From: Streptomyces sp. MST-110588 | GTDB taxonomy: Bacteria > Actinomycetota > Actinomycetes > Streptomycetales > Streptomycetaceae | NCBI RefSeq assembly: GCF_022695595.1 | Contig: NZ_CP074380.1 | Location: 6,144,001-6,208,000 of the forward strand | Direction: 5' to 3' | Length of the DNA: 64,000 nt | In this document: piece after piece, positions 1 through 64,000 of the stretch | Position numbering within the stretch: the first letter of the stretch is position 1 | Layout: the number at the start of each line of letters is the position of its first letter | Made by a program: the position numbers and the translations under genes | Notes under the pieces: model-generated | What the model saw: only the letters and a program-made list of their open reading frames with translations | Database searches by the model: none | Told to the model about the DNA's origin: nothing

Positions 1-195
1 GCCGTGCAGGTGGGCGTGGGCGAAGCGCAGCCAGCGGGCTTCGCAGTGGAAGCCCAGGATGGCCTGGGCCACGGCCAGGGTGACCAGTTCGGCGTCGGTC
101 AGCCGAGGCGGCCGCCCACGCCAGCGCGGGGTCTTCAAACGGTCATCGATATGCACGTACAGTGCCGTCAAGAGGGTGTCTAAATCGGTCGTCAC
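1..195 (-). mobile_element. Transposase N-terminus, IS982-type, cut by window edge
   Basis: Reading leftward from a GTG at 193-195 gives 65 residues that run off the left edge. The start VTTDLDTLLTALYVHIDD, then RLTDAELVTLAVAQAILGF and EARWLRFA, matches the N-terminal helical part of actinobacterial IS982-family transposases as I remember them. The DDE catalytic core lies outside the window, so I cannot say whether the element is intact. No terminal inverted repeat is obvious to the right of the start. The fragment marks the accessory segment that also holds the next two genes. Confidence 0.7.
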
Positions 196-662
196 AACCC
201 GATGTTGGACACCCTCCCTGCGTCTGAGAACCCCGCAATCGGAACTATTCGTCTAGTCGCGCACCCGATGCCTCCACGCCAGGGAGGGCGCCATTGAGCT
301 GACGATCCTGGAAGCTGCTTGCCAGCGCATGGGCCATGTGGACTTCCAGGCGGCGCTGGTGTGCCTTGTCACTCGCATGCGATGGCGTTTGATCCGGGTG
401 GTCCAGCCGTAGCTTCTCATCGGGTTCCGAAACGGCGGGATGGGAGCCCGGGCTTCAGGCAACGGGCAGGCCGTTCGGCGGTCGTCCTGTCAGTGCCTTC
501 TGCTACACATGTATTGAGTCGAGCATGTGTGCGAATCGGGGGGTGTGACTCATGGCAACTACCTTGCCCATGGTCGGTACCCAAAGACAGGGCCGGCAGG
601 CCCTATTCCCCGTCGGCCTGTGTCGCCTTATCCTCACGATCACGCGAGGGGGAGGGGCACCT
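196..662. other. Gene-poor stretch between the insertion-sequence fragment and the DUF4365 gene
   Basis: No convincing gene is present. A short + frame ending at a TAG near 408 could be a coding remnant, but it has no start or recognisable motif. The last 100 bases probably carry the promoter for the two-gene unit that follows. Confidence 0.4.
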
Positions 663-1166
663 GTGGCGACAGAGGCAACGAGTTGGCAGAAGGAACAAGT
701 CAGCCGGGCCTATGTGCATGCCCTCGCTACACAGGGTGGTTACACCCTCTGCGACTGGAACGTGGACAAGGACGGCGTCGACGTCACCCTCCGCTCAGGT
801 GCGTGGATGGTGGACATCCAGCTCAAGTGCACACAGAGCCCCCGCATCGTCCGCGGTGGATTCAGCTTTGACCTCGACATCGAGACGTACGACAAGCTGC
901 GCGACCCCGATCGTTCGGCCCCGGGCCATCTCGCGTTGCTGATCGTGCCTCCGGACATCGGACGATGGGTCATCCACCAGCAGGAATCGATCATTCTCGC
1001 ATGCCATGGCTACTGGGCCTCTCTCCATGGACTGGGGGCTGCGAACGGCAGCGCCACCACGGCGATCCACTTACCCGAGCATCAGCAGCTCACGGTGAAA
1101 GCCATGGGCACCATGTTCGACGCCGCGCGTCGTATGACCAGCCCTGCCGGCCGAGGGGTGAACTGA
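663..1166 (+). CDS. DUF4365-domain protein, PD-(D/E)XK nuclease-like fold
   Basis: This encodes 167 aa from a GTG preceded by a strong purine-rich site (GGGGGAGG). An ATG further upstream at 552 is in frame but lacks such a site and would add a low-quality extension. The core reads DKDGVDVTL then WMVDIQLKCT, the D...QxK pattern of DUF4365 proteins, a family placed in the PD-(D/E)XK nuclease/restriction-like superfamily. DNA or RNA cleavage is therefore a family-based inference; no activity is shown. The gene ends one base before the start of the next gene, so the two are almost surely cotranscribed. The neighbouring transposase fragment and accessory location suggest horizontal acquisition. 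Confidence 0.75.
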   Translation: MATEATSWQKEQVSRAYVHALATQGGYTLCDWNVDKDGVDVTLRSGAWMVDIQLKCTQSPRIVRGGFSFDLDIETYDKLRDPDRSAPGHLALLIVPPDIGRWVIHQQESIILACHGYWASLHGLGAANGSATTAIHLPEHQQLTVKAMGTMFDAARRMTSPAGRGVN

Positions 1167-1167
1167 C

Positions 1168-2304
1168 GTGGTGCGTATCGATCCCGACTTCGGCCCCGAA
1201 GAAATCCGGAGCTACCTCAAAGTAACCGGCTGGTCGCCGGTCTCGGGCAGCGACTTGGCCGAACTGTGGCGCCTTCCCGGCTCGGCCGAGGAAGTCGTCC
1301 TGGTCCCGATGAAACCGGGAGCCCCGGATTTCGCGAAGCGGACCAGCATCCTGCTGAATGATCTGTCCCGCATCGAGTCCCGCGACACCGTCGCCGTGCA
1401 TGATGCCATCGCCACCGTGTACCACGACGTCACTGATCTCAGAGCCTCCCATCCCTCGCTCAGCGACGGCTCCATCCCGCTGGAGGCAGGGTACGAACTG
1501 TTCATCTCCGCCAAGCGCCTGCGCGTGGCCTCCGCAGCCGCGGCGATCCGCCGGCAGGGGCACTTCCGCAACTTTCCTGCCCGCGCTCGTGACCAGGCCC
1601 GAGAAGTCCGGCTGGGGCAGACACGCCGCGGTTCGTACATCGTGCCCATCATCAGCCAGGCCCGTTCTCCGGAGGATGTGTACACCCCGCAGCAGGAGCA
1701 CATCGACATCGAGGTCGAGGAGACGCTCTTCGACCGGCGCGTCACCGCCACCATGTCCCGTGCCTTGGGCGTGCTGGAGGAGATGGCGAGCGCCGATCGT
1801 CATCCCACCCTCAGTGAGATCGCCGACTCGGTCGGCGAGGGTGTCTCGTACGAGCTGTGCCAGGCATTGACCAAGGTGGTCAATGCGGAATCGGTCGCCG
1901 CACTGGACATCACGTTCAACTGGTCCCGAGTCGCTGCTCCGCCCCCCGGCTCTTCCGGCCGGGTGGAGTTCAACCGTGAAGCGATCGACATCGTGGACCG
2001 CGTCTCCCAGCACCTGAAGACGCAGCTCTACACCCGCGAGCATGTGATCTACGGTGTCATCACCGACCTGAGCCGCCGCCCCGATGAGGAAACCGGCCGC
2101 GTCGGCATCGAGACGCTGATCAAGCGGCGGCGCAGGACGGTCTGGATCGACCTTGCCGACGAGCCGTACCACCTGGCGGTCCGCTGCCACGACACCGGCA
2201 TGCCCGTCAGGGTCCGTGGCGTACTGAGCAGCCCACCGGGCGGGACGGCTTCGATGGAAGTACGCCAGTTCGGCGCCGACACCTCACTCGGCTCTGACGA
2301 GTGA
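1168..2304 (+). CDS. Unknown 378-aa protein coupled to the DUF4365 gene
   Basis: Tandem GTG codons at 1168 and 1171 follow the DUF4365 stop by one base, so either may be the start and translation is probably coupled. I do not recognise the family. The first ~120 residues look like a mixed alpha/beta domain. The middle (about 120-260) is helical and charged, with a possible winged-helix-like stretch (HPTLSEIADSVGEGVSYELCQAL). The last ~100 residues, from REAIDIVDRVSQHL, are rich in beta strands with many Val/Arg (TVWIDL, YHLAVRCHDTGMPVRVRGVL) and could be an OB- or binding-type domain. There is no signal peptide or membrane segment, so it is likely cytoplasmic. It may sense or regulate the nuclease-like partner; that is inference from adjacency only. 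Confidence 0.75.
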   Translation: MVRIDPDFGPEEIRSYLKVTGWSPVSGSDLAELWRLPGSAEEVVLVPMKPGAPDFAKRTSILLNDLSRIESRDTVAVHDAIATVYHDVTDLRASHPSLSDGSIPLEAGYELFISAKRLRVASAAAAIRRQGHFRNFPARARDQAREVRLGQTRRGSYIVPIISQARSPEDVYTPQQEHIDIEVEETLFDRRVTATMSRALGVLEEMASADRHPTLSEIADSVGEGVSYELCQALTKVVNAESVAALDITFNWSRVAAPPPGSSGRVEFNREAIDIVDRVSQHLKTQLYTREHVIYGVITDLSRRPDEETGRVGIETLIKRRRRTVWIDLADEPYHLAVRCHDTGMPVRVRGVLSSPPGGTASMEVRQFGADTSLGSDE

Positions 2305-2402
2305 CGTCCGGCGCCCGTCTGCGCGTACCGACGTAAGGTTCCGGACTTATGGAAAACCGGGGTTCCTGGCTCGTATCCAGGGCCGTCTGGGGACCAATGC
2401 AC

Positions 2403-2448
2403 TGAGCCCCTGCCGACCACCCGCTCAGGCGAGGGGGACAGGGGCTCA
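2403..2448 (+). terminator. Hairpin downstream of the two-gene unit
   Basis: A perfect 10-bp inverted repeat (TGAGCCCCTG / CAGGGGCTCA) with a 26-base loop lies about 100 bases after the stop of the 378-aa gene. It has no U-tract. It probably ends the two-gene transcript. The 160 bases to the glnA stop contain nothing else I recognise. Confidence 0.45.
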
Positions 2449-2611
2449 GGTCACTGTCGAACCGGCGCAACGACGGCGAATTCGTCACCCGTTGCACATC
2501 CGGCGCCACAACAGCTCGGAAGGGAGCGAGGGCCTGCGAGAACAATCGCGAAGCGATTTCGCGGTCATGGGCGCTTTCCGGGTTCCGACCCAGGTCAGCG
2601 AGTTCCGCCCT

Positions 2612-4021
2612 TTAGATGTCGTAGTACAGCTCGAACTCGTGGGGGTGGGGGCGGAGCTGGATGGGGGCGATTTCGTTGGTGCGCTTGTAGTCGATCCAGG
2701 TTTCGATCAGGTCGGAGGTGAAGACGCCGCCCTGCTGGAGGTACTCGTTGTCAGCTTCGAGGGCGTCGAGGACGGCGGGGAGGGAGGTGGGGACCTGGGG
2801 GACGCCGGCGTGCTCTTCGGGGGCGAGTTCGTAGAGGTCCTTGTCGATCGGCTCGGCGGGCTCGATCTTGTTCTTGACGCCGTCCAGGCCGGCCAGGAGG
2901 AGGGCGGAGAAGGCCAGGTAGGGGTTGGAGGACGGGTCGGGGGCGCGGAACTCGACGCGCTTGGCCTTCGGGTTGGAGCCGGTGATCGGGATGCGCATGG
3001 CGGCGGAGCGGTTGCGCTGGGAGTAGACCAGGTTGACCGGGGCCTCGAAGCCGGGGACCAGGCGGTGGTAGGAGTTCACCGTCGGGTTGGTGAAGGCCAG
3101 GAGGGAGGGGGCGTGCTTGAGGATGCCGCCGATGTAGTAGCGGGCGGTGTCCGAGAGGCCCGCGTAGCCCTGCTCGTCGTAGAAGAGGGGCTCGCCGCCG
3201 GACCACAGGGACTGGTGGACGTGCATGCCGGAGCCGTTGTCGCCGAAGATCGGCTTGGGCATGAAGGTCGCGGTCTTGCCGTTGCGCCAGGCGACGTTCT
3301 TCACGATGTACTTGAAGAGCATCAGGTCGTCGGCGGCGGCGAGGAGGGTGTTGAACTTGTAGTTGATCTCCGCCTGGCCGGCCGTGCCCACCTCGTGGTG
3401 CTGGCGCTCGACCTGGAGGCCGGCCTTGTCCAGTTCGAGGGAGATCTCGGCGCGCAGGTCGGCGAAGTGGTCGACCGGCGGGGCCGGGAAGTAGCCGCCC
3501 TTGTAGCGGACCTTGTAGCCGCGGTTGTTGTCCTCGGAGCCGGTGTTCCAGGCGCCGGCCTCGGAGTCGATCTCGTACACCGAGCGGTTCGCGGCCGTCT
3601 CGAAGCGGACGTTGTCGAAGACGTAGAACTCCGCCTCCGGGCCGAAGAACGCGGTGTCGGCGATGCCGGTGGAGGCGAGGTAGGCCTCGGCCTTCTTGGC
3701 CACGTTGCGCGGGTCACGGCTGTACTGCTCGCCGGTGATCGGGTCGTGGATGAAGAAGTTGATGTTGAGGGTCTTGTCGCGGCGGAACGGGTCCACGCGG
3801 GCGGTGGACAGATCGGCGCGCAGGGCCATGTCGGACTCGTGGATGGCCTGGAAGCCGCGGATCGAGGAGCCGTCGAACGCCAGCTCCTCCGCCGGGTCGA
3901 ACGCCTGAGCCGGCACCGTGAAGTGCTGCATCACCCCGGGCAGGTCGCAGAAGCGGACGTCGACGAACTTGACGTCCTCGTCCGCGATGAACTTCTTGGC
4001 CTCGTCGGCGTTGTGGAACAT
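2612..4021 (-). CDS. glnA: Glutamine synthetase type I
   Basis: 469 aa, the usual GSI length. The enzyme joins ammonium to glutamate using ATP. The N-terminal beta-grasp domain begins [19 protein letters not shown]. Family motifs follow: FDGSSIRGF, the metal/glutamate region [24 protein letters not shown], and the adenylylation-site Tyr in [11 protein letters not shown], so activity is probably controlled by GlnE-type adenylylation. The start is set by a strong AGGAGGAG site 5-6 bases upstream of the ATG. Longer upstream reading is unlikely because it would run through the GlnR operator. The gene is monocistronic and divergent from the RDD gene. Expression should respond to nitrogen through GlnR. 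Confidence 0.97.
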
Positions 4022-4105
4022 CCAACTCCTCCTAGCCCGGTCACCGGTCGGCGGACGCGGGGTTGCTACTGGGGGCGCGTCCATGTACGGCGGCGCGCTC
4101 GCCCG

Positions 4106-4159
4106 ACCATAAGCAGGCGGGATTTCCCAAGCATGACCCATTTGTTTCGCCGAGGTTAA
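4106..4159 (-). promoter_or_regulatory. GlnR operator (two boxes) and putative -10 of glnA
   Basis: On the minus strand, 4159 to 4122 reads TTAAC-n6-GAAAC-n6-GTCAT-n6-GAAAT. This is two adjacent copies of the GlnR consensus gTnAc-n6-GaAAc with exact 6-base spacers. A TATGGT hexamer at 4111-4106 just downstream could be the -10. The layout matches the known GlnR-activated glnA promoters of Streptomyces. The -10 assignment is weaker than the operator. Confidence 0.85.
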
Positions 4160-4269
4160 CCGCCGCGCGGTGCGTTCTCCGCCTCGCGCTCGGCCCGAGC
4201 GGGGCACCCGGCGCCCGGCGCGGTGCCCCGCCGCCCCGGGAACGTATGCGGTCGCAGTACCGTGGACGG

Positions 4270-4737
4270 GTGGACAACAGGCAAGCAATCGGATCGTGGA
4301 TCTCCGGGCCCCGTGCGGCAGCCGAGGACATGGGCGTCGAGTTCGGGTACCGCGGGCAGCGGCTGGGGCTGCCGGAGGAGGGACCGGGCTCGATCGCGCG
4401 TCCGGGCCGTCGCTTCGCGGCCCTCTTCATCGACTGGGCACTGTGCATGCTCATCGCGTACGGGCTGCTCAGCGGCGGCAAGGCGCAGGCGGCGAGCAAC
4501 TGGGCACTGGTCGTCTTCGCCGTCCTGAGCCTGCTGACCGTCGGAACGGTCGGTTTCACGCCGGGTAAGCGGCTGGTGGGCCTGCGGGTGGTCGCGGAGG
4601 ACGGTGGCCGGCTGTCGCTGCCGCGCGTCATGGTGCGTACGGTCCTGCTCGTACTGATCATTCCGGCCGTCATCTGGGACCAGGACGGCCGCGGGCTGCA
4701 CGACCGCCTCGCCCGCGCCGTGCAGGTCCGGATCTGA
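4270..4737 (+). CDS. RDD-family membrane protein
   Basis: 155 aa from a GTG ([10 protein letters not shown]). After about 45 hydrophilic residues comes the RDD signature ([23 protein letters not shown]) with the Arg and paired Asp-like positions at the first membrane segment. A second segment ([19 protein letters not shown]), the conserved [12 protein letters not shown], a third hydrophobic segment ([15 protein letters not shown]) and a [13 protein letters not shown] tail follow. The role of such proteins is unsettled; some RDD proteins act in ion exchange. It is divergent from glnA and convergent with the DUF4191 gene. No good ribosome site precedes the GTG, so the start is the least certain part. 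Confidence 0.85.
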
Positions 4738-4784
4738 GCCGTACCGGTACGGGCCCGAGCACCGTACCGGTACGGGCCTGAGCA
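4735..4784 (+). repeat. 23-bp tandem repeat overlapping the RDD stop codon
   Basis: Two near-identical 23-bp units (core CCGTACCGGTACGGGCC) lie at 4739-4761 and 4762-4784. The TGAGC that carries the RDD stop at 4735 is echoed after each unit (CGAGC, TGAGC), so the unit appears to include the stop. Each core is also palindromic. Confidence 0.8.
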
Positions 4785-4816
4785 GCGGGCGAGCGGGGAC
4801 ACCGCAGCGCATACGG

Positions 4817-4857
4817 GAACGCCCCGGAACCGTTTCTTCAGCGGTTCCGGGGCGTTC
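4817..4857. terminator. Bidirectional terminator between RDD and DUF4191 genes
   Basis: A perfect 16-bp stem (GAACGCCCCGGAACCG with its complement) encloses a 9-base loop between two convergent genes and is followed by TGTTT. It should serve both strands. Confidence 0.85.
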
Positions 4858-4939
4858 TGTTTCGCGTGTCCGGCGTGCGGCCGGGGCCGGCCGCGCGTGC
4901 CATCGGGGACAGTGCCTCAGTGCATCTGGGGACAGCGCC

Positions 4940-5641
4940 TCAGCGCATCTTGCCGCCGCCCTTGGGCATGCGCATGCCCTTGGGCATCGGTCCCTTTGGC
5001 ACCGGCATGTTGCTCATCAGGTCGCCGAGCGCCCGCAGCCGGTCGTTGACGGCCGTGACCTGGGCGCCGGGCAGTACGCGCGGCAGCTTCAGCAGCGTCG
5101 TACGGAGCTTCTTCAGCGGCACCTGGCCCTCGCCGTCGCCCACGACGATGTCGTGGACCGGCGCGTCGGCGACCGTACGGGCCATCCGCTTCTTCTCGGC
5201 GCCCAGCAGGCCACGCAGCCGATTGGGGTTGCCCTCGCCGACCAGCACGATGCCGGCCTTGCCGACGGCCCGGTGCACCACGTCCTGGTTGCGGTTCATC
5301 GCGACCGCCGGAGTGATCGTCCAGCCGCGGCCGACGTTCTCCAGCACCGCTGCCGCCGCACCCGGCTGGCCCTCCATCTGCCCGAAGGCGGCCCGCTCGG
5401 CGCGTCGCCCGAAGACGATCGCCATCGCGAGGAAGGCCAGCACGAAGCCCAGGATGCCCGCGAAAACGGGGTGGTCGATCAGGAAGCCGAGGGCGAGGAG
5501 AACGCCGAACACGACGATGCCCACACCGGCGACGACAAGACCGACCTTGGAGTCGACCCGACGGGTCATCTTGTAGGTCAGGGCGATCTGCTTCAGCCGC
5601 CCGGGGTTCGCAGTACTGTCTGCGTTTTCCTTCCTCGCCAT
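4940..5641 (-). CDS. DUF4191 membrane protein
   Basis: 233 aa beginning MARKENADSTANPGRLKQIA. Two adjacent hydrophobic segments (about 35-75: VGLVVAGVGIVVFGVLLALGF and FAGILGFVLAFLAMAIVFG) are followed by a soluble domain with NRNQDVVHRAVGKAGIVLVGEG. The C-terminus is Met/Pro/Lys-rich (MPKGPMPKGMRMPKGGGKMR). This is the actinobacterial DUF4191 family, which usually sits beside lipA, as here; the function is unknown. An in-frame extension upstream has no ribosome site and would overlap the next gene, so the ATG at 5641 is preferred. Confidence 0.88.
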   Translation of the reverse strand: MARKENADSTANPGRLKQIALTYKMTRRVDSKVGLVVAGVGIVVFGVLLALGFLIDHPVFAGILGFVLAFLAMAIVFGRRAERAAFGQMEGQPGAAAAVLENVGRGWTITPAVAMNRNQDVVHRAVGKAGIVLVGEGNPNRLRGLLGAEKKRMARTVADAPVHDIVVGDGEGQVPLKKLRTTLLKLPRVLPGAQVTAVNDRLRALGDLMSNMPVPKGPMPKGMRMPKGGGKMR

Positions 5642-5651
5642 GAAGCGAAGT

Positions 5652-5948
5652 TTACGTGGCGCTGGGACCCTCGCTCGCCACGGCCTCCAGTACGTGCAGG
5701 GCCTCCCGCCGGTCCCTGGCCCGGCGTCGGTCCTCCAGCACCGACGTCCAGGCGTTCCGGCGGGCGGTGCGCTGGCCACCGCGCATCAGGACCGACTCCA
5801 CGGCGCGCAGCGCGTCGGTGACGGAAGGGAGACCGGCGGGGATGACCGAGGGAACGGGGAGGACGGCGGTGGCGCGAGCGGGCGCGGCCTGCATGTCGGG
5901 TTCTCCTTCAGAAAGCAGAACGGATGCGGTGTGTGAAGCCATCGTCAC
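5652..5948 (-). CDS. Small conserved hypothetical protein next to lipA
   Basis: 98 aa from GTG at 5948, or 96 aa from the ATG two codons later. It has a loose N-terminus, then SVTDALRAVESVLMRGG and a basic helical stretch (QRTARRNAWTSVLEDRRRARDRREA). It contains no membrane segment or known motif. The gap to the DUF4191 start is only 10 bases, so the two are probably cotranscribed. From memory, a similar small gene occupies this position in other Streptomyces. No strong ribosome site is visible. Confidence 0.6.
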   Translation of the reverse strand: MTMASHTASVLLSEGEPDMQAAPARATAVLPVPSVIPAGLPSVTDALRAVESVLMRGGQRTARRNAWTSVLEDRRRARDRREALHVLEAVASEGPSAT

Positions 5949-6000
5949 AGATCGGTGTTACCAATGGATGTCCCGCCGGTCAAACCCCAATGAAACGTTG

Positions 6001-6044
6001 ACGCGGCCCGCACCGCCCCCAACCTGGGGGAGTGCGGGCCGCGT
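6001..6044 (-). terminator. lipA terminator
   Basis: A 13-bp perfect stem (ACGCGGCCCGCAC / GTGCGGGCCGCGT) encloses an inner CCCCC/GGGGG pairing. It lies about 150 bases downstream of the lipA stop and before the next minus-strand gene. Confidence 0.75.
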
Positions 6045-6102
6045 CGTCCCGGTGTGTGCCAGGACTCACATTCCGGTACGGCCGGTGCGGGCCGAACCGT
6101 AC

Positions 6103-6192
6103 GGATCACGGGAGCCGTAAGGAACACGGGAGCCGTAAAGAACACGAGAACCGTACGGATCATGCGAACCGTAGGGAGCACGGGAACCGTTG
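6103..6192. repeat. 18-bp minisatellite, five units, abutting the lipA stop
   Basis: Five head-to-tail 18-bp units with consensus GGAacACGGGAgCCGTAa lie at 6103, 6121, 6139, 6157 and 6175. A degenerate sixth precedes them at 6085. The array ends two bases before the lipA stop codon, so it lies in the lipA 3' untranslated region. Confidence 0.85.
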
Positions 6193-6194
6193 CG

Positions 6195-7145
6195 TCACAC
6201 GGCCTGCGCGGAAGCCTCCACCTGGCGCTTCTCGATCGCCTGCTGGTAGAGCCGGCCGGCCCGGTAGGAGGAGCGGACCAGCGGACCGGACATGACGCCC
6301 GCGTAGCCGATCTCCTCGGCCTCCTCCTTCAGCTCCACGAACTCGGCGGGCTTGACCCAGCGCTCGATGGGGTGGTGCCGTACGGAAGGCCGCAGGTACT
6401 GCGTGATCGTTATCAGCTCGCAGCCCGCGTCGTACAGGTCCTGGAGCGCCTGGCTGATCTCCGCGCGCTCCTCGCCCATGCCCAGGATGAGGTTGGACTT
6501 GGTGACCAGCCCGGCCTCGCGCGCCTTGGTGATGACCTCCAGCGACCGTTCGTACCGGAAGCCGGGGCGGATGCGCTTGAAGATCCGCGGCACGGTCTCG
6601 ACGTTGTGCGCGAGCACCTCGGGGCGCGAGGAGAAGACCTCGGCGAGCTGCTCGGGCACCGCGTTGAAGTCGGGGATCAGCAGCTCGACGCCGGTGTCCG
6701 GCATCGCGGCGTGGATCTGCCGGACGGTCTCGGCGTACAGCCAGGCGCCGCCGTCCTCCAGGTCGTCGCGCGCCACGCCGGTGATCGTGGCGTACTTCAG
6801 GCCCATGGTGCGTACGGACTCCGCGACGCGCCGCGGCTCGTCGCGGTCCAGCGCCTGGGGCTTGCCCGTGTCGATCTGGCAGAAGTCGCAGCGCCGGGTG
6901 CACTGGTCGCCACCGATGAGGAAGGTCGCCTCGCGGTCCTCCCAACATTCGTAGATGTTGGGGCAGCCCGCCTCCTGGCAGACCGTGTGCAGGCCCTCGC
7001 TCTTGACCAGGCCCTGCAGGTGGTTGTACTCGGGGCCCATCTTCGCCCGGGTTTTGATCCACTCGGGCTTGCGCTCGATGGGGGTCTGGCTGTTCCGGAC
7101 CTCCAGGCGCAGCATCTTGCGTCCGTCGGGTGCGACAGCGGACAC
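6195..7145 (-). CDS. lipA: Lipoyl synthase
   Basis: 316 aa radical-SAM enzyme that inserts two sulfurs into protein-bound octanoate. The auxiliary cluster motif is [12 protein letters not shown] (Cx4Cx5C) and the radical-SAM motif is CTRRCDFC (Cx3Cx2C). The C-terminal serine-ligand motif is present as RSSYRAG. The GTG start ([18 protein letters not shown]) has a GGAG site 8-9 bases upstream; longer in-frame starts lack one. lipB lies upstream on the same strand, consistent with a lipB-lipA unit. The product matures lipoyl domains such as those of the SucB encoded in this window. Confidence 0.97.
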
Positions 7146-7292
7146 GTCCGGCTCCCTACGACTTCGTTTCTTCGGCGTACACCAGGGTACGCCCGTAATT
7201 CGCACGTCTTTACGTGCAGGCCAACCCCGCATTGCCGGGGTGCATTCCCCTGACCGGTGAGGACAGGTAACGGTTCGGCGTCAGCGGTCCGA

Positions 7293-7376
7293 GGACGGCG
7301 GTCCAGGGGCAGCCGACCGGGGACAGCGGCCCGGGGACAGCGGTCCGGGGACAGTCGTCCGTGGGCAGCCGTCCGG
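7293..7376. repeat. 14-bp minisatellite between lipB and lipA
   Basis: Six 14-bp units of the type GGACAGCGGTCCGG run from 7293 to 7376, ending 11 bases before the lipB stop. The last four (7321, 7335, 7349, 7363) are the most alike. The array sits between lipB and lipA and could affect cotranscription. Confidence 0.8.
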
Positions 7377-7387
7377 GCGGATGACGC

Positions 7388-8203
7388 TCAGACGGCGCGG
7401 GGAAGGAGCTCGGCGCCTTCCAGGACCGCCCGCAGATGTTTCTCCACCACGGGTACCACCTCGGCGACGGTGATCTCGCGGCCCAGCTCGTTGGCGAGCG
7501 AGGTCACCCCGGCATCGCGGATGCCGCAGGGAACGATCTTGTCGAACCAGGTGTTGTCCGGGTTCACGTTCAGGGAGAAACCGTGCATGGTGACGCCCTT
7601 GGCGACCCGGATGCCGATCGCGGCCAGCTTGCGGTCCTCCCGGCGCTGGCCGGCGTTGGACGGAGCGTACTCCGGGCCGTTCAGGCGCGGGTCGAACTCC
7701 TCGTCCGCCAGGCGCGGGTCGAAGTCGAGCGAGAGGCCGCCCGGGCAGGGGCGGTCCTCCACGGGGTCGCCCAGCACCCATACGCCGCTGCGGCCCTCGA
7801 CCCGGGTGGTCTCCAGCCCCAGCTCGGCACAGGCGCGGATCAGGGCTTCTTCGAGGCGGCGTACGTGTGCGACGACGTCGACCGGGCGCGGCAGCTTCTG
7901 GATGGGGTAGCCGACGAGCTGGCCGGGACCGTGCCAGGTGATCTTGCCGCCGCGGTCCACGTCGATGACGGGGGTGCCGTCCAGGGGGCGCTCGTTGTCG
8001 GCCGTACGCCGTCCCGCCGTGTAGACCGGCGGGTGCTCCACCAGCAGACAGGTGTCCGGGATCTCGTCCGCGAACCGGGCGGCGTGCACCCTGCGCTGCT
8101 CCTGCCAGGCCGTTTCGTACTCCACGGCGCCGGCGCCGAAGCCCAGGTGCACGAAGCGCAGCCCCTCGGGTGCGGGGGTCTCCCCCCGAGAGATCGCAGT
8201 CAC
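7388..8203 (-). CDS. lipB: Octanoyl-[ACP]:protein octanoyltransferase
   Basis: 271 aa, from a GTG ([17 protein letters not shown]) preceded by GAGGAGC. It moves octanoate from acyl carrier protein to lipoyl domains, the substrate step before LipA. Motifs: [14 protein letters not shown], the glycine/histidine loop [17 protein letters not shown], the catalytic Lys in [12 protein letters not shown] and the catalytic Cys in [14 protein letters not shown]. An insertion of about 40 residues ([27 protein letters not shown]) is longer than in E. coli LipB. Longer upstream reading frames lack ribosome sites. Confidence 0.95.
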
Positions 8204-8518
8204 GACAGCTCCTCTTCGAACTTTTGTTGCGTCCTTTGCGCCCACGCCAACTGTACGGCCGGTGTGGGTGGTGCCTACAGGGGGATGGTGGGGCGACCGC
8301 GCAGAGGGCCAGGTGAGGGGCGGGTGGATGACCGAGTGGGTGACCGGCGCACGCGTACGTGCTCTGCTCACACGATCGGATGAACGCGGGGCCGATGCGG
8401 TGATAAGGGCGTCGCAGACCGTTACATTCACGCCGTTCCACGAGGGCGAGGAGCGCGCCGGACAGGGTCAGCCGAACCCGGGCAGCTCAGCCCGGAAGGC
8501 AGGAGACCGGTAAAGCTG
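8204..8518. promoter_or_regulatory. Divergent promoter region lipB / regulator
   Basis: About 315 bases separate two divergent starts. I see no gene, clear sigma-factor consensus or operator. A possible ribosome site (AGGAG at about 8500) for the + gene sits rather far from its ATG. Confidence 0.4.
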
Positions 8519-10015
8519 ATGACGGAACGACCCCCACAGCGCACACCCAACCGCCAGCTCGCCGCGCTCATCGCGGAGGCGGGATTTTCCAACGCCGGGC
8601 TGGCCCGACGGGTTGATCAACTGGGTCTGGAGCATGGTCTCGACCTTCGGTACGACAAGACGTCGGTGACCAGATGGTTGCGCGGGCAACAACCAAGAGG
8701 GACGACGCCCGCCCTGATCGCCGAGGTGTTCACCCGCCGGCTGGGCCGCCGCCTCTCCGCCCAGGACCTCGGCCTGGACGCCTGCGCGCCGGTGTACGCG
8801 GGCCTGGAGTTCGCGTCCACGCCGAGTGAGGCGGTGGACATCGTCAGCGGGCTGTGGCGCAAGGACTCCGGCAGCCACGCGGAGCTGCGGAAGATCGCCT
8901 TTACCCCGGCCGGGCTGGTGGTGCCCAGCCGGGACTGGCTGATCGGCCGGGCCGACGAGCGGGTGGCCCGCACGGACCCGGCGCCGGAGACGCCGGGGCG
9001 GGTGCCCGTGCAGAGCCGGGTCTCGGTGCCGCGCCAGCGGCAGCAGGAGCGCCCGGAGCGTACGGAACGGGCCGACCTGCGCAGGGACCGGACGGAGCGC
9101 GCCCAGGGGTACCGGGTCACCACCGGGGACATCAAGGCGCTGCGGTCGGTGGGCGAGCTGTTCCGGGCGCTGGACCACGCCTACGGCGGCGGCCACGCGC
9201 GCCAGGCACTGGTGCGCTACCTGGAGCACGAGGCGGAGCCGATGCTGCGCGGCACGTACGGGGAGGCCATGGGCCGGCGGCTGTTCGCCGCCGCCGCCGA
9301 CCTGACCAGACTGGCCGGCTGGACCTCGTACGACATCGCCGCGCACGGCCTGGCGCAGCGGTACTTCGTCCAGGCGCTGCGGCTGGCCCAGGCGGCCGGT
9401 GACCGCGCGTACGGCTCGTACATCCTGGTGACGATGAGCCGGCAGGCGGTCTATCTGGGGCACGGCCGGGAGGCGGTGCAGCTCGCGCGGGTGGCGCAGC
9501 AGGGGGTGGGCAGCGGCGCGCCTCCGGTGGTGCAGGCGCTGCTGCACTCCGCCGAGGCGCGCGGGCACGGCGTACTGACGGAGGTGCGGGCGTGCACGGC
9601 GTCGCTGGCGCGGGCGGAACGGGCGCTGGAGACGGCCCGGCCGGGGGACGAAGTCCCGTACTGGGCGCGCTTCTTCGACGAGGCCCAGTTGGCGGACGAG
9701 CTGGCGCACTGCCACCGGGACCTCCAGCAGTTCAGGGCGGCGGCGCAGCACGCCGAGCGCTCCTTGCAGTTGCGCGGCGCGGGCTTCGCGCGCAGCAGGC
9801 TGTTCTGCCGGGTGGTCCTGGCGACGGCGCGGCTGGGGCTGGGGGAGCTGGAGCAGGCGTGCGCCCTGGGGGCGGAGGCGGCGTTGCAGGCGTCCGAGAT
9901 GCGTTCGGCGCGTGCCCACGAGTACGTACGGGAATTCGAGCGGCGTCTGGAGCCGTACCGGGACGCGGCGCCGGTGCGGGGGTACCGGGACCGGGTGGCG
10001 GCCATGGGGGTGTGA
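8519..10015 (+). CDS. HTH-TPR transcriptional regulator
   Basis: 498 aa. The first ~90 residues form a helix-turn-helix-like region (QLAALIAEAGFSNAGLARRV ... DKTSVTRWLRGQQPRGTTPALIAEVF) typical of a large Streptomyces regulator family. A charged low-complexity linker (about 150-200) follows. The C-terminal ~290 residues are all-helical with TPR-like repeats (EAVQLARVAQQGVG, ARAERALETA, AAAQHAERSLQL). The architecture resembles NsdA-type negative regulators of development and antibiotics, but orthology is not claimed. Conserved beside lipA-lipB. The target is unknown. Confidence 0.8.
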   Translation: MTERPPQRTPNRQLAALIAEAGFSNAGLARRVDQLGLEHGLDLRYDKTSVTRWLRGQQPRGTTPALIAEVFTRRLGRRLSAQDLGLDACAPVYAGLEFASTPSEAVDIVSGLWRKDSGSHAELRKIAFTPAGLVVPSRDWLIGRADERVARTDPAPETPGRVPVQSRVSVPRQRQQERPERTERADLRRDRTERAQGYRVTTGDIKALRSVGELFRALDHAYGGGHARQALVRYLEHEAEPMLRGTYGEAMGRRLFAAAADLTRLAGWTSYDIAAHGLAQRYFVQALRLAQAAGDRAYGSYILVTMSRQAVYLGHGREAVQLARVAQQGVGSGAPPVVQALLHSAEARGHGVLTEVRACTASLARAERALETARPGDEVPYWARFFDEAQLADELAHCHRDLQQFRAAAQHAERSLQLRGAGFARSRLFCRVVLATARLGLGELEQACALGAEAALQASEMRSARAHEYVREFERRLEPYRDAAPVRGYRDRVAAMGV

Positions 10016-10130
10016 GGAGGGGCAAGGGCGGCTGCGAGGACTGGGGGGCGGGCCCGGAGGAGGGCGGGCGGGGGTGGGGGCCGTGAGGGGCTGTCGGGTG
10101 CCGGGCGGGGCCGTGAGGGGCTGTACAGGC

Positions 10131-11429
10131 TCAGGCGGCGGCGGAGAGTTCGCAGGGTTCGTGGAGCGGGGGGAGGCGGAGGTCGGCCAGCATGGCCCGG
10201 GCGGCACGGCGGCCCGAGTGCAGGGCGCCCTGAACCGTACTGGTGTCCCGGTGGTCGCCGCACACATACAGGCCGGACAGCAGGCGCACCGGCCGCCGCG
10301 GGTCGTGCGGGGCCGGCATGGCGGGCACGGCGTACGGGTCGTGGTGGGCCGTCAGGAGTTCCCAGTCGTCGGTCGGCGTGCCGTGGATACGGCCGAGCGC
10401 GGGCCGTACGGCCGCGTCCAGGGCGTCGGCGGGGAGGGAGGCCCTGGAGCCGAGGACGGTGGTGGTGATCAGCGTGCGGCCGGGCGGGGTGCGGGAGGGG
10501 TCGGTCGCCTCCGCGACGTAGGTGTACGCGACCGGGCTCCGTGCGGAGAGGAACAGCGTGGGCTCGCGCGCCGGGGGATTGTCAGTGGTGTGGTGGAGGA
10601 TGGTCACCGGGTGGAAATCGGGGACCCGCAGACCCGGAAGAAGCTCTGCCGCGTCGCGCGCACCGGTGGCCACCAGCGTCGCGCGGCAGGACAGCCGTCC
10701 GTGGTCCGCGGTGTGGACGCTGGTGGTGGAGACGGTCAGCGCGCGGACGGAGGTACGGACCGTGCCGGGGGGAAGGGAGGCGGCGAGGAGGTCGGGGAGG
10801 GTGCCGGAGCCCCCGGCGGGCAGACACAGCCGGCCGGTGGCGAAGGAGTGCAGGGCCTGGGCGGCGCTCAGGCTGGAGCCGTGGAGCCCGGGGTCGCACA
10901 GCAGCGCCTTCAGGAGGGGGCGGAGGAAGCCGTCGGTGAGGTACGGGCGGTAGGCGGGGCGGGCTGCCAGGGCCTCGTCCACGGGGCGGTCCACGGGACG
11001 GTCCGTGCCGCGGTCGGTGCGACGGTCCGGCCGGCGGTCGGTGTGGCGGTCCGGCCTGCGGTCCGCCCAGCGGTCGGCGCGCGAAAGGGCGCGCGCCGCG
11101 GAGAGTGCGCCCCTTGTGCTCCGGGGCGCACTGATGCGCAGTGTCCGCCGGCCGTTGTGGACGCACAGACCGGCGGAGAACGGGCGCAGTACGAGCCCGT
11201 TCAGGCCGGGCGTACGCCGGAGTTCGGGGAAGGAGGTGATCAGGAGCTGGCCGGTACGGTCCAGCCGGAAGCCGTCGAGCTGATCGGTGGTGGCCCGGCC
11301 GCCGACGCGCGGCGTGGCCTCCAGCACGGTGACGGTGGCTCCCGCGCTGGTCAGGTGGTGGGCGGCGGAGAGCCCGGCGAGGCCGGCTCCCACGATGACG
11401 ACGTCCACGGTCGATGCGGTGCGCGACAC
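10131..11429 (-). CDS. FAD-dependent amine-oxidase/desaturase-like oxidoreductase
   Basis: 432 aa, from a GTG with a GGGAGG site upstream. The N-terminus has the Rossmann dinucleotide-binding motif VIVGAGLAGLSAAHHL and EATPRVGGRATT. The C-terminal FAD motif is LYVCGDHRDTSTVQGALHSGRRAA. This pairing is typical of the MAO/phytoene-desaturase/protoporphyrinogen-oxidase superfamily; the substrate is unknown. Residues about 115-150 are an unusual DR-rich tract (repeated xxDR) produced by a 12-bp DNA repeat, so the local fold there must be flexible. The upstream XRE/membrane pair lies on the same strand, 360 bases away with a hairpin between, so it is probably transcribed alone. Confidence 0.85.
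   Translation of the reverse strand: MSRTASTVDVVIVGAGLAGLSAAHHLTSAGATVTVLEATPRVGGRATTDQLDGFRLDRTGQLLITSFPELRRTPGLNGLVLRPFSAGLCVHNGRRTLRISAPRSTRGALSAARALSRADRWADRRPDRHTDRRPDRRTDRGTDRPVDRPVDEALAARPAYRPYLTDGFLRPLLKALLCDPGLHGSSLSAAQALHSFATGRLCLPAGGSGTLPDLLAASLPPGTVRTSVRALTVSTTSVHTADHGRLSCRATLVATGARDAAELLPGLRVPDFHPVTILHHTTDNPPAREPTLFLSARSPVAYTYVAEATDPSRTPPGRTLITTTVLGSRASLPADALDAAVRPALGRIHGTPTDDWELLTAHHDPYAVPAMPAPHDPRRPVRLLSGLYVCGDHRDTSTVQGALHSGRRAARAMLADLRLPPLHEPCELSAAA
10987..11082. repeat. 12-bp coding minisatellite, eight units
   Basis: Eight consecutive 12-bp units beginning CGGT(C/C)... run in frame through the FAD oxidoreductase gene. They encode a four-residue DR-containing repeat on the minus strand. 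The unit is a multiple of three, so copy-number change would preserve the reading frame. Confidence 0.85.
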
Positions 11430-11790
11430 GTGCCCTCCCGGGGTCGGTCCCGGTGCCGGTGGCACCGGGCGAGTGCCCATGACCGGCGCGCGGGATGCCG
11501 AGTTCGTGTCAGGGGACCGTAGAGACGGCGCACGGCCCGACGCAGTCGCGCGTGGACCGCGCACGGAGGCACGCTGAGGCACGGCCTTCCGTCGGGTCGC
11601 CGGGCGCGGGGTCCCGCACAGGTACGGGCTCGGCGAAGCGCGCGGCGGCGGATTCCGTTACGCGGTGGGAGGGTTGCGCGGCGGGATGGCTCGGCGGGGC
11701 GGTGCGGTGGGGTGGGGCAGACCCGGCGGGATGGCCCGGTCTGCCCCCGTCCGGCCGGAAGACCGGCCCCGGCTAGAGCGCCGGCCCCAA
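11430..11790. other. 361-base gap with terminator hairpin
   Basis: No gene is seen. A perfect 10-bp stem (GGGGCAGACC / GGTCTGCCCC, 11714-11723 and 11738-11747) lies downstream of the membrane-protein gene on the minus strand and should terminate the XRE/membrane transcript. The rest is G-rich low-complexity DNA and the promoter region of the FAD oxidoreductase. Confidence 0.6.
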
Positions 11791-11816
11791 CTAGAGCGTC
11801 GGCCCCGGCTGGAGCT
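11763..11816. repeat. 18-bp repeat duplicating the stop of the membrane gene
   Basis: Three 18-bp units (11763, 11781, 11799) of the form CCGGCCCCxxCTAGAGCG. The true TAG stop of the minus-strand gene (CTA at 11791) is in the middle unit. The unit beyond it carries a second, in-frame CTA at 11773. Confidence 0.8.
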
Positions 11817-12360
11817 CCGGTTCCGGCTCCGGTTCGTCCTGGGCCGTCAGGCCGGCCACCCACATCGGCATCAGCCAGTGCGCGACGAACACCGCGAACA
11901 GGACGGGGATGAGGAGGGTCCCGGTCAGTGCGTGACCGGTCAGGCCGTACCCGGTGACGCCGACGAGAACGGCCGCCAGCAGATACGTGGTCAGGCGCTG
12001 CGCCCGTGCGCCTACCCGGTCCCGCTCCGCCAGTTGGCGTTCGTCCAGGACACGTGTCCGCAGTTCCAGGAGGCCACGGGTGGCGCTGTTGATCAGGCCG
12101 GTGGCCACACACCAGAACGGGGTCAGGACGAGCGGGACCAGGACGAGCCAGTGATGGTCGGTCAGGAACATGCCGATGTACCCGGCCGCCGACGCTGCCG
12201 TGAGCACCATATGCGCCGCGACGATCACGCGTCGGCGGGTCGCCGTCGCATGGAGCGCGGCTGCTTGCAGCGCAGCTCCTTCACGGTTGTTCATGAGGGC
12301 GAACATGCGCTCGTCGTAGCGCGTGGGCCGGTTCCGCCGGGTCGTGTCTGTAGTGCTCAC
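11791..12360 (-). CDS. Integral membrane protein paired with a small XRE regulator
   Basis: 189 aa from a GTG that overlaps the stop of the XRE gene (GTGA). A charged N-terminus of about 45 residues precedes four hydrophobic segments in two hairpins (about 48-65 VIVAAHMVLTAASAAGYIGMF, 70-88 LVLVPLVLTPFWC, 122-140 TYLLAAVLVGVTGYGL, 146-165 LLIPVLFAVFVAHWL). A short acidic EPEPEPE tail ends it. No family name is recognised. Small XRE-plus-membrane-protein pairs are common in Gram-positives; the role is unknown. Confidence 0.8.
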   Translation of the reverse strand: MSTTDTTRRNRPTRYDERMFALMNNREGAALQAAALHATATRRRVIVAAHMVLTAASAAGYIGMFLTDHHWLVLVPLVLTPFWCVATGLINSATRGLLELRTRVLDERQLAERDRVGARAQRLTTYLLAAVLVGVTGYGLTGHALTGTLLIPVLFAVFVAHWLMPMWVAGLTAQDEPEPEPELQPGPTL

Positions 12361-12602
12361 TGCTTCCTCCCGTAAACCTCGTCCGTGAGCGGGCGGAACG
12401 GCCGGAGGGAGAAGAGTGCCTCCACCGGCAGTCCGAAGAACTCGGCGATGCGCAGGGCGAGATCGAGGCTCGGGTTGTACTGCCCGCGCTCGATGTACCC
12501 GATGGTCTGGTAGTGGGCGCCGACCGCTTCGGCCAGTGCCTGCCGCGACACCTTGCGTTCCGCGCGCACCATCGCCAGCCTGTTGTGCACCTGCTCACTC
12601 AT
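12357..12602 (-). CDS. Small XRE-family DNA-binding protein
   Basis: 81 aa, essentially one HTH_3 domain: NRLAMVRAERKVSRQALAEAVGAHYQTIGYIERGQYNPSLDLALRIAEFFGLPVEALFSL. This resembles the compact Cro/CI-like regulators that control an adjacent membrane-protein gene. It overlaps that gene by 4 bases. No ribosome site precedes the ATG. Promoter-like sequence lies immediately upstream, so the mRNA may be leaderless. Probably autoregulatory, by analogy. Confidence 0.88.
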   Translation of the reverse strand: MSEQVHNRLAMVRAERKVSRQALAEAVGAHYQTIGYIERGQYNPSLDLALRIAEFFGLPVEALFSLRPFRPLTDEVYGRKQ

Positions 12603-12640
12603 GTATAAGAAGTACTACATCTGGAGACAGGACTACAACG
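12603..12640 (-). promoter_or_regulatory. Candidate leaderless promoter and direct-repeat operator of the XRE gene
   Basis: Read on the minus strand, two TGTAGT hexamers (12637-12632 and 12619-12614) are spaced 18 bases apart, almost two helical turns. TTGTAG could be a -35, with TAGTAC or TACTTC as -10 ending 6-9 bases before the ATG, the spacing of a leaderless start. The repeats are candidate binding sites for the encoded XRE protein. Confidence 0.4.
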
Positions 12641-12742
12641 GGAGCGGTGAGTTCCGGATGTTCCTTGACGGAACAAGGGCCCCACCGAAAGCCGGAAGTG
12701 ATGGGCAGACATCGACGATCACCCCTGGGACACTGGTCGCCC

Positions 12743-13489
12743 ATGGATGAGGTCGAAGTCGTCGTCGCCCACTCCGAGCGCGCGACCCTGCGCGTCGGCG
12801 ACGTGTTCCTGAAGGTGGACGCCGATCAGGGGCGCATCGACGTCGAGGTCGAGGCGATGGCCCTGGCGCCGGTCCCGACCCCGGAGGTCCTGTGGCGCCA
12901 GCCGCCCGTGCTGGCGATCGCCGCGGTCCCGGGGACGGCGCTCGGCCGCCTCGGTGAGCCCTCGACCGCGTCCCCGGCGGCGTGGGCCGCGGTGGGGGCC
13001 GCCATCGGCAAGCTGCACCGCGCGCCATTGCCGTCCTGGCCCGGCCGGGGCGGCCGGGGCCTTGAGGAGTGGGCGGCGGAACTCGACGGCGAGTGCGAGT
13101 GGCTCGTGACGAACGGCGTCCTGCCCGCCGGCCTGGTCGCCCGCAACCGCGAGGTCGCCGAGGCCGCGCTGCGGCCGTGGACTCCGGTGTTCACCCACGG
13201 CGATCTGCAGATCGCTCACGTGTTCATCGACGGCGACGAGGTCACCGGCATCATCGACTGGTCCGAGGCGGGCCAGGGCGATGCCCTGTTCGACCTCGCC
13301 ATCCTGACGCTCGGACACGAGGAGCGCCTCGGCGACGTCGTCGCCGGCTACGGCACGGACGCCGACCTCGACGTGATCCGCGCGTGGTGGTCGCTGCGAA
13401 GCCTGCTGGGGGTTCGCTGGCTGGTCGAGCACGGCTTCGACCCGTTCGCGCCGGGCTGTGAGGTCGACGTACTGAGATCCCGGATGTGA
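12743..13489 (+). CDS. Aminoglycoside-phosphotransferase-fold kinase
   Basis: 248 aa. The C-terminal half has the Brenner motif FTHGDLQIAHVFIDG (HGD with the catalytic Asp; His where many family members have Asn) and the metal-binding IIDWSEAGQGD. The N-terminal lobe is short, with RVGDVFLKVDADQG as the ATP-binding strand. The substrate could be an antibiotic or a small metabolite; nothing here decides. The ATG is chosen because it begins the conserved MDEVEVVVAHSERATLRVG; no ribosome site is visible. Divergent from the XRE gene. Confidence 0.8.
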   Translation: MDEVEVVVAHSERATLRVGDVFLKVDADQGRIDVEVEAMALAPVPTPEVLWRQPPVLAIAAVPGTALGRLGEPSTASPAAWAAVGAAIGKLHRAPLPSWPGRGGRGLEEWAAELDGECEWLVTNGVLPAGLVARNREVAEAALRPWTPVFTHGDLQIAHVFIDGDEVTGIIDWSEAGQGDALFDLAILTLGHEERLGDVVAGYGTDADLDVIRAWWSLRSLLGVRWLVEHGFDPFAPGCEVDVLRSRM

Positions 13490-13818
13490 GGCTGCGCGGG
13501 CCCGACCGCTATGAGTGCGCTTATGAGTGCGTCTATGAGTGCGGTCTGGCGCACCGGGCCGGCCCGACAGCGTACGGCCGAAGCAGCACAGCTCCAGGAC
13601 GGAAAAGGCAGGCGGAAAAGGTGACCTGTCCGTCCTGGCCGCCGATGCCGACGACGGTGGTACGGCCGCCGCGCCGGGTGGCGGACCAGGCCGGCCGTAC
13701 GGATCGTCGCGGCACGGCCCACGCACGCGATCGTGGCATCCGCGCCGTAAGTCCCGGAGCCCGGAGCCCCGGAGCCCCGGAGTCCCGGAGTCCCGGAAGC
13801 CTCTGAGGTCAGGAGTCG
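13490..13818. repeat. Convergent intergenic gap with two short repeat arrays
   Basis: No gene. Three 12-bp units ending TATGAGTGCG lie at 13508, 13520 and 13532. A 9-bp array of CCCGGAGTC/CCCGGAGCC type covers 13751-13800, just before the end of the minus-strand epimerase gene. No clear hairpin terminator. Confidence 0.7.
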
Positions 13819-14721
13819 TCAGCCGCGCAGTGCGGCTCGGATGCAGTCGTCGATGCGGGGGAAGGCGAAGGTGAAGCCGGTGTCCATCAGGCGTTGGGGG
13901 ATGACGCGCTGGCTGGCCAGGACGTTGTCGGCGAACTCGCCGAGGGCGATGCGCAGGGCCGGGGCGGGCACCGGGAAGGGAGTGGGGCGGTGCAGGACGC
14001 GTCCCATGGCCGCCGTCGCCGCGCGGTTGGTGACGGGCTCGGGCGCGGTGAGGTTGACGGGGCCGGTGAGGTCCTCGGTGTCGATGAGGTGCCGGAGGGC
14101 AGCGACCTCGTCGTGCAGGGAGATGAAGCTCCAGTACTGCCGTCCGCTGCCGAGCCGGCCGCCAAGGCCCAGCTTGAAGAACGGGAAGAGCCGGCCCCAC
14201 GCGCCGCCCGTGCGCCCGACGACCAGTCCGGTGCGGGCGAAGACCGTCCGTACGCCGGCTTCGACGGCCAGCTGGGCGGCCTCCTCCCAGTCGGCGCAGA
14301 CCCGGGCCAGGAAGTCGTCTCCGGGCGGCGCCGACTCGTCCACCCGCTGGTCGCCCGTATCGCCGTAGAAGCCGATCGCGCTGCCGCAGACGAAGACCTC
14401 GGGCGGGGTGTCCATGGCGGCGACGGCCTCGGCGATCGCGGCGGTGCCCAGCACGCGGCTGTCCCGGATCTCCCGTTTGTACGCGTCGCTCCAGCGGTGG
14501 TCGCCGACGCCCGCGCCCGCGAGGTGGACCACCGCGTCACACCCGGCGAGCCCGGCCGCGTCCACTTTCTGACGCAGCGGGTCCCACTCCACCTCGTCGG
14601 TGTGCCGGGGCAGATGCCGTACGAGACGGACGACTCCGTGGCCGTCAGCGCGCAGGGACCGTACGAGGGCTGTGCCGATGAGACCGGTCGAACCGGTGAT
14701 CGCGATCCGCATAGGAGTCAT
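13819..14721 (-). CDS. TIGR01777-family NAD(P)-dependent epimerase
   Basis: 300 aa. The N-terminal extended-SDR motif ITGSTGLIGTALVRSL is followed by WDPLRQKVDAAGLAGCDAVVHLAGAGVGDHRW and RTGLVVGRTGGAWGRLFPFF, diagnostic of TIGR01777 proteins. A DUF1731 C-terminal segment (FPVPAPALRIALGEFADNVLASQRVIPQRLMDTGFTFAFP) ends it. The substrate is unknown for the family. MTPMRIAITG is taken as the start; MRIAITG three codons later is possible. Divergent from the acetyltransferase gene with only about 38 bases between starts. Confidence 0.92.
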   Translation of the reverse strand: MTPMRIAITGSTGLIGTALVRSLRADGHGVVRLVRHLPRHTDEVEWDPLRQKVDAAGLAGCDAVVHLAGAGVGDHRWSDAYKREIRDSRVLGTAAIAEAVAAMDTPPEVFVCGSAIGFYGDTGDQRVDESAPPGDDFLARVCADWEEAAQLAVEAGVRTVFARTGLVVGRTGGAWGRLFPFFKLGLGGRLGSGRQYWSFISLHDEVAALRHLIDTEDLTGPVNLTAPEPVTNRAATAAMGRVLHRPTPFPVPAPALRIALGEFADNVLASQRVIPQRLMDTGFTFAFPRIDDCIRAALRG

Positions 14722-14759
14722 ACTGCCCCCGGTTCCCCTCCCATGACACAGTGGCACGC

Positions 14760-15356
14760 ATGTCCGAAGCGTTCGTACGTACTGCCGTCCCGGCCGACGA
14801 GATCCTGCTGGGCGACCTCGACCGCCGTACGTGGTCGCCGCTGCACGCGGTCCAGCCCCGGCCGGAGCCGCCGTACGAACCGTTCTTCGACGACCGGCAT
14901 CTGCCGCAGGACTTCCTGGTGGCGGAGCTCGCGGGCCGGGTCGCCGGCTATCTGCGGCTGGTGCCGCCGACATCGCTGCTCTGCCACGCCCACGTACGGC
15001 AGATCCAGGGGCTGGCGGTGGACACCTGGGCGAGGGGGCGCGGGGTGGCGCGCGCCCTCTTGGAAGCAGCGTGTGAAAGGGCGCGCGCGGAAGGCGCGCG
15101 CCGTGTCACGCTGCGCGTGCTCGGACACAATGCGCCGGCGCGCACGCTCTACGCGTCGGCGGGTTTCGTGGTGGAGGGCGTACTGCCGGGAGAATTCTTG
15201 CTGGACGGTACGTATGTTGACGATGTGCTGATGGGGAAGACCGTCGGGGGCGGTCCGCAGGGCGCGGAGCGCTCGGGCAGCGCGGAGCGCGCGGGCAGCG
15301 TGGAGCGCGCGGGTGGGCCGGGCGGCGTGGGCGGTTTGTTGCACCGAGGGGACTGA
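14760..15356 (+). CDS. GNAT-family N-acetyltransferase
   Basis: 198 aa. The acetyl-CoA loop is VRQIQGLAVDTWARGRGVARALLEAA (R/QxxGxG/A type), followed by RVTLRVLGHNAPARTLYASAGFVVEGVLPGEFLLDGTYVDDVLM, the classic C-terminal GNAT motif B. The last ~35 residues are repetitive (AERSGS, AERAGS, VERAGG) and come from an 18-bp DNA repeat; homologues normally end near the DDVLM motif. An in-frame GTG at 14751 is an alternative start. Substrate unknown. Confidence 0.88.
   Translation: MSEAFVRTAVPADEILLGDLDRRTWSPLHAVQPRPEPPYEPFFDDRHLPQDFLVAELAGRVAGYLRLVPPTSLLCHAHVRQIQGLAVDTWARGRGVARALLEAACERARAEGARRVTLRVLGHNAPARTLYASAGFVVEGVLPGEFLLDGTYVDDVLMGKTVGGGPQGAERSGSAERAGSVERAGGPGGVGGLLHRGD
15262..15315 (+). repeat. 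18-bp coding repeat at the acetyltransferase C-terminus
   Basis: Three 18-bp units (15262, 15280, 15298) of type GCGCGGAGCGCGCGGGCA add a repetitive tail, six residues per unit, to the acetyltransferase. Confidence 0.85.
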
Positions 15357-15428
15357 CGCGGGCGCCGCTGTGCGGCGAGCGGCGGGCCGGACGCGCGCCG
15401 ACGCGCCGGCGCGCCGGCCGGGCGGCTC

Positions 15429-15947
15429 TTACGGGCGGAAGCGGTCCCAGAGGCGAGGGAACCGTTCCGCCAGCGCCCCGTCGTCGTCGAAGTCGATGTA
15501 CGTGCCGAGCGGCTCGCGCGGCTGCGGCGGCAGTCCCAGGTCCGGCATCTCGCTCCCGGTCAACTGCTCGTACGCCTCGTCCGCCGCGTACCCCAGTTCC
15601 TCGGCGTCGCCGTCCACTTCCTCGTCGAAGTCCTCCAGCAACTCGGCGAGGTCGTCCGGGTCGTGCAGCGCGCCCTCGAAGACCTCCCGGCCCTGGCCGA
15701 TCAGCCAGCAGCGGAAGTAGTCGAAGGCGTCGTCGCTCGCGCCGCCCAGCAGGATTCCGGCCGCGGCCCACAGATCCCAGTGGTACGCCCGGTTGTAGCG
15801 CGACTCGAAGTGGCGGGCGAAGTCCACGACGGAGTCCGGGTCGCGCGCCAGCAGCCGCTCGACCAGCACTTCGGCCTGCTCCTCGGGGTCGCCCTCGGCG
15901 GTCTCGCGGGAACCGTCGATCAACTCCCAGAACTCCGTCTCGTCCAT
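15429..15947 (-). CDS. DUF4240 protein
   Basis: 172 aa, acidic, with the family start MDETEFWELIDGSRETAEGDPEEQ. The helical core continues VDFARHFESRYNRAYHWDLWAAAGILLGGASDDAFDYFRCWLIGQGREVFEGALHDPDDLAELL. Function unknown. An in-frame GTG lies directly before the ATG. Convergent with the acetyltransferase gene, with a 70-base gap. Confidence 0.85.
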   Translation of the reverse strand: MDETEFWELIDGSRETAEGDPEEQAEVLVERLLARDPDSVVDFARHFESRYNRAYHWDLWAAAGILLGGASDDAFDYFRCWLIGQGREVFEGALHDPDDLAELLEDFDEEVDGDAEELGYAADEAYEQLTGSEMPDLGLPPQPREPLGTYIDFDDDGALAERFPRLWDRFRP

Positions 15948-16220
15948 CACGGGACCAGCATCGGGCCTGGCGCCCGGCCCCGCACGCGGAGTGCCCCAGA
16001 TGCGACGGTGTCGTTACCCGTCACAGGCCCCGGTCATGGGCACAGGGAATGCCACGCCTCACCCCGGCCCCCGGACTTGTCGTAAAAGCCGACAAAGGTT
16101 GTCGGGTTTGGCTGTCAGGGTCGGAACAGCCGGAGCGGCCGACAGGGCCGCCTGAGCAGACGGAACCGGCAGAGCAGACAGAACAGATAACTCCGACAGG
16201 GCTGACGGGAGCAGGACGCA

Positions 16221-17234
16221 ATGGTGACGGGCGAGGACAAGGGCCAGGGCACAGGTACGGGTCAGGGCACGGATACGGATACGGATACGGGTACGGCGGG
16301 CCGGAGCGGAGCGGGCGGTGGCGGCGCGCTCAGCGGAAAGGTGGCGCTGGTCGCGGGCGCGACCCGGGGCGCCGGCCGGGCGATGGCGGTGGAGCTGGGC
16401 CGGGCCGGTGCCGTGGTCTACGTGACGGGGCGTACGACCCGGGAGCGGATCAGCGAGGTCGGCCGCGCGACCGAGACGATCGAGGAGAGCGCGGACCTGG
16501 TGACCGCGGCGGGCGGCACCGGGATCGCCGTACCGACCGATCACCTGCAACCGGACCAGGTCCGGGACCTTGTCGAGCGGATCGACCGCGACCACGGGCG
16601 GCTGGACATCCTCGTCAACGACATATGGGGCGGCGACCTCCACGTCCAGTGGGGGAGGAAGATGTGGGAGCACGACTTGGAGAAGGGCCTGCGGATATTG
16701 CGCCTGGGGGTCGAGACCCACATCGTGACCAGCCGGTACGCGCTGCCGCTGCTGATCCGCCGGCCCGGCGGCCTGGTCGTGGAGGTCACCGACGGGACCG
16801 CCGGGTACAACCGCCGCTACCGCGAGCCCTTCTACTACGACCTGGCCAAGAGCGCCCCGATCCGGATGGCGCGCGGGCTGGCGGAGGAGCTGAAGGAGTA
16901 CGGCTGTACGGCCCTGTGCCTGACACCGGGCTGGCTGCGCTCCGAGGCCATGCTCGACACCTACTTCAAGGTCACCGAGGAGAACTGGCGCGCGGGCTGC
17001 GAGCACGACCCGCACTTCGCGATCTCGGAGACCCCGACGTTCGTCGGGCGGGCGCTGGCGGCACTGGCCGCCGACCCGGACGTGGCGCGCTTCAACGGTG
17101 AGTCGCTCTCCAGCGGCGGACTGGCGAAGGAGTACGGCTTCACCGACGTGGACGGCTCGGCGCCGGACGCCTGGCGCTACCTCACCGAGGTCGGTCAGGA
17201 GAGCGGGACGGCCGACGTCACGGGCTACCGCTGA
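16221..17234 (+). CDS. Short-chain dehydrogenase/reductase
   Basis: 337 aa with a GGGAGCAGGA site upstream of the ATG. The first ~38 residues are a low-complexity Gly/Thr/Asp tail (TDTDTDTGT), absent from typical SDRs. The nucleotide-binding motif is KVALVAGATRGAGRAMAVELG. The substrate-site region has LVNDIWGGD. The YxxxK catalytic pair is in PFYYDLAKSAPIRMARGLAEEL. The protein is longer than classical SDRs (~250 aa), with additional helices around MWEHDLEKG and a C-terminal WRYLTEVGQ. Substrate unknown. Confidence 0.9.
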   Translation: MVTGEDKGQGTGTGQGTDTDTDTGTAGRSGAGGGGALSGKVALVAGATRGAGRAMAVELGRAGAVVYVTGRTTRERISEVGRATETIEESADLVTAAGGTGIAVPTDHLQPDQVRDLVERIDRDHGRLDILVNDIWGGDLHVQWGRKMWEHDLEKGLRILRLGVETHIVTSRYALPLLIRRPGGLVVEVTDGTAGYNRRYREPFYYDLAKSAPIRMARGLAEELKEYGCTALCLTPGWLRSEAMLDTYFKVTEENWRAGCEHDPHFAISETPTFVGRALAALAADPDVARFNGESLSSGGLAKEYGFTDVDGSAPDAWRYLTEVGQESGTADVTGYR

Positions 17235-17248
17235 CCCGGCGGCGATAC

Positions 17249-17308
17249 CGGCGCTACCAGCGCGACACCGGCGGTACCAGCGCGACACCGGCGGTACCAG
17301 CGCGATAC
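17249..17308 (+). repeat. 20-bp tandem repeat after the SDR gene
   Basis: Three 20-bp units (17249, 17269, 17289), consensus CGGCGGTACCAGCGCGACAC, begin 15 bases after the SDR stop. Degenerate GCGGTAGCA copies continue to about 17340. Confidence 0.85.
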
Positions 17309-17367
17309 CGGCAAGATCAGCGGTAGCAGCGGTAGCAGCGGGACCGAAGGCCTGGGGCCGGGAGGGA

Positions 17368-18777
17368 TCAGCGATGCCCCAGCACGTTGATCACCCGGCC
17401 GCCGGGGTCACGGACGAAGAAACGGCGCACCCCCCACTCCTCGTCCTGCAAGGGATGCACGATCTCCGCACCGCTCTCGCGTACCGCCGCGTACGCCGCG
17501 TCCACGTCGTCGACCTCCACGCTCATGTCGGGCGCGACCGGTGCCGTCTTGTCGTCGGCCATGACGCTGATCTGGGCCGCCGGGTGGGACGGCGAGGCGA
17601 GCGTCATGATCCAGCCGTGGTTCATCACCTCTTCCAGCCCCAGCAGGCCGTAGAACTCCCGGCTCTCCTCGGCCGCCTGTGTGTGGAGGTTGGGCACGAT
17701 GCGGCGTACGGCCATCGACGGCTCCTCGGCTCGGTGCGGGTGACCCCCGTAGAGGGACACTGTACGAGCCGCGGCGGTGGCCATCCGGGCACGCAGGGAG
17801 GCGGGGCGGAGCACCTCCCCTTCCGGGCCGAGGGCCAGGAGCTGGCTGTAGGCGACGTCGAGGGTTTCGACGGGGAGGGTGACGGTGGTCCGGCCCTGCT
17901 CGTCGGGGCCGTCGGCGCGGGCCAGCGCTTCTTGTGCCGCGGCGCGGTCCGTGACGTACGGCAGGATGCGGGCGCCGTACGCCGTCAGCCGCAGGACGAC
18001 CTCGTCGCGCAGGATGGAGCGGGCGAACTGGGCGGCCCGCTGCTCCCAGAAGGCGGGCAGGTCGAAGTCCTCGTCACGGGTGAAGCGCGTCCCGGCAACG
18101 GTCACGGCACAAAAGCGGTCGACCCGGTAGACGCGGTAGTCGCGGTGCTTTTGAGGGTCTTCGCGGTGCTCCTGGGGGCCTTGGTGCCCAGGGCGCTCCC
18201 GGGGATCGTCGCCGGCCGTACGGGCCGCCAGGTACCAGACACCCGCCTTCAGAACCAGTCCGTACGGCTCCAGTTCGCGTTCGACCTCGGTGTCCTTGCG
18301 GCGGTAGCGGGCGGTGATCCGCCGGTCGTCCCACACCGCGTCGGCGACGGCGGGCAGCGCGCCGGGCGTCCGGGGCTCCTGGTACCAGCCGGGCGCGTCG
18401 AGGTGGAAGCGCTGGGCCGCGCCGGTGGCCGCGTCCCGCAGCTCCGGCAGGAGGGCGGCGGACACCTTCAGACGGGCCGCGGACGCCGCGTCGGCCAACC
18501 CCATCTGGCGCAGTGCGACGGGCACCCCGGACAGGAAGAGCGCCTCCGCCTCGGTACGGCCCAGGCCGGTCAGGCGAGTGCGGTAGCCGCCGACGAGGCG
18601 GTAGCCGCCGGTGCGTCCGCGGTCGGCGTAGACGGGGACCCCGGCCTCGGAGAGGGACAGTACGTCCCGGCCGACCGTCCGCTCGGAGACCTCCAGCTCC
18701 CGCGCCAGTTCGGCGGCGGTCATCGACTGCCGGTTCTGGAGCAGGAGCAGGAGCTTGATCAGCCGGGCGGCACGCAT
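17368..18777 (-). CDS. WYL-domain HTH regulator fused to a VOC (glyoxalase-like) domain
   Basis: 469 aa. The N-terminal wHTH (MRAARLIKLLLLLQNRQSMTAAELARELEVSERTVGRDV) and DRGRTGGYRLVGG wing are followed by a WYL domain (about 130-235, RRITARYRRKD ... YGLVLKAGVWYLAAR) and a WCX-type C-terminal domain. At residue 355 a complete VOC domain starts (MAVRRIVPNLHT ... EEWGVRRFFVRDPGGRVINVLGH). In most Streptomyces I recall these are separate genes. A GAGGAG site sits 6 bases before the internal ATG at 17715, so the VOC domain could also be made alone (115 aa). WYL proteins commonly sense ligands, sometimes nucleic acids. A Gln/His/Arg-rich insert lies in the WYL domain. Confidence 0.85.
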   Translation of the reverse strand: MRAARLIKLLLLLQNRQSMTAAELARELEVSERTVGRDVLSLSEAGVPVYADRGRTGGYRLVGGYRTRLTGLGRTEAEALFLSGVPVALRQMGLADAASAARLKVSAALLPELRDAATGAAQRFHLDAPGWYQEPRTPGALPAVADAVWDDRRITARYRRKDTEVERELEPYGLVLKAGVWYLAARTAGDDPRERPGHQGPQEHREDPQKHRDYRVYRVDRFCAVTVAGTRFTRDEDFDLPAFWEQRAAQFARSILRDEVVLRLTAYGARILPYVTDRAAAQEALARADGPDEQGRTTVTLPVETLDVAYSQLLALGPEGEVLRPASLRARMATAAARTVSLYGGHPHRAEEPSMAVRRIVPNLHTQAAEESREFYGLLGLEEVMNHGWIMTLASPSHPAAQISVMADDKTAPVAPDMSVEVDDVDAAYAAVRESGAEIVHPLQDEEWGVRRFFVRDPGGRVINVLGHR

Positions 18778-18944
18778 GAGCGCATCATGCCGCCTCCCCG
18801 CCACGGCTCGCACGTACGGGCGAAGGCGGTACGGGCGAAGGCGGCGCGGGCAAAGACACCGGGCAGGTAGAAGCGCCAGGCAGGTAGGGAAACGCCGGCC
18901 CCCAGGAGACCGGACCCCCAGGTGAGGAGGACCCGGCGTGAGAG

Positions 18945-18986
18945 CCCGTGCGGGACCACGGGGCGCGTGACGTGGCCCCGCACGGG
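18945..18986 (-). terminator. aceE terminator
   Basis: A 10-bp stem (CCCGTGCGGG / CCCGCACGGG) with further internal pairing (CACG/CGTG) lies about 45-85 bases beyond the aceE stop on the minus strand. Confidence 0.7.
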
Positions 18987-19030
18987 AGTTGAGGGAAGGG
19001 CGGGTGCCCTCCGCAGGCCGTGGCCCGGCC

Positions 19031-21739
19031 CTACAGCCCGTACCGTTCCTTGGCCTCCTTGACCGTCTCCTGCTTGACCTCGCCCCGCCGGGCGAGGGCG
19101 GCCAGCGCCTGGACGACGATCGACTGCGGGTCCACGCCGAAGTGGCGGCGGGCCGCCTCGCGGGTGTCGGAGAGCCCGAAGCCGTCGGTGCCGATGGAGA
19201 CCCAGTCCTGCTCGACCCAGGGGGCGATCTGGTCGGGCACCGCGCGCATCCAGTCGCTCACCGCGACGACCGGTCCGGGGGCGCCGGCCAGTGCGCGGGT
19301 GACGTAAGGAACGCGGTCCTCGCCGTCCAGACGCGCGGCGTCGCACTCCAGGGCGTCGCGCCGCAGCTCCGTCCAGGACGGCGCCGACCAGACGTCCGCC
19401 GCCACGCCCCAGTCGCGGGCCAGGAGCTCCTGGGCCTCCAGGATCCAGTGGATGGCGGTGCCGGAGGCCAGCAGTTGCAGGCGCGGTGCGTCGGCCGCCG
19501 CGGACGCGGCCTCCTTGAAGCGGTACAGACCGCGCAGGATGCCCTCCTCGACGCCCTCGGGCATCGGCGGCTGCACTTTGGTCTCGTTGTAGACCGTCAG
19601 GTAGTAGAAGACGTCCTCGCCGGCGGGGGAGGTGGCCGTCGGGCCGTACATCCGGCGCAGACCTTCCTTGACGATCACTGCGACCTCGTACGCGAAGGCC
19701 GGGTCGTAGGAGATCGCCGCCGGGTTGGTGGAGGCGATCAGGTGCGAGTGGCCGTCCGCGTGCTGGAGGCCCTCGCCGGTCATCGTCGTACGGCCCGCGG
19801 TGGCGCCGATGACGAAGCCGCGGCCCAACTGGTCGGCCAGCGCCCAGAACTGGTCGGCGGTGCGCTGCCAGCCGAACATCGAGTAGAAGATGTAGAAGGG
19901 GATCATCGGCTCGCCGTGGGTGGCGTACGACGTCGCCGCGGCGGTGAAGTCGGCCAGCGAACCGGCTTCCGTGATGCCCTCGTTGAGGATCTGACCGTCC
20001 TTGGCCTCCTTGTAGTACAGGAGCTGGTCGCGGTCGACGGGGTCGTAGGTCTGGCCGACGGGGGAGTAGAGGCCGGCGGAGGGGAAGAGCGACTCCATGC
20101 CGAAGGTACGGGCCTCGTCGGGGACGACCGGGACCCAGCGCCGGCCGGTCTCCTTGTCCCGCATCAGGTCCTTGACCAGCCGTACGAAGGCCATGGTGGT
20201 GGCGATCTCCTGGGTGCCCGAGCCCTTCTTCAGGGCGTCGAACGCCTTGTCGGCGGGCATCGGCAGCGGCTTGGGGAAGACCTTGCGGGCCGGGGCCGGG
20301 CCGCCGAGGGCGGCACGCCGCTCGCGCAGGTAGCGGACCTCGGGGGAGTTCTCGCCGGGGTGCCAGTAGGGGACCGGGCCGTCGGCCAGCGCGCTGTCGG
20401 GAATGGGCAGGTCCAGCAGGTCGCGCATGGCGCGGAACTCCTGCCCGGTCAGCTTCTTCATCTGGTGGTTGGCGTTGCGCGACTCGAAGCCGGCGCCCAG
20501 GGTGTAGCCCTTGACGGTCTGTACGAGGACGACGGTCGGCGCGCCCTTGTGCTCGACGGCCGCCTGGTACGCGGCGTACACCTTGCGCGGCTCGTGCCCG
20601 GCCCGGGAGGCCCGGAAGAGCTCCAGCAGCTTGGCGTCGCTCAGCCCCTGCGACATCCGGGTCAGGGCGGGGTCGGCGCCGAAGAAGTGGTCGCGCAGGT
20701 AGGCGGCGTCACGGGTGGCGTACGTCTGGAACTGGGCGTCGGGCGTCGCGCGCAGCCGGCGTACCAGCGCGCCGTCGGTGTCCTGGGCGAACAGCTCGTC
20801 CCACGCCTGTCCCCACAGCGACTTGACGACGTTCCAGCCCGCCGCGCGGAACTGGGCCTCCAGCTCCTGCACGATCTTGAAGTTGGGGCGTACGGGGCCG
20901 TCGAGGCGCTGGAGGTTGCAGTTGATGACGAAGGTGAGGTTGTCCAGCCCCTCGCGGCCGGCCAGCGCCAGTGCGGCGGTCGACTCGGGCTCGTCCATCT
21001 CGCCGTCGCCCAGGAACGCCCAGACGCGGGAGCCGGAGGTGTCCTTGATGCCGCGGTGTTCCAGGTAGCGGTTGAAACGCGCCTGGTAGATCGCGGAGAG
21101 CGGGCCCAGTCCCATGGAGACGGTGGGGAACTCCCACATCCAGGGGAGCCGCCGCGGGTGCGGGTAGGAGGGCAGTCCGGCGCCGGGGCCGCCGCCCGCC
21201 TCCTGGCGGAAGCGGTCGAGCTGGTCCTGGGTCAGCCGGCCTTCGAGGAAGGCGCGGGCGTAGATGCCGGGGGAGGCGTGGCCCTGGATGTAGAGCTGGT
21301 CGCCGCTGTCCGCGCCGGTCGCGAGCCCGTCCTTGCCGCGGAAGAAGTGCTGGAAGCCGGTCTCGTAGAGCCAGGCCGCCGAGGCGAAGGTGGCGATGTG
21401 GCCGCCCAGGCCCAGCTTGGAGCCACGGGTCACCATCGCGGCGGCGTTCCAGCGGTTCCAGGCGGTGATCCGGGCCTCCAGCGCCGCATCGCCCGGGTAC
21501 TCGGGCTCGGCGGAGGTCGGGATGGTGTTGACGTAGTCGGTCTCCAGCGGCGCGAGCCCGGGCTCCTGGATGTGCTCCTGTACGTGTTCCAGGGCGCGGC
21601 GCATCAGGTAGGCGGTGCGCCGGGGTCCGGCCGCCTCGGTGACGGCGTCCAGGGACGCCCGCCACTCGGCCGTCTCCTCGGGGTCCCGGTCCGGGAGCTG
21701 GTCGAGCTGGCTGTGCGCCATGCGTACGGGATCGGGCAT
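19031..21739 (-). CDS. aceE: Pyruvate dehydrogenase E1 component, homodimeric
   Basis: 902 aa, the length of homodimeric AceE. It decarboxylates pyruvate with thiamine diphosphate and passes the acetyl group to the E2 lipoyl arm. The ThDP motif is [12 protein letters not shown] ... [15 protein letters not shown]. Other landmarks are [23 protein letters not shown], the active-site loop region ([20 protein letters not shown]) and [34 protein letters not shown]. The ATG start ([16 protein letters not shown]) has AAAGGGG upstream. The E2 partner encoded here is annotated as the 2-oxoglutarate-type SucB; a dedicated acetyltransferase E2 is not in the window. Regulation is probably through the palindrome in the promoter. 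Confidence 0.97.
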
Positions 21740-21813
21740 GGGTGGCCCCTTTCCGGACGTAGGAGGGGAGGGTGCGAGGGGTGCTTGGCAGGCAGGGTCG
21801 CGCCCCGCGGCCG

Positions 21814-21843
21814 ACGATACGCCTCTGATCGATGATCGATCAA
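21814..21843 (-). promoter_or_regulatory. aceE promoter with perfect 17-bp palindromic operator
   Basis: TGATCGATGATCGATCA at 21826-21842 is a perfect odd palindrome about 90 bases before the aceE start. On the minus strand TTGATC (21843-21838) could be the -35 and TATCGT (21819-21814) the -10 with an 18-base spacer, so the palindrome would cover the -35 and spacer, as expected for a repressor. The adjacent GntR/FCD protein is the obvious candidate. The sequence is seen; the regulator assignment is inference. Confidence 0.6.
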
Positions 21844-21959
21844 TGCGCATTCAAAGAAAATCCCAAGGTCGGCACGGGGTGTCAGCCTTGCAGGCACGGG
21901 GTGCCAGGGTGGTTGCGGCGCGGAATCGCAGGTACCGCCCGTACGGACCGTCCCGGCCC

Positions 21960-21991
21960 GGCTTTTACACCGCCCGGCTTCTACACCCGCG
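21960..21991. repeat. 16-bp duplication carrying the gntR-type gene's stop
   Basis: GGCTTTTACACCGCCC (21960-21975) and GGCTTCTACACCCGCG (21976-21991) are adjacent near-copies. The second holds the CTA stop of the regulator gene at 21981; the first holds a shifted TTA. Confidence 0.65.
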
Positions 21992-22604
21992 GCGCGCAGC
22001 TCAGCACATGGGACTTGAGCACCTCGCCGATCCGGGGATCACGGCGCCGGAAGGCGTCGACGAGTTCCTGGTGGTCCTTGGCGTGGGAGCGCGGCTCGGG
22101 GCTGAACCAGCGGATGGACAGGGTCGTCCAGACCTCGATGCCCAGCGACTCCCAGGTGTGCAGCAGCACCGCGTTGCCGGCGGCCCGCACGATCTCCCGG
22201 TGGAAGGCCACGGTGTGCCGCACCTGCGCCTCGCCGTCACCCCTGCGGTCCGCCTCGCACAGGGCGGCCACCTCGCGCTCCAGCGCTTCGGTGTCCCGCG
22301 CCAGCCGGGCGGCGGCCAGCTCGGCGGCCACCTGCTCCAGCCCGGCGCGTACGGGATAGCTCTGCTTGAGGTCCTCGGCGGTCAGGTTCCGTACCCGGAC
22401 GCCTTTGTTCGGGGCCGACTCGATCAGCCGCAGCGACTCCAGCTCGCGCAGCGCCTCCCGTACGGGCGTCTGGCTGACCTCCAGCTCGACCGCGATCCGC
22501 CGCTCCACGATGCGCTCGCCCGGCTGCCACCGGCCGCTGACGATCCCCTCCAGGATGTGCTCGCGGATCTGCTCGCGCAGCGAATGGACGACGGGCGGGG
22601 TCAT
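21981..22604 (-). CDS. GntR-family regulator, FCD (FadR-type) subgroup
   Basis: 207 aa with GAAGGAGC before the ATG. The N-terminal winged helix is SLREQIREHILEGIVSGRWQPGERIVERRIAVELEVSQTPVREALRELESLRLIESAPNKGVRVRNLT. It is followed by an all-helical FCD domain with metal/ligand residues in FHREIVRAAGN and the late DHQELVDAFRRRD. FCD regulators usually bind organic acids and repress nearby genes. The gene lies directly upstream of aceE on the same strand and downstream of sucB, so it is well placed to control pyruvate dehydrogenase. The effector is unknown. Confidence 0.92.
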   Translation of the reverse strand: MTPPVVHSLREQIREHILEGIVSGRWQPGERIVERRIAVELEVSQTPVREALRELESLRLIESAPNKGVRVRNLTAEDLKQSYPVRAGLEQVAAELAAARLARDTEALEREVAALCEADRRGDGEAQVRHTVAFHREIVRAAGNAVLLHTWESLGIEVWTTLSIRWFSPEPRSHAKDHQELVDAFRRRDPRIGEVLKSHVLSCAPRV

Positions 22605-22691
22605 GACGTGCTCCTTCAGAGCGAGCGGGGGAGGGCGCAAGGGGCGTCGGGCGGGGCCATCAGGGACGGTCATTATGCGGGGTATGCAAAG

Positions 22692-22727
22692 GGGTCGGCC
22701 CCGGCTCGTACGAACCGGGGCCGACCC
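22692..22727 (-). terminator. sucB terminator
   Basis: Perfect 13-bp stem GGGTCGGCCCCGG / CCGGGGCCGACCC with a 10-base loop, bracketed by AAAG and CTTT, downstream of sucB on the minus strand. Confidence 0.85.
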
Positions 22728-22787
22728 TTTCACGCCGTGCTGCCGACGGCCCGCAGACCCGGCCTCACGGACCGGAGCCCACAGACC

Positions 22788-22844
22788 TCACAGACCGGAG
22801 CTTCACAGACCGGAGCTCACAGACCGAAGCTCACAGACCCAGCT
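22788..22844. repeat. 14-15-bp repeat duplicating the sucB stop codon
   Basis: Units starting TCACAGACC occur at 22788, 22803, 22817 and 22831. The last is the real sucB stop region (TGA on the minus strand). Each unit carries a TGA, spaced 14-15 bases apart, so stops fall in different frames. A diverged copy is at 22765. Confidence 0.8.
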
Positions 22845-24624
22845 CGGTCTCGAACTCGCCGGCCTCCAGGATCTGCTTGACCGTGGTCAGGTAACGGGCC
22901 GCGTCGGCGCCGTCCACCAGACGGTGGTCGTAGGACAGGGCCACGTAGGTCATGTCCCGGACGGCGATGGTCTCGCCCAGCTCCGGGTGGTTGATGACCA
23001 CCGGGCGCTTGACGGTCGCGCCGATGCCCAGGATGCCGACCTGGTTCGGGGGCACGATGACCGTGTCGAACAGCGCACCGCGCGAGCCGGTGTTGCTGAT
23101 CGTGAAGGTCGCGCCGGACATGTCGTCCGGGCTGATCTTGTTGGTGCGGACCTTGCCGGCCAGCTCCGCGGTCTTCCGGGCGATGCCGGCGATGTTCAGG
23201 TCGCCCGCACCCTTGATGACCGGGGTCATCAGGCCCTTCTCCGCGTCCACCGCGATACCGATGTTCTCGGTGTCGAAGTAGGTGATCGTGCCCTCGTCCT
23301 CGTTGATCCGGGCGTTGACGACCGGGTGGGCCTTCAGCGCCTGGACGGCGGCCTTGACGAAGAACGGCATCGGCGAGAGCTTGACGCCCTCACGCTGCGC
23401 GAAGGCGTCCTTGGCCTTGGCACGCATCCGCATGATCTTGGTGACGTCCACCTCGACCACGGTGGTGAGCTGCGCCTGGCCGTGCAGCGCCTTCATCATG
23501 TTGTCGCCGATGACCTTGCGCATCCGCGGCATCTTGACGGTCTGACCGCGCAGCGGGGACGCCTCGATGGCCGGGGTCTTCGGGCCCGAGGCGGCCGGGG
23601 CAGCGGCGGCGGCCGGAGCGGCCTGCTGCTTGGCGGCCTCGGCGGCGGCGACGACGTCCTGCTTGCGGATGCGGCCACCGACGCCGGTGCCCTTGACCGT
23701 GGCCAGGTTGACGCCGTTCTCCTGGGCGAGCTTGCGCACCAGCGGGGTGACGTACGCGGCGTCCGCCTCACCCGCGGCCGGAGCCGGGGTGACGGGGGCG
23801 GCGGCCGGAGCCGGCGCCGGGGCCGGAGCGGCGGGGGCCGGCTCCGGAGCGGGGGTGGTGACGGTCTGGGGGGCGGGAGCCGTGGGGGCCTGCGGAGCCG
23901 GGGTCGGCGCCGGGGCCGCGGGGGCCTCCTGCTTCGGAGCCTCCTGCTTCGGGGCCTCCTGGACCGGGGCGGCCGGCGCGGGGGCGGCGGTCGCGGCGGC
24001 CTGCTGGTCGGCGGAGCCGATCACGGCCAGCTTGGCGCCGACCTCGGCGGTCTCGTCCTCGCCGACCACGATCTCCAGCAGCACGCCGGAGGCGGGCGCC
24101 GGGATCTCGGTGTCGACCTTGTCGGTGGAGACCTCCAGCAGCGGCTCGTCGGTCTCGACCGACTCGCCGACCTGCTTGAGCCAGCGGGTGACGGTGCCCT
24201 CGGTGACGCTCTCGCCGAGCGCCGGGAGGACCACGTCAGTTCCCTGGGCGGCGCCTGCCGGGGCGGCGGGGGCCTCCTGCGCCGGTGCGGGGGCCGGGGC
24301 CTCCTGCGCCGGGGCCGGGGCCGGCTCGGGCTGGGCGGCGGGGGCCTCGGCGGCGGCCGGGGCCGCCTCCTGGGCCGGGGCGCCGGAGCCGTCGTCGATG
24401 AGGGCCAGCTCGGCGCCGACCTCAACGGTCTCGTCCTCGGCCACCTTGATGGAGGCCAGGATGCCGGAGGCCGGGGCCGGGATCTCGGTGTCGACCTTGT
24501 CGGTCGACACTTCGAGCAGCGGCTCGTCGGCCTCTACACGCTCACCCTCGGCCTTCAGCCAGCGGGTGACGGTGCCCTCGGTGACGCTCTCGCCGAGCGC
24601 CGGAAGGGTTACGGAAACCGCCAT
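22831..24624 (-). CDS. sucB: Dihydrolipoamide acyltransferase (2-oxoglutarate dehydrogenase E2)
   Basis: 597 aa. Two near-identical lipoyl domains start the protein, with lipoylated lysines in STDKVDT at K43 and K169. Long Ala/Pro-rich linkers (about 80-125 and 210-300) separate them from a peripheral subunit-binding domain (AAYVTPLVRKLAQENGVNLATVKGTGVGGRIRKQDV). The catalytic domain ends with SYDHRLVDGADAARYL, containing the HxxxD active site. Streptomyces annotations use sucB; a shared role with pyruvate dehydrogenase is possible because only this E2 is visible. An AAGGAG site precedes the ATG by 11 bases. It follows lpdA by 55 bases on the same strand, so an lpdA-sucB operon is likely. Its Lys residues need LipB/LipA from this window. 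Confidence 0.95.
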   Translation of the reverse strand: MAVSVTLPALGESVTEGTVTRWLKAEGERVEADEPLLEVSTDKVDTEIPAPASGILASIKVAEDETVEVGAELALIDDGSGAPAQEAAPAAAEAPAAQPEPAPAPAQEAPAPAPAQEAPAAPAGAAQGTDVVLPALGESVTEGTVTRWLKQVGESVETDEPLLEVSTDKVDTEIPAPASGVLLEIVVGEDETAEVGAKLAVIGSADQQAAATAAPAPAAPVQEAPKQEAPKQEAPAAPAPTPAPQAPTAPAPQTVTTPAPEPAPAAPAPAPAPAAAPVTPAPAAGEADAAYVTPLVRKLAQENGVNLATVKGTGVGGRIRKQDVVAAAEAAKQQAAPAAAAAPAASGPKTPAIEASPLRGQTVKMPRMRKVIGDNMMKALHGQAQLTTVVEVDVTKIMRMRAKAKDAFAQREGVKLSPMPFFVKAAVQALKAHPVVNARINEDEGTITYFDTENIGIAVDAEKGLMTPVIKGAGDLNIAGIARKTAELAGKVRTNKISPDDMSGATFTISNTGSRGALFDTVIVPPNQVGILGIGATVKRPVVINHPELGETIAVRDMTYVALSYDHRLVDGADAARYLTTVKQILEAGEFETELGL

Positions 24625-24679
24625 GGTTTCTCTTGCTCCTTACGAATGGTGCGGGGTTGTGGTCGCGCCCGGACTGGGG

Positions 24680-26068
24680 TCAGTCGTGGGAGTGGAGGGG
24701 CTTGCCGGCCAGGGCCAGGTGGGCCTCGCCGAGCGCCTCGTTCTGCGTCGGGTGCGCGTGGATGAGCTGCGCGACCTCGGCCGGCAGGGCCTCCCAGTTG
24801 TAGACGAGCTGGGCCTCACCGACCTGCTCGCCCATGCGGTCACCGACCATGTGGACGCCGACCACGGCACCGTCCTTGACCTGGACGAGCTTGATCTCGC
24901 CCGTGGTCTTCAGGATCTTGCTCTTGCCGTTGCCCGCGAGGTTGTACTTCAGGGTGACGACCTTGTCGGCGCCGTACAGCTCCTTGGCCTTGGCCTCGGT
25001 GATGCCGACGGAGGCGACCTCCGGGTGGCAGTACGTCACGCGCGGCACGCCGTCGTAGTCGATCGGCACGGTCTTCAGACCGGCCAGCCGCTCCGCCACC
25101 AGGATGCCCTCGGCGAAGCCGACGTGCGCGAGCTGGAGGGTCGGGACGAGGTCACCGACGGCCGAGATCGTCGGCACGTTGGTGCGCATGTACTCGTCGA
25201 CCAGGACGTAGCCGCGGTCCATGGCGACCCCGGCCTCCTCGTACCCCAGGCCCTGGGAGACCGGGCCGCGGCCGATGGCGACCAGCAGCACCTCGGCCTC
25301 GAAGGTCTTGCCGTCGGCCAGGGTGACCTTGACACCGGTCTCGGTGTACTCGGCGCTCTGGAAGAAGGTGCCCAGGTTGAACTTGATGCCGCGCTTGCGG
25401 AAGGCCCGCTCCAGCAGCTTGGAGCTGTTCTCGTCCTCGACCGGGACGAGGTGCTTGAGGCCCTCGACGATGGTCACGTCGGTGCCGAAGGACTTCCACG
25501 CCGAGGCGAACTCGACGCCGATCACGCCGCCGCCCAGGACGATCGCGGACTTCGGTACCCGGTTCAGCTTCAGCGCGTGGTCGGAGGAGATGATCCGGTC
25601 GCCGTCGATGTTCAGGCCCGGCAGCGACTTCGGTACGGAACCGGTCGCCAGCAGGACGTGCCGGCCCTCGACACGGCGCCCGCCCACGTCCACGGAGGTC
25701 GGGGAGGACAGCCGGCCCTCGCCCTCGATGTAGGTCACCTTGCGGGAGGCGACCAGGCCCTGGAGACCCTTGTACAGGCCCGAGATGACCTCGTCCTTGT
25801 ACTTGTGGACGGCCTCGATGTCGATGCCCTCGAAGGTGGCCTTGACACCGAACTGGGCCGCCTCGCGGGCCTGGTCGGCGATCTCACCGGCGTGCAGCAG
25901 AGCCTTGGTGGGGATGCAGCCGTTGTGCAGGCAGGTGCCGCCGACCTTGCCCTTCTCGATCAGGGCGACGTCCAGGCCCAACTGGGCCCCGCGCAGGGCA
26001 GCGGCGTAACCGCCGCTACCGCCTCCGAGAATCACTAGGTCGAAAACGGTGCTGGCGTCGTTCGCCAC
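24680..26068 (-). CDS. lpdA: Dihydrolipoyl dehydrogenase (E3)
   Basis: 462 aa, standard length. It reoxidises dihydrolipoamide with FAD and NAD+. The FAD-binding motif is LVILGGGSGGYAAALRGAQLG and the redox-active disulfide is C46/C51 in GGTCLHNGCIPTK. The NAD motif is AIVLGGGVIGVEFASAW. The active-site His/Glu lie in IHAHPTQNEALGEA near the end. The GTG start has GGAGGA six bases upstream. It is the first gene of the lpdA-sucB pair. Confidence 0.97.
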   Translation of the reverse strand: MANDASTVFDLVILGGGSGGYAAALRGAQLGLDVALIEKGKVGGTCLHNGCIPTKALLHAGEIADQAREAAQFGVKATFEGIDIEAVHKYKDEVISGLYKGLQGLVASRKVTYIEGEGRLSSPTSVDVGGRRVEGRHVLLATGSVPKSLPGLNIDGDRIISSDHALKLNRVPKSAIVLGGGVIGVEFASAWKSFGTDVTIVEGLKHLVPVEDENSSKLLERAFRKRGIKFNLGTFFQSAEYTETGVKVTLADGKTFEAEVLLVAIGRGPVSQGLGYEEAGVAMDRGYVLVDEYMRTNVPTISAVGDLVPTLQLAHVGFAEGILVAERLAGLKTVPIDYDGVPRVTYCHPEVASVGITEAKAKELYGADKVVTLKYNLAGNGKSKILKTTGEIKLVQVKDGAVVGVHMVGDRMGEQVGEAQLVYNWEALPAEVAQLIHAHPTQNEALGEAHLALAGKPLHSHD

Positions 26069-26429
26069 GTCACGTCCTCCATGCATGGGTACGCCGGAGC
26101 CGGTCCACGATGACCGGGCGGCGGCTGTTGATCGGCCGCTTGGTTACTTCGGCCCTGGGTAAAGGGGGGCCCTGTCTGCCAAGAACCCATCTTCGCACTT
26201 GTTGAACACGGGCGGGACGGCGGGCCGGGGTGCGGGACCGCCGAACGGCAGCTCCGCGGGGTTACTCGTGCGTACAGGCGTACGGATTTCGTTGAGGGCG
26301 AACGCGGGCGTACGGCCCCGGGACGGGTACCCGGAGCCGTACGGACAAAAAGGCCGTAAGGGGCCCGGGCCGGTCGGGGTCCGGCGGGGACGTCGTCCGT
26401 CCCGCCCCACCGCCGGCCCCGCCCCCGCG
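26069..26429. promoter_or_regulatory. Gap between lpdA start and pepA stop
   Basis: About 360 bases with no credible gene. They should contain the lpdA promoter on the minus strand and the pepA terminator. I see several short GC hairpins (for example CCGGG/CCCGG near 26320-26335) but no clear terminator or operator. Confidence 0.4.
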
Positions 26430-27965
26430 TCAGCCCAGGTCGCCGGCGGCGGTGCGCTCGGCCAGCCGCACCAGCGTGCGCACCGAGGAGCCGGTGCCGC
26501 CCTTGGGGGTGTAGCCCCAGGGCGCGCCCTCGTGGAAGGCCGGGCCCGCGATGTCCAGGTGGGCCCAGGTGATGCCCTCGCCGACGAACTCCTTCAGGAA
26601 GAGACCGGCGACCAGGCCGCCGCCCATCCGCTCGCCCATGTTGGCGATGTCGGCGACCGGGGAGTCCATGCCCTTGCGCAGCTCGGCGGGCATCGGCATC
26701 GGCCAGGACTGCTCGCCGACCTCCTCGGCGATCTCGTGGATCGAGGTGCGGAAGGCGTCGTCGTTGGCCATGATCCCGAAGGTGCGGTTGCCCAGCGCCA
26801 GCACCATCGCGCCGGTGAGCGTGGCGACGTCCACGATCGCGTCCGGGTCCTCCTCCGAGGCGCGGGTCAGCGCGTCGGCCAGCACCAGCCGGCCCTCGGC
26901 GTCGGTGTTGAGCACCTCGACGGTCTTGCCGCTGTACATGGTCAGCACATCGCCCGGACGGGTGGCCGAGCCGGACGGCATGTTCTCCGCCAGCGCCAGC
27001 CAGCCGGTGACGTTGACCTCCAGGCCCAGCCTGGCCGCGGCGACGACGGCGGCGAACACGGCGGCGGCGCCGCTCATGTCGCACTTCATCGTCTCGTTGT
27101 GACCGGCCGGCTTCAGGGAGATGCCGCCCGAGTCGTAGGTGATGCCCTTGCCGACCAGCGCCAGGGTCTTGGTCGCCTTGGCGTGGGTGTGGGCGATCTT
27201 CACCAGGCGCGGCGGGTTCTCCGAGCCCTGGCCGACACCCATCAGACCGCCGTAGCCACCCTTCTTGAGCGCCTTCTCGTCCAGCACCTCGACCGTGAGG
27301 CCGAACTCCTTGGCCGCGGCCTGCGCCTGGGCGGCGAAGGTCTTGGGGTTCAGGTCGTTGGAGGGGGTGTTGATCAGGTCGCGGGCGCGGTTGATCTCGG
27401 CGGCCAGTACGGTGGCGCGCTCGGCGGCGGCCTTGTACGCCTTGTCGCGCGGCTTGCCGCCCAGGACGGCGATCTCGGCGAGCGGCGCGGACCTGTCGTT
27501 CTTCTTGGTCTCACCCTTGGCGGCCTTGGGCTCGCTGCGGTAGGCGGTGAAGGCGTACGCGCCCAGCAGCGCGCCCTCGCAGACCGCGGCGGCGGCCTCG
27601 GCGTCGGGCACCGGAAGCGCGAAGGCGGCCTTCTTCGTGCCGGCCAGCGCACGGGCGGCGGTGCCCGCGGCGCGGCGCAGCGCCTCGGCGTCGTAGTCGT
27701 CGTCCTTGGGGGCGTCGCCCAGGCCCACCGCCAGCACGACCGGCGCCTTGAGGCCGGCGGCGGCCGGGAGCTTGGTCACCTCGCCCTCGGCACCACTCGC
27801 GCCGAGGGTCTCCAGCACGGCGGCGAGCCTGCCGTCGAATGCCTTGTCCACGGCCTCGGCGCCCGGGGCCACGACCGGGCCCTTGGTGCCCTTGGCCACG
27901 CCGACGACGATGGCGTCCGCACGCGACGTCGCGGCGGAGGATGTGCTGAGGGTCAGTGCAGTCAC
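26430..27965 (-). CDS. pepA: Leucyl aminopeptidase (M17)
   Basis: 511 aa from a GTG. The C-terminal catalytic domain carries the two-zinc site: LVGKGITYDSGGISLKP, MKCDMSGAAAV and the family signature NTDAEGRLVLADAL, with the late PMP...GGTGSSVRTLV region intact. The N-terminal domain (about 1-170) is Ala-rich, as in actinobacterial members. A cytosolic hexamer that removes N-terminal residues is the family expectation. Divergent from the exopolysaccharide cluster. Confidence 0.95.
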   Translation of the reverse strand: MTALTLSTSSAATSRADAIVVGVAKGTKGPVVAPGAEAVDKAFDGRLAAVLETLGASGAEGEVTKLPAAAGLKAPVVLAVGLGDAPKDDDYDAEALRRAAGTAARALAGTKKAAFALPVPDAEAAAAVCEGALLGAYAFTAYRSEPKAAKGETKKNDRSAPLAEIAVLGGKPRDKAYKAAAERATVLAAEINRARDLINTPSNDLNPKTFAAQAQAAAKEFGLTVEVLDEKALKKGGYGGLMGVGQGSENPPRLVKIAHTHAKATKTLALVGKGITYDSGGISLKPAGHNETMKCDMSGAAAVFAAVVAAARLGLEVNVTGWLALAENMPSGSATRPGDVLTMYSGKTVEVLNTDAEGRLVLADALTRASEEDPDAIVDVATLTGAMVLALGNRTFGIMANDDAFRTSIHEIAEEVGEQSWPMPMPAELRKGMDSPVADIANMGERMGGGLVAGLFLKEFVGEGITWAHLDIAGPAFHEGAPWGYTPKGGTGSSVRTLVRLAERTAAGDLG

Positions 27966-28340
27966 GGTGATGAAAGTCCTGTTCCGTCAAGAGGTCCATT
28001 TGCGCCCGGGGCGCTGCTGCGGCCGAGCCTACGCTCGGGTCCGCCGCGTGGCGTGGCCGGACGCGTCGGCGGACAAGCACGCACAAGCCGTCGCTGTGGT
28101 CACTGTGGCCTCAGCCGCGATGCATTGCGAGGGAGATATCAGACGGTTAACCCCGTTTGCGGCATTACCGACCGGACAGTCAAAGCCGTTTTGTCATCAA
28201 CTGCTGTGCTGCGAATGAGACGTGTGCCACAGTCGTGCCGTCTGTGCGAGGGAACGTTCAGTTCCTTCGCATGATGTGCACGGACCTGCCTGGCGTCACT
28301 CTGGAGGCAGGGCGTCTTCCGGGGGGAAGGGACTGCGCCG
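27966..28340. promoter_or_regulatory. Divergent promoter region pepA / exopolysaccharide cluster
   Basis: 375 bases, less GC-rich than the flanks and without genes. A 27-base inverted repeat at 28245-28271 (arms TGCGAGGGAAC and GTTCCTTCGCA, 5-base spacer, one mismatch) lies about 70 bases before the deacetylase start. It is the best candidate operator for the cluster. A purine-rich GGGGGGAAGGGA site precedes the ATG at 28341. Confidence 0.5.
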
Positions 28341-30395
28341 ATGGGCCGTAATGTCAGAGTGTCCGCACTGCTGGCCGGGTGGGCCGCGGGTGTGCTGCTG
28401 GCGGTGGGACTGCCCGCCACGGGGGCCGTGGCGGCGCCGGAGCCCCGGACCGACCTGAGGGTGCTGGTCGTGGCCGACGGCGGCGAGAGCACCGATGCCC
28501 TGCGTGGCGAACTGCGCGCCCAAGGGGTGCCGTACACCGTCGTGGACCTGACGAGTCCGAGCCGTCCGGTGATTGACGAGGCGTACCTGAGCGACACCGT
28601 GGACGGCCGCCCACGGGCCAAGTTCCAGGGTGTGGTGCTGCCGGACGACAACCCGTTCGGCTCGCCCGCCTCCTCCGAGCTAGCGGCGCTGGCGGCGTAC
28701 GAGAAGAAATTCGGGATCCCGCAGGTGGACGCGTACACCTACGCCCGCCCCGCGGTCGGACTGCGCACCCCGGACGACGGCGGATTCTCCGGCGTCCTGG
28801 ACGGCTTCGCCACCCACACCACCACCGCGGGCAAGGCCGCCCCCTTCGGCTACCTCGACGGCCCGGTGCCCTTCGCGGACGAGGACGAACAGGTCTCCGA
28901 GAGCTACGGCCACATCGCCCAGCCGCTGGCCGTCCAGCCCGAGGGCGCGAAGTTCACCACCTACCTGGACGCGGCGGTCCCCGGCTCCACCGCGCGGGGC
29001 TCACTGATCGGCGAGTACGCCCACGACGGGCGCCGCGAGCTGGTCGTCACCTTCTCGATGAACCGCTACCAGCAGCAGTTCCGGCTGCTGGCCCGCGGCG
29101 TCGTCGACTGGCTGACCCAGGGCGTCCACCTCGGGCAGAGCCGCAACTACTTCTCCGTCCACGTCGATGACGTCTTCGCGCCCGACGGCCGCTGGGACAC
29201 CGCGCGCAACTGCACCCCCGGTGACGACTGCCCGTCCGGCACCCCGGAGAACGAACAGATCCGGATGACCGCCGCCGACGCCGAGTACGCCGCCCGGTGG
29301 CAGCGCACCAGCGGCTTGACGCTCGACATGGTCTACAACGCCGGCTCCGGCGAGGAGTGGCGGTCCGAACACGGCGGCAGCGACCCGTTCGCCGACCGGC
29401 TGCTCGCCGACAAGGCCGCCTACCGCTGGGTCAACCACACCTACACCCACGCCTTCCTGGGCTGTGTGCAGGACACCTCCGTCACCCCCTGGCGCTGCGC
29501 CACCGACCTGCTGGGACGTACCCGCTGGGTCGGTCGGGCGGAGATCGACGCGGAGATCAGGCGAAACCACGAGTGGGGCGTGGCCAAGGGCCTGGACGTG
29601 GACGCCGCCGAGCTGGTCACCGGCGAGCACTCCGGGCTCAGGACCCTGCCGCAGCAGCCCGAGGACAACCCAAACCTCGCGCCCGCGCTGGCCGCGAACG
29701 GGGTGAGGTGGACCGCCAGCGACAACTCCCGGGAGTCCGCGCAGCGTCCGGTCGGCTCCGCGCTGACCGTGCCGCGCTACCCGATGAACGTCTACTACAA
29801 CGTGGGGAAGGCCGCCGAGGAGGTCGACGAGTACAACTGGATCTACACCAGCAAGGCGGACGGCGGCAGCGGGATCTGTGAGACCGACCCCAACTCCACC
29901 TGCCTGCCCGGTCCGCTGGACCCGGCCACCGGCTACGCCTCCTACATCGCCCCCAAGGAGGCGCATGCCGCCCTCGCGCATGTGATGAGCAACGATCCGC
30001 GCCCGCATTACATGCATCAGTCCAACCTCGCAGAAGACCGCATCGCCTACCCGGTTCTGGACAAAGTTCTGGCCGACTATCGGGGGCTGTTCGCCGAGGA
30101 CACCCCGGTGGTCAACGCGCGGCAGCGGGCGATCGGCCGTGAGTTGCAGCAGCGTGCGGCGTGGCAGCGGGCGCTGGACGCCGGTTCCGTGACGGCATAC
30201 AGAATTGGCGACACCGTCACCATCACGTCGCCGGAAGGCGTCGACGCGGCGGCTACGATGCCGGTGGGAACCAAACGACAACTCTCCGAGGGGACCGCGG
30301 ATTTCGGCAGCAGGTATGCCGGCCGGGTCTCGGAGTGGGCAGCAGCGCAGGCACCCGGAGCAGCGATCACCCTCAAGCTCCCGGCGACCGCCTGA
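28341..30395 (+). CDS. Secreted polysaccharide deacetylase, Agd3/CE18-like
   Basis: 684 aa with a signal peptide (MGRNVRVSALLAGWAAGVLLAVGLPATGAVAA, cleavage near 32). The first ~240 residues form a beta-rich N-terminal region (DLRVLVVADGG ... FQGVVLPDDNP). The NodB-like catalytic domain follows: metal/base motif SVHVDDVF (274-277 HVDD) and HTYTH (366-370), then TGEHSGL and HYMHQSN. The order and spacing resemble the fungal GalNAc-polymer deacetylase Agd3 and its bacterial relatives (family CE18), larger than ordinary NodB deacetylases. Likely role: removing acetyl groups from an exported amino-sugar polymer, giving it positive charge. First gene of a + strand cluster. Assignment to CE18 is recognition without alignment. 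Confidence 0.75.
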   Translation: MGRNVRVSALLAGWAAGVLLAVGLPATGAVAAPEPRTDLRVLVVADGGESTDALRGELRAQGVPYTVVDLTSPSRPVIDEAYLSDTVDGRPRAKFQGVVLPDDNPFGSPASSELAALAAYEKKFGIPQVDAYTYARPAVGLRTPDDGGFSGVLDGFATHTTTAGKAAPFGYLDGPVPFADEDEQVSESYGHIAQPLAVQPEGAKFTTYLDAAVPGSTARGSLIGEYAHDGRRELVVTFSMNRYQQQFRLLARGVVDWLTQGVHLGQSRNYFSVHVDDVFAPDGRWDTARNCTPGDDCPSGTPENEQIRMTAADAEYAARWQRTSGLTLDMVYNAGSGEEWRSEHGGSDPFADRLLADKAAYRWVNHTYTHAFLGCVQDTSVTPWRCATDLLGRTRWVGRAEIDAEIRRNHEWGVAKGLDVDAAELVTGEHSGLRTLPQQPEDNPNLAPALAANGVRWTASDNSRESAQRPVGSALTVPRYPMNVYYNVGKAAEEVDEYNWIYTSKADGGSGICETDPNSTCLPGPLDPATGYASYIAPKEAHAALAHVMSNDPRPHYMHQSNLAEDRIAYPVLDKVLADYRGLFAEDTPVVNARQRAIGRELQQRAAWQRALDAGSVTAYRIGDTVTITSPEGVDAAATMPVGTKRQLSEGTADFGSRYAGRVSEWAAAQAPGAAITLKLPATA

Positions 30396-30584
30396 CGGGC
30401 CCCGTCGAGCGCCCGGCACCGCCCGGCCGCCCGTCGGCACACGGAACGCACCACCGCGTCCGGACACCGCACCGCCCCGCGCGGAGGCTCCCGTGCGTCC
30501 GCGCGCACCCCACGTCCCCGAGACCAGCCACCTCCACGTCCCGCATCGCACCGCTCAAGCACTCGTGTTCCGGGGGGAACCGCC

Positions 30585-32192
30585 ATGAACGCCACGCTGT
30601 ACGAGGTAGGCCGCCGAAGTCCCGACCAGGACGGCCCGCAGCCCGGCGGGCACGTCACCATGCTCACCGAGGGCACCTACCCGCACGTCACCGGCGGCGT
30701 CTCCACCTGGTGCGATCAGCTCGTCCGGGGCATGCCCGAAGTCACCTTCCACGTCATCGCGCTGACCGGCAGCGGCCGGGAGCCGGTGACCTGGGAACTC
30801 CCGGAGAACGTCCGCCGGCACTCCTCCGTGCCGATGTGGGGGCCGCCGCCGGGCCGGCGCGGAGCCAGGCCCCTGTGGGGCCGGGAGCGCCGGCGCTTCA
30901 TCGACATCTACGAGCGCTTCCTGCTCTCCCTCCTGGACCCGCAGTCCTGCACCGATTTCGGCGCCGAGCTCTACCATCTGGCCGAACTGGCGCGCGAGGG
31001 ACGCCTGAGCGCCGCGCTGCGTACGGAAGCCGCACTGCGCTCCCTGATGTGGATCTGGACCCTGCCGCACACCGCCACCCGCGCGGCGGAGCCCACCGTC
31101 CACGACGCGCTGACCGCCACCGACCTGCTCGAACACGCCCTGCGCCCGCTGGCCGTACGGATTCCCGCCGACAGCGTGGCGCACTCCGTCAGCAACGGCC
31201 TGGCCACCCTCCCGGCGCTGGTGGCCAAAAAGTTCGACCAGGTGCCCTTCCTGCTGACCGAGCACGGCATCTACCTGCGCGAGCGCTACCTCGGCTACCG
31301 CTCCGGGGCCCAGCGCTGGCCCGTCAAGGCCCTGATGCTCGGCTTCTACCGCCAGTTGACCATCGAGAGCTACCGCGCCGCCGATCTGATCACCCCCTGC
31401 AACCAGTACAACCGGCGCTGGGAGGAGCGCGGCGGCACCCCTTCCGAGAAGATCCGTACGGTCTACAACGGCGTCGACCCGCACGCCTTCCCGCACGCCG
31501 GGGCCGAGCCCGACACCCCCACGCTGAGCTGGGCCGGCCGTATCGACCCCATCAAGGACCTGGAAACCCTCATCCGCGCCTACGCCCTGATGCGCAAGGA
31601 GGTCCCCGAGCTGCGGCTGCGGCTGTACGGGGGAGTGCCCAACGGCTGCGAGGAGTACCACGGGCGCTGCGAGAAACTCGCCGCCTCACTCGGCGTGAGC
31701 GACGGGGTGAGCTGGGAGGGCCGGGTCTGCGACGTCGCCGCCGCCTACGCGTCGGGCAGCATCGTGATGCTCTCCAGCATCAGCGAGGGCTTTCCCTTCA
31801 GCCTCATAGAGGCCATGTCCTGCGGGCGCTCCACCGTCTCCACGGACGTCGGCGGGGTGCGCGAGGCGGTCGGGGACGCCGGGCGGGTGGTGCCGCCGCG
31901 CGAGCCGGAGGCGATGGCCAAGGCCACCTTGGAACTGCTGCACGGAGGCTGGGAGATGCGCGCGGAGCTGGGCAGCCGGGCCCGGCAGCGGGTGATCGAC
32001 CAGTTCACCCTGCGCCGCTCCGTGGACGGGTTCCGTACGATCTACCGCGAACTGGCCGCCGGCGCTCCGGCCCGCCTCGCCGAGGAGCGCAAGCAGCGCG
32101 AGGAGAGGGACTGGACGCTCCAACTGCGCAGCCCCTGGTCCGCCCTCGCGGCGGACGGACCGGCCCTCGCGGCGGACGGATCCGCTGGATGA
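30585..32192 (+). CDS. pelF: PelF-type GT4 glycosyltransferase
   Basis: 535 aa with GGGGGGAACC before the ATG. PelF signatures: HVTMLTEGTYPHVTGGVSTWCDQLVRGMPEVTFHVIAL at the N-terminus and FLLTEHGIYLRERYL in the middle. The GT-B C-terminal domain has SWAGRIDPIKDLETLIRAY and the EX7E motif EGFPFSLIEAMSCG. PelF polymerises an amino-sugar from UDP-sugar in the cytosol; the fungal polymer uses a related enzyme. The C-terminal tail carries a short ALAADG duplication. Its stop overlaps the next start (ATGA), so the membrane protein is translationally coupled. Confidence 0.9.
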   Translation: MNATLYEVGRRSPDQDGPQPGGHVTMLTEGTYPHVTGGVSTWCDQLVRGMPEVTFHVIALTGSGREPVTWELPENVRRHSSVPMWGPPPGRRGARPLWGRERRRFIDIYERFLLSLLDPQSCTDFGAELYHLAELAREGRLSAALRTEAALRSLMWIWTLPHTATRAAEPTVHDALTATDLLEHALRPLAVRIPADSVAHSVSNGLATLPALVAKKFDQVPFLLTEHGIYLRERYLGYRSGAQRWPVKALMLGFYRQLTIESYRAADLITPCNQYNRRWEERGGTPSEKIRTVYNGVDPHAFPHAGAEPDTPTLSWAGRIDPIKDLETLIRAYALMRKEVPELRLRLYGGVPNGCEEYHGRCEKLAASLGVSDGVSWEGRVCDVAAAYASGSIVMLSSISEGFPFSLIEAMSCGRSTVSTDVGGVREAVGDAGRVVPPREPEAMAKATLELLHGGWEMRAELGSRARQRVIDQFTLRRSVDGFRTIYRELAAGAPARLAEERKQREERDWTLQLRSPWSALAADGPALAADGSAG

Positions 32193-33658
32193 GCGGCCCG
32201 CTGTGGCTGGTGCCGCCGGACCGGGAGGGCTCCGGCCGCCCCGACACCCTCCCGCACGTCCCGCGGCCCAGGCGGCCCGGGTGGGCCGCCCCCGACCCCG
32301 TCGACGAGCTGGCCGAGCGGATGGCCGCCCTGATCGCCGCCGCCGTCCACCCCGACGAGATCGCCGCCATCATCGAGTCCGACGGCATGAGCGACGATCA
32401 GATCCGGCTGACGTACGGGCGGGAGAACTCCTTCGCGCTGGCCGAGGAGCTCTTCGAGCGGATTCCGCGCAGCTACCCCGAGCCCGGCGGTGAGGGCCCG
32501 GACCCCTGGCGGGTCAGCCTGCTGGGGTGTCTGCTGCGCGCCCTGGTCTTCGCCATGCCGGGCCTGGCCTACGTCGTGGGCGCCCACCTGCTGACCGGGC
32601 CGCCGGACTCCCTCGGCCTGCCCGCAGGAACGCTTCCTGTGCTGGCGGGCGCGCTCACCGGCTGGATGTGGAACCAGGCGCTCGCCCACCGCGCGTACTC
32701 CTGGCTGGGGCTGGGCGACCGGTACGCCGCCGCCCGCGCCCTGGCGCTCGGCGCGCCCGCCGGGGCGCTGGCCGGCACGGCGGTCGCCTGGGCGGCCTCC
32801 GGCGTCGACGAGGACGCCGCCGGCGCGGTCCTCTTCGCCGTCGGCCAGGCGCTCTACCTCGCCGCCGCCACCACCCTCCTGGTCTTCGGCCACGAGAGGG
32901 CCCTGCTGTGCGCGCTGCTGCCGCTGGCCCTGGGCGCCGTGGCGGTGGCGGCCCTCCACCCGCCGGACGCCGTACGGACCGCGCTGCTCCTGCTGTCCCT
33001 GGCCGCCGCCACCGGGCTGGCCGCCCGCGCCGTACGGGGCCATCTGCGCGAGGCACGCCACAAGGGCGCCGGACCGCGGGCGGCGGCCTCCTTGCCGTAC
33101 GGGCTCTTCGGCCTGGCCACCGGCGTCCTGGTGCTGCACACCGCGCTCGGCGACGTACTGCGCTACGGCACCGGGGCCACGGTCGCGGCGCCCTCGGCGG
33201 TCGCGCTGACGCTCAGCATGGGGCCGGCGGAGTGGCTGCTGTACCGGTACCGCAGCAACGCCGTGGCCGGGCTGCGCGCCAGTACCACCCCCGCCGCCTT
33301 CTGGCGCGCCACCTCCGGCGCCCTGGCCCGCTGCCTGCTCGGCTACCTGGCGGTCCTGGCCGCGCTCGACGCCGCGGGAACGTTTCTGTGGCCGGACGGC
33401 CCGCCGCTGGACGCGGCCCGGCTGGGCGGTCTGCTGCTTTTGGGCACGGTCCTGTGGACCGCGCTGCTCCTCCAGGCGTTCGGCGCGGTCGCGGTTTCCG
33501 CCGTGGTGTGCGGCGCCGCCGCCGTGACCCAGACCGTGGTCCTGCTGACCGGCCCGCTCTCACCCGTCCTCACCCAGCTCATCGTCTGCGGCGGCGCCGC
33601 CCTGGTGCTGTCCGCCCTCGGCTCCGCCCTCCTGGGCCGGGCCACCGCCCACCGCTGA
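32189..33658 (+). CDS. Polytopic membrane protein of the exopolysaccharide cluster
   Basis: 489 aa. The first ~110 residues are soluble and helical (DELAERMAALIAAAVHPDEIAAIIESDGMSDDQIRLTYG). About 11-12 hydrophobic segments follow (from LLGCLLRALVFAMPGLAYVVGA to IVCGGAALVLSALGSALL). It overlaps pelF by 4 bases. Position and topology fit the export partner of PelF, the place taken by PelG in Pel operons. I see no clear PelG sequence signature, so homology is unproven. No PelD or PelE equivalent is nearby. Confidence 0.75.
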   Translation: MSGPLWLVPPDREGSGRPDTLPHVPRPRRPGWAAPDPVDELAERMAALIAAAVHPDEIAAIIESDGMSDDQIRLTYGRENSFALAEELFERIPRSYPEPGGEGPDPWRVSLLGCLLRALVFAMPGLAYVVGAHLLTGPPDSLGLPAGTLPVLAGALTGWMWNQALAHRAYSWLGLGDRYAAARALALGAPAGALAGTAVAWAASGVDEDAAGAVLFAVGQALYLAAATTLLVFGHERALLCALLPLALGAVAVAALHPPDAVRTALLLLSLAAATGLAARAVRGHLREARHKGAGPRAAASLPYGLFGLATGVLVLHTALGDVLRYGTGATVAAPSAVALTLSMGPAEWLLYRYRSNAVAGLRASTTPAAFWRATSGALARCLLGYLAVLAALDAAGTFLWPDGPPLDAARLGGLLLLGTVLWTALLLQAFGAVAVSAVVCGAAAVTQTVVLLTGPLSPVLTQLIVCGGAALVLSALGSALLGRATAHR

Positions 33659-33727
33659 CGCCCGCCCGCGGGCCGCGCCGCAGCAGCACGGTCCGCGGGC
33701 GGCCCGGCCCGACGGAATCGGCTCGCC

Positions 33728-34405
33728 ATGCTCCCCACCTCCCCGCCCCAGCGGCTTCTGGTCCCCCTGTACGAACACCCCGCCGACCGCCCGGAAGCCT
33801 GGCGCAGACTGATCGAGGCGGCGCCCGGCCTCTACGGCGTCGTACTGAACCCGTGCAACGGCCCGGGGCAGGCCCCCGACCCCGCCTTCGCCGAGGTCGC
33901 GGGCGCACTGCGGGCGGCCGGCGTGCGTCGGCTGGGCTACGCCGACACCGCCTACGGCCGCCGTCCGCACGCGGAGGTGGTCCAGGACCTGCTGCGCCAC
34001 CGCGACTGGTACGCCACCGACGGCGCCTTCTTCGACCAGGCCGCGCCCGGTCCCGAATTCCTGCCGCACTACGGCCGGCTGGCGGTCGCCGCCCGGGCCG
34101 TGGGCGCCACCACCGTCGTCCTCAACCACGGCCTCCACCCGCACCCCCGCTATCTGGACGTCGCCGACCTCCTCGTAACCTTCGAGGATGACTGGGCCGC
34201 GTACGAGAGCGCCGACGTCCCGCCCTGGACGGCCGGCCATCCGCCCGAGCGCTTCTGTCACCTGATCCACGGAGTCCCCGACGGCTGCGCCCGGGCCGCC
34301 GCCGAACTGTCCCGGCGGCGTGGCGCCGCCGTCCACTGCGCCGTCCCCGGCACCCACCCGCATCCCTGGGACGCCCTGCCGTCCTGCTTGGAGACCTACC
34401 GATGA
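33728..34405 (+). CDS. Spherulin-4 family protein, GH135-like
   Basis: 225 aa. TIM-barrel landmarks: LLVPLYEHPADRPEAW, YGVVLNPCNGPG, RRLGYADTAYGRRP, YATDGAFFDQ and LLVTFEDDWAAY. They match the spherulin-4 domain that includes the fungal hydrolase Sph3 (GH135), which cleaves GalNAc-containing polymer. DGAFFDQ is at the position of the conserved acidic DGIFFDE-type motif. There is no signal peptide, unlike fungal Sph3, so it may act in the cytosol or use another route. Overlaps the next gene by 4 bases (ATGA). Confidence 0.8.
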   Translation: MLPTSPPQRLLVPLYEHPADRPEAWRRLIEAAPGLYGVVLNPCNGPGQAPDPAFAEVAGALRAAGVRRLGYADTAYGRRPHAEVVQDLLRHRDWYATDGAFFDQAAPGPEFLPHYGRLAVAARAVGATTVVLNHGLHPHPRYLDVADLLVTFEDDWAAYESADVPPWTAGHPPERFCHLIHGVPDGCARAAAELSRRRGAAVHCAVPGTHPHPWDALPSCLETYR

Positions 34406-35304
34406 ACTCCTCGCCGCCTCCCTCCGGTCCGCCCGCCTGCCCGGTTCCGTCCCCGGCCCGTGCCCCGCGCCCGGCCCGGCGCCGACGGTCGCTGCCGGTC
34501 CTGGCCGCCGCCCTGCTCGCCCTCATCGCCGCCTGCGCCCAGGCGCCGAGCGAGGCCGCGCCCAAGCCGAAGCCGGACCCCCGGCCGGCCACCGGGGCCT
34601 CCGCCGGCATGTGGCGCCCCAAGCCCGGCGTCGCCTGGCAGTGGCAGCTCACCGGCCAGCTCGACTTCTCGGTCAAGGCCCCCGTGTACGACATCGACGG
34701 CTTCAACCGCAAGGCGTCCACCGTCGCCGACCTCCACCGCCGTGGCCGCAAGGTCATCTGCTACATCAGCGTGGGTGCCTGGGAGGACTTCCGACCCGAC
34801 GCGCGCAGGTTCCCCAAGTCCGTCATCGGGCGCGACAACGGCTGGGAGGGCGAACGCTGGCTGGACATCCGCAGGCTGGACGTCCTGCGGCCCCTGATCG
34901 CCAAGCGGTTCGACATGTGCCGCGCCAAGGGCTTCGACGCGGTCGAGCCGGACAACGTCGACGGCTACCTGAACAAGACCGGCTTCAAGCTCACCGCTGC
35001 CCACCAGCTCGCCTTCAACCGCATGGTCGCCAAACTCGCCCACGAGCGCGGCATGTCGGTCGGCCTGAAGAACGACATGGACCAGATCCCGCAGCTTCTC
35101 AAGGACTTCGACTTCGCCGTGAACGAGCAGTGCGCGCAGTACGAGGAGTGCGAGACGCTCAAGCCGTTCATCAAGGCCGGCAAGCCGGTCTTCCACGTGG
35201 AGTACGAGCTGCCGGCCGCGCGGTTCTGCGCCCAGACCCGCAAGCTGGGCTTCAGCTCGATGCAGAAGCGGCTGCACCTGGACGCCTGGCGCCGCGCCTG
35301 CTGA
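34402..35304 (+). CDS. Lipoprotein endo-alpha-1,4-polygalactosaminidase-like (GH114)
   Basis: 300 aa. An Arg-rich N-terminus (ARRRRS), hydrophobic segment and lipobox LIAAC put Cys45 at the mature end, so it is probably a surface lipoprotein. The GH114 TIM-barrel reads WQWQLTGQLDFS, VYDIDGF (Asp98), KVICYISVGAWEDFRPD, WLDIRRLDVLRPLIAKR and the catalytic-type FDAVEPDNVDGY (Glu182). The family includes fungal Ega3, which cleaves alpha-1,4-galactosamine. It would trim or release the cluster's polymer at the surface. Start fixed by coupling to the previous stop. Confidence 0.88.
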   Translation: MNSSPPPSGPPACPVPSPARAPRPARRRRSLPVLAAALLALIAACAQAPSEAAPKPKPDPRPATGASAGMWRPKPGVAWQWQLTGQLDFSVKAPVYDIDGFNRKASTVADLHRRGRKVICYISVGAWEDFRPDARRFPKSVIGRDNGWEGERWLDIRRLDVLRPLIAKRFDMCRAKGFDAVEPDNVDGYLNKTGFKLTAAHQLAFNRMVAKLAHERGMSVGLKNDMDQIPQLLKDFDFAVNEQCAQYEECETLKPFIKAGKPVFHVEYELPAARFCAQTRKLGFSSMQKRLHLDAWRRAC

Positions 35305-35373
35305 GCGGGGTCTGCTACAGGCACGCCACGTACGGAACGCGTACGCCGTACGGGCCCGGGCCGGCCGGGGCCC

Positions 35374-36233
35374 TCACCCCTGACCGAGCGCCAGCACCAC
35401 CAGCGCCGTCAGCCCGGCCGTCTCCGCCAGCGCGCCGAACACATCCCCGGTCACCCCGCCGAAGCGCCGCCGGCAGTGCCGCAGCAGCAGTTCGGCGGCG
35501 CCCAGCGCGGCCCCCGCCGCCAGCGCCGTGTGCAGGGCCCCGCCCGTACCCAGGGCCCCGTGGCGGCCGGACAGCGCGCCCGCGCCCGCGCACAGCGCCG
35601 CCACCACGAGCGCGACGGCCCAGGCCGCGCGCGGCGGGACGGCGCCCGCCACCGCCGCGCCCAGCCCCTCCGGGCGGGCCGGCGGCACGCCCCCGCGGCA
35701 GGCGAGGGTGAGCGCGCAGCGGGCCGTCACCGCCGCGAGGACCGCCGCGACCGCGCCCTGCGCCCAGCCCCGCGCGTACAGCTCGTACAGCGCGGCCACC
35801 TGGGCCAGCAGCGTGAAGACCAGGGTGAGCACGCCGAACGGGCCGATGTCGGACTGCTTCATGATCCGCAGCGCGTCCGCCGCCGGCTTGCCGCTGCCCA
35901 GCCCGTCGGCGGTGTCGGCGAGCCCGTCCAGGTGCAGCCCACGGGTCAGGGCGGCGGGCAGGGCGGCCGTGCCGACCGCGGCGAGCAGCGGGCCGGCCCC
36001 AGCAGGAGCAGCAGCGTGCCGAGCCCGGCCGCGCCCAGGCCGACGGCCAGCCCGGCCGCCGGCGCGCAGAGCATGCCGCCGCGCGCCGCCGCCCGGTCCC
36101 AGCGCGTCACCCGTACGGGGAGCACGGTCAGCGTGCCGAAGGCGAAGCGCAGGGCGTCCTTGCCGCTGAGGGAGGCGGGGGAGCCGTTCACCGCGTCGTT
36201 CACCGCGCCGTTGCCGTTCACCGCGTCGTTCAT
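35374..36233 (-). pseudogene. cobS: Adenosylcobinamide-GDP ribazoletransferase with a 1-base frameshift
   Basis: The start at 36233 gives MNDAVNGNGAVNDAVNGSPASLSGKDALRFAFGTLTVLPV, the CobS N-terminus with an odd repeated prefix. Near 35997-36000 (four C on the + strand) the frame breaks. Adding one base restores GPLLAAVGTAALPAALTRGLHLDGLADTADGLGSGK and IMKQSDIGPFGVL, the conserved CobS core, to a normal stop. The restored product is about 286 aa. CobS joins adenosylcobinamide-GDP to alpha-ribazole at the membrane. A sequencing error in a G/C run is as likely as true loss. cobT and cobU lie nearby. Confidence 0.85.
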
Positions 36234-36328
36234 CGCCGCAGGCTACCCCGCAGGTTCCCGCCGGTTCCGGGCAGTCCTGGAAGGGACGGCCGCTAAATTG
36301 CGCATAGGAGACAAACGGGAGTGCGTCC

Positions 36329-37066
36329 ATGGGTCACTGGTGGTACCGCAACGTCATCGAACCGGGGAAACTGCCGCTGCTCCTCGCGCTGGCCTCCTTC
36401 GTCCTGACCTTCGCGGTGACCCGTGTCATCACCCGCCTCATCCGCGCGGGCAAGGGCCCCTTCCGCAACATCACCCCCGGCGGCCTCCACGTCCACCACG
36501 TGGTGCCCGGCGTCGTCCTGATGGTGGTCGGCGGCTTCAGCGCGCTGGCGGGCGGCCGGCACGGCTACGGCTCGGGTCTGGCCGCGGTCCTCTTCGGGAC
36601 CGGGGTCGGTCTGGTCCTGGACGAGTTCGCGCTGATCCTGCACCTGGACGACGTGTACTGGACCGAGGAGGGCACCAAGAGCGTCGAGATCGTGATCGTC
36701 ACGGTCGCGCTGGTCGGTCTGATCCTGGCCGGTTTCTCACCCTTCGGCGTCAACGAACTGAGCGCCGAGGAGCTCCACAACCGTTTCCGTGTCGTACGGA
36801 CCGTGGGCGTCAACTTCCTCTTCGCCCTGGTCGCCCTCTTCAAGGGCAAGGGCCGGCTCGCCGTGATCGGCGTCTTCGTCCCCTTCGTCGCCCTGTTCGG
36901 CGCGGTCCGCCTGGCCCGGCCCAACTCGCCGTGGGCCAGGCGCTTCTACCGCCGCCGGCCCAAGGCCAGGGCCCGGGCCAAGGTGCGGGCCTACCGCCAC
37001 GACCGGCGCTGGTCCCGGCTGCGCCGCCGCGTCCAGTACGTCATCGGAGGCGCCCCGAACCGCTGA
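36329..37066 (+). CDS. Conserved integral membrane protein
   Basis: 245 aa with GGGAG seven bases before the ATG. Membrane segments lie at about 17-38 (LLLALASFVLTFAVTRVITRLI), 58-75 (VPGVVLMVVGGFSALAG), 83-102 and 118-138, and 165-200. A conserved-looking GLHVHHVVPGVVLM has a His cluster at the membrane face and VLDEFALILHLDDVYWTEEG is acidic. The tail is very basic (RRFYRRRPKARARAKVRAYRHDRRW). Function unknown. It is convergent with the next gene, and the two 3' ends share a 16-bp direct repeat (GGCGCCCCGAACCG core). Confidence 0.8.
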   Translation: MGHWWYRNVIEPGKLPLLLALASFVLTFAVTRVITRLIRAGKGPFRNITPGGLHVHHVVPGVVLMVVGGFSALAGGRHGYGSGLAAVLFGTGVGLVLDEFALILHLDDVYWTEEGTKSVEIVIVTVALVGLILAGFSPFGVNELSAEELHNRFRVVRTVGVNFLFALVALFKGKGRLAVIGVFVPFVALFGAVRLARPNSPWARRFYRRRPKARARAKVRAYRHDRRWSRLRRRVQYVIGGAPNR

Positions 37067-37075
37067 CAGGGCAGG

Positions 37076-37783
37076 TCACCGCAGGCGCCCCGAACCGTTG
37101 TCCCGGTGGGCGTCCTTGGGCTTGCGGGAGCGGTGCCGCACCTCCCATACGCCGCACAGCACCAGGACGGCAGCCACCGCCGCGATGTGCTCCTTGCCCG
37201 CCAGGTTGTTCTTGATGAAGAACACCTCGTAGAACATCGCCGCCACCACCAGCGAGCACGTCAGCCACGCCCGGTACCGCCAGCACACGAAGATCGCCAG
37301 GCCCACCACGGCCGCCGAGGGACCGGTGTCGCTGACATGGGCGTCGCTCGCGGGCAGCCCGACGACGCTTTCCGGGCCGATCGCGATGCCGATCCGCGCG
37401 TACATCGTCCCGGCCAGCGTGGCCACGTACGCCACCGCCAGCGTCCGCAGCCGCCCCAGCGCGATCTCGCAGATCCCGAAGACGACCAGGAGCTGCGCCA
37501 GCGCGCCCCACACCGGCAGGTCCAGGGCGGGCACGAACAGCGACAGCGGGGTACGCAGCAGCGCCAGCCACACGGGCTCCTCGGCCCGTACCGAACCGAC
37601 GTTCTGAATCGGCTGGTAGCCCCAGTCCTGGTTCTGCACGATCTGGAAGACCGAGGTCAGACAGATGGCCGCGAGGGTCAGCGGGATCGCGCGGAGCTTC
37701 CTGGTGGCCAGGCCCAGCCACACGGTACGGAACAGCGGGCCCCACTCGGCACGCACGGCGCGACGCAGGGCCGGCTCGTTCAT
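37076..37783 (-). CDS. Membrane protein coupled to the MprF-like gene
   Basis: 235 aa, start MNEPALRRAVRAEWGPLF, overlapping the upstream stop (ATGA). It has six hydrophobic segments, with short loops and the conserved-looking HVSDTGPSAAVVGLAIFVCWRYRAW and KNNLAGKEHIAAV. Together these suggest a small rhomboid-like or related polytopic fold, but I do not recognise a catalytic pair with confidence. Coupling suggests a shared role with the lysyltransferase-like protein in envelope lipid modification. Function unknown. Confidence 0.75.
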   Translation of the reverse strand: MNEPALRRAVRAEWGPLFRTVWLGLATRKLRAIPLTLAAICLTSVFQIVQNQDWGYQPIQNVGSVRAEEPVWLALLRTPLSLFVPALDLPVWGALAQLLVVFGICEIALGRLRTLAVAYVATLAGTMYARIGIAIGPESVVGLPASDAHVSDTGPSAAVVGLAIFVCWRYRAWLTCSLVVAAMFYEVFFIKNNLAGKEHIAAVAAVLVLCGVWEVRHRSRKPKDAHRDNGSGRLR

Positions 37784-39549
37784 CTCTTGCTCTCCAAGTG
37801 CTTGCGGTTCAGCCACTTCGGCAGCCCGGGGGCCTGAAGGAAGCCCTCGGCGCCGGCGGCGGCGACGCCGATACGGAGCAGGTCGGTGCTCTTTTCGAAG
37901 AGCATGTACCGCGGCTCCCAGATCGGCCGGTATTTGGCGTTGGCGCGATAGAGCGATTCGATCTGCCACCACCGGGAGAAGAAGCTGAGCAGTGAGCGCC
38001 ACAGGCGCAGCACCGGGCCCGCGCCGAGCCGCGCACCACGTTCGAAGACGGATCGGAACATCGCGAAGTTGAGCGAGAGCTGAGTGATCTTCACCTCTTC
38101 CGCCCGCTGGATGAGCTCCAGGACCATGAACTCCATCAGGCCGTTGTCCGAGTCCCGGTCCCGGCGCATCAGGTCCAGGGACAGGCCCTTGGCCCCCCAC
38201 GGGACGAAGCTGAGCAGCGCCCGCGGCACGCCGTCCGCGTCGAAGCACTCCAGCATCACGCAGCGCCCGTCGGCCGGATCGCCGAGCCGGCCCAGCGCCA
38301 TGGAGAAGCCGCGCTCGGTCTCGCCGTCCCGCCAGTCGTCGGCCAGCCGCAGCAGGCCGTCCATCTCCTGCGGGGCGATGTCCTGGTGGCGGCGGATACG
38401 GACGGTGTAGCCGGCGCGCTTGACGCGGTTGTACGCCTGGCGGACGGTGCGCATCGCCCGCCCGTCCAGGGTGAACTCCCCGGTGTCCACGATCGCCTCG
38501 TCACCGAGCTCCAGGGCGTCCAGGCCGTGCCGGGCGTAGATCGTGCCGGCCTCCTCGCTCGCGCCCATCACGGCCGGCGTCCAGCCGTGCTCACGGGCCT
38601 GGGCCAGCCACAGCCCGATGGCGCCGGGCCACGCCTCCGGGTCGCCGATCGGGTCGGCGGAGGCCAGCGAGACCCCGCCGATGACGCGGTAGGTGACGGC
38701 GGCCTTGCCGGTGGGGGACCAGATGACGCTCTTGTCGCGGCGCAGCGCGAAGTACCCCAGCGAGTCGCGGTCGCCCTGCCGCGCCAGCAGGTCGCGCAGC
38801 TTCGTCTCGTCCTCGGGGGTGATCGGGTCGATGGCCCGTACGGAGCGGAAGGCCGCCCACAGGACGGCCAGCAGCAGGAGCGTGCTGAGGATGTTGATGG
38901 TGACGTTGACCCAGGTCGGCGCGGAGATGCCGGGGAAGCGGTCCTCGTCGGCGGCGACCGAGACCAGCCGCATCACGCCGTACCGCCAGCGGTCCAGGAA
39001 TGTCGACCTGTAACCGTCGTGGGCGTTGTTGGTGAGCGTCACCAGCAGCGCCGCCAGCAGCGAGCCGGCCAGCAGCCCCACGACGGCGGTGAACGCGGCC
39101 AGCCTGGGGTTGGAGCGGTCGCCCTTGGCGTAGAACTCCCGGCGGCCCACCACCAGCGCGAGGACGAACAGCAGCGTCAGCGCGAAGGACACCCAGTTCT
39201 GGGCATGGCCGCGGAACTCGGGGGACAGGACCATCACGCACACCAGCAGCAGGAGGAAGAGCCCCGACAGGACGAGGTTGAGAATCCAGGCGGCCCGCTT
39301 GCGCCGGCGCAGCGTGACCGCGCAGAACAGGGAGAAGGCGCCCGAGGCGAAGCCCGCGGTGAGCAGATAGGGCGTGAAGAACTCGTCGACGTTGTGCCGG
39401 CGGATGTCGTTGCCGATGGACACCCACACGGCACTGAGGACATTGATGAAGGTGACGGCACGCAGGTACCAGACGCCGAAGACGGCGCCGCGCTGTGACC
39501 AGGGACCGCGCACGCGGTCGTCGTCCGGGCTCAAACGGGCTTCTCCCAT
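37780..39549 (-). CDS. MprF-like phosphatidylglycerol lysyltransferase-domain protein (DUF2156)
   Basis: 589 aa. About six membrane segments lie in residues 20-235 (for example TLLFVLALVVG, FTAVVGLLAGSLLAALLVTL). The C-terminal ~320 residues are the soluble DUF2156/LPG-synthase domain: LGYFALRRDKSVIWSPTGKAAVTYRVIGGVSLASADPIGDPEAW, FMVLELIQRAEEVKITQLSLNFAMFR and FEKSTDLLRIG. Family members transfer amino acids from tRNA to lipids, altering membrane charge, or act on other substrates. The N-terminal flippase domain is shorter than in full MprF. No ribosome site precedes the chosen ATG. Confidence 0.85.
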   Translation of the reverse strand: MGEARLSPDDDRVRGPWSQRGAVFGVWYLRAVTFINVLSAVWVSIGNDIRRHNVDEFFTPYLLTAGFASGAFSLFCAVTLRRRKRAAWILNLVLSGLFLLLLVCVMVLSPEFRGHAQNWVSFALTLLFVLALVVGRREFYAKGDRSNPRLAAFTAVVGLLAGSLLAALLVTLTNNAHDGYRSTFLDRWRYGVMRLVSVAADEDRFPGISAPTWVNVTINILSTLLLLAVLWAAFRSVRAIDPITPEDETKLRDLLARQGDRDSLGYFALRRDKSVIWSPTGKAAVTYRVIGGVSLASADPIGDPEAWPGAIGLWLAQAREHGWTPAVMGASEEAGTIYARHGLDALELGDEAIVDTGEFTLDGRAMRTVRQAYNRVKRAGYTVRIRRHQDIAPQEMDGLLRLADDWRDGETERGFSMALGRLGDPADGRCVMLECFDADGVPRALLSFVPWGAKGLSLDLMRRDRDSDNGLMEFMVLELIQRAEEVKITQLSLNFAMFRSVFERGARLGAGPVLRLWRSLLSFFSRWWQIESLYRANAKYRPIWEPRYMLFEKSTDLLRIGVAAAGAEGFLQAPGLPKWLNRKHLESKR

Positions 39550-39640
39550 GAAACTTGATCGTATGGGGGCGTCTCGCCGCCCGGACCTCTCGCGCGTCCG
39601 GTTCCCCGCGCGGTCGCCGGCCGACGGGCCGGCGCGCCGC

Positions 39641-40686
39641 TCAGTCGCGTACGGGCAATTCTGCCGCCAGGGCCGCCGCCGCCTGCACCAATGGCAGGGC
39701 GAGCAGGGCCCCGGTCCCCTCGCCAGCAGTGACGCCGTGATCGAGCAGAGGGTTGAGCGCGATCCGGTCCAGCGCCTTGGACTGGGCCGGCTCACCGCTG
39801 GACTGCCCCGCCACCCACCAGTCCGGCGCCCGGAACGCCACCCGCTGCGCCACCAGGGCACAGGCCGCCGTCACCACCCCGTCCAGGACGACGGGGGTCC
39901 GGCGCACCGCGCTCTGGAGCAGGAAGCCGGTCATCGCGGCCAGGTCGGCGCCGCCGGTGGCCGCCAGCAGCTCCATCTGGTCGCCCAGTACGGGACGGGC
40001 CCGGCGCAGCGCGTCCCGGATCGCCGCGCACTTGCGCATCCAGGCCAGGTCGTCGATGCCCGCGCCGCCGCGGCCGGTGACGACCGAGGCGTCCGTGCCG
40101 CACAGCGCGGCGATCAGCGTGCTCGCCACGGTGGTGCCGCCCACGCTCAGATCGCCGAGCGCGACCAGGTCCGTACCGGCGTCCGCCTCCTCGTCGGCGA
40201 TCGCCATCCCCGCACGGAAAGCTTTCTCCGCCTCCTCGGCCGTCAGCGCGTCCTCGATGTCGATCCGCCCCGAACCGCGCCGCACCCGGTGCCGGGTGAC
40301 CTCCTCGGGAAGCTCCTCCGCCGGGCAGTCCACCGCCATGTCCACCACGCGCACCGAGGCCCCGGTCTGCCGCGCCAGGACGGCCGCCGGGCTCGCGCCG
40401 TCCAGCACCGCCCGCAGGAGTTCCTTCGTACCGCCGGCCGGACGCGCGGAGACGCCCAGCTCCGCCACGCCGTGATCACCCGCGAAGAGCACCAGCCGCG
40501 CCGCCGCACCGGCCGCACCGGCACCTGTTGCTGGGCCGCGGCCAGCCACTCGCCCAACTCCTCCAGGCGGCCCAGCGCACCCGGCGGCACGGCCAGCCGT
40601 TGCCGCCGCTCCTGGGCGTCACGGCGCACCCCGCCGTCGGGGCGCTCGATCAGGTGGGCGAAGTCATCGAGGTTCAGGGCGCTCAT
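39641..40686 (-). pseudogene. cobT: Nicotinate-nucleotide-dimethylbenzimidazole phosphoribosyltransferase with a 1-base frameshift
   Basis: The first ~60 residues (MSALNLDDFAHLIERPDGG ... PGALGRLEELGEWLAAAQQQ) read in one frame from the ATG at 40686. Around 40500-40503 one base is missing. The remaining ~290 residues continue in another frame: RLVLFAGDHGVAELGVSARPAG, ALGDLSVGGTTVAS, TGRGGAGID and the C-terminal GEGTGALLALPLVQAA (catalytic Glu region). The restored length is about 348 aa, normal for CobT. It makes alpha-ribazole phosphate for cobalamin. Sequencing error or real decay cannot be told apart here. Confidence 0.85.
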
Positions 40687-40793
40687 TCGGCGCAGATTAC
40701 CGGCTGCCGCGGGGGATGGCCCTCTCCGGGGGCCGTGGGGGCGTGCTGCGGTGCGGTGGAGGTGCGCTGCGGGGCCGTGGGGACCGGACGGCG

Positions 40794-41366
40794 TCACGGC
40801 GGGCGCGGGCCGAACCGGATCTCGGTGACGGCCCGGGGCGGCGTCCGCAGGGCCCGTACCTCGACGACGCCGGGACAGGCGCCGGCCATCCCGGCACGGC
40901 TCCACCCCTTTGGGGTTTCCGGCGCCTCCCACACCTCCGGCGTCTCCCGTGGCCTTGCGCCCGGGCGCCGCGCCAGGGCGGCGAGCCGGCGCGGCACCGT
41001 ACCGAGAACCAGCGCGCCGCCGGGAAGACGCTGGGCGCACGCGGCGAGCAGGGCACGCACCTGGCCCGGAGCCAACAGCAGCCCCCGGGCCGTGACGATC
41101 ACCCCGCGCTCCGGTGCGGGTACCGCGTCCAGCCAGGCCGGATCGGTCGCCGGGCAGGCGACCGTGTACCGCCGGGGACCGTCGGGCAGCAGCATCCGGC
41201 GCACCGCCGCGGCCTTGGGGGACTCGACCGTCAGCCATGTCAGCCGCCCGTTGTCGACCCGCCAGAACGCGGTGTCCAGGCCCTCGCCGAGCGCGACGAC
41301 CGTCGCCCGCGGGTGCCGGCGGACATAGGCCCGTACGGCGTCGTCGAAACAGCGCGAGTCGCTCAC
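40794..41366 (-). CDS. LCM-type methyltransferase, N-terminally shortened
   Basis: 190 aa from GTG, with AGGGGTGG upstream. It begins at the CFDDAVRAYVRRHPRATVVALGEGLDTAFWRVDNGRLTWLTVESPKAAAVRRMLLPDGPRR region of leucine-carboxyl-methyltransferase/TcmP-like enzymes, which normally have about 60-80 residues before this point. Only about 60 bases separate it from the cobU repeat array, so the missing part is not upstream in another frame. The SAM-binding GEGLD is present. The C-terminus is also divergent. Could be a degraded gene or a shortened variant; function uncertain. Confidence 0.6.
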   Translation of the reverse strand: MSDSRCFDDAVRAYVRRHPRATVVALGEGLDTAFWRVDNGRLTWLTVESPKAAAVRRMLLPDGPRRYTVACPATDPAWLDAVPAPERGVIVTARGLLLAPGQVRALLAACAQRLPGGALVLGTVPRRLAALARRPGARPRETPEVWEAPETPKGWSRAGMAGACPGVVEVRALRTPPRAVTEIRFGPRPP

Positions 41367-41429
41367 AGGGCCAAGACCACCCCTTGGTACGGAGCCGGGC
41401 AAGCGGACACGGACGGCACCCGGCCCGCG

Positions 41430-41522
41430 TCAGCCGCGCAGCGCAAGCGACCGGCCCGTATCAGCCGCGCAGGGCCAGCGACCGGCCCGTATCAGCCGCG
41501 CAGGGCCAGTGCCTGGCCCGCG
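41430..41522. repeat. 31-bp repeat, three units, duplicating the cobU 3' end and stop
   Basis: Units start at 41430, 41461 and 41492, each beginning TCAGCCGCGCAG. The unit at 41492 is the real cobU end (TCA = TGA stop). The two downstream copies repeat the last ten codons and the stop. A 31-bp step places the three stops in three different frames. Confidence 0.9.
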
Positions 41523-42844
41523 ACGACCAGGAGGACGTGTTCGCACTCCGCGCCGAACGCCGCGTTCAGCCGTCCCAGTTCGTCGCGGAAGCGACGGCCC
41601 GACGCGGTCGCCGGCACCACCCCGGAACCGACCTCGTTGCTCACCGCGACCAGCGGGCGCCTGGTCTCGCGTACCGCCGCGACCAGCTCGTCCACCCGTG
41701 CGCGCAGCGCCCGCTCCCCGCCGGCCGTCCACTTCTCGTCGTCCCACGCCCCCACCTCGTCCATGGCGTGGGTCAGCCACAGTGCCAGGCAGTCGATCAG
41801 CAGCGGCGACTCGTCGGTGTCCCGGCCGGTGTCGGCGTCCGGCAGGTCCGCCAGCAGCGGCACCAGGTCGCAGGTCTCGGCGGTACGCCAGGTGGCGGGG
41901 CGCCGCTCGCGGTGGGCCCCGACCCGCGCCGCCCACTCCGCGTCACCGTCCCGCGTGCCGCCCGTGGCGACGTACAGGACGTCGGGGAAGGCCGCCAGCC
42001 GCCGCTCGGCCTCGGCCGACTTCCCGCTGCGCGCGCCGCCCAGCACCAGCGTGCGGCGTGGCAGGTCGGGCACCGCGTGGTACTCGCCCACCAGCAGCGC
42101 GGAGCCGTCCGGTACGGTCCGCGCGCCCGCCGCCGCGAGCCTGCGGTGCAGTTCGGGGCCGGGCGGCACGTCGTGGTCGAGGTGGACGGCCAGCACATCG
42201 GTCGCGGCGTCCACCGCGCCGCTCGCCCGCAGCTTCGCCAGCCCGTCCGGCCGCCCCAGGACGTCCATCAGGACCATGTCGTACGGCCGCGTCCCGTGGC
42301 CCTGCCCGTACGCCTGCCCCTGCCCCTGGCCCTGCCCCTGGATCCGGCCGTGACCGGAGCGGGGGCCGGAGCCGGGGCCGGTGCCCGCGCCCGCGCCCGC
42401 GCCGTGGCCGGGGTGCGCCTCCCCGAGCCCGGCCGGGGCCGCGCCCGGCGGCAGGTACAGCAGCCGCTCGCCCTCCGCCCCGCCGACCTCGTACCCGGTG
42501 CCCGGCACGTCCACGGCGATCGCCCGTACCCGGTGCCCGTCCAGCAGCGCCAGCTCCCGCCCGTCCGCGACCCGGCCCGGCTGCGGCAGCCCGGCCGGCA
42601 CCTCCATCGCGGGCCCTTCGTGCGGATGCGAGAGCAGCACCTGCCGTACGCCGGTGAGCGACTGCCCGGCGCGGGCGGCGGCGAAGGCCGGTCCAGGGGT
42701 GAGGTCGAGCAGCAGCGCGCCGTCGATCAGCACCGCGGTCGCGGCCCGCGCCTCCTCGCCGAGGGCGCAGGCGCAGGCGGCACACGGGCAGCCGGGGCGC
42801 GGCAGTCCGAGCGGGGCCCCGGTACCGAGGAGAGTCAGTTCCAC
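41492..42844 (-). CDS. cobU: Fused metallohydrolase-like domain and CobU kinase/guanylyltransferase
   Basis: 450 aa from a GTG. The first ~270 residues resemble a metallo-beta-lactamase-fold/MBL-like domain (MELTLLGTGAPLGLPRPGCPCAACACALGEEARA; LLSHPHEGP; LAVHLDHDVPPG). A low-complexity Gly/Gln insert (about 150-190, GQGQGQGQAYGQGHG) interrupts it. The C-terminal ~175 residues are CobU: P-loop TLVLGGARSGKSAEAERRL, LLIDCLALWLTHAM and VAVSNEVGSGVVPATASGRRFRDELGRLN. CobU phosphorylates and guanylylates adenosylcobinamide. The fusion is common in Streptomyces, as I recall; the insert is not. Confidence 0.9.
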   Translation of the reverse strand: MELTLLGTGAPLGLPRPGCPCAACACALGEEARAATAVLIDGALLLDLTPGPAFAAARAGQSLTGVRQVLLSHPHEGPAMEVPAGLPQPGRVADGRELALLDGHRVRAIAVDVPGTGYEVGGAEGERLLYLPPGAAPAGLGEAHPGHGAGAGAGTGPGSGPRSGHGRIQGQGQGQGQAYGQGHGTRPYDMVLMDVLGRPDGLAKLRASGAVDAATDVLAVHLDHDVPPGPELHRRLAAAGARTVPDGSALLVGEYHAVPDLPRRTLVLGGARSGKSAEAERRLAAFPDVLYVATGGTRDGDAEWAARVGAHRERRPATWRTAETCDLVPLLADLPDADTGRDTDESPLLIDCLALWLTHAMDEVGAWDDEKWTAGGERALRARVDELVAAVRETRRPLVAVSNEVGSGVVPATASGRRFRDELGRLNAAFGAECEHVLLVVAGQALALRG

Positions 42845-43006
42845 CCGGCGATTTTCTCGCGCCTGGGCCGCGCGGGCGCGCGGGGGCCCGTCTCGACACG
42901 GCCGTTAGGCTGCGGATCAGCACGAAAGCAGCAGCGGCACGCGTACGTGACGCGCGTGCACGACGCGAGCACGTGACCCTGACCCGGTGGAATCCAGGAG
43001 GCGGAC

Positions 43007-43219
43007 ATGGCGTGGACGTGGCGGTTCGAGAAGGCCGACGGTACGGAGACGACGCCCGCGGTGGAGCCGGAGGAGTTCACGACCCAGGGCGACGCGGAGT
43101 CGTGGATCGGTGAGGAGTGGAAGGCGCTGCTGGACGGCGGCGTCGACCAGGTCCGGCTCTTCGAGGACGGCACGGAGATCTACGCCGCGCCGATGAGCCT
43201 GCACGGCGCGGAGGGCTGA
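43007..43219 (+). CDS. Small conserved acidic protein
   Basis: 70 aa (MAWTWRFEKADGTETTPAVEPEEF ... WIGEEWKALLDGGVDQVRLFEDGTEIYAAPMSL) with a strong AGGAGG site. Streptomyces and relatives carry very similar single-domain proteins; function unknown. No cysteine, signal peptide or membrane segment. Confidence 0.88.
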   Translation: MAWTWRFEKADGTETTPAVEPEEFTTQGDAESWIGEEWKALLDGGVDQVRLFEDGTEIYAAPMSLHGAEG

Positions 43220-43236
43220 GTACGGCGCGGCCCGGA

Positions 43237-43265
43237 CGCCCGCCGGCCGCGGTGGCCGACGGGCG
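43237..43265. terminator. Bidirectional terminator
   Basis: Near-perfect 12-bp stem (CGCCCGCCGGCC / GGCCGACGGGCG, one C-A mispair) with a 5-base loop between two convergent genes. Confidence 0.7.
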
Positions 43266-43277
43266 CCCGGGGCACCG

Positions 43278-43985
43278 CTACCGGTGGGCCGGCGTACGCC
43301 GGGGCGGGCTCATTTGGCCTGTGCCCAGGCAGACCTTGAAGGGGTGTCTTCGGCCGGCCTCGTTCCGTACCGGCATCGTCTCGGCGAAGCCGGAGTCCTG
43401 TGGGGCCCAGCCCACGGCGTTTCCCTCGGGGATGCGGCACACCTCCCACCAGTGAACGTCACGTTCTTCGGTGTCCTGATAGCGCAGACCGATCGTCAGC
43501 GCGTCGCCGCGGGACAGCTTGAACGAGCCGGCTCTGCCGTGTTCCCAGTTGATGTCCCACATCTTGCCGTATTGGGCCCCGAACTCCGGATAGCCGCGGA
43601 AGACACACGTGCCCGGCCCCTTGTTCACCAGTTTGAGGCGCGCCCTGCGGTACAGACCGTCGCCCGGCCGCTTTTTGAGGACCGTGACCGACCAGTCCAG
43701 GTTCTTCGACCGGCAGGGGTCGCGCGGAGAGGTGCCCTTACGCGGCTTCGGCCGCTCCTCCGGCTTCTTCCGTTTCTCCTGATGGTCCTGCTTCTTCGGC
43801 TTGCTCTGCTCGCTCTGCTTGCCCGGCGGAGTGGTGGTGCTCTCAGGTGGCGCGCTGTGTGCGGCGCTCGCGCTCGCGGGCTGCTTCGCGCGTACGGATT
43901 CCGTGCCGGTTCCCCCGCACGCCGCCAGGCCGGCGCTCGCCAGGAGCGCGGCCAGGCCGGCGGTGAGACGTGATCGCTTCCCCAT
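43278..43985 (-). CDS. DUF4232-type lipoprotein
   Basis: 235 aa. Basic N-terminus (MGKRSRLTAGL), hydrophobic stretch and lipobox LAAC at Cys23. A Pro/Lys/Glu-rich linker (about 40-85, QSEQSKPKKQDHQEKRKK) leads to a DUF4232-like immunoglobulin-fold domain starting with DPCRSKNLDWSVTVLKKRPGDGLYRRARLKLVNKGPGTCVFRGYPEFG. Two Cys pairs are possible. Likely cell-surface; role unknown. Confidence 0.82.
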   Translation of the reverse strand: MGKRSRLTAGLAALLASAGLAACGGTGTESVRAKQPASASAAHSAPPESTTTPPGKQSEQSKPKKQDHQEKRKKPEERPKPRKGTSPRDPCRSKNLDWSVTVLKKRPGDGLYRRARLKLVNKGPGTCVFRGYPEFGAQYGKMWDINWEHGRAGSFKLSRGDALTIGLRYQDTEERDVHWWEVCRIPEGNAVGWAPQDSGFAETMPVRNEAGRRHPFKVCLGTGQMSPPRRTPAHR

Positions 43986-44102
43986 TGGCCCCCCAGGTTG
44001 GTAGTCCGTCGGGGATAGGGATGTCCCGTACGTCCCAGGGGTTGCCTGCCCGCGCTCGTCACGACAGGCGGCCCGGCTGTCGCTCGTCGGTCCGGCCGTC
44101 CG

Positions 44103-45197
44103 TCACAGCTTGCCGAGGGGCACCCGTACGGTCCGCTCCGCGCCGTCCCGGGCGACGGTCACCTCCACCGTGTCGCCGGGCTCATGGGCGGCCAGTGCCG
44201 CGGTCAGATCCTCTATGGTGGCGACCTGCGCCCCGCCGAACTTGACGATGACGTCGCCCGGCCGGATGCCGGCCTTGTCGGCGGGTCCGCCCCTGGTCAC
44301 CGAGGCGACCGCGACCCCGGCGGGCTCCAGGTCGGGGCCCAGGACCGTACGTCCGGTGATGCCCAGCGCGGCCCGGTGGGAGTCGGTGACCCTGCCCTTG
44401 CCGATGATCTGGTCGGCGATGTTCCTGACCGTCGAGGCGGGGATCGCGAAGCCGATGCCGGGCGCCGCGCCGGAGCCCATCTGCGGGTCGGTGGCAGCCA
44501 GTGTGGGGATGCCGATCACCTGGTCGGAGAGGTTGACCAGCGCGCCGCCGCTGTTGCCCGGGTTGATGGCGGCGGAGGTCTGCACCATGTTCGCGATGGT
44601 CGGGCCCCTGCCGCCGTCCCCGCCCTCGCTGACGGTGCGTCCGGTCGCCGAGACGATGCCCTGGGTGACGCTGCTGGACAGGCCCAGCGGGTTGCCCATG
44701 GCCAGCACGATCTGGCCGACCGCCACCTTGGAGCTGTCCCCGAAGACCGCCGGCTTGAGGTCCTGGGGCGGTTTGTCGACCTTGATGACGGCCAGGTCCT
44801 GCCGGGGGTAGGAGGAGACCAGCCGGGCTTCCAGCGTCCGGCCGCCGGTGGCCAGGGTCACCTTGAACCGTTCGGAGTCGCCGACGACATGGGCGTTGGT
44901 GACGATGTGGCCCCGGCCGTCGTAGACGACGCCGGAGCCCAGTTCCTGGCCGGTGGTGATCTGGACGACGGACGGAAGGACGTCCTTGACCACCTTCTGG
45001 TAGGCGTTCTGAAGGTCGGTGCTGACGCTGGGGGCCACCGCGCCGGAAGACGTGGTGGCCGGGGCGGTGCCGGAGGAGCCGGCGGCAGCCCCGGACCCGG
45101 ATCCGGAGTCGGAGCATCCGGCGACCAAAGCGGTCACGCACACGGTGGTGACCGCCGCGGCCACCACGCCATGACGAAGCGTCAATGAAGGCGTCAT
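44103..45197 (-). CDS. HtrA/DegP-like serine protease, lipoprotein with PDZ domain
   Basis: 364 aa. Lipobox VAGC at about Cys28, then a Gly/Ser/Ala linker. The trypsin-like triad is His in VTNAHVVGD, Asp in PRQDLAVIKVD and Ser in NPGNSGGALVN. A PDZ domain follows (GRTVLGPDLEPAGVAVASVTRGGPADKAGIRPGDVIVKFGGAQV). The architecture is of secreted HtrA-family envelope proteases. The chosen ATG begins a good signal peptide; no strong ribosome site. A 26-base gap to the ABC transporter upstream suggests one operon. Confidence 0.92.
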   Translation of the reverse strand: MTPSLTLRHGVVAAAVTTVCVTALVAGCSDSGSGSGAAAGSSGTAPATTSSGAVAPSVSTDLQNAYQKVVKDVLPSVVQITTGQELGSGVVYDGRGHIVTNAHVVGDSERFKVTLATGGRTLEARLVSSYPRQDLAVIKVDKPPQDLKPAVFGDSSKVAVGQIVLAMGNPLGLSSSVTQGIVSATGRTVSEGGDGGRGPTIANMVQTSAAINPGNSGGALVNLSDQVIGIPTLAATDPQMGSGAAPGIGFAIPASTVRNIADQIIGKGRVTDSHRAALGITGRTVLGPDLEPAGVAVASVTRGGPADKAGIRPGDVIVKFGGAQVATIEDLTAALAAHEPGDTVEVTVARDGAERTVRVPLGKL

Positions 45198-45223
45198 ACC
45201 TGGATTGTCGCTTTGGTGGGCTT

Positions 45224-47126
45224 CTACGTCCGTACATCCGGCGTGGTGGCGAGAAATTGCGTGGCCGCGAGCTCCCCGTACAGGGGATCGCCGGCCACCA
45301 GCTCGGCGTGGGTGCCCACGGCCCGCACCCGGCCCGCGTCCATCACCACGATCCGGTCCGCGAGCGTCACCGTGGAGAGCCGGTGCGCGACCACCAGCAC
45401 CGTGGTGGTCTCGGCGGCCTGCGCGACGGTCTCCCGCAGCGCCAGCTCGTTGACCGCGTCCAGTTGCGAGGTCGCCTCGTCCAGGAGCAGCAGCCGGGGC
45501 CCGCGCAGCAGCGCCCGGGCTATCGCCACCCGCTGCCGCTCGCCGCCCGACAGCCGGCTGCCGCGGTGCCCCACCGGTGTCCCGAGTCCCTCCGGCAGCC
45601 GCTCCACCAGGCCCTCCAGCCGGGTCCGGGCCAGGACGTCGGCGATCTGCGCGTCGGTGGCACCGGGGGCGGCGAACACCAGGTTCTCGCGGAGCGTGCC
45701 GGCCAGCACCGGCGCGTCCTGCTCGACGTACCCGATGGCCGCGCGCAGTCGCTCCAGCGGCCACTCCCGTACGTCCTGGCCGTCGACCAGCACCCGGCCG
45801 CCGTCCGCCTCGTAGAACCGCTCGATCAGCCCGAAGACGGTGGTCTTGCCGGCGCCGGAAGGGCCGACGAAGGCGGTCAGCCCGCCGCCGGGCACCGTGA
45901 AGCTCACGCCGTGGTGGACCGGCGGCAGATCGGCGCGGTAGCGGAAGGTCACGTCCTCGAAGACCACGCTCGCGGGCGCCGCCCCCGCGGGCCGGGTCCG
46001 TGCCGCCCCTCGTCCCCTCGCGCCGGCCGGCTTCGTCTCCAGTGGGTTCCGGCTCCACCTCCAGCTCCTCGGCCTCCGCCATACGGGCCACCGCCGCCGC
46101 CCCCACCTGGTAGGACGACGCCGCGTCCACCAGCCGCGCGATCGGGTCGATCAGGTAGAAGAGGTAGAGCAGGAAGGCCACCAGCGTGGAGATCTCCACC
46201 GCCCCGGACGCCACCCGGGCGCCGCCGACGCCCAGTACGGCCAGGAACGCCATCTGTACGGCGAGCCCGTTGGCGGACATCGCGATGGACTGCCACTTGG
46301 CCGCCTTCAGGCCGTGCCGCCACGCCTGGACCGCCGCCTCCGTGATGGCCTCGCCCTCCCGCCGTTCGGCCCCGGACGCCTTGACCGTACGGAAGGCGCC
46401 GAAGGTGCGCTCCAGCGCGGCGGAGACCGCGCCGACCGACTCCTGCGCGTGCTTGGTCGCCCGCGCGATCTGCGGCATGACCAGCCCCAGCGAACCGGCG
46501 ATGAGCACGATCACGGCGAGCGTGACACCGAGCAGCACGGGGTCCAGCAGCGCCATCATCACGACCGTGACGATCAGTGAGAGGCCGCTGGTCACCGTGG
46601 AGACCAGCGCCTGGGTGGTCACCGAGCGCAGCAGTGTGGTGTCGGAGGTGACCCGGGACATCAGGTCGCCGGGCTGGGTCCGTTCGACCGCCGGCATCCG
46701 CAGCCGCAGCAGCCGTGCGACGAGCTGGCGGCGGGCGGCCAGGACCACGGACTCGGCGGTGCGCTCCAGGACGTACGCGCCCAGCGACTCGATCGCCGTA
46801 CCCGCCAGGACCAGCGCGGTGAGCAGGAGCAGCAGGGAGGCGATCGATTCCTCGCCGCCGAGCCGTTCGACCAGTGCCTTGGCCGCGAGCGGCTGGGCGA
46901 GGCCGGTGACCACGCCGATCAGGGTGAGGAAGCCGCCCAGGGCGACGGCGGCGCGGTGCGGACGGATGTGGCCGTACAGAATGCGCCAGGTACGGGCGGC
47001 CGGCAGCCGGGGCGCGGGCGGCTCGCCGGACGCACCGGAGCCCTTCCGCCCGTCGGGCCCGTCCGCTCCGTCCGCCTTTCCGAGCTGTACGGATTCCTCG
47101 GACCCGTCCGTCCTTCCGGGCCGCAC
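45224..47126 (-). pseudogene. ABC transporter (fused TMD-NBD) with a frameshift in the linker
   Basis: The transmembrane part runs from about 47126 (HIRPHRAAVALGGFLTLIGVVTGLAQPL ... QPGDLMSRVTSDTTLLRSV ... [14 protein letters not shown]), and a different frame from about 45970 gives the ATPase ([23 protein letters not shown]; Walker [11 protein letters not shown]; signature [16 protein letters not shown]; Walker [10 protein letters not shown]-loop VAHRLSTV). The break lies between about 45975 and 46060, in the GC-rich linker; one base too many (or two too few) explains it. Otherwise a normal ~600-aa multidrug/lipid-type exporter half-transporter. The exact start is uncertain because another frame opens upstream (GTG at 47209). 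Confidence 0.8.
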
Positions 47127-47272
47127 GGGCTTCTCCGGCCCGTCGGTCCCGCTCCGCCCGACGCGGTCCGCCGGCCCCTGCCCCGCGTTTCCTCGACATT
47201 GCTGGTCACACCGGAAAGGACGCGGCAGGGGTCCGGTTCACCTGCCTGCCGGCGGAAACCGGCCGATCATTT

Positions 47273-47286
47273 GACCGATAACGGTC
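47273..47286. promoter_or_regulatory. Short palindrome upstream of the ABC transporter
   Basis: GACCGATAACGGTC: 5-bp arms (GACCG/CGGTC) around ATAA, in the ABC promoter region, resembling a TetR-type operator half-set. No regulator gene is adjacent. Low specificity. Confidence 0.3.
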
Positions 47287-47324
47287 GGTCGACGGCCCTG
47301 TGTGTCATCGGCACCCGGTACGCG

Positions 47325-48104
47325 TCAGCCGCGTACGCCGCACAGGTGCAGCAGTTCGGCCACCGCGCGGTACGGGTCGGTGCGCGCAGCCCGGTCCTCG
47401 GCGGCCAGCAGCCGCTCCAGCCCTTCGCCGGACACCGGCCCTTCGGCGGACACCGGCCCTTCGCCGGACGCCGACGCCGGGTCCCCGGCTTCCGAGTGGC
47501 CCGTGAAGACCTGTACGCCGTACCAGGTGTGCAGCGGCGCCCCGATGCCGGCGAGCGTCGTGGTCAGCGCGTCGAGCCGGTAGCGCGCGTCGGCGCTCTC
47601 GAAGGCGGTCAGGGCACGTTCCCAGTCGCCGTCCAGCCCCGGCCGCATGGCCGGCGCGTCCGCGTTCCGTACGACCAGGGACAGCAGCCCGCCGGGGGCC
47701 AGCATCCGCGCCAGTCCGGCCAGCAGCGGGTCCGGGTCGGGCGCCGGGGCGTCCATCAGCACGCCGTGGCACAGCACGATGTCGAAGGTGCCGGGCAGGA
47801 AGTGGACACCGGTCTCGCCGCCGTCCCCCTGGATCAGCCGTACCCGCTCCTGGATGCCTTCCGGCTCCCGCGACAGCACCGTACGCGCCACGTCCAGCAT
47901 CGCCGGGTCGGGCTCCAGGCCGGTGACCTTGTGGCCCGCGCGGGCCAGCCGCAGCGCCTGGAAGCCCTCGCCCAGCCCGACGCCCAGGACCTCCAGCCGC
48001 TGCCCCACGGGGAAGCGCGCGGCTATCTGCTCGTCGAGCTGACGGGAGAGCAGTTCCTGCCGGACGGTGTGCCGTGCCGTGGGCGGTACGGCCGGTGCGC
48101 TCAG
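47325..48104 (-). CDS. SAM-dependent methyltransferase with probable CTG start
   Basis: 259 aa if it starts at the CTG at 48104, which overlaps the stop of the DUF3043 gene as CTGA, mimicking ATGA coupling. No ATG or GTG is in a plausible place: the next in-frame ones are far inside the domain or deep in the upstream gene. Class I methyltransferase motifs: RLEVLGVGLGEGFQALRLARAGHKVTGLEPD, then FDIVLCHGVLM and LLSLVVRNAD. It lacks the usual C-terminal beta strand detail I could check. A GEGPVS repeat lies near 230. Substrate unknown. Confidence 0.72.
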   Translation of the reverse strand: MSAPAVPPTARHTVRQELLSRQLDEQIAARFPVGQRLEVLGVGLGEGFQALRLARAGHKVTGLEPDPAMLDVARTVLSREPEGIQERVRLIQGDGGETGVHFLPGTFDIVLCHGVLMDAPAPDPDPLLAGLARMLAPGGLLSLVVRNADAPAMRPGLDGDWERALTAFESADARYRLDALTTTLAGIGAPLHTWYGVQVFTGHSEAGDPASASGEGPVSAEGPVSGEGLERLLAAEDRAARTDPYRAVAELLHLCGVRG

Positions 48105-48697
48105 GGCCGTTCCCCGCGCTTGACCTGCGGCTTGGGCAGCCGCAGCCGGCGCATCTGGAGCGTGCGCATCACGGCGTACGCCTTGGCGCCCTTGATGTTC
48201 TCGCCGGGGAAGCGCTCGTTGAGGCGCTTGCCCAGACGGATCCAGATGCCGATCGAGTCCAGCACGATCAGCACGATCAGGGCCAGCCACATCAGCAGCG
48301 CGATGCTCTGGATCTGCGGTACGCGGATCATCGTGAGCACCAGGATGAGCACGGCCACCGGCAGGAAGAACTCCGCCACGCTCCAGCGGGAGTCGACGAA
48401 GTCCCGCGCGAAGCGGCGCACCGGGCCCTTGTCGCGTACGGGCAGGTAACGCTCGTCGCCGTTGGCCAGCGCCTCCCGCTGCTTGGTCAGGTCGGCCCGG
48501 CGGGCCTCGCGGGCCGCCCGCGCCGCGTCCTTGCGGTTGGCGGGGGTGTGCGCGCGGGTCCGGCGCTGCGACTGGGCGTCGCTGCGCTTGGGCGTCGGGC
48601 GGCCCTTGGGGGCCTGCGGGTCGCGGGGCTGCTTGGACTGGTCCGCGGTCACCTTGGCGGGCGCGGCCTGCTCATCCTTCGTACGGCTTCGGAACAC
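48101..48697 (-). CDS. DUF3043 membrane protein
   Basis: 198 aa from GTG (VFRSRTKDEQAAPAK); the ATG ten codons upstream is an alternative. A long basic N-terminus (KGRPTPKRSDAQSQRRTRAH ... ARAAREARRADLTKQREALANGDERYLPVRDKGPVRRFARDFVDSRW) precedes two membrane segments (FFLPVAVLILVLTMIRV and LLMWLALIVLIVLDSIGIW) and a basic tail. Matches the DUF3043 family that sits next to pspA in Streptomyces. Function unknown. It is translationally coupled to the methyltransferase. Confidence 0.88.
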   Translation of the reverse strand: MFRSRTKDEQAAPAKVTADQSKQPRDPQAPKGRPTPKRSDAQSQRRTRAHTPANRKDAARAAREARRADLTKQREALANGDERYLPVRDKGPVRRFARDFVDSRWSVAEFFLPVAVLILVLTMIRVPQIQSIALLMWLALIVLIVLDSIGIWIRLGKRLNERFPGENIKGAKAYAVMRTLQMRRLRLPKPQVKRGERP

Positions 48698-48991
48698 AGA
48701 ACCCAAGGGTACGGGGTGGCGGCGCATGGATGACGGGCGCATGGGGAACGATCCGGCAACGGCGTCCGTCCCCGCCCGGTGCCGTACCGGGACGAAGCGG
48801 ACGCGGTGGCCTTTGTACGGCCGTCCCCTAATCCCTGGGCGGGAGAGCGGGGAGTCCCTGATCGTCCTGTAGGAGGAGCGCATCACGGCCCGATCGGTGC
48901 GGTAATGGAACCAGGGCCCGTACTGTGGGGTCTGTAGGTGTGCTGGAGTCGAAGCCCGAAGTACTCGGTCAGAAGGGGGCGCGCGAGGCCC

Positions 48992-49789
48992 ATGAGCGGT
49001 GTCATGAAGCGGATGGGGATGGTCTTCCGCGCGAAGGCCAACAAGGCCCTGGACCGTGCCGAGGATCCGCGTGAGACCCTCGACTACTCGTACCAGAAGC
49101 AGCTCGAACTGCTCCAGAAGGTACGCCGCGGCGTCGCCGACGTGGCGACCTCCCGCAAGCGCCTGGAGCTTCAGCTCAACCAGCTCCAGGGCCAGTCCTC
49201 CAAGCTGGAGGACCAGGGGCGCAAGGCGCTGGCGCTGGGCCGGGAGGACCTCGCCCGCGAGGCGCTCTCCCGCCGTGCCGCGCTGCAGCAGCAGGTCACG
49301 GACCTGGAGACGCAGCACCAGACGCTCCAGGGCGAGGAGGAGAAGCTCACCTTGGCAGCGCAGCGGCTGCAGGCCAAGGTCGACGCCTTCCGTACGAAGA
49401 AGGAGACCATCAAGGCCACGTACACGGCTGCCCAGGCGCAGACCCGCATCGGCGAGGCGTTCTCCGGCATCTCCGAGGAGATGGGCGACGTCGGCATGGC
49501 CATCCAGCGCGCGGAGGACAAGACCGCGCAGATGCAGGCGCGGGCCGGCGCGATCGACGAACTGCTCGCCTCGGGCGCGCTGGACGACCCGACCGGCATG
49601 GCCAAGGACGACATCGCGGCCGAGCTGGACCGGCTCTCCGGCGGCACCGACGTGGAACTGGAGCTCCAGCGGATGAAGGCGGAGCTGGCGGGAGGCACCT
49701 CGGCCGGCCAGCAGGCCATCGAGGGCGGCCGGCCCGGTCAGGCGCAGCCCGTCCAGCCGCAGGACCGGCCGCGTTTCGACAAGCAGTGA
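48992..49789 (+). CDS. pspA: Phage-shock-protein A / VIPP1-family coiled-coil protein
   Basis: 265 aa. MSGVMKRMGMVFRAKANKALDRAEDPRETLDYSYQKQLELLQKVRRGVADVATSRKRLE is the family N-terminal amphipathic helix and coiled-coil; a helical hairpin continues to about 220. A Pro/Gln-rich tail (RPGQAQPVQPQDRP) follows. PspA proteins bind damaged membranes and maintain membrane potential. The gene is followed by the small PspAA partner. The ATG at 48992 is chosen by homology; an in-frame start 18 codons earlier is less likely. Confidence 0.95.
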   Translation: MSGVMKRMGMVFRAKANKALDRAEDPRETLDYSYQKQLELLQKVRRGVADVATSRKRLELQLNQLQGQSSKLEDQGRKALALGREDLAREALSRRAALQQQVTDLETQHQTLQGEEEKLTLAAQRLQAKVDAFRTKKETIKATYTAAQAQTRIGEAFSGISEEMGDVGMAIQRAEDKTAQMQARAGAIDELLASGALDDPTGMAKDDIAAELDRLSGGTDVELELQRMKAELAGGTSAGQQAIEGGRPGQAQPVQPQDRPRFDKQ

Positions 49790-49857
49790 CCGTCGGCCGC
49801 GGTTAGCCTCGTCAGGATCGTCTCAAGATCGTCCCACCGGAGCAGAGGGAGACCGTC

Positions 49858-50136
49858 GTGATCGTACGGATCATGGGGGAGGGGCAGGTGAAGCTGGCCG
49901 ACGCCCACTTCATCGAGCTGAACAAGCTGGACGACGAACTGCTCGACGAAATGGAGAGCGGTGACGAGGCCGGCTTCCGGCGCACCCTCGGCGCCCTGCT
50001 GGACGCGGTGCGCCGGCTGGGCGAACCGCTGCCGGACGACGCCCTGGAGCCGTCGGAGCTGATCCTCCCGGGTCCGGACGCCACCCTCGACGAGGTCCGG
50101 CAGATGCTCAGCGACGACGGCCTGATCCCCGGCTGA
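49858..50136 (+). CDS. PspAA-domain protein
   Basis: 92 aa from GTG, with GGGAG six bases upstream (MIVRIMGEGQVKLADAHFIELNKLDDELLDEMESGDEAGFRRTLGALLDAVRR). This is the small PspAA partner found beside PspA in actinobacteria. It is acidic and soluble. Cotranscription with pspA is expected; the 68-base gap contains no hairpin. Confidence 0.88.
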   Translation: MIVRIMGEGQVKLADAHFIELNKLDDELLDEMESGDEAGFRRTLGALLDAVRRLGEPLPDDALEPSELILPGPDATLDEVRQMLSDDGLIPG

Positions 50137-50210
50137 GACGCTGCACCCGCGACCGAGACGCTTCGCCCGCGGCTGAGACGCTGCCCCCGCGGCTGAGACG
50201 TCTCGGCCCG
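50131..50210 (+). repeat. 20-bp repeat, four units, including the pspAA stop
   Basis: Units at 50131, 50151, 50171 and 50191 (GGCTGAGACGCTGC type). The first contains the true TGA (50134); the third and fourth repeat it. The 20-bp step changes frame. Confidence 0.88.
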
Positions 50211-50263
50211 GCCGAACCGCTCACCTCCGGCCGGGCGACGACCGCAGATCCTCCAGCGCAGAC

Positions 50264-50295
50264 GGCGCCCCGGACCCAGACGGGTCCGGGGCGCC
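50264..50295 (+). terminator. pspA-pspAA terminator
   Basis: Perfect 14-bp stem GGCGCCCCGGACCC / GGGTCCGGGGCGCC with a 4-base loop (AGAC), followed by GCCGTT. Confidence 0.85.
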
Positions 50296-50326
50296 GCCGT
50301 TCCCTCGCGCGCTACCGTTTCCTCCC

Positions 50327-51751
50327 GTGACTCCCCTCGCCCCCGGCCGGGCCACCCCGCGCCCGGGCCCGGTCCGCTTCCCGCGCCTGCGGGCGCACCC
50401 CCTGGCCGCCGACTCCGTCCTGGCGGTCGTCCTGTTCGCCGTGACCCTGGTCATCGCCGTCACCGACCCGCACGGCCCCAACGGCCCCCGGTACGGCGCC
50501 CGCGAGCTGACCGCGCCGACCGTGGTGCTGGCCGCCTTCGCCTGCTCGTCGCTGCTGCTGCGCCGCCGCTTCCCGCGCAGCGTCCTGGCCTTCACCACCG
50601 CCCTGGCGGTCCTGGAGCTGTTCGCCGAGGGGCCCGTGCCGCGCGCTCCGGTCGCCTGTGCCGCCGTCATCGCCCTGTACACCCTGGCCTCCCGCACCGA
50701 CCGGTCCACGACCTGGCGCATCGGAGCGCTGACGGCCCTGGTGCTCACCGCCGCCGTGATGCTGTTCGGGACCGGGCCCTGGTACTCCCAGGAGAACGTG
50801 GGGGTCTTCGCCTGGACCGGCCTGGCCGCGGCGGCCGGTGACGCGGTCCGCAGCCGCCGCGCCTACATCGCCGCCATACGGGAACGGGCCGAGCGCGCGG
50901 AGCGCACCCGCGAGGAGGAGGCCGGCCGTCGCGTCGCCGAGGAGCGGATGCGCATCGCCCGCGAGCTGCACGATGTCGTCGCCCACCACATCGCGCTGGT
51001 CAACGTGCAGGCCGGGGTCGCCTCGCACGTCATGGACAGCCGCCCCGACCAGGCCAAGCAGGCGCTCGCCCACGTCCGCGAGGCCAGCCGCTCCGCACTG
51101 GAGGAACTGCGCGCCACCGTCGGCCTGCTGCGCCAGCACGGCGACCCCACGGCCCCCACCGAGCCCGCGCCGGGCCTGGGCGTCCTGGACCAGCTCATCG
51201 ACGGCTTCACCCGCGCCGGACTTCCCGTGGACCTGGAGACCCCGCCGCGCCCCGACGGCCTGCCGGCCTCCGTCGACCTGGCCGCGTACCGGATCGTCCA
51301 GGAGGCCCTGACCAACGTGCACAAGCACGCGGGCCCGGGAGCGCGCGCCACGGTACGTATCGTCCGGACGCAGGACGCGCTGACCGTGACGGTGCTGGAT
51401 GATGGCGCGGGCGTACCCGGGCACACGGGCGCACCCAAGGACGCGGGCGTATCCAAGGACGCGGGGGTGCCACCGCGCCGCCGTCCGGACCCGTACACGA
51501 ACGGAGCCGGCACGCCCACGAACAAAACTGATCCAGAAGCGAAATGGACCGGTACGGAAGCGAACCGGACCCACCCGGAAGCGAACCGGACCGGCACGGC
51601 GTCCGACGGCGGCGGCCACGGCCTGATCGGCATGCGCGAGCGGGTCGCCGCCCTGCGCGGCACCGTGGAGACCGGCCCCCGCCCGAGCGGCGGCTTCCGG
51701 GTACGCGTACGCCTTCCGCTTCACCAGTCCCGTACGGGGGAGACGACATGA
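50327..51751 (+). CDS. Sensor histidine kinase, NarL-type
   Basis: 474 aa from GTG. Four to five membrane segments occupy residues 25-170. HisKA_3 contains the phospho-acceptor in ARELHDVVAHHIALVN (His215). The ATPase has N-box EALTNVHKHAG (328-335), DDGAG (358-362) and GHGLIGMRERV (430-440). Between DDGAG and GHGLIGM an insert of about 60 residues is made of short repeats (APKDAGVSKDAGV; EANRTHP, EANRTGT). Comparable kinases have only a short loop there, so it is probably a flexible DNA-repeat product. Overlaps the regulator gene by 4 bases. Confidence 0.92.
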   Translation: MTPLAPGRATPRPGPVRFPRLRAHPLAADSVLAVVLFAVTLVIAVTDPHGPNGPRYGARELTAPTVVLAAFACSSLLLRRRFPRSVLAFTTALAVLELFAEGPVPRAPVACAAVIALYTLASRTDRSTTWRIGALTALVLTAAVMLFGTGPWYSQENVGVFAWTGLAAAAGDAVRSRRAYIAAIRERAERAERTREEEAGRRVAEERMRIARELHDVVAHHIALVNVQAGVASHVMDSRPDQAKQALAHVREASRSALEELRATVGLLRQHGDPTAPTEPAPGLGVLDQLIDGFTRAGLPVDLETPPRPDGLPASVDLAAYRIVQEALTNVHKHAGPGARATVRIVRTQDALTVTVLDDGAGVPGHTGAPKDAGVSKDAGVPPRRRPDPYTNGAGTPTNKTDPEAKWTGTEANRTHPEANRTGTASDGGGHGLIGMRERVAALRGTVETGPRPSGGFRVRVRLPLHQSRTGETT

Positions 51752-52449
51752 CCATCAAGGTGCTGCTCGCCGACGACCAGGCGCTGTTGCGCAGCGCGTT
51801 TCGCGTGCTGGTGGAGTCCGAGCCGGACATGGAGGTGGCGGGGGAGGCGTCCGACGGCGCCGAGGCGTACGAACTCGCCCGGGCCCGGGGTGCCGACGTG
51901 GTCCTGATGGACATCCGGATGCCCGGTGTGGACGGGCTGGCCGCCACCCGCATGATCAGCCAGGACCCGGAGCTGGCGGACGTACGCGTGGTGATCCTGA
52001 CGACCTTCGAGGTGGACGACTATGTCGTCCAGGCGCTGCGGGCCGGCGCCAGCGGCTTCCTGGGCAAGGGGGCCGAGCCGGACGAGCTGCTGAGCGCCAT
52101 CCGTATCGCGGCGGCCGGTGAGGCGCTGCTGTCCCCGACGGCCACCAAGGGGCTGATCGCCCAGTTCCTGGCGCAGGGCGAGGGCGGGCCCGGCGAGGGG
52201 AGCGGCGGGCCCGGCGCGGACCGGCTGGGCGCGCTGACCGGCCGGGAGCGCGAGGTGCTGGTGCTGGTCGGCGGCGGGCTCTCCAACGATGAGATCGCCG
52301 AACGGCTGGCGGTCAGTCCGCTCACCGTCAAGACCCATGTCAACCGCGCGATGGCGAAACTGGGTGCCCGGGACCGCGCCCAGTTGGTGGTCATAGCGTA
52401 CGAAACCGGACTTGTGCGCCCGAGGGTCGGCGGCGCTTCCCCGCAGTAG
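51748..52449 (+). CDS. NarL/FixJ-family response regulator
   Basis: 233 aa. Receiver domain with acidic LLADDQALLR, phosphorylation site Asp55 in VVLMDIRMPG, and the conserved TTF and K (GKGAEPDELL). A Gly-rich linker (GEGGPGEGSGGPG) leads to a LuxR HTH: LTGREREVLVLVGGGLSNDEIAERLAVSPLTVKTHVNRAMAKLGARDRAQLVVIAYETGL. ATGA-coupled to the kinase. The RND transporter 160 bases downstream is a likely target, not proven. Confidence 0.96.
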   Translation: MTIKVLLADDQALLRSAFRVLVESEPDMEVAGEASDGAEAYELARARGADVVLMDIRMPGVDGLAATRMISQDPELADVRVVILTTFEVDDYVVQALRAGASGFLGKGAEPDELLSAIRIAAAGEALLSPTATKGLIAQFLAQGEGGPGEGSGGPGADRLGALTGREREVLVLVGGGLSNDEIAERLAVSPLTVKTHVNRAMAKLGARDRAQLVVIAYETGLVRPRVGGASPQ

Positions 52450-52613
52450 TTGGGGGAGGGTGGAGACGGACGTACTCCGAACGCGGTAGAGAGGGCGCCC
52501 CCGAAACCGACCTGGGAGCGACAAAAAACGGGTGGGACAGCACCGATGGTGTAGGTGGGCGCGAATGCCCCCTTCTGCCGAGTACCTCTGTCACAAGAAG
52601 AGAGACCCCACCC

Positions 52614-55600
52614 ATGTCCTGGCTGTCCCGACTCAGCCTCGTACAACGGGGCCTGATAGCGCTGATGTCGATCGTGGCGATCGCCTTCGGCGCCATCGCG
52701 ATACCCCAGCTCAAACAGCAGCTCCTGCCCTCCATCGAACTCCCCATGGTCTCGGTGCTGGCGCCGTACCAGGGAGCGTCGCCCGACGTCGTGGAGAAGC
52801 AGGTCGTCCAGCCGCTGGAGGACGGCATCCGGGCGGTCGACGGCATCAAGGGCGTCACGTCCAAGGCCGGCGAGGGCTCGGGCGTGATCATGGCCCAGTT
52901 CGATTACGGCAACGACTCCAAGCGGCTGGTCGCCGACGTCCAGCAGGCCGTCAACCGCGCCCGCGCCCGGCTGCCCAAGGACGTCGACCCGCAGGTCGTC
53001 GCCGGGTCGACGGACGACATGCCCACCGTCGTGCTGGCGGTGTCCTCCTCGGACAAGGACCAGCAGACCCTCGCCGACCAGCTCAAGCGCAGCGTCGTGC
53101 CGGCCCTGAAGAACATCGACGGCGTCGGCCAGGTCACGGTGGACGGCGTCCAGGACCGCGTCGTCGCGGTCACCCCCGACGAGAAGAAGCTCGCCCGGGC
53201 CGGGCTGACGGCCGCGGCGCTCGGCCAGGCGCTGGAGGCCAACGGGGCATCGGTGCCCGCCGGTTCCTTCGCCGAGGGCGGGCGCAGCAAGACCGTCCAG
53301 GTCGGCTCCGGTTACACCTCCGTCAAGCAGATCCAGGACCTGACGGTCGTGCCGGGCGCCGGCCCCGGAGGACCGGGGGGAGCCGGCGGCGGTCAGCAGG
53401 CCAGGCCCGTACGTGTCGGTGACATCGCCACCGTCAAGGAGGAGCAGGCCACCCCCACCTCCATCACCCGCACCGACGGCGCGCCCAGCCTCGCCGTCAT
53501 GGTGACCATGGCCCAGGACGGCAGCGCGGTGGCCATCTCCGACGCGGTCAAGGACAAGCTGCCCCAGATCCGTGCCGACCTCGGCAAGGGCGCCAAGGTC
53601 ACGGTCGCCTCCGACCAGGGCCCGGCGGTCTCCCGGTCCATCGAGTCGCTGACCACCGAGGGTCTGCTCGGCCTGGTCATGGCCGTGATCGTGATCCTGG
53701 TCTTCCTGCTGAGCCTGCGCTCCACGCTGGTGACCGCCGTCTCCATCCCGCTCTCGGTCGTCATCACCCTGATCGTGCTGTGGACCCGTGACCTGTCGCT
53801 GAACATGCTCACGCTGGGCGCCCTGACGATCGCCATCGGCCGGGTCGTCGACGACTCGATCGTCGTCCTGGAGAACATCAAGCGGCACCTGGGCTACGGC
53901 GAGGAACGGCAGCAGGCCATCCTGACCGCCGTCCGCGAGGTCGCCGGCGCCATCACCTCCTCCACGCTCACCACGGTCGCGGTCTTCCTGCCGATCGGTG
54001 TCGTGGGCGGCATGGTCGGCGCCCTGTTCGGCTCGTTCTCCCTGACGGTGGCCGTCGCCCTGCTCTCCTCCCTGATCGTCTCCCTGACGGTCGTGCCGGT
54101 CCTGTCGTACTGGTTCCTGCGCGCCCCCAAGATCCCCGAGGGCGCCGACCCGGACCACCTGCGCCGCGAGGCCGAGGAGAAGGAGGCCCGCAGCGCGCTC
54201 CAGCGTCTGTACGTCCCCGTACTGCGCTTCGCCACCCGCCGCCGCCTGGTCAGCCTGCTGATCGCGGTCGCGGTGCTGGTCGCCACCTTTGCCATGGGCC
54301 CGCTGCTGAAGACCAACTTCTTCGACCAGGGCAAGCAGGACACCCTGAGCATCAAGCAGGAGCTGAAGGCCGGTACGAGCCTGGGCGCCGCCGACGCGCA
54401 GGCCAAGAAGGTCGAGAAGCTGCTGTCCGGCCTGGACGCGGTCCAGGACTACCAGGTCACCGTCGGCTCCTCCGGCTTCATGGCGGCCTTCGGCGGCGGT
54501 ACGGGCGCCAACCAGGCGTCGTACCAGGTCAAGCTGAAGGACGCGGCGGACTCCCAGAAGGTCACCGACCAGATCCGCAAGGGCCTGGACCAGCTCGGCA
54601 AGGGCATCGGCGAGACCACCGTCACCAGCGGCGGCGGCTTCGGCAGCCAGGACCTGAGCGTGGTGGTCAAGGCCGGCGACGCGAAGGTGCTGAAGAAGGC
54701 GGCGGAGCAGGTACGCAAGACGGTGGCCGGGCTCGACCACGTCACCGACGTACAGAGCGACCTGTCCCAGAGCGTGCCCCGGATCTCGGTGACGGCCAAC
54801 GACAAGGCGGCGGCGGCCGGTTACAGCCAGGCTGCCCTCGGCCAGGCCGTCGCCCAGGCGGTGCGCGGCACCACCAGCGGCAAGGCGGTCCTGGACGACA
54901 CCGAGCGCGACATCGTGGTGAAGTCCGCCCACCCGGCCACCACCGAGGCCGAGCTGAAGAACCTGGCCCTGCCCACTCCCGCCGGCACCGTCAGTCTCGG
55001 TGACATCGCCACCGTCCGCACGGTCGACGGGCCGGTCCGGATGACCCGGATCGACGGCGCGCGGTCCGCGACGATCACTGCCAAGCCGACCGGCGACAAC
55101 ACCGGCGCGGTCAGCGCGGACCTCCAGAAGCGGCTCAAGGCGCTCAAGCTCCCCTCGGGAGCCACCGCCGAGGTCGGCGGCGTCTCGCAGGACCAGACCG
55201 ACGCGTTCTCCTCGCTGGGCCTGGCCATGCTCGCCGCCATCGCGATCGTCTTCATGCTGCTGGTGGCGACCTTCCGGTCGCTGATCCAGCCGCTGATCCT
55301 GCTGGTCTCGATCCCCTTCGCGGCCACCGGCGCGATCGGTCTGCTGGTCGCCACCGGCACCCCCATGGGTGTCCCGGCGCTGATCGGCATGCTGATGCTC
55401 ATCGGCATCGTCGTCACCAACGCCATCGTCCTGATCGACCTGATCAACCAGTACCGGTCGCAGGGTTACGGTGTGGTCGAAGCCGTCATCGAGGGCGGCC
55501 GGCACCGGCTGCGCCCGATCCTGATGACGGCGCTGGCCACGATCATGGCCCTGCTTCCGATGGCCCTGTCCGTCACGGGCGACGGCGGCTTCATCTCGCA

Positions 55601-55796
55601 GCCGCTGGCGGTGGTCGTCATCGGCGGTCTGATCACCTCGACCCTGCTGACGCTGCTGCTGGTGCCGACGCTCTACGCGATGATCGAACTCCGCAAGGAG
55701 CGGCGGGCAAAGAAGAAGGCCGCCAAGCGGTCGGCGGGCGGCACGGCGCCGAAGTCCGGGGACCAGGCCCGTACCCCGGAGCCGGCGGGCGTGTGA
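52614..55796 (+). CDS. RND-family efflux transporter, AcrB/SwrC-like
   Basis: 1060 aa. The first membrane helix (LIALMSIVAIAFGAIAIP) and 11 further helices are grouped after residues 330 and 830. Large soluble loops carry PN/PC-type subdomains (DVDPQVVAGSTDDMPTVVLAVSS). The relay Asp pair is in IAIGRVVDDSIVVLENI. The layout is closest to SwrC/YerP, the HAE1-like single-component proteins of Gram-positives, rather than Gram-negative tripartite pumps. AGAGAG-type ribosome site (AAGAGAGACC). Substrate unknown; the two-component system next door may control it. Confidence 0.93.
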   Translation: MSWLSRLSLVQRGLIALMSIVAIAFGAIAIPQLKQQLLPSIELPMVSVLAPYQGASPDVVEKQVVQPLEDGIRAVDGIKGVTSKAGEGSGVIMAQFDYGNDSKRLVADVQQAVNRARARLPKDVDPQVVAGSTDDMPTVVLAVSSSDKDQQTLADQLKRSVVPALKNIDGVGQVTVDGVQDRVVAVTPDEKKLARAGLTAAALGQALEANGASVPAGSFAEGGRSKTVQVGSGYTSVKQIQDLTVVPGAGPGGPGGAGGGQQARPVRVGDIATVKEEQATPTSITRTDGAPSLAVMVTMAQDGSAVAISDAVKDKLPQIRADLGKGAKVTVASDQGPAVSRSIESLTTEGLLGLVMAVIVILVFLLSLRSTLVTAVSIPLSVVITLIVLWTRDLSLNMLTLGALTIAIGRVVDDSIVVLENIKRHLGYGEERQQAILTAVREVAGAITSSTLTTVAVFLPIGVVGGMVGALFGSFSLTVAVALLSSLIVSLTVVPVLSYWFLRAPKIPEGADPDHLRREAEEKEARSALQRLYVPVLRFATRRRLVSLLIAVAVLVATFAMGPLLKTNFFDQGKQDTLSIKQELKAGTSLGAADAQAKKVEKLLSGLDAVQDYQVTVGSSGFMAAFGGGTGANQASYQVKLKDAADSQKVTDQIRKGLDQLGKGIGETTVTSGGGFGSQDLSVVVKAGDAKVLKKAAEQVRKTVAGLDHVTDVQSDLSQSVPRISVTANDKAAAAGYSQAALGQAVAQAVRGTTSGKAVLDDTERDIVVKSAHPATTEAELKNLALPTPAGTVSLGDIATVRTVDGPVRMTRIDGARSATITAKPTGDNTGAVSADLQKRLKALKLPSGATAEVGGVSQDQTDAFSSLGLAMLAAIAIVFMLLVATFRSLIQPLILLVSIPFAATGAIGLLVATGTPMGVPALIGMLMLIGIVVTNAIVLIDLINQYRSQGYGVVEAVIEGGRHRLRPILMTALATIMALLPMALSVTGDGGFISQPLAVVVIGGLITSTLLTLLLVPTLYAMIELRKERRAKKKAAKRSAGGTAPKSGDQARTPEPAGV

Positions 55797-55873
55797 CGCC
55801 GGCCGTGGCCCGCATCCGGTAGCGCCGGGGTCCTTCGGTCCACGGGTGCTGCCCGGAGTGGGAACGACATGAG

Positions 55874-55907
55874 CGAGACCGCCGCCTCTTGGGAGGCGGC
55901 GGTCTCG
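55874..55907 (+). terminator. RND-gene terminator
   Basis: Perfect 15-bp stem CGAGACCGCCGCCTC / GAGGCGGCGGTCTCG with a TTGG loop, about 80 bases after the stop. Confidence 0.85.
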
Positions 55908-56374
55908 TCGTATCCGGGGGCGAGGGCACGGGAACTGTTGAGCCGGCTGACGCGGCGTCCGATTGAAGTGGCTGCCGATTTAAGCGCGTACGGCCGAAGT
56001 GGCGCTCGTCGGCGTTGTGGGGGCGGATTCCTGCGCGCCGGAGTGCGCATCCGTCCGTCGGGAGCGCGCGCCCTTCATACGACGAACGCCGCGCACGCCC
56101 CTTGTGCGCCGGTGGCGGCGGGCGGAAGCATAGTTAATTGTGAAAGTACCCCGGGTCCAGGGAAACGGCCGCGGTCGACGGAGGTAATGGACGGTATCCG
56201 GGTGGTAGGCCCTGGGCGAATACCGATGCCGGGGTGCGGGGACGGCCGGTCAGGCCGTCGGTCCCCTATCGGACGGGTAGTCAGGAGCCTTGAACCCTAT
56301 TGGTACTGGCCGATCGGCCGGCGGAGCAAGGGCGCGGTACGGCGATACCCGGCAAAAGGTAGGGGAGGAATTCC
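55908..56374 (+). promoter_or_regulatory. Long leader/promoter region before the prenyltransferase gene
   Basis: About 470 bases with no gene. GC is lower than in the coding DNA around 56080-56145, where the promoter is probably placed (AATTGTGAAAGTACC). A GGGGAGGAATTCC ribosome site precedes the ATG. Several inverted pieces occur (GGCCGGTCAGGCCGTCGG near 56240). A leader RNA structure cannot be ruled out. Confidence 0.4.
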
Positions 56375-57481
56375 ATGTCGTCTTTGCGGTCGGTTCCACG
56401 GATATCTGCGAGCACGACGTTCTCGGACTACGCGCTCACCACCGCCGCACGTCTCCTCGGCAGTGCGGGACTGGATGTCGAACAGGGCACGCGGGTACTG
56501 CGCACGATGCTGTCACCTTGGGGAGCGAGGCGGATCGGGACACGTCCCGACTGGCACTCCGACGTATGCGCCGACGGTTCGCCGATCGAGTTCTCCGCCG
56601 CCTTCGCGCGGGAGGGACTCCAGCTACGGGTGCTCGTGGAGGCCCTGCCGGACCGGCTGAGCACATCGGACGCACAGGAAGCGGCACTCGGCCTCACCCG
56701 TGGGCTGATCCAGGATTTCGGCGCCGCCGACAACCGGCTGGCGAGCGTCTCGGACCTGTTCCTGCCGAAGGAGGACCCGGCCGGCTTCGCCATGATGCAC
56801 GCCGCCACCCTCGCACGGACCGGCGGCCCCGAGTTCAAGGTCTACCTCAATCCGAACGCCGACGAGAGCATGACCGGTACCGAGCGGACGCGTGAGGCGC
56901 TGGACCGCCTGGGGTTCGAAAAGGCATGGACCGCGGTCGAGGAATACGCCCGCCGGGGATTCGACCTCGACAGGATCGTCTACTTCGGTCTCGATCTGAT
57001 CGACGGCCCCGAGTCGCGCGTAAAGGTGTACTTCCGCCATTACGACATCTCCCCGGCGGAACTCGACGCCCGAATGGAGATCTCGCTCCAGCACGAGGCC
57101 GGATTCCTGGGGGAATTCTGCCGTCGGCTGACCGGCAGCGACAGCGAGGTACGAGCCCAGCCGCTCGTCAGCAACCTGACGTTCACCACGGCCGGCGGGG
57201 ACACGCCGGTGTCCGCGACGGTGTACGTCCCGCTGTGGCTGCACACGGCCAGCGACCGGATCGTCCGGGACCGCGTCAGCTCGGTCATGGCTGACATGGA
57301 CCTGCCCGTCGGCAGCTATCAGTTGCTGCTCAGCCACATGGCCCGGCGTCCGCTCCCGGCCGGCCGCGGCATCCATACGTACGCCTCGGCACGCGTGCAG
57401 CACGGCCGCCCCCGTCTGACCACATACTGGTCCCCCGAGCTCTACGACCGGTACCCGCCCGCCCGCTACCAACGGGGGTGA
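56375..57481 (+). CDS. DMATS-type aromatic (indole) prenyltransferase
   Basis: 368 aa. The pattern across the protein (LLGSAGLDVEQGTRVLRTMLSPWGARRIGTRPDWHSDVCADGSPIEFSAAF; LRVLVEALPDRLST; DLFLPKEDPAGFAMMH; GGPEFKVYLNP; ARRGFDLDRIVYFGLDLID) matches bacterial tryptophan/indole dimethylallyltransferases of the ABBA fold. Arg/Lys/Tyr residues in these strands bind the diphosphate. It would add a C5 or C10 prenyl group to an aromatic substrate, probably an indole; the position is unknown. Strong ribosome site GGGGAGG. GTGA overlap with the aminotransferase gene indicates coupling. Confidence 0.88.
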   Translation: MSSLRSVPRISASTTFSDYALTTAARLLGSAGLDVEQGTRVLRTMLSPWGARRIGTRPDWHSDVCADGSPIEFSAAFAREGLQLRVLVEALPDRLSTSDAQEAALGLTRGLIQDFGAADNRLASVSDLFLPKEDPAGFAMMHAATLARTGGPEFKVYLNPNADESMTGTERTREALDRLGFEKAWTAVEEYARRGFDLDRIVYFGLDLIDGPESRVKVYFRHYDISPAELDARMEISLQHEAGFLGEFCRRLTGSDSEVRAQPLVSNLTFTTAGGDTPVSATVYVPLWLHTASDRIVRDRVSSVMADMDLPVGSYQLLLSHMARRPLPAGRGIHTYASARVQHGRPRLTTYWSPELYDRYPPARYQRG

Positions 57482-58725
57482 ACCGCATGCTGCCGCACGA
57501 AGCCTACCGGCCGCTGTTCGATGACGCGCAGGTCCGGCCCGGCCTGCTGCGGCAGCGATCGCCTCTTCGCTGGGGCGCCTGTCCGCCCGGCGTCATCCCG
57601 CTGACGGCGGCCGAGCCTGACTTCCCCGGGCCCCCGGTGGTCAGGGACGCCCTGATCTCGGCCGTCGCCGACGGCTATTTCCCCTATGCGTCACCCCTGG
57701 GATGCGATGAGCTGCGGGAGACCTTCTGCGAGGTGGCCCGGGCCCGTTACGGCATCACCGGCCACCCCGGGAGCGTGGTGCCCACTCCGGGCACCGCCGC
57801 CGCCCTGTGGGGTGTGGTGCACCTCCTGTGCGGACAAGGCGACGAGTGCATCCTGCTGGACCCCGTCGACCTGCTGTTCGGCCAAGCCGTCGACGCCGCG
57901 GGGGCCCGGCGGGTCTACTGCCCGGTCGACAAGAGCACGGGGCTGCTGGACGCGGACCGGCTCGCCTCGCTGATCACTTCCCGCACCGCCCTGATCTGCC
58001 TGTGCAATCCGCACAACCCGCTGGGCACGGTCTTCGACGAGAGGACCCTGCGGGCGGTGGCGGAGACGGCGGGCAGGCACCGGATACCGATCCTGTGCGA
58101 CGAGGTGTGGAACGAGATCGTCCACCCGCCCGGACGGCACATCAGCATGGCGAGCCTGGAGACCGGGAACAGCCGGCGCATCTACACGGTGACGGGCCTG
58201 TCCAAGACCTTCGCGCTGCCGGGGCTGCGGACGGGATTCGTGCTCGCCCCGACCCCGCGGGAGGCGGACGCCCTGCAGCTCACCTTCCAGCGCCTGGGCG
58301 CCGCGTACAGCATGACGCCCTTCAGCCAGGCCGGCGCCCTGGCCGCGCTGCGCCACGGCTGGCCCTGGAAGGACGCCTTCCTGGAACACCTGCGGGGGGT
58401 GCGGGACTACTGCGTGGACCGGCTGAACGCGATCCCGGGAATCACCTGCGGGCGCCCGGAGGGAACCTACGTCCTGTTCCCCGATGTCTCCGCCACCGGG
58501 CTGAGCAGCCGGGCGATGGGCGGCTTCCTGCTGTCCCGGGCGCGGGTGGCGGTGGTGCCCGGCACCCCCGAGTGGTTCGGCCCGGCCGCCGAGGGCAACA
58601 TCCGCATCAGCTACGCCACGTCCCGGGCGGTCGTGCGGGAGGCACTGGACCGCATCGCGGAGGCCGTCGAAGAACTCGTCACCGGCGGCCCGGCCGTACT
58701 CCAGGCCGCCGGGACGGGGCGGTAG
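57478..58725 (+). CDS. PLP-dependent class I/II aminotransferase
   Basis: 415 aa from GTG (VNRMLPHEAYRPLF). Fold-type I motifs: PTPGTAAALWGVVHLLCGQGDECILLDP, ICLCNPHNPLGTVFD, DEVWNEIVHPPGR, SKTFALPGLRTGFVLAP (PLP lysine in SKTFALPG), and EGNIRISYATSRAVV for substrate carboxylate binding. Could be an aminotransferase or a beta-lyase of MalY type. The substrate may be the prenylated amino acid made by the preceding enzyme, for example conversion to the keto acid. Four-base overlap with the prenyltransferase gene. Confidence 0.9.
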   Translation: MNRMLPHEAYRPLFDDAQVRPGLLRQRSPLRWGACPPGVIPLTAAEPDFPGPPVVRDALISAVADGYFPYASPLGCDELRETFCEVARARYGITGHPGSVVPTPGTAAALWGVVHLLCGQGDECILLDPVDLLFGQAVDAAGARRVYCPVDKSTGLLDADRLASLITSRTALICLCNPHNPLGTVFDERTLRAVAETAGRHRIPILCDEVWNEIVHPPGRHISMASLETGNSRRIYTVTGLSKTFALPGLRTGFVLAPTPREADALQLTFQRLGAAYSMTPFSQAGALAALRHGWPWKDAFLEHLRGVRDYCVDRLNAIPGITCGRPEGTYVLFPDVSATGLSSRAMGGFLLSRARVAVVPGTPEWFGPAAEGNIRISYATSRAVVREALDRIAEAVEELVTGGPAVLQAAGTGR

Positions 58726-58756
58726 AGCGCCGGGCGCCACCGCCCCCACCCGGACA

Positions 58757-60295
58757 TCAGCCGTGCAGCCACGCCTTGAACGAGCGCCACCAGGAGGTAC
58801 GCCTCCTGTGGGCGGGAACCGGCGGGGGCGCCACCGGCGGGAAGGGCACCGAGGGGAACGGCACCGACGGGAACGGCACGCGGGGCCCGGCAGCGGGTCC
58901 CGAACCGTTGCCGGTGGCGCCGCGCGCGGGGTGCCCGGCCGTCGCGGACGTCAAGGACGCCGCGGCCGTCGCGGGGGCAGCGGCCGGACCGGCGGACGCG
59001 GCGGAGTCCGTGGTCCGGGACGCGGTGAACGTCACCGGAAGGCTGGCCAGATGCCGGGTCATCCAGCCCGACGTCCAGCGCAGCTCCTCCTCGGGAATGC
59101 TCAGCCGTACGTCGGGGAGCCGGGACAGCAGGGCGTCGATGCCGGTGTCGGCGATGGCCCGGCCGATGTTCTGGCCGGGACACTCCTGGGGACCGCTGCT
59201 GAAGGCGAGGTGCGATCGGTTCCCGTGCAGCGGAACCGAAGGGTCGGGCCGTACGGCCGGATCGTAGTTCCCGGCGGCCAGGCACAGCAGCAGCATGTCC
59301 CCCGCCTCGACCTTCTGACCGCCGACCTCGGTGTCCACGGCGGCCCAGCGGCCGGGGACGGTCATCAGGGGCGGTTCGCTCCACAGCACCTGCTCCACCA
59401 CGTCGGGCAGGGTCATCTGCCCGCCGGCCAGCGACGCGTGACACCGGGGGTCGGTCAGCACCATCCGCAGGGTGCTCTTGAGCAGGTTGACCGTGGTCTC
59501 GTTCGCGGCGATCAGGATGACCCGCAGGTGGTTCCACACCTCCTCGTCGGTCAGCCCCGAGGAGTGGTCGATCAGCCAGGAGGTGATGTCGTGACCCCGG
59601 CTGCCGCGCTTGCGCCGTACGAGATCCGTGAGGGTCTCCACGATGAACGCGTTGCTGGCCACCGAGGTCTCGGTGCCCGCCACCATGTCCCTGCTGGCCG
59701 CGACCAGCCGCGGCCCGTACTCGTCGGGCATGCCCAGGAGCTGCGTCAGGACGAGCATGGGCAGGTGTTCGCAGAACTCCTCGGCCAGGTCCGCCTCCCC
59801 CCGCCCGGCGAACCCGTCGACCAATTGGTGTGTGAAGCGGGTGATGTGCCGCCGGATACCGCGGCGGTTGAAGCGCTCCAGGCTCTCGGTGACCGCCAGG
59901 CGCAGCCGGGCGCGCTCCTCACCGTCCAGGAACAGACAGACCGGCTGCCAGGCGATCATCGGGAGCAGCGGGGAATCCGGCGGCACCCGCCCTTCCTTGA
60001 ACCAGCGCCAGTTGCGGGAGTCGCGGCTGAACCGGGCGGGCGTACCGGCGACTTCGAGGATCTCGCGGTAACCGAGGACGAGCCAGGCCGGGAGGTCGCC
60101 GTCCAGGAGAACGGGTGCGACGGACCCGTGCCGGGCGCGCAGACGCTCGTACAGGCCCATGGGGTCCTCGGCCGCCTCGGGGCCGAAGAGCCGCGCCAGT
60201 CCGTCCGCGGCGCCGAACCGGTCGTGTGCCGGGCACTGCGGAGGGGGAGCGGATGCCCACGTGGTGCGGGGCTGTTCGGGGAAAGAGGAGGTCAC
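58757..60295 (-). CDS. CYP157-like cytochrome P450 lacking ExxR, with C-terminal extension
   Basis: 512 aa, about 100 more than usual. The I-helix is LIAANETTV and the heme-thiolate motif is FSSGPQECPGQ with Cys372. The K-helix ExxR is EQVLW (301-305), which removes the Arg; CYP157 proteins in Streptomyces are known for this. After residue ~428 comes an Ala/Pro-rich tail with PFPSVPFPSVPFPPV and a basic, Trp-rich end RRRTSWWRSFKAWLHG. It is the last gene of the conservon operon, overlapping cvnD by 4 bases (GTGA). Redox partner and substrate unknown; the convergent prenyltransferase pair is a possible link. Confidence 0.85.
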   Translation of the reverse strand: MTSSFPEQPRTTWASAPPPQCPAHDRFGAADGLARLFGPEAAEDPMGLYERLRARHGSVAPVLLDGDLPAWLVLGYREILEVAGTPARFSRDSRNWRWFKEGRVPPDSPLLPMIAWQPVCLFLDGEERARLRLAVTESLERFNRRGIRRHITRFTHQLVDGFAGRGEADLAEEFCEHLPMLVLTQLLGMPDEYGPRLVAASRDMVAGTETSVASNAFIVETLTDLVRRKRGSRGHDITSWLIDHSSGLTDEEVWNHLRVILIAANETTVNLLKSTLRMVLTDPRCHASLAGGQMTLPDVVEQVLWSEPPLMTVPGRWAAVDTEVGGQKVEAGDMLLLCLAAGNYDPAVRPDPSVPLHGNRSHLAFSSGPQECPGQNIGRAIADTGIDALLSRLPDVRLSIPEEELRWTSGWMTRHLASLPVTFTASRTTDSAASAGPAAAPATAAASLTSATAGHPARGATGNGSGPAAGPRVPFPSVPFPSVPFPPVAPPPVPAHRRRTSWWRSFKAWLHG

Positions 60296-60930
60296 CGTCG
60301 CTCCGGGGTCGTGGTGGTGAGGGCGTGCAGATAGCGCACGAGAGTCAGCAGACCCTCGCGGCTGGAAGCGCGTTCGCGGGCATCACAGTCGATCACCGGC
60401 ACCCCGTCGGGGATGTCCAGGGCCTCCCGCAGCTCGGACGCCGGGTAACAGGGGGCGTCCGGGAAGGCGTTGATGGCGACGATGAAGGGCACCCCGCGCT
60501 CTTCGAGCCGGCCCATCACATCGAAGCTGTCCTCCAGCCGCCGGGTGTCGATCAGGACCACGGCGCCCAGCGCTCCTTCGAAGAGCCCGTTCCACAGGAA
60601 CCAGAACCGCTGCTGGCCCGGGGTGCCGAAGACGTAGAGCACCAGTTTGTCGCTGAGGGTGATCCGGCCGAAGTCCATCGCGACGGTGGTCTCGTTCTTG
60701 CGCTCGACACCGGCGATGTCGTCCACCTCGGCACCGGCCTGGGTCATGATCTCCTCGGTGGTGAGCGGCTTGATCTCACTGACCGATCCGACCAGGGTGG
60801 TCTTCCCGACGCCGAAGCCCCCGACGATCACGACCTTCACCGCAGTGGTGACCGAAGCCGGCAGGGCGTCTTCGCACCGGGGGCCGACGACGGGTTCGGA
60901 GAGCCTGTAGTCAGAGATTTTGTAGTCCAT
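60292..60930 (-). CDS. cvnD: Conservon GTP-binding protein CvnD
   Basis: 212 aa. Small GTPase with P-loop GGFGVGKTTLVG, switch region DFGRITLSDKLVLYVFGTPGQQRFWFLWNGLFEGALGAVVLIDTRR, and the AINAFPDAP loop in place of NKxD. Typical CvnD-type/MglA-like protein. It overlaps cvnC by about 20 bases and the P450 by 4, so the order cvnA-B-C-D-P450 is a tightly coupled operon. Confidence 0.93.
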   Translation of the reverse strand: MDYKISDYRLSEPVVGPRCEDALPASVTTAVKVVIVGGFGVGKTTLVGSVSEIKPLTTEEIMTQAGAEVDDIAGVERKNETTVAMDFGRITLSDKLVLYVFGTPGQQRFWFLWNGLFEGALGAVVLIDTRRLEDSFDVMGRLEERGVPFIVAINAFPDAPCYPASELREALDIPDGVPVIDCDARERASSREGLLTLVRYLHALTTTTPERR

Positions 60931-61285
60931 GCATCACCGCCTCCAAGAGTTCCACGTCGGGCAGCGACTGGGTCAGGACCGACGCCCGGGCCTCGACATG
61001 TCCGCTCGCCAGGAGATCCGTGAGCAAGAGGATGATCACGCTGACCGGCAGATGGAGGTACGCGGAGATCTCGGCCACGGACAGCGGGTAGTCGCATATG
61101 CGTACCACGGCGGCGAGTTCGGGCTGCATGCCCGGACCGGCCTCGCCGCGGCTGACGATCAGTGTGACCATGTCCAGGCGGGACTGCCGGTCGGGCAGGT
61201 TCCGGCCGGAGGTGATGACGTAGAGCCGCTCGGGGCCGCCCTCTTCCCAGGCGCGTTGCTGTTCTTCCTGCTCCGGACCGCTCAT
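60911..61285 (-). CDS. cvnC: DUF742 protein CvnC
   Basis: 124 aa. DUF742 signature with ERLYVITSGRNLPDRQSRLDMVTLIVSRG and winged-helix-like VVRICDYPLSVAEISAYLHLPVSVIILLLTDLLASGHVEARAS. The start overlaps the cvnB stop (ATGA). Standard third component of a conservon. Confidence 0.93.
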   Translation of the reverse strand: MSGPEQEEQQRAWEEGGPERLYVITSGRNLPDRQSRLDMVTLIVSRGEAGPGMQPELAAVVRICDYPLSVAEISAYLHLPVSVIILLLTDLLASGHVEARASVLTQSLPDVELLEAVMHGLQNL

Positions 61286-61704
61286 GGGACCTGCCGGTCG
61301 GCGCGCGGTGGCGTGGTGAGGTGCTGGCCGATCCGGGCGACCAGGTCCCTCATCCGCTGCCCCATGAGGCCGGCGTCCACGTCGTCGTCGGCCAGCACCG
61401 CCAGATAGGCTCCGGCGCCTGCCGCCATCAGATAGAAGAAGCCGCCGTCGACCTCGACCACGACGAGTTTCATCCGGCCGTCACCCCGCGGGAACTCCGC
61501 GCCGATGGCCGCCGACAGGCTCTGCAGTCCGGCACAGGCGGCGGCGAGGCGGTCAGCGGTGTCGTTGTCCGCACCGAACTGCGCCATGCACAAGCCGTCC
61601 GAGGACAGCACCACGACATTACGGGTCTGCGGAACGCTGGATGCCAACTCCTCCAGCATCCAGTCCATGTTGAGCCGCTGCTTTGTCGCCACTTGCTCAC
61701 TCAT
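61282..61704 (-). CDS. cvnB: Roadblock/LC7 protein CvnB
   Basis: 140 aa Roadblock/LC7 domain: NMDWMLEELASSVPQTRNVVVLSSDGLCMAQFGADNDTADRLAAACAGLQSLS then GRMKLVVVEVDGGFFYLMAAGAGAYLAVLADDDVDAGLMGQRM. Such proteins modulate small GTPases such as CvnD. Lies 18 bases from cvnA. Confidence 0.94.
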   Translation of the reverse strand: MSEQVATKQRLNMDWMLEELASSVPQTRNVVVLSSDGLCMAQFGADNDTADRLAAACAGLQSLSAAIGAEFPRGDGRMKLVVVEVDGGFFYLMAAGAGAYLAVLADDDVDAGLMGQRMRDLVARIGQHLTTPPRADRQVP

Positions 61705-61722
61705 CCTTACTCGCTGGCTCGG

Positions 61723-63222
61723 TCACTGCTCGGGCTCTTCATCGCTTGGACCGTGGGGACGGTGCGCCGGGGACCCGTCCGCGGACGCGCCGGAGGCACC
61801 GTCGAGGAAGGCGGACATCCACAGTCCGGCCGGTGGAGGCTGGCCGGCCGACGCCGGGGGACGGGAGTCGGCCGCGGAGGCCGCCTGCTGCGGCCGTACG
61901 GACGGGATCACGGCGCGGGTACGGCGCCTGCGCTGCGGAAGCCCGTTGGCGGTACGTGAACCCGTGGTGGGTACCGGCTCCTCCATGGCAGCCTCGGCAC
62001 GGTGCTTGGGGCCGCTGGGGCGGCGGGGCGGCGGCAGGCTCGGCGCCTTGGCCAGGGCTCCGCCGGGCACCGGGGTGACGGTGATCAGGTCCGGCGGTAC
62101 GACCAGGACCACGCGTACGCCGCCGTACGCGGACACCCGCAGGGCGACCTTGAAGCGGTTGGTGTGGGACAGCCGGCCGACCACCGCCAGGCCCAGGCGC
62201 GGCGATTCCCCCAGGTCATCGAGGTCCAGCCCGCTGGAGGAGTGTTGCGCCAGAGCCCGTTCGGCGCGGATGCGGGCCTCGTCGGTCAGGCCGAGCCCGG
62301 CGTCCTCGATCTCGACGGCGACACCCGACTGGACCTCGGTCGCGGTCAGATGGACACGGGTCTGCGGCGGTGAATAGCGGGTGGCGTTGTCCAGGAGCTC
62401 GGCCACGGCGTGGATCAGGGGCTCGGCCGCGCGGCCCAGGACACCGACGTCGGCCACCGAGTGCAGGTCGACGCGCTGGTAGTCGGTGATCCGGGACATG
62501 GCTCCGCGCAGCACGTTGAACAGCGGGATGTCCTTCTGCCACTGGCGCCCCGGCCGGGCACCGCCGAGAACGGCGATGCTGTCCGCCAGCCGTCCGATCA
62601 GCGCGGTGCGGTGGTCCAGGTGCAGCAGATCGCCGAACACCTGCGGGTCCTGCCCGTGCCGGTCCTCCATCTCCCGCAGTTCCAGGGCCTGTTGGTGCAC
62701 GATGGCCTGGACGCGCCGGGCGATGTTGACGAAGGCCCGCTGGGCGGCGTCACGCAGGTCCTCCTCGGCCTCGACGGCCTGGAGGACGTAGCGCAGCACC
62801 GCGTGGTGTGCGGCTTCGAAGCCGGGGCTCACCCGGGACACCTGGCAGGTGCTGCGCAGTACGTCCTCGACCGGCATGCCCTTTTGGAGCCGGGCCATGG
62901 CCGCGGGCAGGGTCTCCTTGGCCATCCGTAGGGTTTCGGCCTCCTGCTGGGCCATCTGCCGTTGCAAGGCGGCCTCCCGCTCGGCGTACTGCCTGCGCAG
63001 CTCGTCGATCGCACGGCCCCGGCGCGCTGCCTTCCCGCCCGCGAAGGCCACCGCGGCGGTCGCCACGACGCCGATCCAGACGGCATGGGAACGGGCCGCC
63101 GTGGGCAGCAACGGAACGGCGACGGCCGCACATATGGCCAGGAGCGCGGGTGGCAGCAACCACATTGCGGTGGAGGCCGGCCCCGGCCTTCCGGGTGACG
63201 AATCAGCACGAACCATCGGCAT
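61723..63222 (-). CDS. cvnA: Conservon sensor histidine-kinase-like protein CvnA
   Basis: 499 aa. Two membrane segments (about 20-40 WLLPPALLAICAAVAVPLL and 47-62) are followed by a coiled-coil (ELRRQYAEREAALQRQMAQQEAETL). The dimer domain has LLHLDHRTALIGRLADSIAVLGG and the HATPase-like N-box ELLDNATRYSPP, EIEDAGLGL and RLGLAVVGRLS. The C-terminal ~120 residues are disordered and Pro/Arg-rich. CvnA proteins are kinase-like sensors with unclear phosphotransfer. The ATG at 63222 is the ORF start; the next ATG (63216) is better spaced from a GAGG and may be the true start. Confidence 0.9.
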   Translation of the reverse strand: MPMVRADSSPGRPGPASTAMWLLPPALLAICAAVAVPLLPTAARSHAVWIGVVATAAVAFAGGKAARRGRAIDELRRQYAEREAALQRQMAQQEAETLRMAKETLPAAMARLQKGMPVEDVLRSTCQVSRVSPGFEAAHHAVLRYVLQAVEAEEDLRDAAQRAFVNIARRVQAIVHQQALELREMEDRHGQDPQVFGDLLHLDHRTALIGRLADSIAVLGGARPGRQWQKDIPLFNVLRGAMSRITDYQRVDLHSVADVGVLGRAAEPLIHAVAELLDNATRYSPPQTRVHLTATEVQSGVAVEIEDAGLGLTDEARIRAERALAQHSSSGLDLDDLGESPRLGLAVVGRLSHTNRFKVALRVSAYGGVRVVLVVPPDLITVTPVPGGALAKAPSLPPPRRPSGPKHRAEAAMEEPVPTTGSRTANGLPQRRRRTRAVIPSVRPQQAASAADSRPPASAGQPPPAGLWMSAFLDGASGASADGSPAHRPHGPSDEEPEQ

Positions 63223-63518
63223 CCTCAGAGCACTAAGGGAAGGGACAGGGAGTCATACGCGGAATTCGCGGAGATCAAAAGGCAGCGGAAACGCCAGGAA
63301 TGGCCGCCGGCGCTGCGCGGCAGTGAGCATAGCGGGGCACGAATGGCTCCGCGGTGCATGTGCATACAACACATGAATGCACTCACGTGCGAAATCAAGA
63401 AGAATCGTTTGGCGCTAGCCGTTCACTGGAATTACGAAGAGTCGTGACGATTGCGAGCTGAATGCCCGCATTCGCCTATCCGCCGCGCCGTCGGTCGCAT
63501 GGAGTTGCGAAATGTGAT
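63223..63518 (-). promoter_or_regulatory. Promoter region of the conservon operon
   Basis: About 300 bases, distinctly less GC-rich than the coding DNA, with no gene. GTGCATGTGCATACAACACA near 63354-63373 and a TGCAC at 63378-63382 form an imperfect inverted repeat. I see no secure -35/-10. Confidence 0.4.
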
Positions 63519-63553
63519 CAGCCCGTCCCAGAAACTGTCCGGGACGGGCTGAG
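63519..63553 (-). terminator. Terminator downstream of the DUF397 gene
   Basis: Perfect 12-bp stem TCAGCCCGTCCC / GGGACGGGCTGA with an 11-base loop just after the DUF397 stop on the minus strand. Confidence 0.85.
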
Positions 63554-63558
63554 CTGGG

Positions 63559-63759
63559 TCATGCCGTCTTGAGAGCCGTGATGAACGCGGTCCAGGAGGC
63601 GGTCGGGAAGGTGAGTATGGGGCCGTGGGGGTTCTTGCTGTCGCGTACGGGGACGAGGCCGGGCAAGTCCTCGGTGATCTCGACGCAGTTACCCCCGTTG
63701 GCGTTGCTGTAGCTGCTGGCGCGCCAGTGAGCGGTACTCACATCGGGGGAGTGATGCAT
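63559..63759 (-). CDS. DUF397 protein
   Basis: 66 aa (MHHSPDVSTAHWRASSYSNANGGNCVEITEDLPGLVPVRDSKNPHGPILTFPTASWTAFITALKTA), the full DUF397 domain. Such proteins almost always follow an XRE/DUF5753 gene in Streptomyces and act as a regulator/antagonist pair (BldB/Scr1-like systems are the context I recall). GGAGG lies 11 bases upstream, inside the preceding gene, which it overlaps by 22 bases. Confidence 0.92.
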   Translation of the reverse strand: MHHSPDVSTAHWRASSYSNANGGNCVEITEDLPGLVPVRDSKNPHGPILTFPTASWTAFITALKTA

Positions 63760-64000
63760 GACTGATAGTCCTCCATCGCCTTTCGGATCAGTTTCGCCGA
63801 CTCCGCGGGCGAAAGAGCGATGGCACGCAGCACCTCGTACTGTCGCCGCCACTTCTTCACCGCTTCCGGTACCTCGTAGAGATGACCGGCTTCGATGCCC
63901 TCCTCGTAGGCCACCGAGGAGCCGTTGGGGAGTGTCAGCAAGGTCAGTGCACCGCTCATCAGCGTGTGCAGTCCTGCGTTGAAGGGCACCACTTGAACCT
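63738..64000 (-). CDS. C-terminal part of an XRE/DUF5753-type regulator, cut by the window edge
   Basis: The visible ~87 residues (MVPFNAGLHTLMSGALTLLTLPNGSSVAYEEGIEAGHLYEVPEAVKKWRRQYEVLRAIALSPAESAKLIRKAMEDYQ) match the DUF5753 end of Streptomyces XRE regulators, with the typical VAYxExxxxGxLYE motif. The HTH half is outside. Partner of the DUF397 gene. Confidence 0.9.
   Translation of the reverse strand, partial: VQVVPFNAGLHTLMSGALTLLTLPNGSSVAYEEGIEAGHLYEVPEAVKKWRRQYEVLRAIALSPAESAKLIRKAMEDYQSCITPPM

Follow-up and report, generated by a model that had tools for sequence, protein, structure and literature searches.

A Pel- and galactosaminogalactan-like gene cluster in Streptomyces that may direct synthesis of a deacetylated amino-sugar polymer

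With modest confidence, we propose that five adjacent genes of Streptomyces sp. MST-110588 make a partly deacetylated amino-sugar surface polymer that resembles Pel and fungal galactosaminogalactan (GAG), and that would most likely be built from UDP-GalNAc. The genes, five plus-strand open reading frames termed A–E (Table 1), occupy 28341..35304 of the window, the 64,000-nt stretch of NZ_CP074380.1 that was analyzed, exactly where a first-pass annotation had placed them. B and C as well as D and E overlap by 4 nt, the ATG start of C overlapping the end of B, and gaps of 189 nt and 69 nt separate A from B and C from D, respectively. Gene order kept in other strains rules out a chance run of reading frames. 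Indeed, among 69 named loci (those with at least 5 kb after A, counted on the same strand only and with score limits set by us), 46 show the order ABCDE and 11 ABCD, followed by ABC with three sugar genes (5), ABCE (3), ABC (1) and A alone (3). The deacetylase is present in 33 of 61 genomes of the genus.

Table 1. Features of the cluster, in positions of the window
Feature	Position	Strand	Description
Gene A	28341..30395	+	Secreted Agd3-like (CE18-like) polysaccharide deacetylase (predicted), 684 aa
Gene B	30585..32192	+	PelF-type GT4 glycosyltransferase (DUF3492 + GT group 1), 535 aa; presumed polymerase
Gene C	32189..33658	+	12-helix membrane protein, MOP-superfamily-like predicted fold, 489 aa; presumed exporter (PelG role)
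C N-terminal helical segment, residues 37-91	32297..32461	+	From DSSP of the model; precedes the first membrane helix
Gene D	33728..34405	+	Spherulin-4/GH135-like protein, 225 aa, without export signal
Gene E	34402..35304	+	GH114 lipoprotein, 300 aa

The N terminus of A is signal-peptide-like, and the protein carries the HVDD and NHTYTH motifs (D276, D277, H366 and H370) for which it had originally been singled out as a deacetylase. Its match to Agd3_CE (PF25115) reaches 17.6 bits, below the curated cut-off of 27.6, which is a working threshold and not a chemical definition, and two of 120 homologues among the matches listed carry PF25115; we therefore term A Agd3-like. A phmmer search of the PDB with A alone gave no match at E 1, and a profile of the wider A family (A3) found Agd3 at E 3.1e-28. 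In the A3 alignment all four CE18 motifs listed for Agd3 (PMC7229062) are matched, with Agd3 D377/D378, H510/H514, R613 and H668 corresponding to D276/D277, H366/H370, R479 and H559 of A; over 19 rows of A3, D276, D277, H366, H370 and H559 are invariant and R479 is kept in at least 90%. Furthermore, the predicted model of A adopts the Agd3 fold across all three Agd3 domains. A is thus a putative CE18 member, supported by catalytic residues, fold and profile but not by its Agd3_CE score, and sequence and model together predict a deacetylase of the Agd3 kind, which would act on alpha-1,4-GalNAc chains.

B was suggested to be a PelF-type GT4 enzyme, and both family models bear this out: it scores 169 bits against the NCBIfam PelF equivalog NF038011 (cut-off 100, residues 24-487) and 191.4 bits against PF11997 (DUF3492), over the curated cut-off. 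GT4 enzymes follow retaining chemistry. In Pel systems the substrate of PelF is UDP-GalNAc (PMC12345266). The neighboring gene C was missed by a simple third-position-GC gene caller that listed A, B, D and E, yet we accept it as a gene because of its conservation, with 1363 homologues at E ≤0.001 among 7995 candidates scored. Its predicted model contains 12 helices of at least 20 residues, in agreement with the roughly 12 transmembrane segments assigned at first sight. C matches no Pfam family at E 0.1, PF16933 (PelG) included, and hhalign against PelG returned a probability of 0.1, a weak comparison in that the PelG side consists of two rows that are 87% identical. PelG has a MOP-superfamily-like fold; the model of C, with about 12 helices, would be compatible with such a fold, subject to the caution that helical models call for. 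We presume that C is the polymer exporter in the role of PelG. Segment 37-91 of C is the part best matched in its paralogue C2, and low-scoring matches fall mostly at profile positions about 15-150. G041 and G011, both distantly related Actinomycetota, have an Agd3-like gene directly 3' of PelF-like and true PelG genes, an arrangement suggesting that Agd3-type enzymes are compatible with a Pel synthase; of these Agd3-like genes, the copy at locus L084 scores 85.8 bits, above the Pfam cut-off.

Alternatively, B and C might assemble a short amino-sugar chain on a lipid and flip it for attachment to the wall, so that no free polysaccharide would result. Against such a wall glycopolymer, which we consider unlikely, speak profile searches that found neither a lipid-carrier phosphoglycosyltransferase nor a ligase among the five genes, and the description of PelF systems as synthase-dependent (PMC7112168).

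Both putative hydrolases keep their catalytic pairs. E, annotated as a GH114 lipoprotein, lives up to that name: it scores 295 bits against PF03537 (GH114), above the curated cut-off, matches the Ega3 structure 6oj1 at E 2.4e-60, aligns Asp184/Glu242 with Ega3 Asp189/Glu247, and has a lipobox at Cys45, where relatives show a hydrophobic stretch closing at a Cys. D scores 109 bits against PF12138 (Spherulin4; cut-off 30.2) and matches the Sph3 structure 5c5g at E 1.1e-12. For Sph3, Asp-166, Glu-167 and Glu-222 are given in PMC10485009; Asp103/Glu153 of D align with Asp166/Glu222, consistent with the GH135 assignment, and the Glu167 position is Gln104. The nucleophile is printed as Asp196 in PMC12054363, whereas our alignment agrees with Asp 166. 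Hydropathy analysis found no hydrophobic N terminus or export signal in D, and 52 of 55 rows of the D family lie below the hydropathy line, four rows being little informative (in L087 and L105 the alignment begins no earlier than profile position 55, and L065 and L066 have fewer than 12 upstream residues). The three rows above the line comprise L084 and L085, with real export signals, and L079, a read-through upstream of the likely start. D thus looks cytosolic and would not simply be a secreted hydrolase, as the analogy with GAG implies.

A purely degradative set was rejected, as PelF and C belong to the core. The related idea that the five proteins attack foreign GalNAc polymers (fungal GAG or bacterial Pel) and make none draws on the export signals of A and E, on relatives that modify or cut such polymers and on a secreted endogalactosaminidase reported for Streptomyces griseus (PMC7229062). 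We nevertheless regard it as highly improbable, since PelF and C overlap within a single run that also includes A, D and E, the D protein is unexported, and the order is conserved as one unit in most relatives.

A Pel/GAG-like polymer system is, in our opinion, the best reading of the cluster. B would polymerize a UDP-N-acetylhexosamine, most likely UDP-GalNAc, on the cytoplasmic face, and C, a membrane protein of predicted MOP fold, would move the chain across the membrane. Outside the cell, the secreted and metal-dependent A would strip acetyl groups, while the lipoprotein E, held at the external side of the membrane, would cleave deacetylated stretches and thereby trim or release the chain. 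The unexported D may cleave acetylated chains that are stalled or astray in the cytosol. The precursor would be supplied by general metabolism. As first noted, no UDP-sugar epimerase lies in the cluster, family profile searches of A–E finding none either, and the genome holds two GalE genes over the cut-off outside the cluster, for which conversion of UDP-GlcNAc is putative.

The identity of the sugar is where the relatives complicate the picture. An extended sister clade, represented for example by S. hiroshimensis (locus L190), carries genes for a LegB-like dehydratase, a nucleotidyltransferase and a reductase/epimerase (SDR2) between C and D; SDR2 is found in 14 of 14 extended loci and in none of 20 compact loci, and the window locus belongs to the compact clade. 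By their sequences, the three genes hint at a 6-deoxy amino sugar, which weakens the original claim of a GalNAc-type polymer. Hence the same machine might polymerize an NDP-6-deoxy-N-acetylhexosamine (N-acetylfucosamine or N-acetylquinovosamine), produced in the extended clade by the nucleotidyltransferase, a LegB-like 4,6-dehydratase and an RMD-like reductase, and in the compact clade by genes elsewhere. Close LegB-like genes (at least 598 bits) occur in 14 of 61 genomes of the genus and always at the cluster, 13 between C and D in the fetched loci and one (G261) beside C. The LegB-like protein shows SETYG ahead of YAASK, although its 458.8 bits remain below the cut-off of 475. LegB acts on GDP-GlcNAc. 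The best PDB match of SDR2 is 2pk3, a GDP-6-deoxy-D-lyxo-4-hexulose reductase (E 1.1e-17), but SDR2 could also be an epimerase. A genome of another family (G204) has the order A-B-C-NTase-SDR2, and in the PelF tree it falls outside the extended and compact clades, which are sisters (89/70). MST-110588 itself encodes two distant LegB-like proteins, at C1:2357712 (53%) and at C1:1501956 (44%), and the second gene adjoins that of a distant nucleotidyltransferase at C1:1503050 (36%); however, such distant LegB-like genes also occur in cluster-free genomes (e.g. G253 and G263). As none of the three genes is present in the clade of the window, and characterized GH114 and GH135 enzymes have GalN/GalNAc chains as their substrates (PMC12054363), we judge a 6-deoxy sugar rather doubtful here and retain UDP-GalNAc as the favored precursor.

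Elsewhere in the same genome lies a paralogous B-C-SDR-D module, the spherulin-4 protein of which lacks the catalytic Glu in all 20 copies examined. We put forward, as a speculation of low probability, that streptomycetes possess a Pel/GAG branch of their own, with an exporter family (C) unrelated in sequence to PelG and with a GH135 protein that stays in the cytosol and there removes chains or sets their size. The ancestral polymer would have consisted of a dedicated 6-deoxy amino sugar, for which the cluster itself encoded a nucleotidyltransferase, a LegB-like dehydratase and a reductase; the compact clade would since have lost these genes, and the Glu-less spherulin-4 would be a non-enzymatic chain-binding partner of the paralogous module.

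If the proposed function is correct, roughly half of Streptomyces would encode a Pel/GAG-like cationic polymer, which could govern pelleting and attachment, for example in S. rimosus and S. lincolnensis, whose records contain relatives of the cluster. The compact, extended and paralogous forms would constitute a natural experiment on the sugar choice of PelF-type synthases. Sph3, though a hydrolase, is required for synthesis in Aspergillus (PMC11356417), and an unexported GH135 turns this requirement into a testable question.

The Pel and GAG logic initially ascribed to the cluster holds for the enzyme set, which matches Agd3, PelF, Sph3 and Ega3 in sequence, with catalytic residues kept and A also matching in fold; for a secreted D it finds no support. 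Like the Gram-positive pelDEA(DA)FG operons described in PMC7112168, the cluster combines PelF, an adjacent multi-helix membrane protein and a deacetylase; in contrast to them, it has no PelD, PelE or sequence-recognizable PelG, its deacetylase is Agd3-like, and GH114 and GH135 proteins replace the PelA-type hydrolase. Neither PelD, the c-di-GMP receptor, nor PelE was found among A–E or seven scanned neighbors, and a complete Pel operon was rejected since PelD, PelE and PelG are missing from the cluster. With the fungal GAG cluster (Uge3, Gtb3, Agd3, Sph3 and Ega3) it shares Agd3-, Sph3- and Ega3-like enzymes and a synthase, but has no Uge3-like epimerase. Fungal Gtb3 is a putative transmembrane glycosyltransferase (PMC4817252), as opposed to the separate B and C, and fungal Sph3 has an N-terminal transmembrane segment (PMC11356417) that D lacks. 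Literature searches joining galactosaminogalactan, Streptomyces and PelF, or GH135, CE18 and actinobacteria, gave no match. The cluster kind is nonetheless already known: agd3 operons of bacteria were reported by Bamford et al. 2020 (PMC7229062) to combine an Agd3-like deacetylase with a cytoplasmic glycosyltransferase, GH114 and a membrane protein of multiple spans, joined in some Actinobacteria by spherulin-4. The main text of that paper does not mention PelF, which B is here, and its compared portions contain no membrane-protein fold, spherulin-4 location, paralogous module or extra sugar genes. To this description our analysis adds the sugar genes of the extended clade, a cytosolic-looking D and a paralogous module with a Glu-less spherulin-4.

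The core of the cluster, an Agd3-like deacetylase (A), a PelF-type glycosyltransferase (B) and a 12-helix membrane protein (C), is kept in this order in 66 of 69 related loci, as gene-order counts show, and D, E or sugar genes are also present in 65 of those 66. The 69 loci are those with at least 5 kb after A among the best 80 of 541 relatives in GTDB species genomes (the 80 include one from outside Streptomyces, Actinacidiphila), read on the same strand only and with score limits set for this analysis. The order was ABCDE in 46, ABCD in 11, ABCE in three, ABC in one and A alone in three, and in five ABC was followed by genes for a LegB-like dehydratase, a nucleotidyltransferase and SDR2; D is absent from some loci, as is E. 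The deacetylase occurs in 33 of 61 evenly drawn Streptomyces genomes and in 8 of 246 genomes of the phylum, four of the eight outside Streptomyces. In the window, B/C and D/E each overlap by 4 nt, and gaps of 69 and 189 nt separate C/D and A/B. One downstream ORF gave no match in the scan of seven neighbours.

Coordinates and setting of the features (window C1:6144001-6208000, from a one-contig genome of 7.9 Mb)
Feature	Position	Strand	Basis or remark
Five-gene cluster A-E	28341-35304	+	ORFs in window
Acyltransferase gene	upstream of cluster	-	neighbour scan
Lipoamide dehydrogenase-type gene	upstream of cluster	-	neighbour scan
M17 aminopeptidase gene	upstream of cluster	-	neighbour scan
CobS gene	35374-36330, downstream of cluster	-	neighbour scan
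Lysyl-phosphatidylglycerol synthase-like gene	downstream of cluster		neighbour scan
CobU gene	downstream of cluster	-	neighbour scan
ORF, 245 aa, no Pfam match	window 36329-37066, adjoins CobS	+	high third-position GC
Paralogous module B2-C2-SDR2-D2 (PelF-C-SDR2-spherulin-4)	L008:6295-12201, within C1 2593001-2612000	-	own genome
LegB-like dehydratase, sugar nucleotidyltransferase, RMD-like SDR	L070:8191-10875		inside extended cluster
Two pel operons of distant Actinomycetota, each with true PelG and an Agd3-like gene	L084:1993-11139; L085:1915-11024		

B is PelF by the NCBI equivalog model (169 bits vs cut-off 100) and contains DUF3492 (191.4 bits). D matches fungal Sph3 (5c5g, E 1.1e-12), with D103, Q104 and E153 at the aligned sites. 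D is most likely cytosolic, since 52 of 55 relatives lack a hydrophobic segment ahead of the barrel, the exceptions being L084 and L085 (export signals) and L079 (upstream read-through before the likely start), with little weight on L087 and L105 (aligned from profile position 55 or later) and L065 and L066 (fewer than 12 residues upstream). E matches Ega3 (E 2.4e-60) and keeps Asp184/Glu242; read by eye, 24 of 25 E-like frames show a hydrophobic segment followed by a Cys (in two of them the search range truncates this segment), and one lacks the anchor motif.

The paralogous module is without deacetylase or GH114, and 59 of the 61 genus genomes hold C-like matches when all tiers are counted. 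Its D2 proteins keep the acid/base Glu in 0/20 and the Asp in 15/20; both are kept in compact D (19/19), extended D (14/14) and two distant copies. Far from the cluster, L009:4862-8017 encodes a protein of 1051 aa that combines GDSL lipase, spherulin-4 and fibronectin type III domains.

Besides the window, 33 fetched Streptomyces loci were compared. Nineteen are compact (13 ABCDE, four without E, one without D, one cut by a contig end) and 14 are extended, carrying additional genes that separate C from D; in L070, L072 and L076, where they were read (with a domain scan in L070), these are a LegB-like dehydratase (TIGR04180, 458.8 bits, below the cut-off of 475), a nucleotidyltransferase (PF00483) and SDR2, whose best PDB match is the GDP-6-deoxy-4-hexulose reductase 2pk3. 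Judged by sequence, they are a candidate 6-deoxy amino-sugar pathway. SDR2-like genes occur in 14/14 extended loci, 21/21 paralogous modules (one being the query) and 0/20 compact loci including the window. Of 61 genomes, 14 contain a close LegB-like gene (at least 598 bits), whose coordinates place it inside a fetched extended cluster in 13 and next to C in the remaining one; 12 further genomes, some without the cluster, hold only distant ones (~51-55% identical), and our genome has two, one adjoining a distant nucleotidyltransferase. Close nucleotidyltransferase relatives also lie in two genomes where no extended cluster was seen, at G246:C91:19415-20113 (63%; ~1 kb from a C2-like match) and G287:C4:239583-240290 (73%). 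In extended locus L079, the deacetylase frame is matched only in part (102 bits) and is possibly a broken gene.

In the PelF tree (57 rows), compact (19; 100/99), extended (14; 94/85) and paralogue (21; 100/100) sequences each form one group, the first two being sisters (89/70) with G204 outside. Since G204 has the order A-B-C-NTase-SDR2, the compact form most simply lost NTase/SDR2-type genes, a reading that depends on a single long-branched outgroup. After A-B-C, this genome carries a nucleotidyltransferase, then an SDR2-like protein that lacks YxxxK, and an NDP-sugar dehydrogenase (L083:13458-16613), hinting at another modified sugar. Both forms coexist in G128 (L086, L087), G251, G278 and G282, and are thus probably not redundant.

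We propose that PelF (B) would make the chain and C export it; outside, A would deacetylate it and E trim it at the membrane surface, and inside the cell D would clear or size acetylated chains. The sugar is most likely GalNAc, because the families' known substrates, as given in PMC12054363 and PMC12345266, point to it; a 6-deoxy amino sugar, hinted at by the sugar-gene set of the extended clade, is a less likely alternative to GalNAc.

A literature search covering few subscription journals, mostly at listing level, revealed no publication describing a Streptomyces cluster of this type. PMC7229062 places agd3 within or close to operons encoding predicted carbohydrate enzymes in 30 of the 35 bacterial species of its tree, and the window cluster is a member of this kind. 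In two distant genomes, G041 and G011, a PelF-like gene is directly followed by PelG (470.6 and 459 bits) and then by an Agd3-like gene; a spherulin-4 gene bearing an export signal lies on the opposite strand. In L084 and L085, a short STAS-like ORF (by eye) and the exported spherulin-4 gene come after the pel/Agd3-like row. In G041 (L084), the one of the two loci scanned with Pfam, the Agd3-like protein is above the cut-off (85.8 bits), and a GAF/GGDEF and a HEAT/TPR protein upstream of the PelF-like gene appear PelD- and PelE-like by domain and position. These operons tie Pel systems to Agd3-type systems.
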